NCBI RefSeq assembly: GCF_000835495.1
Contig: NW_015622541.1
Coordinates: 7,192,001-7,256,000, forward strand
Source of the DNA: Cladophialophora immunda
Taxonomy: Eukaryota; Ascomycota; Eurotiomycetes; Chaetothyriales; Herpotrichiellaceae
DNA: 64,000 bases
Direction: 5' to 3'
Shown here piece after piece: positions 1 to 64,000 of the stretch (position 1 is the first letter of the stretch; every line of letters begins with the position of its first letter). The notes under the pieces are model-generated. The model did no database searches. It was not told the DNA's origin and saw only the letters and a program-made list of their open reading frames with translations. A program made the position numbers and the translations under genes.

Positions 1-1255
1 TAGATTCTGTGCCTCTCTCCGAAGGATTGCCATCCGTTCAGGGAGCATGGGGCCGGGATCGAATGTGCTCGGTAAGACGGGACGTTTGGCCGTGGATAGG
101 GCAAGTTGATTATCCACGTGAGCAGCCGTCTCCGAGATCCACCGGTCAAGAAGCTGGCTTGGATCCAGTAGGTGCAACAGCTTACCGACAATTTGGAGGT
201 GTTTTCTGACATCTTCATACAGGCCGTACTGCATCTGGTTGACGCAGAGGAAGAGAATGTCCAATATGGTTTGTTTGTCGACGTCGCCTGATCGCGAGCA
301 ACGAACCAATTCCTTCCGGAGATAATGTGAGGCTGTCGCACGAACCACTTCAGGGTCGTCGGCGGTGGGTGACATGTCAAAGACGTGCTTCATTCGAGCA
401 AGCATCGCTGCCATCAACGAATAAAGATGATGCTCCTTGTAAACACTGCGCTGAACGACCGCTCCAATGGGAAATTGGCTGATGGTTGACCGCACATGCT
501 TGGGCAAAAAGGCCAGTTTGTAGTTGTTGCCGGCGTAGGAATAGATTTGCAGGGTATACTGTAGAATGACGTGGATGCGAGGGGTGATTCGGACCGGAGT
601 GGTCCTGAAAGGATCAATACAGTCATAGGAGGTGAAGTTCGCCCTGTAGACAGGTGACGACAATTCTAGTGCTCCTTCGTCCTCAAAGTGATGTCCTTCA
701 TCATCCAACTCCGGATCGCTGCCGCCAGCCAGGACTCGGACCGACAGTGGCTTGCGAGGCAATGTCTGTGCAATAGGAGGCAATTCAGCAGCTGGCGTGT
801 CGATCAAAGGCGAAAAGACCTGACGGATTGGCGTTGGATCCTGCGGAGGAGATGTCGCCGCCAGCTCCTCGTTGGGCGATGAGACCGGAGAGGATTCATC
901 GCTGCTGGAGCTAAAATTCTTCGTCAGCTTGCGCGCAAGCATGACTCGGTCGAAGGCATTACTCGAATGCCCCCAATCAAGTCAAGGAGGAGGACGTCGA
1001 GGGAGGAACTCACCCTTGGCCGGTCTCTTTCCGGTGCCACCCATCCAGAGCGATGCGGCGGGCCGAAGAACAATTGGAGCGAGCAGAGGTGATTTTTTGA
1101 GCCTCGACTTTGCGACTCCGGAAATGTTGGGCGTGGCGATTGATCTGTTTGGCGACGGCGCCATCGCTTTTGGACAGAGACTTGGACTTGGGGTTCTTGT
1201 TGACGAAGAGAAATACTTGGCCTTCAGCGCGCTCCGATCCGCGCGGCTTCTTCAT
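1..1255 (-). CDS. Fungal transcription-factor-like protein (3' end outside window)
   Basis: I read two exons, 1255-1014 and 961-1 (continuing past the window edge), joined across a 52-nt GT-AG intron with a GTGAGT donor. About 401 codons are visible without a stop. The N-terminus (MKKPRGSE, then a basic stretch rich in K, R, S) followed by a Ser/Pro-rich linker and a helical region with the pattern ISQFPIGAVVQ and SLMAAMLARMKHVFDMSP is the layout of the common fungal proteins annotated as 'fungal-specific transcription factor domain' without a Zn2Cys6 cluster. The role in transcription is inferred from that family only. No DNA-binding motif is visible in the part present. The upstream sequence (about 1560-1900) is purine-rich on the plus strand, so CT-rich on the coding strand, typical of a fungal leader. 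The ATG at 1255 was chosen because the conserved N-terminus starts there. Confidence 0.8.
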
Positions 1256-2287
1256 TGTTGATGCGACAATTGAGAGACGCTCATGCCAGGCCAAGAGGTG
1301 ATGCGGCGGGAAACAACAGGGAGCAAGGCTGGTCCGCCGGTTGGAAGAGATCCCCAGTCGACCGCAACCCAAAAACTGTCCAAATCCAAAATCCCTTGCG
1401 ACTGATGGTTAGGTGGTGGGGGCCGACGACAAAAGTTCTGCTTGGTGATGGCGATTTATATTGTTTGCAGAAAACCGACAAGGCAGAGGAAGGATGTGAA
1501 ATTGTGAGATTCTGGGGTTGCCCAAAATGCCACAAAACGCCCCAGTTTGCGGGCCAAGAGTGAATCGGAAGGAAGGATGGAAGGAAGGAATGGAGGATTA
1601 AGAGGAGGGAGAGGGATGAGTGATCCGACAAGCGGTTTTCAGTCTTCAGTCAGTCGATGGCAAAAAAGGCCAGGATGATCGTCAAAGGACATGGGGGGGG
1701 AGAAAAATGAACCTAGGCATTAAAGAAGAAGGAGCCGGCGAGCGGGAGGCGGCAGCAGTCGAGAGGAGGAGGAGGAGGAGGATGAGGAGTCAACTTCTCC
1801 GTACATACGAGTAGCTCGGTGCGTGGTAGTGTGAAGGGGGGGAAAATTGAGGCAGAGAACGAGAGGGAGGAATGATGATGCTGATGATGAGGGTGGTGAT
1901 AGGGTCATGCACCGCCATAGGCCATCACGTCAGTCTGTCAGTTTGTCGGTTTGTCAGTCCTTGTCGCGTCTCGCAGAGTTTGGGTTCCGGGGGGAGGGAC
2001 AGATACCCAAGTCATTGCCACTCTAGCTTCCCAGTAGGCACAGTACCACCTGGCCCGGGCCTGCACCGCCTACAGTTAGCACCCCTAGGCTCGCTGGGCT
2101 CGTTCCTCCTGGGCTCGCTCCAACCTCCCCAGCTGGGCCGCAACCCAATATTTTCTCACAGGGGCTCCAACACGTTACCCAAAATGCCCCAAGCTTGTTC
2201 AAAGAGCATAGTCCCAGAGACGCCTAGGGCCCCCGGCTACCCACTGGCTTTAACTGGCTTTTAACTGGTTGCTTAGCTAGGGGCCTG

Positions 2288-2297
2288 CCTAGGTAGG
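2288..2297. repeat. CCTAGGTAGG motif
   Basis: CCTAGGTAGG lies in a run of AGGTAGGTAG. It is the half of a longer palindrome seen intact at 19031-19044. Such short motifs recur in intergenic DNA of many filamentous ascomycetes. Function unknown. Confidence 0.5.
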
Positions 2298-2825
2298 TAG
2301 CTGCCTCGGGTGCCCAGGTGGTTAATTGGTTTGGGGAGGGTTTGGCCATGGTTTTGCTAGCCTCCATGTGGAAACCGTGTAAGCGAGCCACCCTCGAGCC
2401 GGTGAGCCCATCTTTCTCTCTCCCCCCCGTACCTTGCCTACTACCTACTAGGTACTTAGCCCTCCCCTCCGTTCCCCTCACCCCCTCCCCGGCGCACTTC
2501 ATAACCCAAAATAAAATGCCCTGTCCACGGCCGAGAGATGCATGCGGATGACCAATCACACAGCGGTAATGCCCATAAAAAAGTGGACGAGTGAGAACCA
2601 TCTCGGGGCTCTGGAGGTGAGAAAAGCGCTCGCTAGGTCCATGTCAGACGGGCTACCACCTAGGCTATGAGGATAAAGAGGGTAGGGAGATGGTCCAGCA
2701 GGATTGGAAAGAAAAACTGCAACTCCTGGGAAACGGCAGTAAAAGCCTCGACCTTCTCTCGGGCTTTCTTGATCCCGCCAACCTGACAAGTTCAGCATAT
2801 TATTCCCTCTCGCTTTCATGCTGAC

Positions 2826-2834
2826 TACGGAGTA
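2826..2834 (+). repeat. TACGGAGTA dispersed 9-mer
   Basis: One of three exact copies in the window (others at 4985-4993 and 24280-24288), all intergenic and on the same strand. This motif is frequent in Eurotiomycete intergenic DNA. No function is known to me. Confidence 0.5.
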
Positions 2835-4984
2835 CAGGTGCTGTACCACCACTCGACTGGTCCTTGATCCTCCGCTTTAACTCTCGACCATGACCTCGTA
2901 TCTGTCGTCTCTTCCCCGACACTGACTAACCCTCCAAGTTGTCACCTGCTGGTTGGCTATCACTGGAGAACTCACCGCTTTCAGTCGCCCAATCTGTTCC
3001 AAGACTGCTCGAAAGTCCCCGATCAGTGAGCTCTATAATCGATTACCACTACCTGTCTAGCCTCACCTGGCAAGTATAAAAGCATGACAACTGGCAATGG
3101 ACACAAGCACCGAGAGATGGTGAGGGAGGTAGACAGTCTTTGTTGTTCATCCCACCGTCTCGGCAGGACCGACGAACACGATCTTGGGGCTCCATTGTTT
3201 CTTCGTCGTCGTTTGTCATCCACGACCCCCCGATCTCGGGTGGTAAAGCCGGAGGAATTGTCATGTACTGAAGAGATATCGGGGCCGTTGGAGAACGACA
3301 TCTATGCACAGCCTTCAGATGACCACTTGTCGGTCGGCAATGCAAGAGGTGGTCCACACATTGCCGACTGGCAGCACATCCAAGGCAAAGCCCCCTCTCT
3401 CGCCCGATATGGATTCAAATAGCGAAGGTCTGCTCGGTTGGATCTCACCTGGTAAGCATTGACATCGGTGATAATCCTGGTATTCGGCATTTGCCTCCGG
3501 GAAAACTTGATGCCATCCCCCGAGCATCGTGCAAGCATCCACGAGCACAACGCCTTTACAATGCCTGTCCTCGTGGATTAGACCCTCTTCGTATGGAATG
3601 ATATGGAGACGCCCACGTCACGATGATGAGATGTATTCAGAGCTAGTACCTCCGAAATGCCCGTCATCCTCACGAGGCTTATAAATGTCAGCCTTGTCCC
3701 GACTTTGCCGTTTTGCCCCGAAGTGTTATACTGGCACGAGACATATCAGTGCTGTGCATCGCTGATACAGCCGCTTCAAACATATTGTAAGAAGCTCCTG
3801 TGCGTTGCTGTTGCTGGGACCGGGATCAAATGATGAAACCCTGCCCATGTTTTGCTCGAAGACATACGCATCTTTACCTAAGCTCCCCCTGGCAATCGGA
3901 AATGACACGGGAACGAGTCTGCCAGTCGGACCAGAATTACCTGGGGGGTAACCCTGTATCGTTTATCATCCTCGATCCAAGCGATATGGAGGCGTCCCAG
4001 CAGGCACCCAGAATGCATTGACCTCGTATGAAATCGGTGGCACTAGTGGATGGAGGATTTGACAGGAGTTGGTGCAAAAACATGTCAGGGACAACCTAAG
4101 CGAATAAGCGCCTGTATCCAGCACCCGCTTCAGGCGTGCCATGGCCCATGGACCGTGCTTCTCCTTTGCCGTGATCCGAGTAGCACTGGTGTGGCATGAT
4201 CGTCATGTCTGACAAACTGCCTTGCCCAGGGTCTGCGACAGCCATAACGAGTAATGTCCCCTGGAGTGGTTTCTCGAGAGTGGTTTGTTTAAACCTTGGA
4301 GCCGCCTGGCGAGTCCCCAGGATGTGGCCAGTACGACCGGCGAATCAAGCGTGTCGTGCCATGACTTGGGCAAGACGCGAATACCTTCCATGCAGCTGCT
4401 TAACCGAAGATGGTATTCGGTGGCCTCAACCCGGGTGGACTTTTGGCCGCAGAAATTTGTGGAGTTGTCATCGAGATTCCGTGAGAAAGGATTGCTTTCG
4501 ATTTTCTGGTGGTCCAGGCGTTGTTCCATCGCCAACTCCGACGAATTTCTCTTTCGTGGCCCTTGCTCCAAATCGATCGATTGCAGTCGGGCCTTCGGCT
4601 AGGAACCCTACAAATGCTGAAACAAAAGAGGGGGTTTGGACGCGGAGTCCAGCGGATTCCTGGCTAGGTACTCGCACAGTAGCTGTGGCCATGCTTGATG
4701 CCGGCGCAAAATTGCAGATCCAGTCCTCTGGGGTGGTTCGCTCAAACAATGCCAGGCTGATCTTTCTGGAGGTGTGCGACTGCGAACGCGCAAGCACCGT
4801 TTGCCACAAAGTCGCAGATGGCCATTCGTGCTAATACACTTGACATACATCACGTCGCATGTGGACCTGGTTGTCTGGGAATCTATGTGTCAGCAGTCGA
4901 GAGAAAATGGTGCTGCCGGTGGGAGAAGAAGACAGTCGCCTTGCAGGGAGCGTCAGCGCCATGAGCCTCCGATGGCCGGGCCGG

Positions 4985-5001
4985 TACGGAGTACATACTC
5001 C
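4985..5001 (+). repeat. TACGGAGTA followed by inverted TACTCC
   Basis: TACGGAGTA is followed after two bases by TACTCC, giving a short interrupted inverted repeat. It is one of three TACGGAGTA copies in the window. Confidence 0.45.
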
Positions 5002-7557
5002 CTCGAAAAAATGTATTTCGATGCCCTTTGATATACTCCTAGGTGGAGTAGCGACTCTATTCGATGCTCTGCCCAGGACCGATGATATAGTCCTGAATGA
5101 GTGATTGGTTTGGTCTGGATTGGAAGCAGGCTTTGACGGACACCTGTTCGTGCGAGTACTAATCAGCGCGCGTTGGTTTCAGCTGCTCTCTTGCTTCGTA
5201 TATGCAAGCGACGGGGACTTTGATGCAGACCACAATGAGGCCGAATCGTCCATTCGCTTCCTTTTCGAACAAAAGTTGATCGCCGGCCGAGCTGTGGTAT
5301 TTGTAAGCCCTGCAGCTGACGAGGTCTGGCTTTAGGTTCCGTCAACCTAGTGAGGTCCTTGATATACTTGGACACCATTTTTCAGGGGCTTTTACAGACG
5401 CTTCTAAAGTGATTGACACAGCAGGTTGAGGCTGACAAACACTCGGACTGGCTCTAAGTACTCGATAATTCCTCAGATGTCGCTGAACGTCGCTGATCCA
5501 CTTTATCCATGTGTTCCGGGGTATTGAATTTTCGAGCCCGGGCGTGGAGACTTCCACATGCCTGGGCACTATACAAATACCGACATGAGCATGGGATGCA
5601 GATCGTCCAGGTTGCAGTTCGCGTTACAAGATTCAAAGACTCGATGATCTCTCGAGCGGGATCATCATACCCCGGGAGAAAGATACGCCAGCTAGGTAGG
5701 GTGTTTCGTCACTCATGACTGTGAGTTAGAAAGTGCCAGTACTCGAGACCTGAATGAATGAACGAGGTGTCGGTGGTGATGACCGAGTCAGTCGCTTCTG
5801 GACGCGATCAACCACGTATCAGGTTGTAATGCCTTTGCAGCTTCATGGCCTCAGCGGCATAAGTCCAGCTAACCATCGCACTTTGGTCGACGTGACGCCG
5901 CGATACAGGGTCCCATCTGATGCTCCGTTGAGGTCCACGCGTGCCTCCATCAACAACCAGTCTGCCATCCCGTGAGCACCAGTCGTACCAGCATTTGGGG
6001 ACCGCCAGTTTATAGCCTTTTGCGTCTCTAGTCTGTGCAAACGGAGCAGATTTCCACGATGTCTATAAGGTGCTTCGGGGGTGCACAAACGCCGTCCGTG
6101 GCTATGAGCAAACGCCAAACTATCTGCCGGTTTGTCAGGTTCCGAGTACAAATGTCATCGGGCAACACGTCCGTCGTCGGCAGGTGTACAGGGTCGGAAT
6201 CTCTCATGGTCAGAGCTGACGCCATGGATTGTCTCACCATCCTCAATATGCAAGCAGAACGTCTGAGCAGACAGCCGCTCTAATACCACATGTGTAAGAC
6301 GGGCATGCGGCATTGCTCAACGATTGCTCAACGGTTGCCTAGCAGCAAATGGAGTCATGAAGACAGGACGAACCCAGAAATCGAAGCTGACTGAGGCCAG
6401 GCATCACCACGGTCTGGCGCTATGGCGCCAACGACGATCAGCTGGCTAAGTGAGACCCATACATCTTTATCCCAACACTCTCATCCTCAGACCTTGTCGA
6501 GGGCGAGGAAGCTGTCGGGTTTCTTGTTTCATCATCTCCCGTATCTAGAGCAATGATGGAGGACGGGCTGCCGGAACAAGACTCAGAGACCACAGCTTGG
6601 TTCTGTGCGAGCTTTTCTCGAAACAGATTCAATATTTCCAAACCCATCTTTTCCTCTCTGCAAAGCTGAAGGTACTGCAATTTGAGTGCCGGAACAAGGG
6701 GACAGAAACACTGCCAGAAGTGTCGAGTCCGAGGCGCAGTTGGCGCTTGCTAAGTGCAACGATCCGACAGTGCGATCCGCTAACCTGGCGTCGATGAGGG
6801 AATAGTTCACATTCCTTGAATACACCAGGCGAGACTGGGCGTGGCCTACCATACTGACATGCTGTTTCAACACGGTCCATTGCATTCATATTGGCGTGTT
6901 GAAGATACGCCAGGTTACAGAACACTATCCCCGAGTGCCGTTCACACTGTCCACGTGATGTTGGCGCGATTAGGCACCATCTCAGGCTGGGGAGTGACGC
7001 AAGCACCAGATTGACGCGACGGATGGCAAGGGAAGTGCTGATTCAAACTGAGAGGTTGCCCTGGGAGCGAAGCCTCTGGTCATCTCTACTTGGGGCTTGT
7101 TTACAACGTGCTCGATGGTTGGGCGCAGGACGATGTCGGTAAAAGTCAGCTCTTGCAGCCGTCGGAGGCTGAATCACATCCTGGACCCTTCTCATGCTAC
7201 GATGCGAATTGCAGAATCGAGGAATATTTACCTCGGGGTGGAACGAGGAGGAAAGGATACTTGAATTTGTTCAATGACCAAGCATGAATACAAATCAATA
7301 AAGGGCCTTCAAAACCTCCCCGCTGGTCGCACGTAATTCTCGTCTCTCATTTCTGCTCGCCGTCCACTGCTGAGTCACATTTGCGTGTCTCACGTATTTC
7401 CTCATGGTGTAGTCTCTCTTCTGCAGGCATGAATGAAGTGTCCAAACGCCAGGATGTAGCTCAGATGTTGTCCATCCTCAAAATCAATACACATCGTGAC
7501 TCCGGTAGCGGCATGTCGTACGTGACTTTCGCGTCGTCGGTCTCGAGGGCTGGCCTT

Positions 7558-9078
<1,521 letters not shown>

Positions 9079-10487
9079 ATGTGTGTTCCCAGGTCTGCAT
9101 GGAGCTCTGTCCGAGCTTCTCACCGTTCGCTATTCAGAGCAGGATCTCAACTCCATGTCCGTCCTTCTCACTCACGCATTTGCTATTCTACTAGCTCTCC
9201 AGTGGCTGTAGGAAATCATCGCAGGCAGAGATTGCTGTACCTACCATTGGCTCTCGGCACCCTCCTCGTCGGCACGTTGGCCTACAACACGTCCTACAGG
9301 ACGCCCATTGCGAACGACTCGCCGCCCGTTCAGCCTGTCAACCTGGCTGAAGTAGATGAGGTGACTAAGAGCAAGCAAAAAATCACACGGAATTCACCGA
9401 TGCGACTGCGGATGGAGGCTCTGATCAAGGAACATCAAAATCGGATAGTGTTTGCACTGGAAAACCTGGACGGGAAGAAGTTCAGGCGAGATGAATGGAC
9501 CAGACCAGCTGGTGGCAGTGGCATCTCGTGCGTTCTCCAGGATGGGAATGTCTTCGAGAAAGCGGGTGTCAATATCAGCGTCGTCTACGGAGAGCTATCA
9601 CGTCCTGCCATTGAGAAGATGCGGTCAGATCACAAGTCCTTTGTTTCTTCGGATACCGACAAATTGAATTTCTTTGCAGCAGGCATCTCGCTAGTGCTGC
9701 ACCCTCATAACCCCATGGCTCCGACCGTCCACATGAACTACCGATATTTTGAGACATCTGATCCTAGAGACCCAGTCAATGCAACGGGCACGTCCCAGCA
9801 AAACTGGTGGTTTGGCGGAGGCACAGACTTGACGCCCTGTTATTTGTTTGAAGAAGACGCCCAATATTTCCACAAGACCCTCAAAGCCGCCTGCGACAAG
9901 CATGACAAAGATTACTATCCCAGGTTCAAGAAGTGGTGCGACTCTTATTTCAGAATTCCACATCGAAATGAAGCGCGAGGCATTGGTGGCATCTTCTTCG
10001 ATGATCTCGAAGCCGATTCACGCCCAAACTCGCGTAATCCGCAGGAGGAGATTTTCCAATTCGTCGTCAGCGGCCTCGAGTCATTCCTACCTTCGTACTT
10101 ACCCATCGTCAAGAAGAGGAAGGATATGCCCTATTTACCCCAACAAAAAGAGTGGCAACAGATCCGACGAGGTAGATACGTCGAATTCAACCTCATCAAT
10201 GACAGAGGGACCAGCTTTGGACTGCGGACCCCAGGTGCCCGAGTCGAAAGCATTCTGATGAGTTTGCCATTAACGGCCCGCTGGGAATATATGCATCCTG
10301 TTGTAAGTCTATTCTAAACCCGGCTTGGTTGCCTCCCCATTCGATTTTAGATCGGATTGTTTGAAGCTAATGCGCAGCATAGTGTGGCACTGGTATTCCC
10401 GAGAATCAAGAGGAGGCTGAAGACTCCCAATATGAGAAAGAGAAGGAGCTAATGGAAGTCCTCAAGCACCCCAGAGAATGGGTCTAG
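9079..10487 (+). CDS. HEM13: Coproporphyrinogen III oxidase, mitochondrial-type leader
   Basis: Two exons (9079-10302 and 10383-10487, 80-nt intron) encode 442 residues. This oxygen-dependent enzyme decarboxylates coproporphyrinogen III to protoporphyrinogen IX in haem synthesis. Family signatures include [15 protein letters not shown], the [15 protein letters not shown] active-site segment, [16 protein letters not shown], and the [16 protein letters not shown] strand. The tail ends HPREWV, as in other family members. The first 70 residues are rich in Arg and Ser with few acids and include a hydrophobic stretch ([18 protein letters not shown], about residues 51-68), consistent with mitochondrial import and inner-membrane or intermembrane-space sorting. 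Budding-yeast Hem13 is cytosolic and lacks this leader. The acceptor was set at TAG just before TGTGGC because an upstream choice would place an in-frame stop in the exon. Confidence 0.96.
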
Positions 10488-12267
10488 AAGGTCCGCTTCC
10501 CAAGACTCACTGGGAATGAAATCCATACTATCAACTCCGACCCAAGCTAGCCAAGAGGTCGGAGCTCATGATACCATGGAAATGGACTGGCCGAGAGAAG
10601 TCTACCAGACCGAGCCACCAAGCAATGACAGCCCTTGTCTACAACGACATCAACTACTATGATTACGGGGGTTTGACGCATTACGATCAAACCCACCGCA
10701 TTAAAAGCAAATTCCGCCGCAACCCTCACTATTCTGATCCCAGTAAAACGGCTTCTAGAGAGGAATCTATACGTTCGATTGGCATTTCAAGTACAAGAGC
10801 CAGTTAGGGCTGCACCGGCACGCCAGCACCGGAATCTTGTGGTCCCTCGTCCTTCAGCGACTTGAAAAAGCGCGAGATGAATGATACTCGTTTCCGGAGC
10901 TCAGTGGCTGCACTCTTATATAAAAGCATTATTGGCGTCTGCTGGCATATGCACGTGTCAACAGCTTGTTTGTTTAGCCAGGGCCGCTGGGTTCAAATAG
11001 ACCCGCCATTTCACATTCCGCAAGGACCTCTTCCCTTTGTCGCATTCGAACGATACCTGATAGAGCCTTGCTTATTGCTGCTCTGCCGGTGCCCGTGCGG
11101 AGCGAGTCTCTTGCAGCATCTCATTGGCATCCAGGCATTGGTGCTGACGGGCCCAAAGGCTTGCCGCTGCAGCACTTGCCCTTAGGACCCCATTCGCCAG
11201 AACTCTGTCGTACAGGTTTCAGCTCGCAACGGAAGCCGAAAAATCTTTTAGGGATGATTCCTGGGAGTTTCCCATTTTCAGCCTCCAAATGCCGGGGTCC
11301 AAAGGGCACAGGAATTCATGCACTCCGATTTTCCGAGATCAATCACGCTGACTGCGTCGGCCAGGTCCTTTGAGTCGAACTTTTCTCACCGACATATGTA
11401 TTGATCAAGAGCTATGTGCATCGCTCGTGATGTCACAATGAAGAGTTCGTCAATGGCCAGCCGCTTGGACGCAGCTGACCGAGTCAACACGATATAGCAA
11501 TGAGAACTATTTCTGGAAATGCTCCAAGGGGAAATCGCCTGTCTTCCCCGCTATATTAAGAGTTTCAGCCCGAATTCCGTTACGCTCCAAACACATGCTT
11601 TGGAGTCCAGGGCGCCCCAGTCGTAACCTTGTCCTACAAACGACCTTCCGATCTTCTGGGGTTGGAGCAGGAACTGGTATGACTGGACGACTTCTCGGCC
11701 TCTTGTTGCGGTCGACAGCTCGCAAAGGCCACTTGTTCAGGCATCCAACGATATCTGACCGCCTCATTCACATTGTTCCGTGCCCTCTGGCTCCTGCCAC
11801 GATAGTGACCTGCGGCGTCGCTTATCTCAATAGAGCTTCTTGCCTGGACTATACACCAGCGGTCGAGTACAAGCCGAATCACAGCTTCGAACCCTCTTAC
11901 ATTAGGACCATTTTGCTCTACCGCCGTTCAGGACCCATGTTGAGCTTCCCCTTGCCCCTGGGTGATTCCGGGCTGCTCGCCTAAGCAGTTCTTCCTTAAA
12001 GCGTCCGTGCTTTTGGTGGGCTTGTATGCCTGTCCTAGTCCGATCATACTCTTAACACTCAGAAATGGCTAGCCCAACATGTTTAGTTGATCTTACTGCT
12101 CCGCTGGAGTTGCAGATGGAGGCCGAAGTCTGGACCCGCCACTTGCTGGTCAGCTCTGTCCATGGCCGTCGACATAAATACAATCCGTCAGTCTCGAGCG
12201 TTGTACAGATCTTCTCTTCTTGGTTACACACTTCTTCAACCTCTCTTCGACCTCGTTCCTGGCGACG
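10488..12267. other. Intergenic, no gene recognised
   Basis: About 1.8 kb between HEM13 and the laccase gene. Short ATG-started frames exist (10568-10807, 11595-11984 on plus) but none resembles a known protein, and none has supporting splice signals. The right end should hold the laccase promoter. Confidence 0.4.
12172..12180 (+). promoter_or_regulatory. TATA-like element of the laccase gene
   Basis: CATAAATAC lies about 90 bp upstream of the laccase ATG at 12268, a plausible distance for a fungal TATA element allowing a short leader. Prediction by position and sequence only. Confidence 0.35.
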
Positions 12268-14532
12268 ATGAGGACATGTTTGGTCTCCGCCCTTCTGGGT
12301 GCTGTGTTTGCCGATATCGTTCTGGCTGATCAACCAGGACCTCTTGGACAATGGATGGGAGTAAGCAGAGCAGCCAGACCTGTTACAAGAATTATATTTC
12401 GCTGACACTTCTAGGGTGGAGATTGCCCATGGGGAAGTAGAACAGCTTCTGGATCGCATCCCCAGAATGATATGCCAGATACAGGTTCGCAGGTCTCCTC
12501 TGAGCTGACGTATGGACGAGGCTGAAATTGATGACAGGCGTTACGCGGTACTATGACTTTACTGTCGCCCGCGGAACATATGCTCCTGATGGAGTGCAAC
12601 AGGCAATGATTGTTGTCAATGGCCAATATCCAGGTCCCCTGATCGAGGCAAATTGGGGTGATTGGTACGGAAATGCTCGAGGCTGTGCAGAAGAATCCTG
12701 CTGACTTGAATAGGATCGAAGTTAATGTTCATAATCAAATCTATGGTCCCGAAGAGCCCACGTCGATACACTGGCATGGCTTGAACCAGCCTGGGACTCC
12801 ATATTACGACGGAGTCGTCACTGTCGCTCAATGCCCGATCGTCCCCGGTGGAAATTTGACTTACAGATTCCGCGCCGACGAGTTTGGTACTTCCTGGTGG
12901 CACGCCCATTACTCTGCTCAGTACTCTGCTGGAGTCGTTGGGCCGATTGTTGTCCACGGTCCCAACGACGCCGGCTACGATGTCGACCTCTATCCTATCC
13001 TTGTTTCGGACTGGTTCCACGATACCTATGAGGATATTGTGAACTTGGTCATGTCTCCCAGCAGCTCCGGCCAGCCATTCCGACCTTTCTCAGACTCCAA
13101 CCTCGTTGCAGGCATCGGCCAATATCCTTGCGCAAATGTCACCAACGGTGCTCCATGCTCCGTAGTCCCATACGCATCATGGGAATTCGAGTCCGGCAAG
13201 ACCTACCGTTTGCGCTTCGTCAACACAGGCGCCTCAGCATTCGAGACCATTTCGATCGACGGACACCAGTTGACCGTCATTGCCAATGACTTTGTGGCTG
13301 TTCAGCCCTACCAGACGGAATTTGTCACCATTGGTGTAGGCCAACGAGTCGATGTTCTTGTCACCGCCAATCAGGCCCCGGGTAACTACTGGCTCCGCGC
13401 CTTCAACAGCCCCTGCGGCGACACGAACGGACCTTACGGCCAGGGAATCATATACTATACAGGATCTGATCCCAGCACGCCTCCGACAAGCACCGGTGCT
13501 CAACCGCCGCTCAACTCGAACTGCCAGAACGACCCTCTGGCAACCACAGTTCCCCAGTACGTCATGCCCGTTGCCAACCCAGACACTACCATCACTATCA
13601 CCATTGCAGGCGCCCCTGACGCCTCGGGAGTATTCCACTGGACCATGAACGGAGTGAGCTACGACGGAGATCTTTCGAGCAGCTTGCTCGCGGAAGCGAT
13701 TTCGGGACAGACCGAGTTCGCACCCCAGTACAACGTGTACAACACGGGCACCAACGGCACTGTTCGAATCATCATCATCAACACGACGCCAGCGCCCCAT
13801 CCCATGCACATCCACGGGCACGACTTCCAAGTCCTTGCCGAGGGTTTCGGCACGTGGGACGGCACCGTGACGAATCCATCGAACCCCCAACGGCGCGACG
13901 TGCACATGCTGTGGGCGCAAGCGACGCCAGACAACCCGTCGTACATTGTGGTGCAGTACACGCAGGACAACGCGGGAGTGTGGCCGCTGCACTGCCACAT
14001 CGCATGGCACCTGTCGGCCGGCATGGTGATCATGCTGTTGGAGCACCCGGAGCAGCTAACGGCGCTGCAGGTGCCCGACAGTGTGGCGCAGACCTGCCCG
14101 GCGTACACGACGTGGTACGCGGCCAACCCGGGCGTGGTGGTGGACGACTCGCTGCGCAAGCGCAGCCTAGGCGAGAAGATGGTCGAGTACATGAAGGGCG
14201 GCGTCGAGCACATCCAGCACCTCGACAAGCACCGCAAGCGCGGCGTCCGGGGCTACAGGGGCTACGGCCACAACGCCACGGCCGAGGATTTCCCCAACCA
14301 CGGCAAGTTCAAGGGCAATGCCACGCACAGCGGCCACGGTCACGGCACCGGCACTGCTAGTAGCGATTCCTCTTGGGCCAGTCATCACTCGACGCACAGC
14401 AGCAGCCACACCGGCAAGGCGACGCATACCCCGTCCTGGTCCACCCGGCCGCACACGGGCACCGTGGGCAAGAACCTGGCCCACGAGTCCAAGAGCACTG
14501 GCAGGCCCGGGAGGAAGAGGGACGAGGTGTAA
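12268..14532 (+). CDS. Secreted laccase-like multicopper oxidase
   Basis: Four exons (12268-12360, 12415-12484, 12538-12664, 12714-14532) encode 702 residues. The N-terminus [20 protein letters not shown] is a signal peptide. All copper-binding motifs are present: HWHG (H116, H118), WWHAH (H160, H162), HPMHIHGH (H459, H462, H464), and [12 protein letters not shown] (H523, C524, H525, H529). The enzyme should oxidise phenols or similar reductants while reducing oxygen to water outside the cell or in the wall. The residue ten places after the type-1 Cys is Met534, where high-potential laccases have Leu or Phe. After the last copper motif there is an unusual tail of about 150 residues, basic and rich in His, Ser, Thr, and Gly. 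That makes it longer than the usual ascomycete laccase (about 580-620). The introns are 48-54 nt. It is convergent with ATG29. Confidence 0.93.
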
Positions 14533-14551
14533 AAGGAGGGAACGAGAAGGT

Positions 14552-14579
14552 GGGCAGGGCAGGGCAGGGCAAGGCAGGG
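14552..14579 (+). repeat. GGGCA tandem repeat, G-quadruplex-capable
   Basis: Five GGG runs separated by one or two short spacers (GGGCAGGGCAGGGCAGGGCA, then AGGCAGGG) lie 20 bp after the laccase stop, on the coding strand and so likely in its 3' UTR. The pattern satisfies the usual four-run G-quadruplex rule. Confidence 0.6.
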
Positions 14580-15071
14580 CAGGAGGTTGCCGCAGGGTTG
14601 TGGTTGGCGAGGATTCATGCCCTGGCCATGCTTTGCCTTGCATTTTGCTCGAGGGGTGCTCTTTTTCTACTGCGCCATCGCGCCCTTGGTGCTCTTCCAT
14701 CAGCTCTCAGAACGCAACACATTCTTTCCTTTTGCCTCTTCTCCCTTGGAAACCGAATTTGTAGTCTCCGGATCAAAGACACGTAGGATCTGCCACGATG
14801 TGAGAAGTGTATCGGGGGCGGGATATTTGATTTGAATTTTGGACAGGTATTGAATACGTTGTCGCGCAATATTATGATTGTGTTCAAGTAACATCCCATT
14901 CTGACAAAGACTGGTCCTTATCCTGCGATACGTACTCAATGCCTGTGCAATTTGGCTGGAGGTCTGGTTGCACTTTGATGACCGTAACTCCGTTTCCGAT
15001 CCATGGCTTGTCCCCAACTTATCGCAATTTCAATCTTACTCGTTTCAGCGACTGCTCGCAGAATGCTGTTT
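14580..15071. other. Convergent laccase/ATG29 3' region
   Basis: About 0.5 kb between two convergent stops. It should hold both 3' UTRs. No gene was seen. Confidence 0.4.
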
Positions 15072-16640
15072 TCATCTCTCGCTCGCATTGCTAGGTGCAG
15101 TAGAACCACCAGCAGCACCAGCTCCCCCTCCACCTCCACGACCATGACCTTCGCCGCCCCTTGCATCAAAATACCTTGATCTCAAAGCCTGTCCAATCCC
15201 ACTGGTGACCCGCCCTCCAAAACCTCCAAACTGCGTCGTCATCGTGGTGTTCCCCATTCCACTCAACAATGCTTCTTCCAATGCTGATTGTGTCACACTC
15301 GTATCATCGAGGTCGGAGAAGGAGGAGCCCATAGAAGGCGAAGTGTCAGAACCCGGGCCGGTGCCATGGCGGCGAGGGGATGCGGCTGCTGATGCCGATT
15401 GTGAGTGATTGTGCAGGAGGCCACGGTGAGGAGGAGACAAAGGCGTGCCGAGCCTGGGAATGGCGGGCGGCTGGGTTGGTAGGTGACCTTGAGTAGGGTA
15501 TTGAGCATCAGTTCGAGGCGTGGGTCGAGTCGAGGTTGTGTTTGCAGCGGTGGGATGGGTAGGAGAAGACAGAGATGAGGTCGAGGATGTCATGGTTGAT
15601 GGATTCCGCTGAGTTTGCACTGGAGTAGGCGGCTCGATGGTTGGAGACGAGACTATGCGTTCAGATGTCGTACGACGTTGGATGCCAGGTCGCTGTGATT
15701 GCAATCCGCCTCGCAAGGTTGCGCTGGGATCCTGTGGAGAGGAAGATGATGGCCGAGCCTTGTTTTCAGATGCGGGATTGGCAAAGGGGAGGAAAGATGG
15801 CTCGTCTTCTTCATCGTCTTCCTCGTCGTGGGGAGGTGGGTTTTGTGCAAGACTCTTCTCGTCCAGATTGCCCGCCGTTCCTTTCTGGGATTGGTGCTCC
15901 TTTCTGTACGATAGAACGCGGCGGTGCATGGATGACGGGTTCGGTCGACGAGCCATAATACGGGATTGAGTCATCTCATCTTCAGAGTCAGACGATTGAG
16001 GCTGATTACTCCGCGTCTGGCCTGGTGATCTTGCCAATGGATGTTGGATACTGCCTCTTCTAGACTGCGGCGCCTCCGCATCCTTGGAAGACTGCCTCGA
16101 TAACGGCCTCGACGTTCCGGAAGCCACTCTGGACTGTGGACCACCCGCAGCTGCAACAGCCCCCGTCGTATTCCGGAATGGTAGAGAAGTCCTGCTCTTA
16201 GCAGGAGTTCCTGGTGTACTGTCTCCTCCCGCAACAGGACTTCCAAGGTGCTGGGTGGACAAGCGAGAAGGGACACGTGACCCTCCGCTACCAGCTCTCT
16301 TCATCGCCTGGCCACCCACCATGCTGGCTGAAGCTGATCCTGGAGCCGGGGACGGCGTGGCGGATTGTCTATTTCCGACTCGGCGCATCTGGGCCCGGAC
16401 TTGGGATAGTTGTCGCTCGTAGAGCCATGCAGCTTGTTGAAGGAGGAATGTCTGGGAGACTTCGAAGTTCTCCGATAGCGCCTTCCAGTCGATTTCATTG
16501 TTCTTGGACTGGCGAGACATGACATCCCATAGTGCTCGCTCTTTGGCAGCAGACCAAGCCACGGGGGGAGGATCGACGAAGTGACCCCGGTTGAAGGGGA
16601 GACGGATGAAGACTGTGAAGTGGTTCTCGATTTCGGCCAT
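15072..16640 (-). CDS. ATG29: Autophagy-related protein Atg29
   Basis: One exon, 522 residues. The N-terminal domain (about residues 6-90: FTVFIRLPFNRGHFVDPPP, AAKERALWDVMS, IDWKALSENFEVSQTFLLQQAAWLYERQL) is the conserved Atg29 domain, with FVDPPP and IDW as landmarks. In yeast Atg29 joins Atg17 and Atg31 as the scaffold that starts the phagophore assembly site. Filamentous fungi keep Atg29 but have a long disordered Ser/Pro/Arg tail, as here (about residues 95-440). A second conserved patch near the C-terminus (SALEEALLSGM, then FGGRVTSGIGQALRSRYFDAR) is followed by a Gly-rich end. The start at 16640 matches the family N-terminus. Phosphorylation of the Ser-rich tail is likely from family knowledge but is not visible here. 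Confidence 0.9.
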   Translation of the reverse strand: MAEIENHFTVFIRLPFNRGHFVDPPPVAWSAAKERALWDVMSRQSKNNEIDWKALSENFEVSQTFLLQQAAWLYERQLSQVRAQMRRVGNRQSATPSPAPGSASASMVGGQAMKRAGSGGSRVPSRLSTQHLGSPVAGGDSTPGTPAKSRTSLPFRNTTGAVAAAGGPQSRVASGTSRPLSRQSSKDAEAPQSRRGSIQHPLARSPGQTRSNQPQSSDSEDEMTQSRIMARRPNPSSMHRRVLSYRKEHQSQKGTAGNLDEKSLAQNPPPHDEEDDEEDEPSFLPFANPASENKARPSSSSPQDPSATLRGGLQSQRPGIQRRTTSERIVSSPTIEPPTPVQTQRNPSTMTSSTSSLSSPTHPTAANTTSTRPTPRTDAQYPTQGHLPTQPPAIPRLGTPLSPPHRGLLHNHSQSASAAASPRRHGTGPGSDTSPSMGSSFSDLDDTSVTQSALEEALLSGMGNTTMTTQFGGFGGRVTSGIGQALRSRYFDARGGEGHGRGGGGGAGAAGGSTAPSNASER

Positions 16641-18163
16641 ACTGGTGTTGTTGTTTGCGTCCGACTGGTGGCTTGCAGGGTTAGAAACCTAGGGATAAAA
16701 GATATGTTAGCTTCCTCCGAACGTCCAGAAGCAGTTGGCCATGATGGAGAATGATGATGTCTTGAGATGGACAATGACGGAGAGGAAACCAGGCAAGATG
16801 ATGAGGCTCCTTGTTGGGACTGTGGCTGAACGTGGCGCTGTCGTGGCGTAGATAGACGCCACAACTGCCTGGTCTGGGCATCCAGGGGCCGGAGATATAA
16901 TTGTCCGCATATCAACCTCAACCTCGATCCTGTCCTCCTCCTCTTCACCCTCTGTGCTGCAAGATGGATCTCCGTTCGTATCTTCACTTACACGTTGATG
17001 CTGTCTCCTCTCTCCCAGGTAAGAGGCTTCAGTTATGGTGTCCTCAGAGCTTGAGCCTCCTCCCCAGCCAGTCTCAGCATCGTGGTCATGAGCCTGGCCC
17101 CAAATCCAGCACCCAACACAGTATCCTATGCCATCCCAATCACTGGGGACGTCTTGCTGGTAGGCCATGGTTGAATTAGGGCCCTCTTTGCCGTTCGTTG
17201 TGAAGATTTGCGAGACTTTGAGTCAAATGTTTGTCTGCCTCTGTAGCATGGAAGCTGCTGTCATTATCCCACCAAGATGGAGACAAACAAGAACTGGAGA
17301 AGACACACCTCTCAGCCTCCTTCTGCGCTCCCTTTCCCAATGACACCCTGGGGAATATGCCTGCGAATTTCGGAGAGACTGGAAAAATCATGGAACGTCT
17401 GCGCCAGCCAAATAGATTCATTCTTGCCAATGTGAACCTCTCGACATGTCGACGACTAAGCGCTTATGTCGGCGACCCATTTCGCACACGTCTCGGCAGG
17501 ATACACACAGAGAATGTTCAAAAGGTTCTGTCACATTGCAAGATCTTCATCTCGCAGTCAACTCCCTTCATATTGTGTCTTCATATGTGCGGGCCTTGTC
17601 CTGACTCTGCGAAATCAATCTGCTGGAGAGCCACGAAAGTCACCTTCATCTTATCTCTGAGATTGTCATCTACTGGCCACAGGTGCCTCGTTCACGAAAT
17701 GTCTCAAATCATGCTGCAAGAAGACATGGTGGCTCGCCCTGCTTTCCTCTCTCGGATCTTCTCTTCTAAAGGTCGATTCTACCGCACCATGTCGCCAAGG
17801 GTCAGCGTCGATGGTGAAAACTCCAGCACGACTTTGAAAACATTCATCTCAGTTTTCAACTCGTCTCACATCTCCAGAATCACTCTTAAGGACAGACTCA
17901 GACAAATCATTATCCAAGGCGCGTCAAAGGCCTGGAATCCATCATCCTGCTCGATCAGCCCACAGAACCTATTCAAACAAGACTTCAAGCCCGCCGATCC
18001 AGCTCCCCATCTCTCCTCTCACACGTCTTCACTCGTCACCACTCCACTGCACTCAGTACAGGTGTCCTTGTCGGCGTTCCTCTCAGACACAGCAACCCCT
18101 TCCTCAACAGTCACCCGATCCAACATCTCACATATCTCCGACCCCTCTTCATCTCACGACGAG
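16641..18163. other. Intergenic between ATG29 and the gene at 18164
   Basis: It contains the ATG29 upstream region and a minus-strand frame at 16707-17168 (153 codons, acidic centre, no known domain), which I do not call as a gene. On the plus strand the frame of the next gene is open back to 17231, with a first ATG at 17357. That part is Ser/Thr/Leu-rich and looks like a CT-rich leader read as protein, so I kept the later start. Confidence 0.4.
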
Positions 18164-18607
18164 ATGTGCTTCAAGTACAAGTGCGACGCGTGCGAGAAGG
18201 CGAGATACGACTTCTGCCAAAACTACCTCCAGAACCAGGAGGAGCGCAAGTGGTGCGACGTTGCGGTGGAGGAGCCCTGGGGTGGCATGCTTAAACGCTG
18301 CCATACCTGCACCACGATCACCGGCGCCATCAAGGAGTTGAAGGCGCTTGTCTTCCGCGAGCCATGGCTCGTGACCGAGGGAATGGCGGGCGCGCCAGAG
18401 AAGGCCGCCTGGGAGAAGGAGGGGGAGGAGGAGGAGGAAGCCGTCGGGGGTGTTGTCGTCGTCGACGACGACGATGACGCCACCCCCGATGGCTATACGA
18501 AGGAGGAACGGGACCGGGTGCGGCGTGAGGCCGAGGAGGCCGTCATGCGTCGCTGGGGGTTGATGCGGGCGGAGCAGGCCGCGGAGGGGGAAGCCAAGGC
18601 TGAATAG
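18164..18607 (+). CDS. Small Cys-containing hypothetical protein
   Basis: One exon of 147 residues from the ATG at 18164. The N-terminus (MCFKYKCDACEKARYDFCQN) and a second cluster (LKRCHTCTTI) carry regularly spaced cysteines (CDAC, FC, CHTC) that could bind zinc. The C-terminal half is very acidic (runs of E and D), followed by an Arg/Glu-rich helix. Short fungal proteins starting MCF or MCH with such cysteines are common and uncharacterised. Third-position G/C is strong from the ATG onward, supporting coding. The frame upstream is open to 17231, so a longer N-terminus cannot be excluded. No function can be assigned. Confidence 0.6.
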   Translation: MCFKYKCDACEKARYDFCQNYLQNQEERKWCDVAVEEPWGGMLKRCHTCTTITGAIKELKALVFREPWLVTEGMAGAPEKAAWEKEGEEEEEAVGGVVVVDDDDDATPDGYTKEERDRVRREAEEAVMRRWGLMRAEQAAEGEAKAE

Positions 18608-19309
18608 AGAAGACGCCCGCCAGCGAGCATGACGGTCGACTCGGCCGGGGAGACAGGACGTACTGTATTTTTACGGGGCCATGGTCGGGCCGGTGGTGGA
18701 GAGAGCGTGCGCTCTGTCGCCATAGGCGACTGAATAAGAGAGATTTCACATCCTGTTTTCCGTTCTCCGATTCTCCTCTCTTCTTGAGCATCTGGAGCAT
18801 CTTGATCGCATCGTTGTCGACGACAGGATGGCTGCGAATTCAGGCATATCAGCAAGATGGTGACACTGACATTCTGGACAGATGCAGGGCCTTGTCACTA
18901 TCATCGAACACTAATATTGGACAGGGCGCAGCAAGCAACAACCTCTCAAAAGGGTCGAAGTACAGGGCGAGATGGGCGTCTTCTACAGGTTTCTTGGAAC
19001 CTTGCATAGAACACCTGGTGTTACTCGATACCTACCTAGGTAGGCATTCGACGTCGACCTGTCTGCCAGGTTCTTGCACGAGGACCTCGAATGCACCGGA
19101 ACGCATTCCGCATCCCAGCCTCAACCAGTTGTCAGGAAACCAAGCTTGAAGCGAGCAACGTCATTTCAAACAACGCACAGCCACGCAAAACCACTCAGCC
19201 CACCGTGCCCCGGCTTCTTTCTGCAAGGAGAGAATCCAAGAACAACGAAATCTCTGACAAGAAGGGGGTAAATCATCATTTGGGCCGACAAGCCATCCAT
19301 CCAGAAGCC
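18608..19309. other. Intergenic upstream of the GH16-like gene
   Basis: About 0.7 kb with no gene recognised. It includes the 14-bp palindrome at 19031-19044. An in-frame ATG at 19091 would extend the GH16-like protein by 73 residues, but I preferred 19310 (context GCCATGC). Confidence 0.4.
19031..19044. repeat. Perfect 14-bp palindrome CCTACCTAGGTAGG
   Basis: CCTACCTAGGTAGG reads the same on both strands. A related half copy is at 2288-2297. Function unknown; this kind of motif is recurrent in fungal intergenic DNA. Confidence 0.6.
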
Positions 19310-20678
19310 ATGCCCTTCAAAGACGCCCTCGCGCACTTCAAGTCCCAGATCAAGGACCTCCAGCAGGAAGGGCAGAAGATCTTCTCCGGGGGCCAGCAAC
19401 AAAGACAACACCAAGACCCGCAGCAATATCCCGGCGCACAGCAGCATCAACCGCCCCCGATCCCGCAGTCCACACGGCCCAACCAACAGCAATTCCATCC
19501 ACCGGGCGGCCAGCCGGGATTCCCACCCCAGCAGCCAGCGATATACTGGCAGGCTCGCTTTGATCCAGCGGTGCCGGTCAGCGCGGAGTGGGAGCACAAG
19601 CTGGGCAATAACAACGGGTGGGGGAACAATGAGATCGAGCATTATACGGCCGAGGGGGGGAATTCGTTCTAGTAAGTTTGTTTTCGAGTCAACCTTTGAC
19701 ACATCGTCGGGCTGTGGCAATTTCTTTCGTTCTTCTCCAGCAGTGGTTCAAGATCAAGAGGAGGGACTGCTTTGTGGCTTTGGAGAGGTTAGCGGAGAAT
19801 ACAGAACCCATGCTCTGAGAGAGGGAGTAGTTGCTCCGAGACCTGAGAAGCCTCTTGACGTTTGATCGATTGTAGGGGAGTGTAGGCTGTTACATCATGG
19901 TCGAGGATAACGTCTACTGTTTCCTTCTCCCCATCCTGTATTCCTGTCCCATCCTCCACCGCGTTGCGAGAGACAATATCTAACGGACCCTCCTCTCTCC
20001 TCTACTTTCAACAGCACGCCCAACAACCTCCTGGTCCTGCGCGCCACCTCGTCTCCCAACAACCCGGACCCGACGAAGAAATACACCTCGGCACGCCTCG
20101 TCTCGCGACAGCGCCTCTCACGCCCACAGGGCAGCCTAGTGGCGACGCTGACGCTGCCCTGCGCAGGGGGCATCTGGCCCGCATTCTGGCTGCTGCCGTT
20201 CGAGCCGTTCGCGTGGCCGACGGACGGGGAGGTGGACATTGCCGAGACGTGGAACGGCGACGGGGTCAACCACTCGTGCCTGCACTGGGGGTTCTACACG
20301 CCGCAGGACACGATGAAGCACCGCGTCGTGGCCACCCCCGTGCAGGGCATGGCCGGCGGCAGACCCGTGCGGTTCGAGTTCGCGTGGATGCAGGACACGT
20401 CCGCGGGACCGGGACAGGGACAGGGGCGGTTGCTGTGGTGGATTGACGGGCAGGCCGTCATGAAGGCCCCCATCCCGCAGGGCACGCGGCCCATGGCCGA
20501 CTTCGTCGTGCTCCTCAACATCGCCATGGGGGGCAACGTCTGCGCGGGCCAGATCCCCCGCGAGGGCAGCTACGATATGGCGGTGCACGAGATGAAGATG
20601 ATCGAGGAGCCCGAGGCCGGGGGCTGGGCGAGGTTCGAGAGGGACTGGGCATGGGTCAGGGAGGGGAACACCATTTAA
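19310..20678 (+). CDS. Glycoside hydrolase family 16 (beta-glucanase-like)
   Basis: Two exons (19310-19671 and 20015-20678, 343-nt intron with GTAAGT donor and CAACAG acceptor) encode 341 residues. The catalytic GH16 signature is GEVDIAE (E193 nucleophile, D195, E198 acid/base). It is flanked by GGIWPAFWLLP and the later NIAMGGNV motif, all typical of GH16 laminarinase-type enzymes that cut beta-1,3 or mixed-linkage glucans. The junction gives GGNSFYTPNNLLVLRA, matching the family. Oddly, there is no signal peptide. The first about 75 residues are a Gln/Pro-rich disordered stretch after a short amphipathic start (MPFKDALAHFKSQIKDLQQE). The enzyme may therefore be cytosolic or exported unconventionally. 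The intron is unusually long for this window. Confidence 0.88.
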
Positions 20679-21120
20679 GATGGATTAGAGGCGCGTCAAT
20701 TCTTGGTCCTTTCTTTGAGCGTGAAGGAATGATTGATGACCGGTTGGGTTGGAGCCAGTTCACTCACTACACGAAACATATGGACTTCGACCATGGCGTT
20801 TTACAGATTGAATTCATAAATCTCAAAGTCGCCCTGCACCCGTATGTTCCGGGCTGGGGATGGGGGCTGTGCACTGATGAGGTTGCAGCATATTGAGGAG
20901 ACGAGCGAACGTTGGAACAATATTAATGCCCATTTTTAGAGACTCGGTCTCGTGCTGTACACATGTCGTTGGTAGAACAAGCCCAGTTACAATTTCATAC
21001 AATACGTCTCTTTTACTTCTTGACTCTGCGGCATGGGCCATCTGGTTCTTCATCCATCACTGCAACATATTCCCAATCTTCATTTGCCATATCCATGACG
21101 GCAGCCTGATATATGCCGCG
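20679..21120. other. Convergent GH16/rds1 3' region
   Basis: About 440 bp between convergent stops. No gene was seen; expected to hold two 3' UTRs. Confidence 0.4.
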
Positions 21121-22815
21121 TTAACCAGCTTGGTACAAGGCTGGTCCCGCATAGACGTAACTGTTATACGGTCAGCGACATAATCTTTGATCTCCTTCTA
21201 AGTAACGGAACTTACGGATTAACCATCGACAGATTAAACTGTGTAACATATGGATTCTGGCTTGTCAGCGCAATAAAGATAGTTGAGTTGACGGCAGGAC
21301 TGCAGCATCATTCTAGTTAGCATTCGTTCACAACCAACTGGGCCCACCAATCGAACGAGGCGGTCATAAAAAGTGTACGAGGAAGAACTCACTCTCCAGC
21401 ATATGTCGACATGTTGGGCTGGATGACCGCTGCAGTGTTGCCGCTAATGTTGACAAGCGGGATGAAAGTGGCGTTGAGTTGAGAGACGAACAGGGCAAAG
21501 CGGGGTGCATCGGCAAGAGGCGATCGTGCGGTGAGGTAACTATTATTGGGACCGACAGTCTCATTCACATTGCCCCACGAGAATTGGATGGGTCTACCAG
21601 GATAAGACAGAGGGATGGACTTGTTCTGGCTGATAGCGGGACCACAGTCTGAAGACTCGCCCTTCGCGTCGATGCACAAGTTGCTGGAGGCAATACCGGT
21701 GGTGTTTAAGGGGTCAGATCCAGTTGTGTTTGACATGGGGCCAATGTTGGGATTCGTCTTTGCCGGGTTGGGGTTATTCACAATGGTGAGCGCAGGGAAG
21801 TTCTGCCATGCGAGACGAGTTGTGTTCGCAGGGCAGCTCGAGCTGAGAGAGGTTAGAACATGAACCTCGACTTCAGGTACCAGAAAGGGGTGCCTGAATA
21901 GAAACAATCCAATGCTCCAGAGGCGGGAAATGTCTTACATGTATGGAGCTAGCAGTGTCCAAGCCCAAGACTGAGGAATCCCAGGGATGAACCATTCAGG
22001 CATCGGGAACAAGCCATCAAATTGACGGAAAATCAACTGTTGGCGGGCTTCAGTGGTGATAGAGTCAAGCAACAGCGTGGCAGATTCTCGCGAATCCAAG
22101 TGTCCAAGGAAGCCGTAGACACCGCTCTCGCCGAAACGGGTCAGTTTCTGACAAAAGTCAAGAAATTCCCGGACATTGGTGTAGGGATAATTGTAGGTGC
22201 ATTGGGGCGGAGCCTACGTTTATGTTAGTTTGCAGGCTGCAACAGCAGCAAGGAAAGATGCCAGCAACTCACCGCAGGCCCCAGGATGTTGCTAAGCAAT
22301 GTTGCATGGCCAACCTCTTGGTTTGCCATAAACTCGATCAAGAATCGATCCTCTGCAGTCAAGCCGGCATTGTTGAAATCCTGCACGGAGAATCGAGCGA
22401 GACCATTGTGGAAAAGATCCAGCTCAATCCATTCTTGGTAAAGGGCCAGAGTCAATGACTCGTAGTCGAAGTCGGACAGCGGGTGATAATATGGCAGGGT
22501 TCCATTGGTGCCCTGTCCGCCGGCTGGCTGATACGGGACGGGCATGCTAGAAGCTTGGAGTAGCCCATTGTTGTTCGTGTAAGTGACTGGGGCTGGCCCA
22601 GCAGGAGCGATCGATTGAGCCACGGGCGGAGCGCTCAATGCTCCCGTCACGGTGGGACTGGGACCGTTGTAAGGACCATGAGAAGTCGGTCCTGTCTGTT
22701 CACTGCTTCGAACAGGGGGAATGGGGGCGCTCGCGGGCGTGAGAGTGAGTTGAGGAGCAGGAGCAGCCGCTGCAAGAGTGCCAAAGCCCAAGAGAATACC
22801 CGCGTAAGACTTCAT
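21121..22815 (-). CDS. rds1: Rds1-type ferritin-like-domain secreted protein
   Basis: Five exons (22815-22273, 22213-21939, 21842-21393, 21299-21216, 21160-21121) encode 463 residues. The N-terminus MKSYAGILLGFGTLAAAAPAP is a signal peptide, followed by a Pro/Thr-rich stretch. Residues from about 105 (YYHPLSDFDYESLTLALYQEWIELDLF) through NQEVGHATLL and ITTEARQQLIFRQF form the ferritin-like domain. These E and ExxH-type residues would line a di-iron-like site. The C-terminal half (FTIVNNPNP-type segment, SYPGRPIQFSW, TQFNLSMVNPYVYAGPA) is as in fission-yeast Rds1, a stress- and nutrient-responsive protein. The biochemical role of the family is unknown. All five junctions are phase-consistent. 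The acceptor of exon 4 was chosen because it restores DPAVNSTIFIALTSQNPY. Confidence 0.9.
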
Positions 22816-25320
22816 TGTCACGGCAGGAATAGAGAACGAGTCCGGGAACGAAACGAGGGTCAGAGTGCGGCTCTCAGATTTTGCGGGAATTATAACTTTT
22901 CATTGACCACGCTGTCTCACAAACTGCATGACCTCAACATTCCGTCCATACCGAGAGCATCCGGTTGTCAGATCCATCTCGTCCAAGTTCGTCAGAATGC
23001 CCATGGAATCGAGGCTCGGCAAGCGGCCCCGGAACAGCCTTCGACCACATATTTCACCTGTATGAGCAATGGGCGGGGAATATGTAGCTGTCATGGTGCG
23101 CCACACGAGCATTGCCGGTGTTCAAGTCGCCCAATGGACATCCCAGACCAGAGTCGATGAACACAGCTCTTTCGAATCGTGACGTAGTCAATGATGCTTG
23201 CAGAGGTCAGAGAGGCATGAGAGGTAAGACGAGGCTGCGCAAGTCCGTGGTCAAAGATACTCCACTGGGAGGTTTTTGCGTCGCGTCCGAGTGGCCATGG
23301 TATAGGAAGAGATGGAAGTAAGGCGAGGGAGGAGCTGCTGCTGCTGTCATGACGTCTGTGATTGAGGCGGATTAGATATCCTGGGGCTGCATCCCAGTAG
23401 CAGCTCCGGTCCTTGCAGCCATCAACCACCTACCACAGCCCATACCTGAGTGGCACTTGTCAGCTTCTTTCCCGGCTCTGCAGGATTCGAATCGCATCCA
23501 GTCATCGAGTACCACACCTGAACAGAATGCATCAATCAATGGCTGAACGAGGGAGTATGGCACGTCTCGCGTTGTAAGGATGTGGTGAGGTGCAGGTGAG
23601 CAAAAAGCGAAGAGTGCGCAATGCGCGTCTGGACGAGAGTGAGAGTGAAAATGCGGAGAAAGGCCAGTCTATCCGACCCAATCACTGGCTCCCCACACAT
23701 GGCATCATGACTTTCTTCCTGCGCGTCCACGGTTGACGACCTTCACTTTGGAACCAAACAACCACAATATTGGGGTTTGAGTTTTGCCTGCCGTCAATAT
23801 CCTAGGAAGCCCGCGGAAGACGCAAGCGGAGCGCGTAAGATTTACCATCCAGGTCCGCGAGTTCGTTCCTCCGCTCTCCATTCCCATCACTTTCCGACGT
23901 CCAACCAGAGATGCCATGACCTCAGCTCTCTTCGTGCAGCAGTAACATCAGCAGCAGCCAATCTCATTTCGGGGAAAGCCTTGTGATGCAGCCTTCATGA
24001 AAGAGACTTCTCGCCACTGGACATATAACAGAAGTTATCTTCTCAATCTTGATCCTGCCTGGGGCCCGAACAAGCAAGAGAAATTGGATGCGCTCATTTG
24101 GTGAGCAGGCCAGATGTTGCGAATTACACAATCGAAAAGGGCCGTGAGGCGCGGGGAGGAAAGATCAGCATGAGAAACAGGAGGATCAATGCACTTTCCG
24201 CGTCAGTGACGACTGGTGGTGTCGAACCGACCTCGATAGGTATCATCCTCACCCATATACAAATGTGTGTGTGTATATATACGGAGTACTTGGTATATAT
24301 CGTAGCATGACCGACTTCCATGACGGATCAGCTGCAACACCAGTGGGAAAAGGGCCAAGATCTCGCACCATCAGCCCAAAGCTCAGCTGAAAAGCCATCG
24401 AGGCTCGGCAGTGATCCAATGGAGAAATTCATCCCCCCTGAAAAATGGAGAGCCACTGTGAAACAACACAGAAAATTAATATTGCACCATCGCGTCCATC
24501 TGGCCACGCTGCAACTCAGCAGCGCCAACGCGTCACTGGCACCACGGGGGGGCGGTCGATGGCACAGAATGGCATCGATGGGCATCTCGGGTGAGGAGCC
24601 TCACACCAATTTTGGACACTGGGACCTTGCTCCTTTTTCACGTTTCTCTGGCAGACTGGCACCAGCTGCCGCCCGTGATACCCAAACGACAGCGGCTCAC
24701 TCACTCCAGGGCTGTGGACCATGCTACATTGGGACTTTGGGAAGGCTTCTAGCGACGCCCAGATCCTCTGTGGCTGGACTAGGCGCGTCCCCACTGGCTG
24801 ATGGCCCCGGTACCTGCGCAAGCCCCCGAAGCCTTAATTTGAGCCTTTGGGAAGCCTTGGGAGTCTGAAGCGAAACTCTCCTCTCTCCTGACTGGTCTGT
24901 TCGCCCCTTTCACTCCCCCTGGTGGGTGGTTGTGACCTCGCCGTTGCCCACCATGGGTCCATGGGATTCGCGGTAGTGGCCAGACATGGTGTCTGATGGG
25001 CGGCGCTGGGGAAATTGCACTGGGAAGACTCTGAATTAGCCTCAATCGGTGCATGGCTTGACGAGCCGGCCTCCAATCTCCCTGGCTAGCGACAGCAGTA
25101 CAAGAAGCTCAGGGCGCCCAAAGCTATCGTCTTCTTTCCTTTCCTATACTCAAGCTGTGACTTCAGTATCCTGCAAAGCCCTTTGACTTCGGTCGTCCAC
25201 TCTTTCGAGTTCAGCTCACCCACGCTCGTTCAAAGCACCACATCGACGTCCTTCGCTTCTTCGAAGTTGTTTAGTTTTCCTCGATTCCGGTAATTCGATC
25301 TCAATCCAACCAAAATCAAA
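22816..25320. other. 2.5 kb intergenic region
   Basis: Upstream regions of the divergent rds1 (-) and GPI protein (+) genes. Contains a (TG)n(TA)n-like stretch near 24266-24300 and a TACGGAGTA motif at 24280. The frame at 24320-24868 (plus, 182 codons) begins with ATG but has no domain and odd composition; not called. Confidence 0.4.
24280..24288 (+). repeat. TACGGAGTA dispersed 9-mer
   Basis: Third exact copy in the window, next to a short TGTGTGTATATATA tract. Confidence 0.45.
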
Positions 25321-26155
25321 ATGCGCTCCACCATTGCTGTCGCTGCCGGCCTTGCTGCCGTTGCATCTGCTGGAACCACCACCATCACCGACACCGTCGA
25401 TGTGACCATCACCTCCTGCGAGCCCACGGTCACCAACTGCCCTTACAAGGGCGGTTCTGACCCGACCTGGGGCGACTGGAGCGTCACTGCCTCGACCACC
25501 TCCAGCGTCCCCGTCTCCGCTGCGTCTAGCAGCTGGGATCCGTCTGGAACCTGGGCTGACTGGTCCAGCGTGAGCAGCACCAGCAGCAAGCCCGTCTCTG
25601 CTGCGTCTGGCACCTGGGATCCGACCTGGAGCGACTGGAGCGCCTCGACCACGGCGTCTCCCGTGTCCGCCACCTCTACGGCTCCTTGCGGCAGCTACAC
25701 TGCCACCACTCCTCCGGCCTGGTTCTCTCTCCTCCCAACTGACCAGCTCAGCTCCATCCAAGCCCAGTGGACTGGTGCTCCTCCCTCCGACTGGTGCTAC
25801 TGGACTTACAGCACTGGCTCTCTCAAGACCACTGCCACTCCCGTCTCTGCTACCACTGTTGCCTGGGGCTCCCCAAGCGGCACCTGGTCTTCCGTTGCTG
25901 CCGCCTCGACTGGCACTGGTTCTTGGTCTTCTCCCGTGGCTGCTGCCTCGACTGGCGTCTGGTCCTACTCTGGGTAAGTGTTTAATTCTTTTCTGGCGAT
26001 TTGAAGTCTTCAGAATCAGTCACGCTAACGGTTCGAACAGCTCCTCCACCCCCGTCGCGCCTGCCGTCGCCACCTTCACTGGTGCTGCCAATGCCAACAC
26101 AGGTTCTTTCGCTCTCGCCGGTCTCGCTGCCGCCGCCGTTTTGGTTATGGCATAA
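25321..26155 (+). CDS. GPI-anchored Ser/Thr/Trp-rich cell-wall protein
   Basis: Two exons (25321-25973 and 26041-26155, 67-nt intron) encode 255 residues. MRSTIAVAAGLAAVASA is a signal peptide. The body is Ser/Thr/Ala-rich, giving O-mannosylation sites, with imperfect repeats built on 'S-W-D-P-(S/T)-G-T-W' and 'PVSAAS' (about residues 50-120). A small conserved-looking segment follows (PPAWFSLLPTDQLSSIQAQW, then PSDWCYWTY). The end (GAANANTGSF, then ALAGLAAAAVLVMA) is a classic GPI-anchor signal: small omega-site residues, a spacer, and a hydrophobic tail. The predicted location is plasma membrane or wall. The specific role is unknown. The intron falls just before the anchor signal, so anchored and unanchored forms could be made by intron retention. 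Confidence 0.85.
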
Positions 26156-28302
26156 GCGGGGTTGATCTTACGAGGGGCTTTTGAACATTTTTCTGTTACG
26201 ATCCACATGGCCATTGCATTTGCAGGAACAGCAAAGAAGTCCTGCTTGATACCGAGGAAGTAAGCAGCATGTCTGGGGAGGTAGTCTACGTGGGGGAGAG
26301 CAGCGAGTGTTTCTGTAATTAGTTGCAAGTGTGCATGGGGTAGTTAGTTGCATGATTGAAGATGGTCCCTTCTTTGCATTTTATTTTTGGACGCATCAAG
26401 GAGGTGCTGGCTTGACCACGGTAGCTAGCACTGCGTAATACCTGTTTACCGGAAGCCCCTTTGGAAATGCCCTTCTCGTCGATCGTCTGCCCAATTTGGA
26501 GACACTGTGCACTCACCTGTAGCCGATACCGTGAACTCTGTGTGAGAACCGAGAATCAGGGGGGAGAGGAGTGGAGGTGGCGGGAACGAGCCTCTGGTGG
26601 ATGCTAGGGAGATTGCATGTGGCCGAAATTAGCAGGTCGCGAGACGCCACACAGTCTTCATCCTTTGACTTGCCCGCGTTCTCTCTATACGGAGTCTTCT
26701 GTCTCACCTTCCTTCCTCCTTGACGAAATGAAACACTGCTGTGGACAGCCTTGGCATTTCTCTATAGCAACGGCGCCAGTGCTTGTCCACTGCGAGAGGG
26801 AAGATTGCGCACCGCATACGGCATTGTGATTCCCCATGCGAGATTACAAGCAGCAATCTCGCCTGGATCGCGTGTCCGTGGCCAGCTCCCACGTGGCAAT
26901 CTTGTGAAGCTTGCATTTCTCTCCCCCAGAAAAGGCGAAGAGATCAGTGGTGTTCGCATCTGTGGGGAAAATTCATCACAGGGGACAATGGGCTGATTCC
27001 CAGACCAGACAATCTGACCCCGACCTCTCGCCGTGGCCAAAGTATATGATCGGCTCTCTCCTCGTTTCAGCTACTTCACCTTACAAGCACCCTCCCGCGA
27101 CGAGAGATTCGAATGAATGACAGATGTAACCCAAGCAAGGGCCGATGCGCTGTTGGACGGACCCCAAGCAATCCTCAGTCCAAATCTCATACAAGATTCC
27201 CCTCTGGGGACTTCATCCAACATCCTGCTGGGGGAAAGCAGGTTAATCCTCTGTGCACGGTCTTCAACGGCGTGCTTTTATCCCGCATGGCCGCCCGCTC
27301 TGAACCAGATGGAGAGTTACACTCTACAAGTACTGCTACTGAGGCGCCTGAGGCATTATTCCATCGAGGCTTCCAGCGCCCGCGGGCCTGAGACGTTTGG
27401 CGGTTTGGACCCCAACACGACCGTTTTGACCGCCAGGCTTGGGGCTAGTGAGGCTGGGCAGTTGGCCATGTGAAGGCTTGATCTGCTTACTCCGCCCCCA
27501 GCTTGTCAGCTCTAGCTTGTTGGGGCAATTTCTGCAACGGCTTTGTTCTGTGAGGGAAGCGCTCATTTTCTTTTCTATTCCAACTTGATCAGAAGGAACA
27601 TCGGACCGCGAAGAGCCTCCAGTCCATCGCCTCGACCGCCGTGCAACTGTCTCCCTTCTCGGACTTTCGTTATTGCCGTCAGCGCTGTTAACTGTTTATT
27701 GCGATGTTAGGCTATTACGAGGCGTGAGCTCATGGGATTGGGAGTAGAATAGGCCTTGCTGCACAGCCAGCAGAACCTCGCTTCCCTTAGCCTCCCTCGC
27801 TGCCACATTGCTATTCTTCACTGCGCCCGCGACATACTCGCCCCTTCTGCTATGATTATTCTGACGCTTACCGCTTACTGACAGTCGCTTCCCGCACCAT
27901 TTACTATCAATGGACAGACCCAGTGTTGGCGCCGTTCCTCAGTGTAAGTCTGACGATTCCAGGACCCCGATTACGCGACGGATGATGGTCGTCGAAACTT
28001 GCCCTTCCTACAGCCCTTGTCTCCGTCACGATTCAGCCCATCAAACAATAAAGCTCATATGTCGCCCTTCGCCATGGCTGCGTGGCATGCCATGTGCCTC
28101 TTCACCTTTTTGACGAGTGGCCTGGTTGGTTGCCGATATTTTCTCGTCGTCTTTCTTTAAATGATTTTGGCATCGAGGGTCGGTGGATGCCGCCAGGAGG
28201 AAAGATCATCATCGTCCTTGGGATACTCTCACTCTTTCGGTCAGCCTGACAAGTGAATGATCCTGGTCTGGACGTGTCTTAGTCTTCCAGACTCGTTTTG
28301 TC
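26156..28302. other. 2.1 kb intergenic region
   Basis: Short frames only (for example 27117-27473 plus, 118 codons), none recognisable. The right part, from about 27590, is rich in C/T on the plus strand and is probably the promoter and leader of the gene at 28303. Confidence 0.4.
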
Positions 28303-29043
28303 ATGATGAGTTCACCAAGCAACAATGTCTTCAGTCAAGTCCGGTCAAAGCTCCGGCAGTCTCGCTCCAGCATGATGCTGTCAAGCTCGACACACTCTCA
28401 ATTCGAGCAAACCAATTGGGAAAATGTTCCGGTGGCATTTCAGCCTGTCGAGAGGGCAGAGGTTCGAGTTGTACATGGTTATTACTTGGATCGACCTCTT
28501 CCTGGACCCCCTCCACGTCCGCGAACAACATCTCCTCCAGCTTTCGAGCATCGACCGGCTGTGGATATCGGCAGTCTCAGAAATCCTACACCTCGCACAC
28601 ATCGCAGCAGGTCGGCTGAAATAGCGCAAAGAGAGTGGTCAAGTTTTGATGGGCGCGACTCGACCTTTCAAAACAAGAGGGCAAGTGTCAATATTGCCAT
28701 TGCCCTTCCACCGGACCATCTCGATCCTCCTCCGCCGTACTCTCGCTACCCTTCGCCGCCATCCGCACGGCCTGAATATCCGGCCAGTCCGCAACCTCCG
28801 CGTGTTCGCGAACAGCCGTTCATAAAACCATATAACCCAGTCGATTATGTCAGTCAGCCAAGCCAGGCTGCGAGACGAATGCCTGAAGAGATACCCATGA
28901 TAGCTGCTCCAGAGCCGCCCACTCCGGTTTCCCCCATCAATGCTCTGGATTTGCAGTACTTGGCTATGAGGCGTCCGCCTGCCACCGACAGCAATGTCAC
29001 CATCGATGGTCTTCTGGGTCATCCTATGCTGCAACAGAGATGA
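28303..29043 (+). CDS. Proline-rich hypothetical protein with PPPPY motif
   Basis: One exon, 246 residues, starting MMSSPSNNVFSQVRSKLRQS. It is mostly disordered and rich in Pro, Arg, and Ser. A PPPPY motif at residues 142-146 would bind WW domains, such as those of Rsp5/Nedd4 ubiquitin ligases, and similar P-rich segments follow (RYPSPPSARPEYP). The C-terminus (INALDLQYLAMRRPP, then a short polar end) looks like a conserved linear motif. No enzyme domain is present. An adaptor role is an inference from the PY motif only. It lies upstream of a single-pass membrane protein on the same strand. Confidence 0.6.
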   Translation: MMSSPSNNVFSQVRSKLRQSRSSMMLSSSTHSQFEQTNWENVPVAFQPVERAEVRVVHGYYLDRPLPGPPPRPRTTSPPAFEHRPAVDIGSLRNPTPRTHRSRSAEIAQREWSSFDGRDSTFQNKRASVNIAIALPPDHLDPPPPYSRYPSPPSARPEYPASPQPPRVREQPFIKPYNPVDYVSQPSQAARRMPEEIPMIAAPEPPTPVSPINALDLQYLAMRRPPATDSNVTIDGLLGHPMLQQR

Positions 29044-29545
29044 GCTTCCAGACTCCTTGCGTCCCAGCGAGTTTAATTTGCCATGGCGGCGGAGACTTTC
29101 GGTTGTTGGAGAGGTTGGTCGATGCTAGTTTCCACCGAAAACGCAGACTCTGGTCGAGCCCGCAGCGGTAAAGGATATTCACGCAGACATGTGTGCTCGG
29201 ACCATGGCCGATCCAGGTGCCAGATCCCCGGTCCCCGCGTGCATGCCTTGGGAAGGTGGGAGGAGGAACTACTATTGCCTGCCACCTGAATCGCGGTCTG
29301 TTGGAATGCAACGCGCAAGGAGACACCCCTTCGCATCGCGACCGTGGGATGCGTTACAAGGAATCATTGCTTTATATGGTGCCCTTCGCCACAGGCAAGT
29401 TTGATTTCAATCACTACTTTCACTCATTTCTTTTTCTTCCAACCCTCCTTTGCTTTGCACGTGTTCCTTTCCGTAGCCGCTTCTGTCCCGGCAAGACGTT
29501 CTTTCCACAATCGCGTAAAAGAGATTCACTCATTAGCTATCTTCA
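29044..29545. other. Intergenic, leader of the gene at 29546
   Basis: About 500 bp. The part from about 29400 is C/T-rich on the plus strand, like a fungal leader. No gene was seen. Confidence 0.4.
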
Positions 29546-30154
29546 ATGGCGCCGATCTCTTCTAGCGGCGCAAATGCCGATGGCAATACCTTTTCACCCC
29601 GGCGGCTTGTCTCACGCGCCCTACCTTCCGAGTCCCTCATCGCTGCAATTATTGTCCTCTCGGTGATCTCGACGCTTCTATTCGGCAGTATGGTCTTCCT
29701 GTTAGGCAGAATCTGGAAACAAGTGAGGGCCAAGGGAGCCAGTACACATGCATCCGACGCACCCAAGAGTCAAAGCGGAATCTCCGAGCGCAAGCAGAGT
29801 GACTGGGCCCGGAAGAATAGCAACGTGCTCTGGTCCATGTATATTGAAGAGGACGATCTGAAAGCTCAATTCGCTGTGTCGCCAAAGTCCAGGCTGTTCT
29901 CCATCGGATCCGTCTCCACCGTTGATCAGGGAACATGTCCCCTGGAGCGACGACATTCACATGGCAATCCACCGGGCCAGCACAAGATTGCGGACGACAA
30001 GATCCCCAAGACAGAGGGGTCAACTGCCGACCTACGCAGTCGAACTCCATTCGAGCATCAGACAACACCAACCAAGAACGTCCCTCGCGCGCGAGCCCTA
30101 TCTCAGCCTTGCCACCACAAATACAGCAGTTCCATCGAGGAGCTGGCGAAGTGA
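29546..30154 (+). CDS. Single-pass membrane hypothetical protein
   Basis: One exon, 202 residues. A single transmembrane segment is at about residues 31-53 (SLIAAIIVLSVISTLLFGSM and following). It has a short Ser-rich N-terminus without a signal peptide and a cytosolic-type polar tail of about 145 residues. The tail has a positively charged flank right after the membrane (GRIWKQVRAK), Ser/Thr-rich stretches, and a C-terminus rich in potential phosphorylation sites (HKYSSSIEELAK). The positive-inside rule favours a cytosolic tail. I do not recognise the family. The ATG at 29546 has a good context (CTTCAATGG). Confidence 0.55.
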   Translation: MAPISSSGANADGNTFSPRRLVSRALPSESLIAAIIVLSVISTLLFGSMVFLLGRIWKQVRAKGASTHASDAPKSQSGISERKQSDWARKNSNVLWSMYIEEDDLKAQFAVSPKSRLFSIGSVSTVDQGTCPLERRHSHGNPPGQHKIADDKIPKTEGSTADLRSRTPFEHQTTPTKNVPRARALSQPCHHKYSSSIEELAK

Positions 30155-30947
30155 AAACAAAGTGTACCCGCGCGGATCGATGAAGAGCTTTTCGGGGGCT
30201 ACGAGTTCTATGGAAGCCCCTGAGTGCAAGAGTGGGAAGGTTTCTGCTAGGATCTGGACGCAACGGTTGACGAGAGGCTGCCTCGGGACTATCTCTCATT
30301 TACGATCCTTACCACTTCGATATCGCCATCTTTTTAGAGGAATACTGATTCAATTCAACTTGCCACTCATCGTATTCTGCTTCGGCGACGTCTCGGATCA
30401 CCTCATCGCATGCCGAGTCACGTGTCTCACTCCCTCAGCAAATTCGTTAAGGTCCTCAAAATCCATTCCTCCTCTCTATTCGTCACTCAACCAATTCCTT
30501 CGCACAAGACATTTGACTCTAGACCATCTGTACCTTGCAGGAATGCCTTGCACCAATGATGCTGAAGAGTTTGCCTGCATGGAACCCCGATTCTCCAGCC
30601 CAAGACGGAGCACCATGTGTAGTTGTGTGTGCAGCCCTCGTGTCTGGCTCCCAATGCTGCGAGCTTCAAGATGCCGATGACGAGATGACGGGTCTCGTTC
30701 TATACTGTGGGCAGCTGTGTCCAAGAGATAAGTTTGTCCTCATCTCCTCCTTCCCGTTCACACGTCTGGGTTGTTTGCCGGTTTCACTTTCCCGCCTATT
30801 GTTTGGAAAGGGCTCTCGCTGCCAGCATTTGCCTTCAGCAAACATCCTGCTGTTATACTTCCCAACTTGACTTGCCAGCTTCTCGTCTTGGTCTCCGTGT
30901 GCTCATCTTCGCTCCCTGTTCTCTGTTCTCTTGAGCAGACTTGGACA
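30155..30947. other. Intergenic upstream of the DUF6604 gene
   Basis: About 0.8 kb. The plus strand becomes C/T-rich from about 30300. The frame of the next gene is open upstream to 30771, but the family N-terminus begins at the ATG at 30948. No separate gene was seen. Confidence 0.4.
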
Positions 30948-33386
30948 ATGCTTCTCAACGCCTCTCACAAGCTCAGCTTCAGCGGTCTCCCCCCGGATCT
31001 GCTCGATGCCTATGTGCGGTACAAGAAAAGCACCCGTGCTCTTCTGACGTGGTTCCTCCAGCACAGCCCGACGCCAGACAAGCCTGTCAAGAGCTTAACC
31101 ATCAAAGACCTTGAGTCCCTGGCTCAACTGGCGTCTAAGAAGATACGTTCTTTGCCCGATGTGGTGCACTTCTACTTCCGCGAGACAATTTCAGATCGGA
31201 AGAAATTCAGCAAGTATTACCGTTCCCAAGTCGGTGAATCCGCCGGTTTTGATGTCGATACGATCAACCACGAACATTTCACTGCAACGCAAGTCTTGGA
31301 TTGCTGACTTGTCGATCTGAATGCTGACTCCGTCCGCAGTCTCACCAAAATCTACAACGATCTCTGCGTCTGTTGTGGTGACCCCAAGCCTGGAAACCAA
31401 CCACACCGTAAATCGCCTTCGACATCTCCCGTCTGTCAATCCCTTCGTCCGGTCAATCTTTACGAGGGCCTGGCAGTTGAGGAAGCCGAAGACCATGAAG
31501 GACAGACCCCTGGAAAAAAGAGACCTTCAGGCCAATCTAAGCCCATCCCACCGCCGCTCTCGGCATCTGAGGGTTCAGATCTAGACATTCGCCTTGCAGA
31601 CGATGATCTCGGCAACGCTCTCGAGCTGGCTGCCGCCGCGCAGGTAAGACAACCGTGAAACGCACCACCATCTTGCTAACGAAATCAGCAAATCCACGAC
31701 ATCTCTTGCTCCGTCGAACAATTTTGGCGACTTGTTGGAGAGGGTACCCTCTCGATCGCTGTGGGATCTTTCATGACCAATGTCGCTTTTGCATTGCTGC
31801 GCCAAACCGTTGACGAGTTGCTCCAATACGACGAATGCTTGAGTCTCGCAGACCTCCGTCATATATGTTCTTCTAAACATGCAGCCAGTCAAAATGAAGG
31901 TGGCACTGAGGAGCCCAAGGGCACAAACCAAGCCCTGCTGGATCGGCTGCAGCAGATTGAACAAACCCTGTCAGATGTCTCAAACGGTAGTTTGCCCTTG
32001 GCCGACCCATCTTGCGCCAAGTGCGGCCACAAAGAGGCTCAGGAAGCCCAGGACAGAATCATCAAGGACAATATCGGTAATCAACACCTCTCGTCAGCCA
32101 TCATAGAAAAGCTTGTCCAGTTGGCGAACAGCAAAGCAACAGAAATCGAGGTCATCAAAACCGGGACACCAGTCTATTGGGATGTGCGCTGCACCATGTC
32201 GAATCCAAATATTGCGACCAAGTCTTGGTCGGCTGTTCTGGGATTGAACCTCCTGACCCAAGGCACCCAAAGCTTTCTTCGATCCCTTCCGCAGCCACAA
32301 ATGGCTTCACAAGGTCGCATTGCAGTCCTAAAGCTTGCACACCAAGCTCGTTCTCACGTCACCGCAGTCTTGAAGAACAAAGCCGCCTTTCCCTGCCGAT
32401 GTCCTCAGACTCTTGGCTGTCACCTGCAGAATCTGGAGACCGAGCTGCATCGGTATGCAAGCTACAATTGCTGGGATCTCGTGTTTCAATCTCCATGGGT
32501 CGCTGGTAATCACGCCCTCGAAATGGTAGACCTGTGTCACTACTATGGATTGCATCTACTCAGGTATCGGCACTACGTGGGCGCTGTCTTGCATTCCTAC
32601 AACGTTCTCCGACAACTGGGCGGACTGGAAGAAATCCCGGCTCTGGAGAAACTGTGCATTCAATTTGGGGATATCTTGTTTCCCGCCAGCAAGGCACCAA
32701 AGTCGAACTTTCGCACTTGCTGGGCGAGGCACGTGGGCGCCAGGCTGAAATTCGAACAGGGCCATAAGGGCAAGAACAGGCATGACAACTGGTGTCTCGC
32801 TATTCCTGCTCATGCGGCGAAGGCTGCAGCTGGATTCGATATCCCGAACCACCAACACAAGCAAGGTTCAGGTTGCATGTTGTTTCGCTATAAGCACCAG
32901 AACTACCACATCAGCGATGCCCAGATGAAGGAGCTTGGTGCTCCCCAGTTGCTTCGCAACGGAACGAGCGGAGATCGGGCAACAAAACGGATGTGCAAGG
33001 CAGACGCACAGATCATTCAAGCTGCAGGCCAGAATCCGATGCTGTTGCCGCTTGGCCTAGCGACGCACCGATTATTCACCACGGGCACCTGCGGATTTCT
33101 TCCCATGGCGCGCGTGAATCTCTTTGCACTGTTTGAGCGATGCCTCAGGGTGGTCTCAGAGGTCTCGGACAAGATGCATTCTGAGAACGAGGCCGAGACG
33201 GGGAGCAATTGCATCTGTTTCTGCAGTGAGATTTTCAGCGCCGCAGATCGTATTGTTAAAGGCAGACGGCTGGGAAAGCTCGAGGCGTGGCATGAACACG
33301 AACGCAAGCTCATTGAGAACACGAAAGAAGCCATCCATAAAGCATTCGGCTCTATTACGGCAGACGAGATGCTGTGGACTATCTGA
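30948..33386 (+). CDS. DUF6604-type fungal protein
   Basis: Three exons (30948-31288, 31340-31643, 31689-33386) encode 780 residues. The N-terminal about 130 residues (DLLDAYVRYKKSTRALLTWF, DLESLAQLASKK, FYFRETISDRKKFSKYY, INHEHFTATLTKIYNDL) have the layout of the fungal DUF6604 domain, whose function is unknown. A linker with CVCCGDPKPG and a Pro/Lys/Ser-rich segment leads to a helical C-terminal part with several Cys and His residues (CAKCGHKEAQ at about residue 315; CRCPQTLGCHL). Intron 1 has a GC donor (GCAAGT, 51 nt). Only that choice gives a continuous protein, because GT donors nearby break the frame or hit a stop. Intron 2 is 45 nt. It is convergent with acetolactate decarboxylase. 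Confidence 0.8.
31289..31339 (+). other. GC-AG intron in the DUF6604 gene
   Basis: The donor is AC|GCAAGT and the acceptor CCGCAG|T. GCAAGT is the strong consensus for the rare GC-AG introns. Exon phase (2+1, codon ACT) is preserved across it. Confidence 0.75.
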
Positions 33387-33648
33387 GGCTCACCATCGCA
33401 AACAGTTCGGCATACCTAGGGCCTCAGTTTGTCAGCAGGTGGCAGTGCAGAGGTGCAATGAGCTGGAACTGCTTTCAAAAACGCTCGTTTTGCTACCGTC
33501 TTTCCTTTTACTTTTCGAGGGGTTTTATGGTAGCAGATGGAGGCTATTGGAGGGTTAGCTCGAGAATTTTGTCGTTGGTCGGTCGCTGTGGAATCAACAG
33601 GTATGGATGCTTCAAATTTACAGTCTGGCTCGCGTAGTGATTAGGTAG
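33387..33648. other. Convergent region with possible ALDC readthrough extension
   Basis: Lies between the DUF6604 and acetolactate decarboxylase stops. On the minus strand, the frame after the ALDC UGA remains open from 33648 to a TAG at 33546-33544 (34 codons). Confidence 0.45.
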
Positions 33649-34435
33649 TCACCCTTCCACAGATTTCAATCCCACATTGTCTGTCGACATGACAGCCGAA
33701 TTGAATTTGTCAGAGGTGGGCAGTTCAATGTGGACATTGTTCACAGTGGCAATGCCCATGTTCACCTCGTCTGCGTGCAGTTCGAGAACGTGTCCTCCGA
33801 TCTTCTTATCCTTGTCAATGAAGTGCATGTGCTCGCCGGCGACAAAGAAGCCCTGCCACGCAGCTGGCGAGCGGAATCCCACAATCGTGCCCTCGACGTC
33901 GTGATACTCTGCGACGAATTGCTTCTTTCCCAGCTCGCTCAGCGGCTGGCCGTCGTACTCCTGGCCCTTGACGGTGCGGCACTTGATGCGCTGGAACACG
34001 CCCTCGACCCGGTACGACATGAACAGATTGCTGGCGTGGTCGTTGAACTGTTCTAGGACCTGGTCGACCGAGTCCTTGGTCTCGAGCTTGATGGACGCCA
34101 GCGTCCTCTGCGAGCGGAAATGCGTCGCCGCAGCGTAGGGGATCTGGTCATCGGGGGACGCCACGCGGATTTTGCCCTCGGCTTGGAGCTGGTAGACCGT
34201 GCCGTCTAGCAGGAGCAGCTCGCCGTCCATGCGCACGAAGGTGCCCAGCCCTTGGTTCCCCTTCTCGAGGAGCTGCGTGACGGTGATTCCGCTGTCCGAG
34301 ACGCCCGACATCAGCGCACTAGAAGGGAGGGGGGAGTTGTTGTTAGCTGTGTCCATTCCATTCGTCCAGGCGTGCATCAGGGCGTAGATACACTTACTTG
34401 ACCAGGGAGTATTGGTAGATCTCGTTGATCGCCAT
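33649..34435 (-). CDS. Alpha-acetolactate decarboxylase
   Basis: Two exons (34435-34398 and 34318-33649, 79-nt intron) encode 235 residues. The enzyme converts (S)-2-acetolactate to (R)-acetoin and CO2. The zinc site is visible as H-M-H...GGH (H176, H178, H189), the same spacing as the three histidine ligands of the Bacillus enzyme. A conserved Glu lies in RMDGEL (about residue 47), and the N-terminal strand ALMSGVSDSGITVTQLLEKG is also typical. No targeting signal is seen, so it is probably cytosolic. It is divergent from acetolactate synthase with 498 bp between starts. The family is mainly bacterial and patchily present in fungi, but the intron and codon use fit the host, so any transfer is not recent. 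The stop is UGA followed by CUA, a leaky context. Confidence 0.94.
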
Positions 34436-34933
34436 CTCTGTCGCATTCCACTCCCTCCGCGACAAATGCTGAGATATGCTTCTGTTTTGCTTTGTTCGCT
34501 CCCTCTTTTTATTTCTTGGCCGTCCTCAGATGATTCGCCTTCTCTTTTATGTTCTTCTCGTCGTGAGTGTGTTTTCTCTTTTCTTTAGTGATCCAGCACG
34601 AAAGTCAAGGTGCCCGATGACGTCCGCGAGGAGAAAAGGGCTGGCCCTGAATGGGAATACGGGACTGTGTTTGGAGTCGCTGCGCTTGAAAGGAGTGGAA
34701 TGGGTGGAATCACCGGCAGCCGATTACATCATCCAGCATCCCAATGAATGAGGCTGTTACATTGCCTTCAATGGGGGGTGGAAGTCATTTTACAAGTAGA
34801 TTACTGTGAGTGAGTGAGTGGGCAGGTGAGGATATACTTGTATGACACTTCGCACTGTGTCTTGATACTTCTACTTTCTTCTTCCCCCCTCCTCCCTCTC
34901 CTCGCAACCCCCCGGATCCAGTGTGAGCCCAAC
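34436..34933. promoter_or_regulatory. Shared divergent promoter, acetolactate decarboxylase / synthase
   Basis: The 498 bp between the two starts must hold both promoters, which favours co-regulation. Both sides are pyrimidine-rich on the respective coding strand just before the ATG. I cannot identify a specific operator. Confidence 0.55.
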
Positions 34934-36912
34934 ATGAGTACCGACGACACTGTTGCTCAGATCATCGTCAACAGCCTCTACAATGCCGGCGTGCGCTTGG
35001 TGTTTGGGGTGCCAGGCGCCAAAATCGACGCCATCTTTGACTGCCTGATGGACCATCCCGAGATCAAGCTCATCGTCGCCCGGCACGAGCAAAATGCTGC
35101 CTTCATGGCCGCCGCTGTGGGCCGCATCACGGGCATCCCGGGGGTCTGCATCGGCACCAGTGGCCCAGGGGCGTCGAATCTCGCCACGGGCCTCGTGACA
35201 GCGACGACGGAAAACGACCCCGTGGTGGCGCTGGTGGGCTCGGTGCCGCGCCACATGAACCTCAAGCGCACGCATCAGAGCATGCGCGCGCTGGACATCC
35301 TGGGCCCGACGGCCAAGGTCGCCGTCGGCATCGACGTCGAGGACCAAGCCGCCGAGGTCATCCTCAACGCCTTCCGCACCGCCAACACCGCCCCCAAGGG
35401 CGCCACCGTCATCTCCATCCCGCAGGACGTCGCCAAGGGCAGGTCGACCATCCTCCCGTTCCCGAGCGCCGCGTTCGTGCCGCCACTGTACGGGCCTGCG
35501 CCGCTGCAGAAGCTCGACCAAGTGGTGCAGATGATCGAGGGCGCCAAACTGCCGGTGTTGTTTCTGGGGATGCGGGCGAGCAGCCCGCGCGTGGTGAGCG
35601 CCGTGCGCCGCCTGCTGTCCAAGTTCCCCCTGCCGACGGTCGAGACGTTCCAGGCCGCGGGCGCCGTGCCCCGCGAGCTGGTGCACCTGTTCTACGGGCG
35701 CGTGGGCCTGTTCCGCAACCAGGTGGGCGACAAGCTGCTGTCGCGGTCCGACCTGGTGCTCGCCGTGGGCTACGACCCGGTCGAGTACGACGCCAACCTG
35801 TGGAACCCGCAGCAGAAGAACAACATTGTGCACATCGACTTCACCGCCTCGGACTACGGCACCTACTACCACCCGGTCGCGGAGCTGTTGGGATCCGTCG
35901 TCGAGAACCTCACGTACATCGCCGACCACCTCTCCCGCATCGCCGAGCCCTCGCCCGCCATCTCCGACACCTGCCGGGGCTTGATCAAGGAGTACACCCT
36001 GTGGCAGGACCGGCCCGAGGTCAAGGGCTCGGCGTCGCCTTCGGGGCTGGTTCATCCGCTGCATTTCATCACCACCTTGCAGGGCCTCGTTTCCAAGGAC
36101 ACGACCGTGTGTGTGGATGTGGGTTCGGTGTAAGTTTTTGGCCCTACTTCTGGCTCGGCCCTCTCCTCTGGGTGTCTCCATATTTCCAAAGATGCTCGGG
36201 AGCAGGTGCAATCATGAGAGCACAGCTACGATCAACAACCAGGGTCTCGCTAATGCTCTTTGTTCTTGTGTGCAGGTATATCTACTTTATGCGGTTCTTC
36301 TTCGCCTACGAGCCGCGCCGGCTACTGTGGTAAGCCCGCCTTCCTTGTCCTCCTGCTCCTCACCTGTCCCATGATCTCACCCCTTTTTCTCCCCGGCCTT
36401 ATTCTTTCCCAAGAGAAACCAACCCCTCTAACAACCTATCCTCCCGTCCTGTTCCCCACCACAGTTCCGACGGCCAACAAACCCTGGGCGTGGCCCTTCC
36501 CTGGGCCATCGCCTCGTCCCTGACACAGACCCCGACGCCGTGCGCGGACAAGGTCGTCTCCATCTCCGGCGACGGGGGGTTCATGTTCTCGTCCCAGGAG
36601 CTGTCGACGGCGGTACAGCAAGGGTGCGACATCACGCACTTCATCTGGAACGACCACGCGTACAACATGGTCGAGTTCCAGGAGGTGCTCAAGTACGGGC
36701 GCGCCAGCGGCGTGCGGCTCGGCGGCGTGGACTTCGTCGCCCTGGCCGCGGCGTTCGGCGCCAGGGGGTTCCGCATCGAGAGGTCCGACCAGGTCGAGCG
36801 CGTCGTGCGGGAGGCCCTCGCGTACAAGGGCGTCAGTCTCGTCGACGTCGCGATCGATTATGCGGGCAATGTCGAGTTGGCGGAGAATGTCATTGCGGAT
36901 GAGTGGAATTGA
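34934..36912 (+). CDS. Acetolactate synthase, catabolic-type (ThDP-dependent)
   Basis: Three exons (34934-36129, 36276-36329, 36465-36912) encode 565 residues. It condenses two pyruvates to 2-acetolactate and CO2. Landmarks are the ThDP-activating Glu52 in RHEQNAAFMA, GTSGPGASNLATGL, and the cofactor motif GDGGFMFSSQEL...WND in the third exon. The first-exon start (MSTDDTVAQIIVNSLYNAGV) has no mitochondrial presequence, unlike the Ilv2 enzyme of valine synthesis, and the segment IYFMRFFFAYEPRRLLC resembles bacterial AlsS. Together with the adjacent decarboxylase it would give acetoin in the cytosol. Exon 2 is a 54-nt mini-exon. The third position is strongly G/C-rich. A role in isoleucine/valine synthesis is less likely given the missing presequence and the neighbour. 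Confidence 0.93.
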
Positions 36913-37313
36913 AAGGCCCCCCGGATCTTCTGTCTAGGAGAATGTTTTGTGGGGAGGATTGGGTTTCAATTGATGAGGCGGTCTCCTTGGGTATACATGG
37001 ACAGTCCCGTTGGATACCTAGTCGCCATAGAGGGGCGCCCCCAAAAGCGCCATGACATGACATGACATGAAGCGACGACGTATGAAGAAAGCTCTCTGGG
37101 CCTGTGCGTCGCGCATAAGCAGCTGGACACCTGTTCTGACCTATGTTGCTTGGACAGTCTTTTCTGTCTTCCTTCCGTCCTTTGGTGGTACATTACTTCT
37201 CTCCCACAAGAAACACAGCCCTCTTATGTCCATACTTTCATCCTGATTAAACCAAGCGGGTAGACCAGCTCCGCAGATACCCTGGACAGAAAACCATGTG
37301 GCTGCCATGCACC
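36913..37313. other. Convergent region after acetolactate synthase
   Basis: About 400 bp between convergent stops. Contains a short direct repeat CATGACATGACATGA at about 37050-37070. No gene was seen. Confidence 0.4.
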
Positions 37314-37952
37314 TCATGTCCCAGCCCCTCGCTGGCGGCGGCGCGACTGCTTGTACACCAGGGCTGCCCCTTCTGGCGTCATTACAAACTCAGTCTTCCA
37401 GCCCACAACGTAGTCCTCTCTCGCCCCCGAACCCCTTCTGACACTCCTGCCCTCCTCTCCTGCAATGCCTAGATCTTTGGGATCCAACTCCGCAGGCATA
37501 GGAACCTCAGCAGCGAACTGCGATGAAACTCCGACTAGGTCCGCCCTCACCTCTTCAGGCACAACCACTCTCTGCTGAGGCTGCACTGTCTGCGATTGCT
37601 GCGACGTCGTTGAGTCCCTGGTGAGAGTGTTGCCGGACCCGCCGCCGCCGCCGACTCGCCCAGCACCAGCACCACCCTTGCCACGAGCCTCGTGGAACTG
37701 GACGAGGATGTCGTTGAGGGCAGACTTCTCAAAGAAACCCAGACCGACGAGATCATAGCGGGCGTGGAGGGCAAGCAGAAACTCCTGCATGTTGACGTCC
37801 TGGCTTGTCTCATAATACTCGCCGGCAAGCGCCTCGAGCTCGGAGCGCGCTGTGCCTGAGACGTTGAGCGCCGCTGGAGGGACATGCCGGAGGAAATCCA
37901 GGACGTAAGATCGGAAGGCGTCGTCGGGGAGGGTTGAGGTGGTGCTCGACAT
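37314..37952 (-). CDS. Hypothetical protein, helical N-terminus, Gly/Gln-rich middle
   Basis: One exon, 212 residues from the ATG at 37952. The N-terminal about 95 residues (DDAFRSYVLDFLRHVPPAAL, then EALAGEYYETSQ and a hydrophobic helix ending NDILVQFHEARG) look like a folded helical domain. A Gly-rich then Gln/Ser/Thr-rich linker follows, and the C-terminus is basic (KQSRRRQRGAGT). The YYETSQDVNMQEFLLALHARYDLVGLGF segment looks conserved. I do not recognise the family, and no function is claimed. It is convergent with acetolactate synthase. Confidence 0.6.
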   Translation of the reverse strand: MSSTTSTLPDDAFRSYVLDFLRHVPPAALNVSGTARSELEALAGEYYETSQDVNMQEFLLALHARYDLVGLGFFEKSALNDILVQFHEARGKGGAGAGRVGGGGGSGNTLTRDSTTSQQSQTVQPQQRVVVPEEVRADLVGVSSQFAAEVPMPAELDPKDLGIAGEEGRSVRRGSGAREDYVVGWKTEFVMTPEGAALVYKQSRRRQRGAGT

Positions 37953-39000
37953 ATGGTACAGATCTCTCGTCAATCCTTTGCACAGAATTGTCTGGTTGAT
38001 TTGGCTGAAGTAAAGGTGCTCTGACTTTGAAAGAGACGTCCCGGGTTCAGTCTGTAAGGTGACGCGTTAACACATAACTTGTTCAATAGGTGGTAGGTTC
38101 TCCCGTACTGATCTCCTTCATCCAGTGATCCTGGAGCGCCGCTGGAGGGGTTGGGAAGCAGTTTGAGCGGAGTGTCGACGTCTGGAAGGTGCGAGGTCAC
38201 AGATGAGAAATGGGTGGTTAATATGAAATTGGTCGCAGCTTCGCCTTACATGCTGAAAGCAGTGGTAAAGATCCGTCAATTCAACCTCAACCGATGCTAG
38301 AGGCTGCGGAAAGACGCACACCAGGTCCAAACCCAGGAGGCTTTGATCGCTCCAGCTGAACACCTTGGCGGCCCTTTCTCCAGTAATTCACGCTCATGAC
38401 GCAGACTAGGCGAAGGAAAATGCCAGGGAGAGACTCATTCCACGTCGGCGATATGTCGCGATATGAAGGAGGCGAACAACAGAGACAAGGCGGTTCTGTG
38501 TTGAACTTCTCCAGTCGTCTTTGTGGCACAACTTTAGATGCCGTCGGACAACATAGTGGTTCGTCCCACTGGATGGACGAGAAGTTGTCGAAAGCGCGTC
38601 TCGGTGGCTTCCACTGCATTGTTGAGTGCGGATCATGAGAGACCAGCAGCTGCCTGGCGATTGCTGGGACAGGCCAGTAAGTTCTGTACCCAAAACGGCA
38701 TGCGCCAATATGGACTTCATGTACGGCACAAACGAGCACTCCTGTCGTTGGGTGATGAACGAAGAGAAGTCGGATAGGTCGCAATAGCGAAGAAAGATGT
38801 CCTTAACTAGTCCGCAAGTGACCAGGTCGATGTCATCAATGTATCCAGCCTCGCCTCGGATATTATCCATCGCTGCAAATGAGCACGGAACTGTCGACAG
38901 TCATTGATCTCTTCTGTTGCCATCAGCAATCCCCCCGATGAGCAGTCGTCCTGAAAGGCTTCTTTCTGGAGCGGAAGCACGTTAATGTGTTATATGACCC
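37953..39000. other. Intergenic, possible decayed gene on minus strand (about 38120-38870)
   Basis: Minus-strand frames from an ATG at 38870 (GLVKDIFLRYCDLSDFSSF, then QECSFVPYMKSIL) loosely resemble the middle region of fungal transcription factors. They change frame downstream. An intron-like GTAAGG...TTCCAG element lies at about 38249-38181. No continuous gene model works, so it may be a broken relative of the regulator at 39001 or chance. Confidence 0.25.
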
Positions 39001-40512
39001 TTATTGCATGGGAGAGTGTTTGTACCACAAAGGATGAAATTTCTTTTTCGTCCCATGTACATCGTCGTCTTGACCATACGCACCAGCATGCGCTGTGAAC
39101 CTTACATAGCGAGATTGACCCGGAGAGTTGATTATCTCAATATCAGGCCAGATCCCAATCGGCTTGTCACGAGTGCCAGATTCCAGCTGCAAATCACGGC
39201 TTTCGTATTGAGGGTCAATCTTGACGGGGACAAAAACAGTTACTTTGTCAGGGCTTGATAAGTCAACCATGTTGGCATGACCAGGATGTTGATATTGTGG
39301 GGTTTCATCACCGATCGAATACCAGAGAGCCGCATATATCATCCGAAACTGCACTGACATGATCTTGGCCAACTGGAGATCTTCACCTGTGGGTTTCTGA
39401 CCATCGATGCCCAAGATATAGTTGCGCACCAGCCCGTACCATTGGCGCAGCAAACTGTGGAGCTGGTGAAAGCCAGAACAGGTTCTGTTCCATTCTCTGT
39501 GGCGGAGGGCATACGAAAACCGCCAGCAGAAGACTTCGAAGAACTTCTGTTGTATCTGGACAGGATCATGGAATGCTTTTGGGAGCCGTGGTATACTCTG
39601 GTCGAAGGAGATGGTGGGTTCCGCTCCAGGAAGAAACATGGGGGTTCTGAAAATGGAAACCACCGTCTCCACCTGCATCGCGATGGAATAGATCGCTCTG
39701 GTGGCCGGCGTCCACTTGGTATGAGGGTCATTCATGATGCGAAAGGCCGCGGCGAGATGTGACAAGCCCGCATGGCACTTGATATGCGGATCGAGGTGCT
39801 CGTAAACGGCTATCAGGACGCAACACAGGAGCACCGTGTCCACACAGATCACGTCCTTTTCTCGGTTGAGCCAGGACAACGCTTGTAGATACTGTTCGGA
39901 CGCAAAGGAGGGCTGCGCCGAAATCAAATCAGAGGTTTCCCTATACCTGCCAGCCAGGGCAACTGCGAGGTGCCGAGCCGCCGGGATCGATGTTACGCAT
40001 TGTCGAACATGGCGGAACCAAAAGTCCTGAGCGCTGCTCGCAAACGTCCATTCTGCCATGGCGGGCGTGGTGACTTCGCAGAAGTATTGAAAAGACCAGC
40101 GCTCGAGATCTTGGCCTTGTTCCGTTGATATAGACCCGGGTAAGAACGCAGGAACGGGAGATGTATCTGATGACCTGTTGCCAGAGGGCTCGAATATCCA
40201 AACTCTGCGAGCAACATAGCCGTCACAGTGACGACTGCTTCGCTCGCATCTCAGACAATTTGGCTTGCCCTCGTCGCATTTTAGGTGACGCCGTTTACAA
40301 GTGAGGCAACCAGTGACGACCTTGGAATGATGTGCTCGTTTGGTGGAATAGTGTGCGTTATTGTTGCTGGGCAGACCTGAAGGAAGTGGGTCGTTGTATA
40401 GCGAACATGGTGAGGATGAGGGCGAAGTATCCAGGCGTTGCACGCCGACATTGTGCCCGATGGGTTGGTGTCCCCCAATATTCGTGCGCCTGTGTTTGCG
40501 TCTCGGTGCCAT
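39001..40512 (-). CDS. Zn2Cys6 fungal transcription factor
   Basis: One exon, 503 residues from the ATG at 40512. The Zn2Cys6 binuclear cluster is at residues 69-96 (C-X2-C-X6-C-X6-C-X2-C-X6-C, within TGCLTCKRRHLKCDEGKPNC), followed by RSSRHCDGY. The remaining about 400 residues form the helical 'fungal transcription factor' region (CVDTVLLCCVLIAVYEHLD, LSHLAAAFRIM, FFEVFCWRFSYALRHREW). It should bind DNA as a dimer and control nearby or pathway genes. The closest candidate target is the acyltransferase, divergent 1.1 kb away. The N-terminus before the cluster is unusually long (68 residues) and basic. Confidence 0.93.
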   Translation of the reverse strand: MAPRRKHRRTNIGGHQPIGHNVGVQRLDTSPSSSPCSLYNDPLPSGLPSNNNAHYSTKRAHHSKVVTGCLTCKRRHLKCDEGKPNCLRCERSSRHCDGYVARRVWIFEPSGNRSSDTSPVPAFLPGSISTEQGQDLERWSFQYFCEVTTPAMAEWTFASSAQDFWFRHVRQCVTSIPAARHLAVALAGRYRETSDLISAQPSFASEQYLQALSWLNREKDVICVDTVLLCCVLIAVYEHLDPHIKCHAGLSHLAAAFRIMNDPHTKWTPATRAIYSIAMQVETVVSIFRTPMFLPGAEPTISFDQSIPRLPKAFHDPVQIQQKFFEVFCWRFSYALRHREWNRTCSGFHQLHSLLRQWYGLVRNYILGIDGQKPTGEDLQLAKIMSVQFRMIYAALWYSIGDETPQYQHPGHANMVDLSSPDKVTVFVPVKIDPQYESRDLQLESGTRDKPIGIWPDIEIINSPGQSRYVRFTAHAGAYGQDDDVHGTKKKFHPLWYKHSPMQ

Positions 40513-41609
40513 AGGATGCGCTTCCCACTGAAAGACCTTGAACAAACCACATTGTCGTCTGACAAAAATCCCCCTCAGACTGAAGCAGTCCCTTTATAAA
40601 CCCGAACAGGGCTGAGATGCATGACGCAAATCAGTGATGGGAGGCCTGAGCCGCTTTGCAGCACATGGTGGCACTAGATTGGACCTCCAAAGAGGCTAGC
40701 CCGTACGACTGCAGAGATGGAGGCTGCCATGCCGTCAAGACTTGTAAACGAGCTTGATAGCGATTCGCTCAAAGCCTGGGATTTGCCGGATATAGCTCTA
40801 TTGACCTTCTTTCGGGACCTACCCCAGAGGTGGAAAGCCTGTTGACCTGAGTGCACATGGCGGGGGAATTGAAGCCATACCAGTGGCCAGGCATTTCTGA
40901 GGGGTCGCGGCGAAGTCACAGGGGGCTTAGAGGTCCTCTCCCGTAGCTTTTTAGGCGAGACTCCGGCGCCCTGAGAGCCTAATGCGAATTGATTTGCCTT
41001 GATGCACTGGGAGATGCCAGGGCCATCGAGAGATCTTCGCCCTCAGCGTTGGGTTTTCGCTCACATGTCCATGCTAGGGTACTCGTCTAGCCGTGTCCTC
41101 GCTTCTGTTCTGCTCGTCTGAGACTGGGGTTGTTAGTCAAGGTTTGCGCATGCGGAGAGTCGCTTGTTGAGCATTGGTATTCAGAGCAATCGAGATGGGC
41201 AGGGGTTGTGAACCGCTTCCAAGCTCTTCTATACCGATAAAGGGGACTGCTGTCAGAGCACGGTCGCCTAGAATGCTACCATTACCAAAGAACTTTCTTG
41301 CGAGTTTGAAAGGAAGACAGCATCCAGGGACGCCATTCGCCAGAGCTCGGGCGAGAACGTTGCACCCAGCGACTCCTCACTCCATATAGGCGTCCCGTGT
41401 TCGGGTCGATGAATGTGAAATGCCCAGGACGATCTGGATGAAGAGCAGTAAAGCAACGACAAGACGAAAGACGAGAGGGAAAGTGCCCAGCCTCGTGGGA
41501 CGAGATCCTATCAGGGTTTAGGCCAGCCTTGCCAACCTCGCCGGACTTGTAACCACCAACTTCCAGCTCTAAGCACTCATCTCACAAACTCATCTGGCCT
41601 TCCGTCGTC
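40513..41609. promoter_or_regulatory. Divergent region, Zn2Cys6 regulator / acyltransferase
   Basis: About 1.1 kb between two divergent starts. Short frames only. A TATA element for the regulator lies at 40593-40600. No CGG-triplet operator pair was identified with confidence. Confidence 0.45.
40593..40600 (-). promoter_or_regulatory. TATA box of the Zn2Cys6 regulator
   Basis: TTTATAAA, identical on both strands, lies about 80 bp upstream of the ATG at 40512. Position and sequence fit a TATA element. Confidence 0.45.
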
Positions 41610-43111
41610 ATGGAGGACAATATCCTGATTCCAGTCCCATCGTTTCATGTCGAGCTCGCCGCGCTCGATGCTCTCCACCCGTAGGTCTCCTCAAAATCCG
41701 CGACAACGACCTGTGTTGCAGCGTCTTTGGATCTCTGAGATCTCCTCGCTCTCTTCAATACTGATGCCAGACTAGTGTCCACTACAGCCGCCGCCTTCTC
41801 ATATTTCGCTGTACCTCCCTTGCCCAACGAGATGCTCAACTGGCTGCCTTGAAGGTGGGCTTACAAGCTCTTGGCTTGCGGTGTCCCATCTTGGGTGGTA
41901 CCATTACCCCTCTACAACCTGCAGAAATCAACACCACCAACTCCAATCCGGACTGGCGTACGATCCGGCCTGACCCTGGCATTGAGCTGGTGGTAAAAGA
42001 CCTACGGGCGGTGTTGCCTTCTTTTGAGGAGCTCAAGTCCTCCGGGTTTCCCATCACCGGACTCCCCTATAACCTGCTTGTGCCTGTGCCTCAGGACATT
42101 GGCAATGACCGACCCTCCGCGGCATGCAAGATCCAGTTCAGCACGATCGAGGGCGGTACTATCCTTACCTGGGCAATGTCACATTGTGTAGCTGATGGCA
42201 GCGGAAACAACGAGTTGATGCACGTGCTGAGTGAGGCCACAAAGCTCGCACAAGACCGTGCTACGGACGACGTGCTTGCACAGGCTGCCGCTTCGACGCA
42301 GATAGGGTTTGACCGGAGTATCATGCGTGGTATTTGTAGCGAGATCCCGTTCAGGATAGAGGATCATCCAGGATATATGGCCAACGCGCCAAAGCGACCC
42401 CCAAGCCATCCCTTCGAGGCTACATCCGCGGAGGTATCAGTGCTCTTTCACATCCCCGCGACTCGGGTGGCGCAACTCAAAGCAGATGCAACACAGCCGG
42501 GCGCACCCCCGATTTCGACACACGATGCAATATGCGCCCTTATATGGCGAAGTCTCATCCTGATCCGCAGTCACCGCTCTCCCGAAGCACGGAACGTCCC
42601 CGACTCCGCAAAGACCAACCTTTTCATGCCCTCAGATGCCCGCCGCCACCTGAACCTCCCGCAATCGTACATTGGCAACGCCGTCTACCAACTTTCCGTC
42701 TCAATCGACCTGGGCACCATCCTCGCCCCAAGCTCGGGCTTGCGGGAAGCTGCCAGCGCTGTCCGCCGCGCTATCACGGCCGTCAATCCGACCCTCGTGC
42801 GCAGCGTCATGGCCGAGACAAATAAGCGGTGGGTGGACTGGGCTTTTCTGGGTAGCTACTCGTCGACCGGAGTGGCCATGGGCACTGACTGGACGAGCTC
42901 GGCGCTTTATCAACAAGACTGGGGGACCGAGTTCGGGGGCGCCCCGGCCAGGTACAGATATCCAAATGAACCGGGTGTCAATTGTATCATGCCCAAGCTA
43001 CCAGATGGAGCTGCGGAGGTCATAGTCAGCGTTATGGAAGGCGAAGCGGCCCGATTGAGCAGTGAAGAGTGTTTTGGGAAGTATATCGAGCCACAGCCTG
43101 TTGGGAAATGA
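41610..43111 (+). CDS. HXXXD acyltransferase (trichothecene 3-O-acetyltransferase-like)
   Basis: Two exons (41610-41680 and 41776-43111, 95-nt intron with GTAGGT donor) encode 468 residues. The catalytic HXXXD is SHCVADG (H160, D164). The second family motif, DFGWG in plants, is degenerate here as DWGTEFG near the C-terminus. The THDAICALIWRSLI and LFMPSDARRHLNLP segments match fungal transferase-family enzymes that move acyl groups from CoA to alcohols or amines in secondary metabolism. The substrate is unknown. The exon junction gives ALDALHPVHYSRRLLIFRC, a family-typical N-terminus. It is divergent from the Zn2Cys6 regulator. No polyketide or peptide synthase lies in the window, so a full biosynthetic cluster is not shown. 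Confidence 0.87.
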
Positions 43112-43399
43112 TTGTACAGGGCAGATCGGCTGTTGCCCAGGAACAACGATCTTCAGGCTACATCCACTACTCTTCTGCGATCTATTCTCGAGTCACTGCA
43201 AAGAAAACTATTAAATGCGCATTGCCATCTCTGCGACGACACACTATCTCTGTTAGCTTTGTGAAGCCTGTCATCCTCTTCCTGTCGTTAAGCTGAATAA
43301 TTCAATTCTGCAAATACGTCAACAAACAACCCCGTCCTCAAGAGGCAGAAGTCGTCATCATGTCCCAGCATTAAGGGAGAAGAAGATACACCCCTTTGT

Positions 43400-44696
43400 T
43401 CAAGAATCATACACAGGCCTACTGGCGAAATGCACCATCTTCTCCCCCCAGTCAAAGACGACCAACAAGCTCCGCATGAGACTGTCTCCGATAATCCCCA
43501 CGAGGCTGTCCCCTTGGATGCTCTGCACCCCGGAGACGCAAATCTCGCCCGAGAACCAGACCAGGTCAATCGGATTGACGGGCAATTCGACACCGCCCAC
43601 GAAGAGGGACAGCTGCGGCAGGGTCGCGTCGCAGGACACGACGTAGAGACCTTGGGAGTTCAGGGTGGCGGGGGGGTCGAAGAGGGCGTTGATGGCCTGC
43701 GCGATGGCCGGGGGGAACCGCGAGAGCGTGGTCCCGGAGTCGACAATGTACAGCGACGGTGTGGCATCCTGGTCCCCGAAGTCGCCTGAGGCGTCGGCCC
43801 AGGCCAGGCCGTCGGGGATGATGGTGTAGTGAGTAAAGCGGTCGCCGCACCCGCTGACTTCAGGATTGAGTTCGAGCAGGGCGGAGCCGAAGTCTGCCAC
43901 GGCGTTGATTGTCGGGTCTGAGAGGTCGGGAATCCCGCCGATGGTCAGATAGCCACCGAAGCCGGTCTCGGAGGCGTCGCGACAGATGGCCATGGAGAAG
44001 AGTGGCTCTGTGAGGCCCTGGGTGAAGATGGTGTTGATAATCGACGAGTATATCACTGGCTGTCCGTCCTCGAGCGCCGAAGTCAGACACGGGTAAGCTA
44101 GACCGAGGAGGCCCGTCATCACGCCATCCCCAACGACACCAAGCTGGCTACTATTTCAGCTTCGGTCGCCCGATCGGATGGGAAAGAGCCCTTACCTTTG
44201 TGGCGAGGCCGATCGTCTGTTCTGCCACCGTGAGATCTGCAATCCCCACGCTTGTGTTCGCCAGGGGACCACTTGCGTAGGATTTGTCGACGTAGCTGAT
44301 AAGAAACTCGGCATCTGGAATGAGATCGAACTCATCATTGACCGTGATAGTATCCCCAAAGGCACAATCGAAGTCCGGATCGCAGTCAAACCCAGCGGTG
44401 ACAGCCCAGGTGTCGGAGCTGCCAGTATCGACCAGCAGGCCAACGGACTGACCGCCCAGCTCTACCTCCGTCAAGAAGTGACTCTCATATCCTGGATCGA
44501 CGAGAATTTCTGACTGGCGCCGATGCTTTGGGCCATGAGAGCCTCGTTGTACAGTCTTCAATGGCAGGGTGTGAGGAACGACTGGGAAGCTGCGAGGTGC
44601 CAAAGTTCCAACCTTGCTTGAATGCAGCGGAGTGGGCGAGCAGTAGACAAGTAAGAAAGTCGCGAAGAGTGTCAGGCTGGTTGTCAGGGGGCTCAT
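43400..44696 (-). CDS. Secreted pepsin-like aspartic protease
   Basis: Two exons (44696-44196 and 44143-43400, 52-nt intron) encode 414 residues. MSPLTTSLTLFATFLLVYCS is a signal peptide, followed by a propeptide ending near KHRR (about residue 60). Catalytic motifs are VDTGSS (D90) and VDSGTT (D302). Between them are the flap-region Tyr (ISYVDKSYASG) and GLLGLAYP. The final strand (GIIGDSLMRSLLVVFDW) is typical of pepsins. There is no GPI signal, so it is likely soluble and extracellular. The acceptor at CCAG|CTT was chosen because two earlier AGs give the wrong phase or a stop. It is convergent with the acyltransferase. Confidence 0.93.
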
Positions 44697-44764
44697 GATG
44701 GCAGGTGAAGAGGCCTCGGCGAAATGTTGTGTTGGGCCTTCTGCACTTCATCCGTCCCTCCACC

Positions 44765-44773
44765 CATTTATAT
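44765..44773 (-). promoter_or_regulatory. TATA-like element of the aspartic protease gene
   Basis: GATATAAAT on the minus strand lies about 70-80 bp upstream of the ATG at 44696, a typical place for a TATA element of a highly inducible secreted enzyme. Confidence 0.45.
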
Positions 44774-46242
44774 CTCCTTTCTTTCTAGGCGTCGCTCAGT
44801 CCCAAGAAGCGAACAACATGCCAAGTTGGGGCTACAACATTCACCGTCAAGTTATGTAGTGGCCAAGAGCTCATTCACGAGCTTGGCCTCGTCCTAGCCA
44901 AGCCCGGGCTCGAGAGGATTCGTGGGGAACCAGGCAGTCTCGGAGCAAGAGGCTTGGTGATGTTTGGTGAGGCTGAGTCTCGCCAACGCCATTGGGAGAC
45001 AAATATCAGGCTGCATGAGCTGAATATCAGTGGCAGCCCCATCAGGTTGGTGTCACTCTGTGTCTGCGTAGTAATGTGGCGATCATGTGCCCTTTATACG
45101 ATAATGTCGGTCCCATTTCAGGATAGCAGAACGTTGTGTCGCCCATGGAACAGGCTCCTCTCAGGGCACCATGCTCCAGCAGCTGCAGTCCTCCTCTTGG
45201 CATTAAGGCGGACCGAATGTTGGGGTCAAAAGATCATGGAGGGTAGAAAGGTTTTCAAGTGAACAGCCGGGGTGTCTTTTGACAAGTGCCAATAGCCAGG
45301 TTCGGACAGTGGCAGCCTGGATCCGTCTCACACCTGGAAATCAATCTTTGCCAACGTTCCAAAAGGCAGACGCTGTCCACCTGCCACGTGTGTCGCTCTC
45401 AAAACGGTGCAGAGCTTGCCCTTATGGCATCTTGTCGAATGTTGGCCCAAGGAGAGCTTCCTCCTCTGATATATTCCCGTAGTTGCAGTGGCGGATACTC
45501 TGGCCGGAATGACGTTTTAACTGTGCGGCTGGAATTTGAAGATGCGCAAGAAATTGTCAAGGCCGTGCGTTGGGGTTGGACTGCGCGGCCCTTCAAAGTC
45601 CGAATGTCCTCTTGAAAGGTCTCGAGCAGGCCTTAATCTCTAACAGTGCAAGATGCAACTGCAGTCACTACCAGGGCCTTGTCTGCCATTGTCAGTCGAG
45701 CAAGTAAAAGAAGGTTGGAGGATGGGTAACGAGGGGCGACCGATGCATGTAACGTATTCGGGAAGCGATTACGAGCTTGATGTACTCGCCTAGGCAACAA
45801 GTCTGCAATGAGCTCCTGAAGGAGCCCTCGATGACGAGTGCCCTTCCGGCCTTGCACTCATCATTGTCCGCCTTGTATGCTAGATCGCCGAGCGTATGTC
45901 ACTGGTCAGTTAAGCCTCACTCCATTCGATCTCAAGTCATCTGGCATTGCCGTCGCAGTGCCTGCCGATATCAAGTTAGCAATGCGTGGCGAGGAATGGG
46001 GCAACGAAGGAACACAGGGAAAGCTTTGTTGTGGAAAGTCAAGGGGCTCGCCCCTGGCAACAAGATGCCATTCATTCAAATCTCATATGCACTCTCCTTC
46101 GGCAATATGATTGCCATGTTCATTTGCAATCGCCGGACGCCAGCTCGCTAAATGCATCACTGTTCATTCATAACACGCCGTAGACAATGGCACATCGCCA
46201 TCGCGTTTCTATCAAGGTACCCAATCGTTTCCATATAAACTC
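44774..46242. other. 1.5 kb intergenic region
   Basis: No convincing gene. Short frames (for example 45286-45615 and 45777-46151, plus) lack recognisable features. Confidence 0.4.
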
Positions 46243-47393
46243 CTAGGAAACATGCTGCTGGACAGCCTCCTTGGGAATGACGCCCTGCGCCACAAAGATA
46301 TCAATGAGTCCCTGCAATGGCTCCATGTCTTTCTTGCTGATCAGGTCGTAGTACATCGCGACAGTACAGAAGTGGACGAAGCAGCTGTTCAATTCTGCGT
46401 GACGACCAATGTGCCAAAAGGGATCGGTAAAGTGACAATGATAGAGGTGCGCATAGCAGCGGAACATTTGCTTGATGATAGCCTTGACGTCCGAGTGGAA
46501 GTGTTGAGGGAATCCCGATGACTTGCCGATCCATTCGTCTTGGACGCCTGCAAGAGTTGTCAGGGATTGGTTGAGGTTGGTAGGAGGTGCGGAAATTGGC
46601 GTAGTGGCCGAGGGGGGAGCAACGCCCGTGTCGCCGGACATGTACGAAGTTTGGTCAACCGTTGGTGGAGGGGCGGTAGGGAAGGTCTTCTCATCGTGGA
46701 TTTTCCCGACGATCCAGCGCTGTACTCGGACGATGTATTGAGGCGCAGGGATCTTGGCTGGTCGACCGTTTTCGAGCCAGGTGTAAGTGAGACTAGGAAG
46801 AATTAATCGGTGAAGGTCCGCTGCCTGAATGGGGCTCAAACATACCGCCCAGCAGACATAGTAGGACACTGCTGCTCATTGCAAAGTGGCAATCCCGTGT
46901 TGGTATCAACCTCCTGGATGACCTGAATCATGCCGGTAAGGAGTCGGTTCATCTCGACCACTGGAGGAAATGAGCTTCCTCTTATTAAAACTGTAAGACC
47001 GCATTTTAACTCACATTGATGGGCCAGCCATTCTCCAAGTTCGACATTCTTCGGCTGTGCAGCGAGTGTCAAGAAGTTCCCCTTGACGGAGCACTTGGCA
47101 TATTTCTCATTCAGGAATTTCTTGGGCTCTTGTTCGACATAACCGCTTTGTTCACTGAAGGTGGAGGAGATGGAAGGCGAATTGGTCAGAGGAGGAAGAG
47201 GAGGGGCTTGCTGTGAGATCGGGGATTGAGATTGGCCATTGTTGTACTGAGCCTTGAGGTTTTGATTGGATTTGGTGTTGGCTCGAGTGAAACCCTGACG
47301 ACTGGGAGAAGGATCAGCAACTGTGGCATGTTTTGTAGGACTGACAGGCCGTTTGAAGCCTCGTAAAGAAATCTTCCATTTGAATTTGCCCAT
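46243..47393 (-). CDS. MOB2: Mob-family kinase activator, Mob2-like
   Basis: Three exons (47393-47015, 46960-46846, 46792-46243) encode 347 residues. Mob proteins bind and activate NDR/LATS kinases; Mob2 pairs with Orb6/Cot1-type kinases in polarity and hyphal growth. The Mob domain starts near residue 95 (KYAKCSVKGNFLTL) and includes LGEWLAHQ, the zinc-site segments CNEQQCPTMSAG and HLYHCHF...H, and the WIVGKIHDEKTFPT strand. A Ser/Pro/Gln-rich tail of about 90 residues precedes the domain. An insert of about 45 residues rich in Pro/Thr lies between FPT and IGKSSGFPQHF. The Mob2 assignment (rather than Mob1 or Mob3/phocein) is from sequence resemblance and is less certain than the family call. 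It is divergent from LEO1. Confidence 0.88.
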
Positions 47394-47974
47394 TTTCAAT
47401 GCGTCGAGCCGCAGGGACAAGATGAAGACAGTTGACGTCGGCGGTGAAAGTGAGAGAAGTGTGAAAATCGGGGTAGGTTGAAGACGGCGGGGCAAACTTA
47501 CACGCTCTGAAAAAAGGTCGCCATAACGGTGAGATAGACCCGCAAAGGGTCGGGCAATACTCTCAATTGTTCACAACACAGCTGCTTGTCGTCGACGGTG
47601 TGTAAGTGGTGAAAAGGAGTAGTCAGTTGACTCGTCGACAGTGAGGAGAAGGAGTCTCTCATTGAAACAAATAATTCCCCATGAGACAACTCAGCCGAGG
47701 GAGGGGCACGTGAGCTCTGCGCTAGCCCTTTGTGGATCATCTCAACTCCAAATCGTGGTCCGTACCTGGCGACATCAAGACCATTCACAACCCAAACTTT
47801 TCATTTCCCTTGCACTCAAACTTGGAGCAGACGGCGAACACGTTCCGTCTTTGTCTCTTTATTCTCTTTCTATGGGATGTGTCAAGTCCCGGTTGAAACC
47901 TTTCGCAGCTATTGTTAGCGCACTCCGTGGTGTCCCTGCGATCCAAATTCTAGATCCCACAACCAACAGCCAGA
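47394..47974. promoter_or_regulatory. Shared divergent promoter, MOB2-like / LEO1
   Basis: 581 bp between two divergent starts. A minus-strand frame here (47498-47788) is not joined to the MOB gene by any usable acceptor, so it is read as leader. Confidence 0.45.
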
Positions 47975-49497
47975 ATGTCTGCCGAAGTTGAGTCTGCTCC
48001 ACGCGGCAGCACTCTGGAGGAAGATGAAGGTCACGACGGCGATCTTGCGTCTGACGGTGACGGAGATCTATTTGGAGACGACGATGAAGAGGAGCAACGG
48101 AATGAGTACGATCTTATTGCTGGCCCTTGGAACTCTCACTAACCTGCAGCAGCCTCCATAGAAAATTAGACGATTCAGAACTTGACTCCGGCGATGACGA
48201 TGGTCGAAACGATCGCGTTGCAACCACTGTGGAAGACGAGGAGGGTCTCTACGAAGAGCAGAAACAACTCAAACTTCTGGACGTGGACATAGCACGAGTC
48301 AAACCACCCGAAGGCGACGAACTATACCTCCTGAACATTCCAAACTTCCTAGGTGTCAAACACAGAAATTTTGACCCCTCGAGCTATGAACCGCCCACCA
48401 GGCCCCATGATGGCCGCGATCCCACGGCAGACTCTACTGCCAAATTCTCCCCATTCTCCACAGCCAATACCTCCATCTTCTGGCGCCGAGATCCCAAGAA
48501 CCCTGAAGTCATACAATCAAACTCGCGCATAGTCCGCTGGTCGGACGGCAGTTTCACTCTACAGATCGCCTCTAAGCCTCAAGACCATTATCGAATCTCC
48601 ACTACCGCAATGCGACAGGGTTGGCCTAAGAAGCTGTCTGGTTCGCAACATCAAGACTACGATCCTACAAAGGAAACAAACCACTTCCTTGCTGCGCCTC
48701 ACGCTGCGGCAGGCATTGATCTCCAAATAATTGCCCCCTTCGATGCGTCGATGAAGATCCAGCCCGCGGGCGACCAAGCAGACGAGGCCGAAATGAAACT
48801 CCGCCAATCTATTGCTGCCACCACGCAAATGCACGAATCCCCCACAACCTTCAAGTCTGTCAAAGAAGACCCTGAACTGGCTAAGAAGGCTGCGGAGATG
48901 TTCGAAAAGGAGCGTGCTCGGGCGGACCGCCGCAGAGAGGCTGCTCAAGACCGGCAGTTCATGCGTAGGGACCGCGTATTGGGGAAATCTGGGCTCGGTC
49001 GTTCAATAGGTGGTGCAGGTCTCTCTATTGCGGGATTGGAAGATGATGACGGAATGCCCACGGCCAGAGGGAAGAAGGCGACAGCTAAGCGACGCAAGAC
49101 GAATCGGCGCGGAGATATCTACTCGGATGACGAAGATGAGGAAACATTCCGCCGGAGAGGTAGAGAAGATGAGTATGATCGCGAAGATGATTTCCTCGCT
49201 GCGAGCGATGAAGAACCTGAGATTTACGAAGATGAAGGAGAGGAGGAAGTCGAAGCCGAAGAAGATCCGGATGTTGACGACTTAGAGATTGAGGGACGTG
49301 AGACGGTGATTGAAAACCGCACTCGAGGCGGTGCTAGGGACCGAGATCGAACTCCCAAACGCGCTTTGCGGGACGAGGACGAAGACGCCGAGGGCGAAGA
49401 AGACAACGAGGTTGGAGAAAGCAGAAGAGCTGTGGGAAGTCCTGCGGCCCGCAAGAAGAGGAGAATCATCGACGACGACGACGAAGACGAGGAGTAG
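47975..49497 (+). CDS. LEO1: Paf1 complex subunit Leo1
   Basis: Two exons (47975-48105 and 48150-49497) encode 492 residues. Leo1 is a subunit of the Paf1 complex, which travels with RNA polymerase II and supports histone modification and elongation. The core domain (about residues 95-270: LYLLNIPNFLGVKHRNFDP, then IVRWSDGSFTLQIASKPQDHY and FLAAPHAA...LQIIAPF) is the conserved Leo1 fold. It is flanked by very acidic tails (DDED-type repeats from about 380 on) and a basic helix (EKERARADRRREAAQDRQF). The start region MSAEVESAPRGS is acidic, as in other Leo1 proteins. The 44-nt intron ends in a tandem CAGCAG, so two proteins differing by one Ser are possible. Confidence 0.95.
48144..48152 (+). 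other. Tandem NAGNAG acceptor in LEO1
   Basis: CTGCAGCAG at the end of the LEO1 intron offers two acceptors three bases apart. Both keep phase and differ by one serine codon. Confidence 0.55.
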
Positions 49498-50584
49498 TCG
49501 TCTCATTGGGCTTTGTCGCACCCCTTGCCCTCCTATCCTGTCTTGGATAGCATCGGTTCCGAAGTCGACCAGATTCATGGATGGGTGCCAGTGCGACCGT
49601 TGGTGTTGTCAGAGCCCCTCGATGCTACACACGAGGCAGCGAACCACGAGTCCTCGGCATTTCGAGATGTCAGCTATGCAAACGGTTACAAACCTGGACA
49701 TGGCATTTTTGCATCCCGCTCTGCATTGAATTCCGCGGCAAAAAGGACGGGCATATTGGATGCCATGATATCGAATGATATCATTCACTTCGACTACCTC
49801 TTCTCCGCGGACACCACGGTCGCTCCCTGGCTCCCCGGCTCCCTGGTCACAGAGGAGTTGAGCTGCTCGCAGCATTCCAACGACGCCGTGTCGCGTCATG
49901 CCGTGCCGAGCCACGCCACGACCTAGCACTGGGCTCCGTGTCAACCTGACTCAAGCGCCATGCTTTCTTGACCTTCCTTGACACGCGAACATGTCAAGAT
50001 GTTGGCTTCACAGGCAGAACATAGGGGCAGAGAACCGAGAAAAAGACCTCGGAAAGCCACTGAGGAGCAGAGCCTTCAGGACACGAACAGCCGAAATAAA
50101 CAAGGCACCAAAAATGTGGTGGTTTTTTTTTTGGAAAAAAAAAAAATTCTGAATCTTCATTTTCTCAAATCTATCTTGTTCTCCTCTTTCATCCTCCTCG
50201 TGGATCCTTTCTCGTCTTCGTAGGATGACTTTTCGGACTAACAGTACAGGAGAAACAGCGCAGTCACGCTGAATACACGGCCTGTGGCTTGGACATAACG
50301 CTATTTTCTTGCTGCGATATCCGAGACCCCTCAGGAAGAGCTGCTCTATGCAGCTCTAGGACTGAATGCCTTCACCAGGGGGTTATAATACAACACAATT
50401 CGAAAACCCACTTCTGGACAGAACCGGCTTTCCTGGCTGACCACGGTATCCACGGTCCAAAGGGCTCAATGCAAATATCACACAAAGTCAACAATCAATC
50501 GACCTCCTCGGAATTCATAAAAACACTCCACCAGCCATCCGTTTTATTCTTGACACTCTTCTTTTCATGGATATCTTCATCTTT
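49498..50584. other. Convergent LEO1/SNT2 3' region
   Basis: About 1.1 kb between convergent stops. The frame at 49513-49926 (plus, non-ATG start) shows no domain. Includes the T/A homopolymer at 50123-50146. Confidence 0.4.
50123..50146. repeat. T10-GG-A12 homopolymer inverted repeat
   Basis: A run of ten T, then GG, then twelve A. It could fold as a short hairpin and may act as a nucleosome-free or 3'-end element between the convergent genes. Confidence 0.6.
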
Positions 50585-53500
50585 CTAGGACAGCAGATTC
50601 TTCACACTCGGACTAGCACTCGCTCCTAGTCCATCTCTCCTATCGTCTCTGGTGAAGGCAGGCCCTGTAGAGGGAGTAAGTGGTCTCTGTTGTGGGCTCC
50701 CCGGGACTGGCCTTGGTCCAAATCGGGGTGTGTTTGTCATCTCAACACTCGCCTGCCTGGAATGCGGCCTTCCCACTGACTGATCGCCGGCCGCTTGAGC
50801 AATTTGCGCCAGAGACTGTGCTGACGGAGATTGTCTCATCGGTGGAGGAAGTGGGGGTGGAGGAGGACCTTGAGCATACATTCTCGAAGCAGAAGAATGA
50901 GGAGCCGCGTACCCATTCACAGGAGAACCGAGGCCTGATGGACGGGGTGGTTCAGGATACCCCCGTGACAACAGACTCGAAGGCCCCAGTCCAAGATGAG
51001 GTGGCGGGACAGGGGGCCGGTCAGAGCTATATCGTGGGGGAGATGGTGGGCGCGTGACTTGTGGTGGAACCGAAGGCGGAGGAATGGCATGATGAGCGTG
51101 ATGAGGGTGGTGAGGAGGAAGAGGAGGTGGAGGGTGATGCCCATAGGCAGCCGAAGGAGGAGAATGCTGAGGCACCAAACCTGGACCGGGTGGTGGGGGA
51201 GGTGGTACGCTGGCATATGGCGAAGGATGCCCTGGTCTGCCATAGTGTGATTGACTGTATTCGGGCGCTGCTGGTGGTGGTGGCGGCGGAGGAGGAGGCG
51301 GCCGGTACATAGGTTGACCGTAAAGTGGCGGAGCTGCTGGCGGAGAAGGGTGACGCGCTGCTCGCACTCCAGGGGAGGACCATTGGGGGGGAGGACCACC
51401 CTGCCAAGGTGGATAATGAGACGCTGGAGCAGGAAGGGGTGGAGGATGAGAATGCGGTGTCCCTTCAATTGGCGGTCTATTCAACGCGTAGATGCTGGGG
51501 GGTGGAGGAGCATACGGCGCCTGGTGTTTGTATGTGTCGGGGGGCGGATCCAGTGGAATAGGTTTCTCACGAGGCTTAACTTGTGATGGCGACGAAGGGG
51601 GAGTGCGCTTGAGAACATGACACTTGTGGCACTGATACATGGTGCGGTCCTTGCTACCAGCGATTGCTCCGAGAGTCGTGCCGTCGGCCGGTTCAGCTTT
51701 AACAGCGCCATTGGGTACAACAGTATCCCGTGAACCATTCACTTGAGGTTGGTCTGTGGACAATTCCATTGGTGTCCCGTTGGGAGCCGGCGAGAGTTCT
51801 TGCCGGAGGGGCCACCATCTGGGACTGACATCCACAAGACAAGTACAGCACTTTTTCTGACCGACGCTTCGTTTCCTCGAGCTTTCGTTCGCCGCTGATT
51901 CGGTCGGTGCTACGTCTGAATCCAACATTGATTCTGCTGCTCCGGCAGCTGCTGGAGAGCTGCGAAGACTCGTGCCGCCGTTTCTTTCATTATGAGCGAC
52001 GGTGCCGTTCGGTGCCCCGTTGACGGTGCTGTCCCGCCGCTGAGGAGGCTGGACCGCGGGTGCAGAACTCGCAAAATTGGTGACAAACTGCGCAGCGCGC
52101 CGAACGGTGCCTGTAACGGTACTGTCAACCTGTTTATAAGTGCGAGCGAACAATTGCATGGCCGTCAGTTCGGTGTCTGTCATCTCGAGCATGCTGTGGA
52201 CCCAAGTATTCGGAGCATGAGACGGGCACCAGATCCCTGCAGTGACAATACCAGTCTCGGAACCAAGTTTCATGATATTGGCCGTGTCGCGTCTGCTGCT
52301 CTTGACCGGTTGCACATCGAAGCCAAAAGTGTATTCTGCCTGATGTGCACAGCCAACATGGAAGTAGGCATTGCAACTGGGCATATGACATTTGACCGTA
52401 GGCATACCAGAGAGCATACCAGAGACCTTGCATATCTTGCAGATCGGTTCAAAGCGCTCTGGAGGGATGAAACCCACCCCTTCAGCATCATCAAGCAGCT
52501 CCGAGTTGCCAAATTTGATCTCCTTGGTCCAAAGAGCGCAGGTAATGTGGATCCAGTTGTTCCAGGCTGTCCTCTTGAGAGCTTCACGGGGGTTCACAGG
52601 ACGGCCTGCTGCTTCTTGTTCCATACGCCATCTTCGGCTCGCCTCCTGTATGATCTCTTTTTCGATGCGTTCCTTTTCACGTTCCCGATCGCTCTTCTTC
52701 TTGTGGGTTGTTCTCAGAGGCTCCATCAGCTCTTGGGCGGTGTACTTGACAGGACAGAGAACGCATTCGTACGTCGTTGAGACTTGTAGGTTGTGGTCAT
52801 TTCGGCACATATCACAGAACCATGGCTTAGTGTTCGTCTTCTTCCCGACCCCATAGCATGCACCGTGTACATGAAGCCTGCAGTCCCGGCACTTGAGTAA
52901 TTCCAAGCCAGGGGCTTCGATAACCCGACACACGGCACAGGGGTGGACCTTGACCCTGGGCGGGTCCGGCTCGATCGCGACGGGTTCCGGCGGTTTTTCG
53001 GACGCCTTCTTCTTTTCCGGGACGACATCTGGAGTTGGTTGTGAGGCATCTTTGTCGAGCTTGCCCTTCTTCTTAGGAGGTTCCTCAGGTTGAATGATAT
53101 TCTGGGGCACTTCCAGACCAGCCTTATTGACCTCATCAACAGCTCGCGGGGAAATATAATCGCCGGACATCTGATGCGCCTCAAGAATGAGACGCAAGAG
53201 TTCTTCGTCCACTTTCCGTTTTGCTGCCCTACTTCCCGAGGATGCGATCTTCTTCGAGACTTCCTCAATATCCTCGTATTGAACGGCATATTTGCGCCAA
53301 AGATAGGCACATCGGCCACATAACGCCAGAGTGAGCCACCCACTCTTGTCTTTGCTGTTTTTCGCGGAGGGATCCTTGGGGACCAGCGTGTTGGGTGGTG
53401 TCCCTGGTGCACGTCGCCATTGCCTAGAATGGTGAGTCGCACAAAATTTGCAGACAAAGCCTCGCTTCTTCTGGGCTGCCTTTTCGTCATCGAAAGCCGA

Positions 53501-55533
53501 GTCATCCTGATCATCGGCAACATCGTCCAAGAGTTTCGGCACGTTGCCCTCTTTGTCCGGTCGTTTAGATTCCTTCTTCGAACGTCGCCCCTCGAAATTG
53601 CCCCAGATCTGCCGACCTCTTTCGGTCTTCTTCCACATATAGTAGAACCGAACGATCCGAGATTCCTTGACATTCCCAACATGACGAGTAACATGATGGA
53701 GCTCACTCCCAAACTTAGCCACTCCTTCTTCGAAACGCTTAATTTCGTCACGGGAGAGCTCGGGCTGTTTCAAGTCGCCCTTCAAGCTGAGTTCCGTCAT
53801 GGCTTTCAACGCTTTCTCGACATTGTAGTCATTCTCCTGCAGCTTTTCGATCGCTTTGGTGAGAAAGTCGACAGATGAATCGAGCAGATTGTATTTGGCT
53901 GCAATTGGTTTCACCTTCGTCATATAATCGTCCACCAGTTGCTCTGGATCCACAGGTCGCGAGATGTCGTCGCCGCCTCTTCCTGAGAGTTGTCCTGGTT
54001 CAGGCATCTTGAAAAGCAATTGGGCAGTGTGCTCTTTTTTGCCCTTGATTTCGATCGGCTCATCCTGGCCTCGAGGGACATAACCAACCGGCTCGTCAAT
54101 TACCCACTTGGGGCGTTTCAGCTTCTGATCTCTGTCGGTATCGGTGCCGGTATCCTGGGCGCCCTTGCCACCTTTGATGTGATGCGCATGTTTCAAGTAT
54201 TTCCGCTTGATCTCGGCGGGCTTCACCAATTCAACGGGTCGGCCGTGCCACACATTGACGTTGGCTTGGTGCCGAGGGCCCAACCTGGAACTTGCTCGAG
54301 GATATATTCGGTCATCATAATCTAGCGCATCTTCAGGACGTGAATGAACACCAAGGTACCGCCACGGCCACAGATTTGCTTGGGCAATCTGTTCCTTGGT
54401 GGGCGGTGGATGAGGCTCCGGTGCGATGCTGCTCTCACGAGTGTCTCGGCTCTTGGGATGATTATCATCTTCGTCCTCGTCCATGGGATCGTCATCCTCG
54501 CCATGCCCGGCTTCTGAGCCTGCGGGCGTGTTGCGACTGTCCATCTTGATTTCCTGTGCCCGGCTGCAATGGGCACAGGCCCAGGCAAATCCTCGAGCAG
54601 GCTTTTTCAGGAGCGGTGGCCGGACGCACTGCATGTGATATGTCCGCTTGCAAACTGCGCAGTCGACCGAGTCGTGATTGCTGGCAAACTGTTCACACTT
54701 TGTACACTTTTTGCTCTCACTGGTCAGATCACGACCGCGGCCAGTCTCGACCAAGACGAATTTCCAGCGTTGATCCAGGACAGTCTTGACATGTTGGGGG
54801 ACGTTGACGACCCTACTGGTCGGAATGACCTCGTAAAATCGGTGCATATATCGATCATACAATCGGTCAAACCAAAAAGAATCTTGCTGACCACGGTATT
54901 CGTCCATGTTAGATATTTCTGAAAGGTGGCTGATGTTGCATTTCCCACGCAGCGAGGTGAGGGGACAGGTGTCGGAATGCATTGAAGCATAGACAGCCCG
55001 TGTGTCTTGGACTCTTCGCAGGATATCTCTCGGGCGGTAGTACCAATTGACTCGGATGGAATCGATGGGACCTTCGGGGTCATTCTTCGCGTGTAGGAAT
55101 TCCATGATGCGGGCAAGGTAGTAGGGTTCTCCCGGAGGTTCGCAGATGAGATAGACGTGGTCTAAACGTCAATTAGCATGAAACATCACAGGTAGTGTGC
55201 TGGGGAGGCGGAGGTACCGTTGGCCTGGACGGCGGTGCCGTCGTCGGCAACCAGCTGGTTTTTTGCATTCAACTTGTATCCGCAGCGTTTGAAACTCATC
55301 ATGTTTGTTTCAACATAGCCCTTGAAGGGGACCGAGGCGATAGGTCTCGCGCGCGAATGGCTGCCCATCGTTGAGGTTGCGGCCACGGTATGATTGCTCC
55401 CGGGATGTTTTCTTTTCTTCGAGGGTGCAGGAGCCGCAGCGGGAGTGGGCGTTGACGCATTGGCCGCAGGTGTGGTTTCGGAGGGCTTGTCGGAGTGAGA
55501 CTTATTGACAGACGTAAAGCTCGTACTCGAGGG

Positions 55534-55567
<34 letters not shown>

Positions 55568-55989
55568 AGCTGCAGCTCGCTCGCTGCGGCGGAAGATCGC
55601 TTACTCGAACGACTCGGCTTGGACAAAGCCTCTATTTCCAGATCCAACTCCTTGTCCTCGGCGTAGTTTGGGCGAGTGCCACCTGTCCGATTTCTTGAGC
55701 GTGTACCGTAGGGACCGGAGGTTGAATTGTCTCCATTCTCGAGGGGCGGCTGTAACGAGGAAGTGGACGCGGTCGCAGTCATGGGCTGGGACTGGGGCGT
55801 GTCGAGGGGGCCCGCGAGCGTGGGCGCGGGCGCAGTCTGGGGCCCAGGCGACACATCTGCACTTCGACCATCCTTCCCGAGTGCGCTTGGCGGTGCGTCG
55901 CTCTGTGCGTGTGCTGGTGCGTCTGTCTGCTCATTGGATTGGGGGTCTGGAGGTGCTGTCGCGACCGGAGGACTCTCAACTGCCGACAT
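50585..55989 (-). CDS. SNT2: Snt2-type BAH/PHD chromatin protein
   Basis: Two exons (55989-55218 and 55161-50585, 56-nt intron) encode 1,782 residues. Order of domains: disordered N-terminus with a polyglutamine run; BAH domain (about 225-395, DHVYLICEPPGEPYYLARIM); PHD1 (about 410-456); an ELM2-like segment (about 650-712); SANT (about 726-781, FEEGVAKFGSELHHVTRHVG); a GATA-like zinc finger (about 828-876, CKFC...CGRC); PHD2 (about 999-1043); an extended PHD (about 1056-1240); and a Pro-rich tail with long P runs. This is the Snt2 layout, whose members act in Lid2/Rpd3-type histone deacetylase or demethylase complexes and in histone turnover, in the nucleus. The ATG at 55989 is the first in frame. 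The longer frame upstream starts with TTG. Confidence 0.92.
55534..55566 (-). repeat. CAG repeat encoding polyglutamine in SNT2
   Basis: Eleven glutamine codons in a row (nine CAG, one CAA, one CAG when read on the minus strand), flanked by further CTG/CAG units. A length-variable triplet repeat inside the coding region. Confidence 0.75.
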
Positions 55990-56871
55990 GACGAGTTGAG
56001 AGGAAGCGAGCGGTGGAAAACCAGGTGCGGTAAGCCCTACTTTATCGCATGGCGGCCGGGGGAAGAGTTGGCCTGGGTAGGGCTGCAACGACGACAGCTC
56101 CCTCGCAGCAAATCAGCTGAGGGACGTCTCGGCACCAAATAAAATGAGTGATGATATCTCGAAGTAGACTTTACAGAGGGAGCGATACTAGTGATGAGTC
56201 TCCCAGCGTCCTGGAAAATTAGGGCAGAGCAAGTCAGGAAAAGGTCGAGGCTTGTGAGGGCAGTCGTGACCAAGAAGGGAGGAAGGTGTCGTGGGCGGCG
56301 GAGTGGGCGATCGTATGGACTATATCTCGGACAAGGCACGCGCCAGGATGCTGAGTTGTGCGGGTCTTAGCGCCTACTCAGTTGGTGGAAGTCGACGCGG
56401 CAAAAAGTCGAAAAGCGAGGGATGCGGATCAGGTGGGGGAACACACAGAAGAGCGATCCCGCCAAATGCGGTCGGGAGGTGGGTTGGGAGAGTCGAAGGA
56501 GAGGAGCAAGGAGGATAGAATAGGAAGGAAGAAAGAGGCTGAGGGGAGGAAGAACAAGAATGGAATGGGATGAGAAAGAGAGTGTCGATGGGAAGGACAG
56601 ACACTCGGCAGAGGCAAGGAAAAATGCGGCCTAGTCGACAAGGTTTGAGCCTTAGTCCGGAAAGATAGTGTATGAGGACGAGTGACAAGGGAGAGGAAGC
56701 GAGTCTGAGTGGACGCCGGATCAATGCCGAGATACTGCGAGGTGAATGGTCCCAGGTTGACGGCAAAAGATGAGCTAAGAGAGTCAGAGCCAACCTGCGG
56801 GCAGACACAAAGGGCGAAATACGAGGGCTGTTTAAAGGAGCATCGGCGTCAAGTGCGAGCACTGGGCCACT

Positions 56872-56892
56872 GGGCGGAGGGGAGGGGAGGGG
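56872..56892 (+). repeat. G-quadruplex-capable G-run motif
   Basis: Four G runs (GGG, then three GGGG) with loops of 1-4 bases lie 880-900 bp upstream of the SNT2 ATG, on the non-coding strand. Confidence 0.5.
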
Positions 56893-57338
56893 CGGTGTCA
56901 TTGCAGAGTGCGGATGGGTTTTGTCGTGAGGGCAAGGCAACTGGAAGGCGGACAAGGACAAAGATGCACACAGCGACACAGGACAACACGACAAAAGAGG
57001 TCGAGGGGGACAAGAGGCACAGAGACGTGAGATGAGGATGGGCGATGGGCGATGAGCGATGTGAGAGAGCGAGAGTCAGAGACAGTGCCAGTGTGTGGAG
57101 AGGGAGGGAGGAAGGAAGGGGGGCCACACACGAGATGTGCTTGGGAAAAGTGGATGAGTGACATGGAAGATGTGGATCATCTGCAAGGCAAGGAAACGCT
57201 AAAAATGAACAGCAGACAAAGAGAAAAGAAAGGCATTCCTGGAGTGCAGTTGAGGTTGGAAACCTTGAGCAAATCATGCAGGGTCCCTTAACGTGATTCG
57301 GTACGCTGACGACATTACTCATGACTTGGGGCCTGCGG

Positions 57339-57364
57339 CCACCACCACCACCACCACCACCACC
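57339..57364 (+). repeat. CCA trinucleotide microsatellite
   Basis: Eight to nine CCA units in a row, intergenic. Confidence 0.8.
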
Positions 57365-58640
57365 GCCGCTGTGAGATGTGCCACGATCTCGCTCAGTTTG
57401 GCCTGCGATCTCTATTGTTTTTGCTTTCTTCCGAACATAAATGACTGCTGTTCCCTTTCCTTCCACAAATGCGCTCATATCTGCACGAGATGCCCCCCCC
57501 CCCTGGATCGATCCCTCACCGCGCAGCTCCCGGCGTTGGCGGTCGCATACATTTGTCGGTCGTGGTCATCCCATCTTTGCATCCGTCTGAAGGCCCGCTC
57601 CTCCGTGTCGTTTGGATGATTATCGAGGGTTGTGGCATTTCCTGGCGCAGTGAATGCTGAGGGCAGCGGAGGAAGTGAGGTCGGTGGGTGGCGACCACAC
57701 AGCCCGGCTGCTTAGTGCCCGAGGACCCCTTGGCGTCACCTGACCGAGGATTTCCCTCTCTTAATTTTGACCACATCTCTATTCTGCCCTCGACACTTGG
57801 GATGGCCACGTAAATCCAACCCTGCCCTTGGGCGCCCGATAGACAGTGCCAGTGGACTGGGCGTTGTCTGTTTGCCATTCTACAATTGCTTTTGCCATGT
57901 TTCTCGCCCCAGAATCATGGTCCAGCAACCCTGGGCATTTTGTCGCAGAATCAAGTCGGGGCCTCCCCGAACCTCCACCCACCACTCACTTTGCTTTGAC
58001 CATGGTCATCACTTTGCCAGCCTGTCTCTCTGCTCCCTCGGCTGAGCACCAACGCATTCTTCTCTATATCTACTCGATCGGCTGCAGTGCATCTGATTCC
58101 GCCGCTACGATGGCAGTCACACCCCCATTTCATGTTTGAAGTTGGCGGAGGTCATACCACGACAACATACTCAACGCAGACCTCCCGCCCATGTCGCTGC
58201 TGTTACATGGTCGAATGGCTGCAAATCTGGACCCCCAGCCACCATTTTCCGTTGAGGCATGCTTGTAGGCGCGATGGACTGTCAGAGACCGTTTGGCGTG
58301 TGGTGCCAGGGCGATGGATGGTCTGGGGGGGGCCCCGGCTCCCGCGGTAAGTGGCTTTCGGACTTGGCAACTCACCCGAACCTTTTAGAGTTTGGAACCA
58401 TTCCTTTATTGGACTCGCCTCTTTCCCTGTTTATCTTGCAGTCACGCATGGGCTTGCCTTGGTTGGCACGGATCTAGATCTGATGCTGTGTCGATGCTGG
58501 ACAACCATTGTCGCAGATGTTTTCATTGTGGATGTGCCAGAGACAATCATTAATAGATCCCCCTAAGCTGCCGCTGCTACTGGGGAACCGACGACGCGCC
58601 ATATCGCCTTCCCTTCTCGCGTAGACGCGCCGGTCCCACT

Positions 58641-58706
58641 ATGAAATTCGATGGCAGCACCATGGCATCAGTTGGCTTTGCCTCCTGGTCAAACCACCTC
58701 TGTTGA
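58641..58706 (+). promoter_or_regulatory. Upstream ORF overlapping the helicase start
   Basis: An ATG at 58641 opens a 21-residue frame (MKFDGSTMASVGF...) that overlaps the helicase ATG at 58651 in another frame and ends at 58706. Ribosomes starting here could not simply reinitiate at 58651, so it may dampen expression, unless the transcript starts after 58641. Confidence 0.35.
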
Positions 58707-61464
58707 CCTTGTCCGCAATCAGAGCTACAACACAAAGCCCCTGGCAGGGGTCAAACGTACCATTCAAAAAGTGCATGACGTTCAGCTAGGCCTTCCAATC
58801 CACGGCCAGTCATCAGTCCAGCGGCCACAGACCATCGACACGCCTCTTTACCCGTGCGACTGCCACCCACCTCGCCTTCAAGCCAGTTGTATTATTGAAG
58901 CGGACCGCAGTGATGGCAGCAAAGCAGCCGTGCACACCCCTTCTGCTCATCTGCCTCTAATAAAGTCATCTACCCCAGGCCCTTCGCAAAACCCTCTTCT
59001 CAGCCTTCGACATCCCCGGTATGGTTTACCTTCCCAGTTAGTTGACAATTTCGAATCACTTGGTGTGCGCGCCATATACCCATGGCAGTCGTCGTGCTTA
59101 TTGGGCCCGGGGGTATTGACTGGAGAGCAAAACTTGGTCTATACAGCTCCCACTGGCGGGGGCAAATCGCTGGTGGCTGATGTCCTTCTACTTAAACGAG
59201 TCATCGAAGATCCTACAGCAAAGGGGATCCTCGTCCTCCCCTACGTCGCTCTTGTCCAAGAGAAGTTGAAGTGGCTACGTGCCTTAGCGGATAAAGTATC
59301 CAGAGCGGTTGACGATAGCCCTGACTGCCTGCCAGCACCGACATGGCGCCGGCCAAGCCCACTGGTTCGAGTCAGCGGATTCTTTGGTGGGAGCAGATCG
59401 AATATCAGCTGGTCAGATTGCGACATCGCTGTATGCACCATCGAGAAGGCCAATTCACTGGTGAACGGTGCCATTGAGGAAGGCAAATATGGCGACATCG
59501 GAGTGGTTGTGCTCGATGAACTTCACATGATCAACGACGAACACCGGGGGTATCTTATGGAACTCGTTGCCACGAAGTTAATGTCGCTTGCCTCCGGCGA
59601 GAAGAAAGTTCAGATCGTGGGTATGAGCGGCACCCTGCCCAACCCACAACTCCTAGCACAATGGCTCAACGCGAAATTTTACATCGCAAAATACCGTCCA
59701 ATCCCCATCGAGGAACATCTTGTGTATGAGAATGCTATCTATCCAACAGCAAACGCAAAAGAGTTCTTTCGCACAGCGAGCCAGTTAGCTGCCGGTGATG
59801 CACTCCCGACACAACTACCACAACCACAGCGGACGATTGCCATATCGAATCACCGAGAACTCCAAAGTCCGACGACCAATGCCGTCGTAGCATTGGCTGT
59901 TGAAACTGCCCTCGCCGGTCATGGTGCGCTGACATTCTGTGGCAGTCGAATGGGCGCGGAGAAAACTGCGCTCCTAATCAGCGATGCCTTACCTACTGAT
60001 CATCTTGGCCGAGACGTGTTGGAGAAGCGACAAGATCTCCTGGCATCTCTGTGTGCGCTTCCAGGTGGATTTGAGCCCACATTTTCCAAGGTTATACCTT
60101 GTGGAGTTGGCTTCCACCATGCAGGGTTGACAACTGAAGAGCGAGAGCTCGTTTGCGAAGCATATGACGCAGGGATTCTGCGAGTGATGGTGGCGACGTG
60201 CAGCCTCGCGGCCGGCATCAATCTTCCGGCAAGGAGGGTAATACTAAATGGGGCTCGAATTGGCCGAGAGCTTGTTGGTCCTGCTATGCTTCGACAGATG
60301 CGGGGACGTGCTGGCCGTAAGGGTAAGGACGAAGTCGGTGAGACCTACCTTTGCTGTCAAAAAGTCGACCTTGAGACTGTGGCAGAATTACTCGAGGCGG
60401 AAATGCCTCCGGTCGAAAGCTGCCTGACACCCGAGAAGCGAGGATTCAAGAGAGCTCTTCTAGAGGTCATTGGGACCCGAATGGCGTCCAGCACGTCATT
60501 GTTGATTGAATATGTCCAGTCGTCGCTCCTTTGGCACAGCATTGACCGCTCACAAGTTGCGGAAATGGTCGACGTGGCGAAGAAGGCGTTACTCCAGGAT
60601 GGATTGATCCAAGAAGGGGAATACGACAGTTGCCTCGAACCGACCAGACTGGGAATTGCGGTCGTGGCGGCTGGACTCGGCCCTGAGGATGGAGTTTTTG
60701 TCCACTCGGAACTGCGGCGAGCACTCGAATCGTTCGTCATGGATGGTGAGATGCATATATTTTATCTTTTCACTCCGGTCCAGACCACGGGGTTCGCTGA
60801 AATCTCTTGGTTGACTTTTCGAAACCAATTGGAAGATCTCGACGACAGTGGAATGCGAGCGATCCGACTCATTGGCGTCAATCCAGCTTTCGTCAACAGA
60901 CTCGTCAACAGCGGCGCGCAGCTGAAGGAAAACACGGCGGAGGAGATCCGGATGGCACGCATCTACCGCAGGGCATACTCCGCCTTCCAGCTACGAGACC
61001 TGTGCAATGAAATGCCCATTCACGAAATCAGCTTGAAATACTCTGTTCCACGGGGACAGGTGCAAACGCTGGCTCAAACCTGCCACGGATTTGCAGCAGG
61101 GATGATCAAATTCTGCGAGAGAATGAAATGGGGGATGCTGGCGGCTGTGCTGGCACATATGCTGGACCGCCTTCGTGCCGGCGCTCGGGCCGATCTGCTG
61201 GAAATGGCTCAGATCGCGTTCGTCAAGAGTCGCATGGCCCGGATGCTGTGGGAGAACGGATTCAAGAGTGTTCGAGCTCTGAGTGAGGCCGATCCACAGG
61301 CTCTGGTACCGATCATGATGCAGGCCCAACCACGGAAAACGAAATTGCAGGGTGAAGCGGCCGCCAAATTCCAGGCAAAGTTGTTATCCAAGGCAGAGAT
61401 CATAGTCAGCAGCGCGAACAGACTGTGGGAGAGGCAACAGATGGTGCAGTGGGAGGAGGAATAA
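58651..61464 (+). CDS. HELQ/POLQ-type superfamily 2 DNA helicase
   Basis: One exon, 937 residues. Walker A is APTGGGKS (165-172), the DEAD-type box is DELH (289-292), motif III is MSGTLPN (about 325-331), and motif VI is RQMRGRAGRKG (about 548-558). After the RecA domains come winged-helix, ratchet, and helix-hairpin-helix segments (FKSVRALSEADPQAL near the end). This order matches HELQ (Mus301) and the helicase half of DNA polymerase theta. No polymerase domain follows, so HELQ is the better match. Such helicases act in replication-fork and crosslink repair and meiotic recombination. The first 120 residues are disordered with a Cys-X-Cys-X-Pro-Pro patch (CDCHPP). The absence of introns over 2.8 kb is notable in this window. 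An overlapping upstream ATG sits at 58641. Confidence 0.88.
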   Translation: MAAPWHQLALPPGQTTSVDLVRNQSYNTKPLAGVKRTIQKVHDVQLGLPIHGQSSVQRPQTIDTPLYPCDCHPPRLQASCIIEADRSDGSKAAVHTPSAHLPLIKSSTPGPSQNPLLSLRHPRYGLPSQLVDNFESLGVRAIYPWQSSCLLGPGVLTGEQNLVYTAPTGGGKSLVADVLLLKRVIEDPTAKGILVLPYVALVQEKLKWLRALADKVSRAVDDSPDCLPAPTWRRPSPLVRVSGFFGGSRSNISWSDCDIAVCTIEKANSLVNGAIEEGKYGDIGVVVLDELHMINDEHRGYLMELVATKLMSLASGEKKVQIVGMSGTLPNPQLLAQWLNAKFYIAKYRPIPIEEHLVYENAIYPTANAKEFFRTASQLAAGDALPTQLPQPQRTIAISNHRELQSPTTNAVVALAVETALAGHGALTFCGSRMGAEKTALLISDALPTDHLGRDVLEKRQDLLASLCALPGGFEPTFSKVIPCGVGFHHAGLTTEERELVCEAYDAGILRVMVATCSLAAGINLPARRVILNGARIGRELVGPAMLRQMRGRAGRKGKDEVGETYLCCQKVDLETVAELLEAEMPPVESCLTPEKRGFKRALLEVIGTRMASSTSLLIEYVQSSLLWHSIDRSQVAEMVDVAKKALLQDGLIQEGEYDSCLEPTRLGIAVVAAGLGPEDGVFVHSELRRALESFVMDGEMHIFYLFTPVQTTGFAEISWLTFRNQLEDLDDSGMRAIRLIGVNPAFVNRLVNSGAQLKENTAEEIRMARIYRRAYSAFQLRDLCNEMPIHEISLKYSVPRGQVQTLAQTCHGFAAGMIKFCERMKWGMLAAVLAHMLDRLRAGARADLLEMAQIAFVKSRMARMLWENGFKSVRALSEADPQALVPIMMQAQPRKTKLQGEAAAKFQAKLLSKAEIIVSSANRLWERQQMVQWEEE

Positions 61465-62994
61465 CGACCTGGATATACCGGAGGCCGTGATTCCCTCTCA
61501 AGGAGGTGCAGATGCCCCCGTTCAAGGTTGGGCGATCAACATCCATCCATTGAATACGGAAGGTAGTATGAGGGTCCAAGTATTTCTTGGTGCCTTGCAT
61601 TAGCGGTGCCATTCCTCGCACGGGCGGGCAACACAAGGGGAATAAAGTCCTTGCCGATTTGAGCACTGTCAACACCAGTTAGAGATGCGCTCCAGACGCA
61701 CCAGCAACCGCACGGGCTGTGTGAAGCTAGCAATGCAAGCGAGGGCAGTAGCCGGTGGAGAGGTCTATCTGACGATGGGCTTGATCGGTGTTGTGGTCTT
61801 CGCCGAAGCTGCCGACGATGTGATCGAGCGTGCCGGCGAAAGACGGCTGGACCTGTATGATGCCAGTGCCTGCATATTAATTATTACATCGCAGGTGGGA
61901 GCTGACAAATGACCGACAGCGGTTTCTGGGGGGATGCTTATTCGAGGAATCCCAGCTTGGAGAGAATAGCGCCCAAAGAAGAGCTCCCGAGGGTTGGTTT
62001 GGGTGGTTGGGCTGGGTGGATTACAAAGAAGGCCACTGGGTCGATTCCGCACTGCGACAGCAGCAGGCCTAGGGTGATTGGCTGTGCTTTGACAATCCTC
62101 TGTCAGCTTTTCATAAGCTGGTGTTTTGGTGACATGGGCACCGATGGACCGTGTTTTCCGAGGCTGAAAACTTGGGCCCTCGATAGGCCAGGAAATTTAC
62201 TTGTTAGGAAGAAGACAATGCGGCAATCGACTCGGACCCGGGAGCTAGGGGCAGATGCCTAGTTCGCGTATGAGTTTCGGAGAGGGAGGGAGGCAAGAAG
62301 AGCGGAAGTTGCCATGAGAAATTCGTGCTCAAGTAATGCTGCTGTAATACAAGTACTGTGCAAATGCTGGTGAGTGACGACTGTGCGAGTCATTACAGGT
62401 GTCTGGGCATCTGCCTCCCTACTAAGAGGAGGCAAGCAGGCAAACCTACGACAGGCTGGTGCCAGGTACAGGCCGTATCAGCAGTGCCGCCCACTCCCCC
62501 TGCGGGCGCCAGTTAGTGCTCTGGCGTCATTCTAGGCCCCACAGCTCCCTAGGTAAGCTCGCTGGTGCTGGTGCTGGTGCTGGTGCTGGTGCTGGCGCTC
62601 AATGCTCACTAAACCTGTGCGGGGTTCCCTGCCATGGCCTGCCGTCGCTCTTCGATACCTTCCCAATGCGTCTCGACGAAATGTCAGCGCCCAGCGCGAG
62701 AGTTCCAGGCACACCCGGCACAGCCCCTCGTGTTTTCCGCACCAGGTGGATGAAACCAAAAGGTAAACAAGGTCCGTAGTGGTGAAGCTTCATCGTAAGA
62801 TCCCTCTGCTTCAACTGACCTGCAACGGAGGACGGAGTGCCGTTGCGGATACAAAAACCTCAAGCCCTTCCTCCCTCTCGTGCCAGTTCCGTCCTCTCTT
62901 TCCATCTCACCCAAGCTTCGTCTTCAAGCCCACATACCTCTGTATCTGTCTCTGTCTCTATTTCTCTCTCTATCTCTAACACACCTCCTTCACA
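61465..62994. other. Intergenic upstream of the quinone oxidoreductase
   Basis: About 1.5 kb. A minus-strand frame starting near 61880 (MQALASYRSSRLSPARSITS) has a mitochondrial-presequence look, and a CTAAC...GACAG intron end lies near 61670, but no continuous model could be built. Includes the GCTGGT repeat. From about 62860 the plus strand is C/T-rich, as a leader for the gene at 62995. Confidence 0.4.
62561..62596 (+). repeat. GCTGGT hexanucleotide repeat
   Basis: Five perfect GCTGGT units plus one variant (GCTGGC). Intergenic minisatellite about 400 bp upstream of the gene at 62995. Confidence 0.8.
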
Positions 62995-63801
62995 ATGGCT
63001 CCCAAGATCGCCATCATCTACGTATGTTGCTCTCTCACCCTCCCCTCAACCCTCCCTGCCTACCCCACTGTTCCAGGTTCATCGTCGCACATTTTGGGAC
63101 ATCTGTTGCGGCTGCTAACAGACCATTCCGGACAAACAGTACTCCATGTATGGCCATGTCGCCCAGCTTGCCCAGGCCGAGAAGAAAGGTATTGAAGAGG
63201 CCGGTGGCACTGCCGATATCTACCAGTACGTTGCCTGGACACCACACCATTTTCTCGGAGAGACAGGCCGCCCCCAGAGACTGACTTGGGCCTATGTAGA
63301 ATCGAAGAAACCCTCCCCCAAGAGGTCTTGACCAAAATGCACGCACCGGGCATGAACAAAGACATTCCCGTCGCCACTCCCGAGATCTTGCTCAAGTACG
63401 ACGCTTTCCTCTTCGGCATTGCCACCCGTTACGGCACCTACTCCGCCCAATGGAAGACCTTCATCGATAGACTCGGCGGACACTGGCAGACTGGGGCACT
63501 CTTTGGAAAATACTTTGGCCTGTTCATCAGCACGGCTACTATGGGCGGTGGGCAAGAGACCACGGCCATCACCGCTCTCTCGTCCTGGGTTCACCAGGGC
63601 ATGATCTACGTTCCTCTGGGCTATGCCAAAGCCTTCCCTATCATGGCCGACCTCAGCGCGGCCCGTGGTGGCAGTCCATGGGGCGCAGGTACATTCGCCG
63701 CCGGCGACGGCTCCAGACAGCCTTCCGGTCCCGAACTGGAGCTCGCTACCATCCAGGGCAAGTCGTTCTATGAGCACGTCAGCAAGGTCAGTTTTGCGTG
63801 A
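62995..63801 (+). CDS. Flavodoxin-like NAD(P)H:quinone oxidoreductase (WrbA/Pst2/Alt a 7 family)
   Basis: Three exons (62995-63021, 63140-63225, 63300-63801) encode 204 residues. The enzyme binds FMN and reduces quinones by two electrons, limiting redox cycling. Landmarks are MAPKIAIIYYSMYGHVAQLA (the FMN phosphate loop), FGIATRYGTYSAQWKTFIDR, and STATMGGGQETTA. The end is IQGKSFYEHVSKVSFA, which matches the family's usual C-terminus and length. Exon 1 encodes only nine residues. The stop is UGA followed by CUAG, a known leaky context, and the frame continues 62 codons to a CaaX box (separate entry). Fungal members of this family include minor allergens. In yeast they are linked to oxidative stress. 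Confidence 0.93.
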
Positions 63802-63990
63802 CTAGATGGCAGTACCGAAGAGAAGAAGCCGGCCGAAGGCAACGACGTGAAGCCGGCAGAGCAGCCTGCAAAGACGGAAGGGACAACAGCGGCTGCGGGA
63901 TCCAAGAAACCAACACAACCGATACAGACAGATGACAAGGAAGAGGAGAGCGGGCCCTGTGGATTGCCCAAGAAGTGCGTGATTTTATGA
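63802..63990 (+). other. In-frame C-terminal extension after leaky UGA, ending in CaaX box
   Basis: Directly after UGA the sequence CUAG follows, and the same frame stays open for 62 codons to a second UGA at 63988-63990. The extension is polar and charged, rich in Lys, Glu, Pro, and Thr (start LDGSTEEKKPAEG), and ends GPCGLPKKCVIL. The last four residues fit a CaaX prenylation box. Leu at X favours geranylgeranylation, and the second Cys and nearby lysines would add membrane affinity. Readthrough would give a 267-residue membrane-anchored isoform. A competing way to the same end is a 48-nt GC-AG intron (63758-63805) that would delete the last family helix. Confidence 0.6.
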
Positions 63991-64000
63991 TCGCTGCTAT

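Follow-up and report, generated by a model that had tools for sequence, protein, structure and literature searches.

In fungi, functional stop-codon readthrough has so far been known mainly for hidden peroxisome signals. In reporters tested in Ustilago maydis, UGA-CU(A) sufficed for readthrough, and readthrough in this context adds a hidden PTS1 to Tpi1, Art1 and Rpe1 of that fungus and to LDHB and MDH1 of mammals (PMC4207609, available part of the text). A preliminary description of the locus treated here names UGA-CUA as an established context for peroxisomal dual targeting in fungi and animals. Prenylation signals have also been considered in connection with readthrough. A list of Drosophila readthrough genes contains Syx17, whose extension carries a predicted farnesylation signal (PMC3840789, from the list entry), and in a study on mammals, sites of prenylation were looked for in such extensions (PMC4359377, relevant excerpt).

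CaaX-ending extensions have been described in the enzyme family in question. Ycp4, a flavodoxin-like protein of Candida albicans, is extended at its C-terminus by about 90 aa that end in a CAAX box, and a Ycp4 GFP fusion was found at the plasma membrane (PMC4556627). Its gene belongs to a set of four, and the tail is treated as part of the protein, no stop being mentioned in the available sections of PMC4556627. The other three members, the Pst proteins of the same yeast, are without the Ycp4 tail; they are at the plasma membrane too and additionally give a cytoplasmic signal, so the tail may be dispensable for membrane association. The quadruple mutant of the family showed lipid peroxidation, and the authors suggested ubiquinone as substrate (same source and sections).

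Readthrough-based dual targeting and the CaaX-bearing Ycp4 are therefore already known to the extent covered by these sources, and what would be new is their combination. In the parts of the open PMC literature that our searches covered, we found no description of readthrough adding a CaaX box to the WrbA family. The preliminary description knew of no readthrough-dependent prenyl anchor in this family; this stands for the combination, while the CaaX extension as such was already known from Ycp4 (PMC4556627, as above).

The gene is located near the end of the window, the 64,000-nucleotide stretch of Cladophialophora immunda DNA that was analysed (contig NW_015622541.1, 7192001-7256000). It is a WrbA-type NAD(P)H:quinone oxidoreductase gene with three exons on the plus strand, and its product of 204 aa has the C-terminus FYEHVSKVSFA. 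The features are as follows.

62995-63021, plus strand: exon 1, with ATG start and MAPKIAIIY; the N-terminus is as in relatives
63022-63139, plus strand: intron 1, 118 bases, GTATGT...CAG; splicing it out restores the family sequence YYSMYGH
63140-63225, plus strand: exon 2, between introns 1 and 2
63226-63299, plus strand: intron 2, 74 bases, GTACGT...TAG; splicing it out restores YQIEETLPQ
63300-63801, plus strand: exon 3 through the first stop (TGA at 63799-63801); the product ends ...SKVSFA
63799-63810, plus strand: putative leaky-stop context TGA CTA GAT GGC, of UGA-CU(A) type
63802-63987, plus strand: putative readthrough extension of 62 codons, a charged Pro/Ala-rich linker plus a conserved C-terminal tail
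63949-63987, plus strand: conserved tail SGPCGLPKKCVIL, the last 13 residues, which match the family tail motif
63958-63960, plus strand: upstream Cys of the tail, a possible S-acylation site; two Lys lie before CVIL
63976-63978, plus strand: Cys codon of the CaaX box CVIL, with C-a-a-X at the very C-terminus, directly before TGA
63988-63990, plus strand: second stop TGA, read as TGA TCG and hence without CU context

The product is well over the NCBIfam cut-offs for NAD(P)H:quinone oxidoreductase type IV (WrbA), with 201.4 bits for TIGR01755 (cut-off 132.5) and 196.9 bits for NF002999 (cut-off 141), and is by this measure a member of that family. Among solved structures, 5mp4 is the nearest in sequence, with E 5.1e-69; it is named 'Protoplast secreted protein 2'. 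Among the best 120 of 7619 protein matches, the top one is from Cladophialophora psammophila, with a core that is 97% identical, and in the tree the window gene adjoins this protein inside a well-supported Chaetothyriales group (100/99). No second WrbA-type gene was found in the same genome (42.2 Mb in 39 contigs), either with the window protein or with TIGR01755; the broader family PF03358 has three other loci there, which neither of these searches reported. An anchored form would thus have to originate at this locus, and what appears to be a single gene would supply both forms in this fungus, compared with four genes in Candida albicans.

The anatomy seen earlier, with a family-typical C-terminus, UGA-CUA-G, 62 open codons and CVIL, was recovered in full, as was the charged, linker-like composition of the extension. 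The stop is directly followed by CU (TGA CTA at 63799-63804), and the last residues of the extension are GPCGLPKKCVIL, after which the second TGA is reached. The CaaX tail does not lie within the main ORF as it does in Ycp4, because a TGA parts the core from the tail. The length of the open run is by itself ordinary. It had been put at a chance of about 5%, a figure that did not hold: at least 62 open codons follow 15.6% of the 1794 plus-strand stops in the window, and composition alone predicts 8-11%. Coding scores of the extension are supportive but modest. When the model was the neighbouring uninterrupted frame of 937 aa (58651-61464, plus strand; by eye a HELQ/POLQ-like DNA repair helicase with DELHMI and QMRGRAGRKG), frame 0 scored highest of the six frames and was equalled by 7 of 2000 base shuffles; when the model was the core of the gene itself, another frame scored higher than frame 0, which was equalled by 56 of 2000 shuffles. 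A stimulatory RNA structure was not detected in the 122 bases downstream of the stop (z -0.33). Two control genes of the same genome, inspected by eye, end in TAG (PGK) and TGA-TGG (RPE), with UGA-CU in neither.

What does go beyond chance, and decisively so, is the homology of the extension to the C-terminal extensions of other fungal WrbA proteins. In a blastp comparison with 218 fetched proteins (low-complexity filter and composition correction both off) it reached 46.2 bits, with P0102 and P0186 as best matches, while 100 shuffled versions did not exceed 30.0 bits. A chance open frame as the sole explanation is ruled out by this tail homology. A region-limited protein search with the extension yielded 27 candidates, none of them at E <= 10. 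The fetched proteins, to which all protein counts given here refer, come from searches that listed the best 120 of 7619 and the best 120 of 589 matches. They include 64 named tail-bearing proteins from other fungi, 62 of which end in C-a-a-X (CVVQ, CVIL, CTIL, CNIL and CDIM among others), and CaaX tails homologous to the extension are present across the Pezizomycotina.

Short forms that end where the core of the window gene ends are common as well. Of the 64 fetched proteins with 200-208 aa, 49 terminate in FA. Named Chaetothyriales account for 19 proteins among the best 120 of the 7619 matches. The tail is found in none of these; 14 stop right at the seam between core and tail with FA as their last residues, four stop at most one residue from it (SF in two cases, each marked partial; GA; FE), and the last is a protein of 197 aa with a different gene model. 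The order was checked with a single species per genus (Cladophialophora, Knufia, Phialophora, Rhinocladiella, Capronia, Exophiala and Fonsecaea), and the remaining two of the 19 proteins bear the source name 'Chaetothyriales sp.'. In the named long forms, the seam sequence varies even between near relatives, and gene models of close relatives disagree at this point (P0137 and P0178 from Alternaria, P0094 and P0121 from Colletotrichum, P0181 and P0140 from Fusarium). Such disagreement is as expected if there is true alternative splicing or if gene finders skirt a stop. Readthrough at the seam, if true, could explain both the different intron placement in these models and the occurrence of short as well as CaaX-ending forms in the databases, including Alt a 7 and Cla h 7.

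Seven tail-bearing proteins of environmental origin were fetched (sources jgi, lgn and ena only), and six of these have a W exactly at the seam, compared with none of the 64 named long forms. The same numbers are obtained by the looser criterion that any W occurs in the seam stretch. In all six cases the W is followed by [LI][DHE]G, a pattern that was composed after the proteins had been viewed. Their seams and their positions in the tree are as follows.

P0080: NFA-W-LDGS, with Leotiomycetes (100/99)
P0098: PKA-W-LHGW, with Tricharina, Pezizomycetes (100/97)
P0102: SFA-W-LDGS, with Chaetothyriales (100/99)
P0122: HGA-W-LDGS, with Alternaria and Pyrenophora, Pleosporales (99/99)
P0126: VNF-W-LEGP, with four Basidiomycota (97/90)
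P0211: NHQ-W-IHGS, with Eurotiales/Onygenales (100/87); nearest is Penicillium, with weak support

The tree has 65 rows and was computed from core sequences; its bootstrap had yet to converge completely, and support for the deep forks is weak. Lineages of the tree groups were looked up for one reference species each. Core identity among the window gene and the six W-bearing relatives is 52-71%. The seventh environmental protein, P0162, is Sordariomycete-like and has the tail without the seam W. In P0080, P0126 and P0211 a second W directly follows the CaaX box and is itself followed by apparently untranslated sequence, so that a terminal TGA has been rendered as W in these entries. The seam W of these three proteins would most simply be a TGA as well. 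In P0098, P0102 and P0122 the seam W likely also represents a TGA, with a sense TGG as the remaining alternative. A fungal copy of the gene was not retrieved from three viral_contigs scans and one genome_contigs scan, and among the 11 loci returned by the tail pattern, tblastn revealed no relative. TGA codons mistranslated as Trp in public environmental sets could act as a detector of readthrough genes even without the DNA.

Conservation was analysed along the extension as the ungapped mean pairwise identity between the window protein and the six W-bearing environmental proteins. It is 63% for the four residues after the stop (+1 to +4) and 51-71% for the last 12 residues, compared with 6-16% in the linker, and in 20000 draws no random set of linker 4-mers reached the 63% of the stop-proximal block. 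At the protein level there are thus two conserved islands, which would be the places where the ribosome decides and where the lipid attaches. The residue after the seam W is Leu in five of the six relatives and Ile in P0211, so CUA is not universal after the stop, and conservation of the protein does not prove CUA in the relatives. Both the extension and the position of the stop are conserved at this level, the stop codon of the relatives being deduced from the W. An alignment of orthologues had been proposed as a check of the preliminary interpretation, with random sequence after their stops as a result that would speak against it. What was found instead are CaaX-ending tails and a conserved +1 to +4 block with W-[LI][DHE]G in six lineages; the check is thus positive for the protein, with UGA itself deduced from the W, and the interpretation as readthrough gains support from it.

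From the observed anatomy, tail homology, stop-proximal block and CaaX tail we infer readthrough itself, prenylation, location and benefit. We put the probability at about 0.77 that one mRNA gives two proteins here, with UGA readthrough supplying, beside the soluble enzyme, a small amount of a prenylated form at a membrane. The main rival is alternative splicing, which we regard as unlikely yet as the one to be taken most seriously. A minor in-frame intron would remove the TGA and join the core to the tail, and the annotated long forms of Sordariomycetes, Eurotiales and Pleosporales may be produced in this way. There is a plausible donor just before the stop (AAG|GTCAGT at 63787), and in-frame CAG acceptors occur at 63864 and 63927, 78 and 141 bases from it. 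On the other hand, when donors from 63650 on were combined with CAG or TAG acceptors at a minimum of 35 bases, none of the 29 in-frame candidates had a CTNAY branch site in range. The variable seams of the named long forms and the different models of close relatives (P0137/P0178 and P0094/P0121) suggest introns there, while the W at the seam of six of the seven environmental long forms corresponds to reading straight across it. Moreover, within the linker only residues +1 to +4 are conserved, and their conservation would be purposeless were they intronic. In fungi, the same hidden peroxisome signal is added by splicing in one species and by readthrough in another (PMC4973966, available part), and a mosaic of this kind is likely for the WrbA tail, too.

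The other alternatives are far less probable. An ancestral main-frame tail may have been cut off by a stop gained in the Chaetothyriales lineage and now be decaying as untranslated sequence; annotated models outside the order do carry the tail, but its motif is intact both in the window and in P0102 (same order according to the tree, 69% core identity), W-[LI][DHE]G is also found in five other lineages, and the 62 codons contain no stop, so that we consider a relic very unlikely. No more credible is A-to-I editing of the mRNA from UGA to UGG (Trp), by which the long form would arise without leaky termination. Editing of this type with loss of stop codons is known in some Pezizomycotina during sexual development, and the relatives have a W at the seam. 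Fungal A-to-I editing favours an A after U, to which UGA does not conform, and neither the W that P0080, P0126 and P0211 have past their CaaX box nor the conserved codons after the stop would be explained. The same seam W could be taken to indicate a sequencing or assembly error, with TGG as the true codon and a protein of 267 aa. This is the least probable alternative, since 18 of the 19 named Chaetothyriales, including the 97% identical C. psammophila protein, stop at the same place or at most one residue from it.

According to the readthrough interpretation, the majority of ribosomes would terminate at UGA and release the soluble enzyme of 204 aa, while a minority would decode the UGA in UGA-CUA-GAU-GG and produce a form of 267 aa with a flexible linker extension of 62 residues. 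This form would end PCGLPKK-CVIL, and its CaaX box would be prenylated. CaaX boxes with X = Leu are as a rule substrates of geranylgeranyltransferase I, and the final Leu of CVIL accordingly suggests geranylgeranylation, probably by this enzyme; three loci of the same genome score over the cut-off of the prenyltransferase family PF00432. The conserved upstream Cys is possibly palmitoylated, by which a minor fraction of the enzyme would be tethered, perhaps at the plasma membrane. N-Ras and H-Ras have dually lipidated C-termini with a second Cys shortly upstream of the CaaX box; the anchor motif is alike while the proteins are unrelated. A tethered enzyme could keep membrane quinones reduced, a role proposed on the basis of the Candida albicans family members (PMC4556627, sections as above).

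The proposed system resembles the PTS1 cases (PMC4207609, same part) in the UGA followed by CUA, the low-level C-terminal extension and the second site for a cytosolic enzyme, and it differs from them in that the signal is a CaaX lipid anchor. With Ycp4 it shares the enzyme family and the CaaX-ending extension (PMC4556627, same sections), and with Syx17 a prenylation signal predicted to be added by readthrough, although Syx17 is an unrelated protein and a single listed prediction (PMC3840789, same entry). Traces of the arrangement occur in Ascomycota as well as in Basidiomycota, in contrast to the patchy occurrence described for readthrough-coupled PTS1 (PMC9549241, available part). If true, the addition of a lipid anchor to an enzyme so widely marked by these traces, and with no second gene found in its genome, would widen the known uses of readthrough. 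It is conceivable, at somewhat less than even odds, that the leaky UGA of the fungal WrbA-type gene is an ancient switch which dates back to the common ancestor of Ascomycota and Basidiomycota, whether by inheritance or by repeated retention, and which divides the enzyme between a soluble pool and a small, lipidated one that protects the quinones of the membrane. This switch may have been replaced by splicing in Sordariomycetes and by gene duplication in yeasts (Ycp4 beside Pst). Oxidation of ribosomal proteins reportedly modulates termination fidelity, and one may speculate that oxidative stress could raise the anchored pool.

Two further observations concern the surroundings of the gene. Upstream, past a CT-rich leader (about 62930-62990), the hexamer CTGGTG occurs five times in tandem (62562-62591). 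The next gene downstream lies about 660 bases 3' of the second stop, past the end of the window (L002, near 7654), and by eye resembles a Zn2Cys6 transcription factor, with the Cys-rich reading CDECS...GCERCVKQNLTCHYS.
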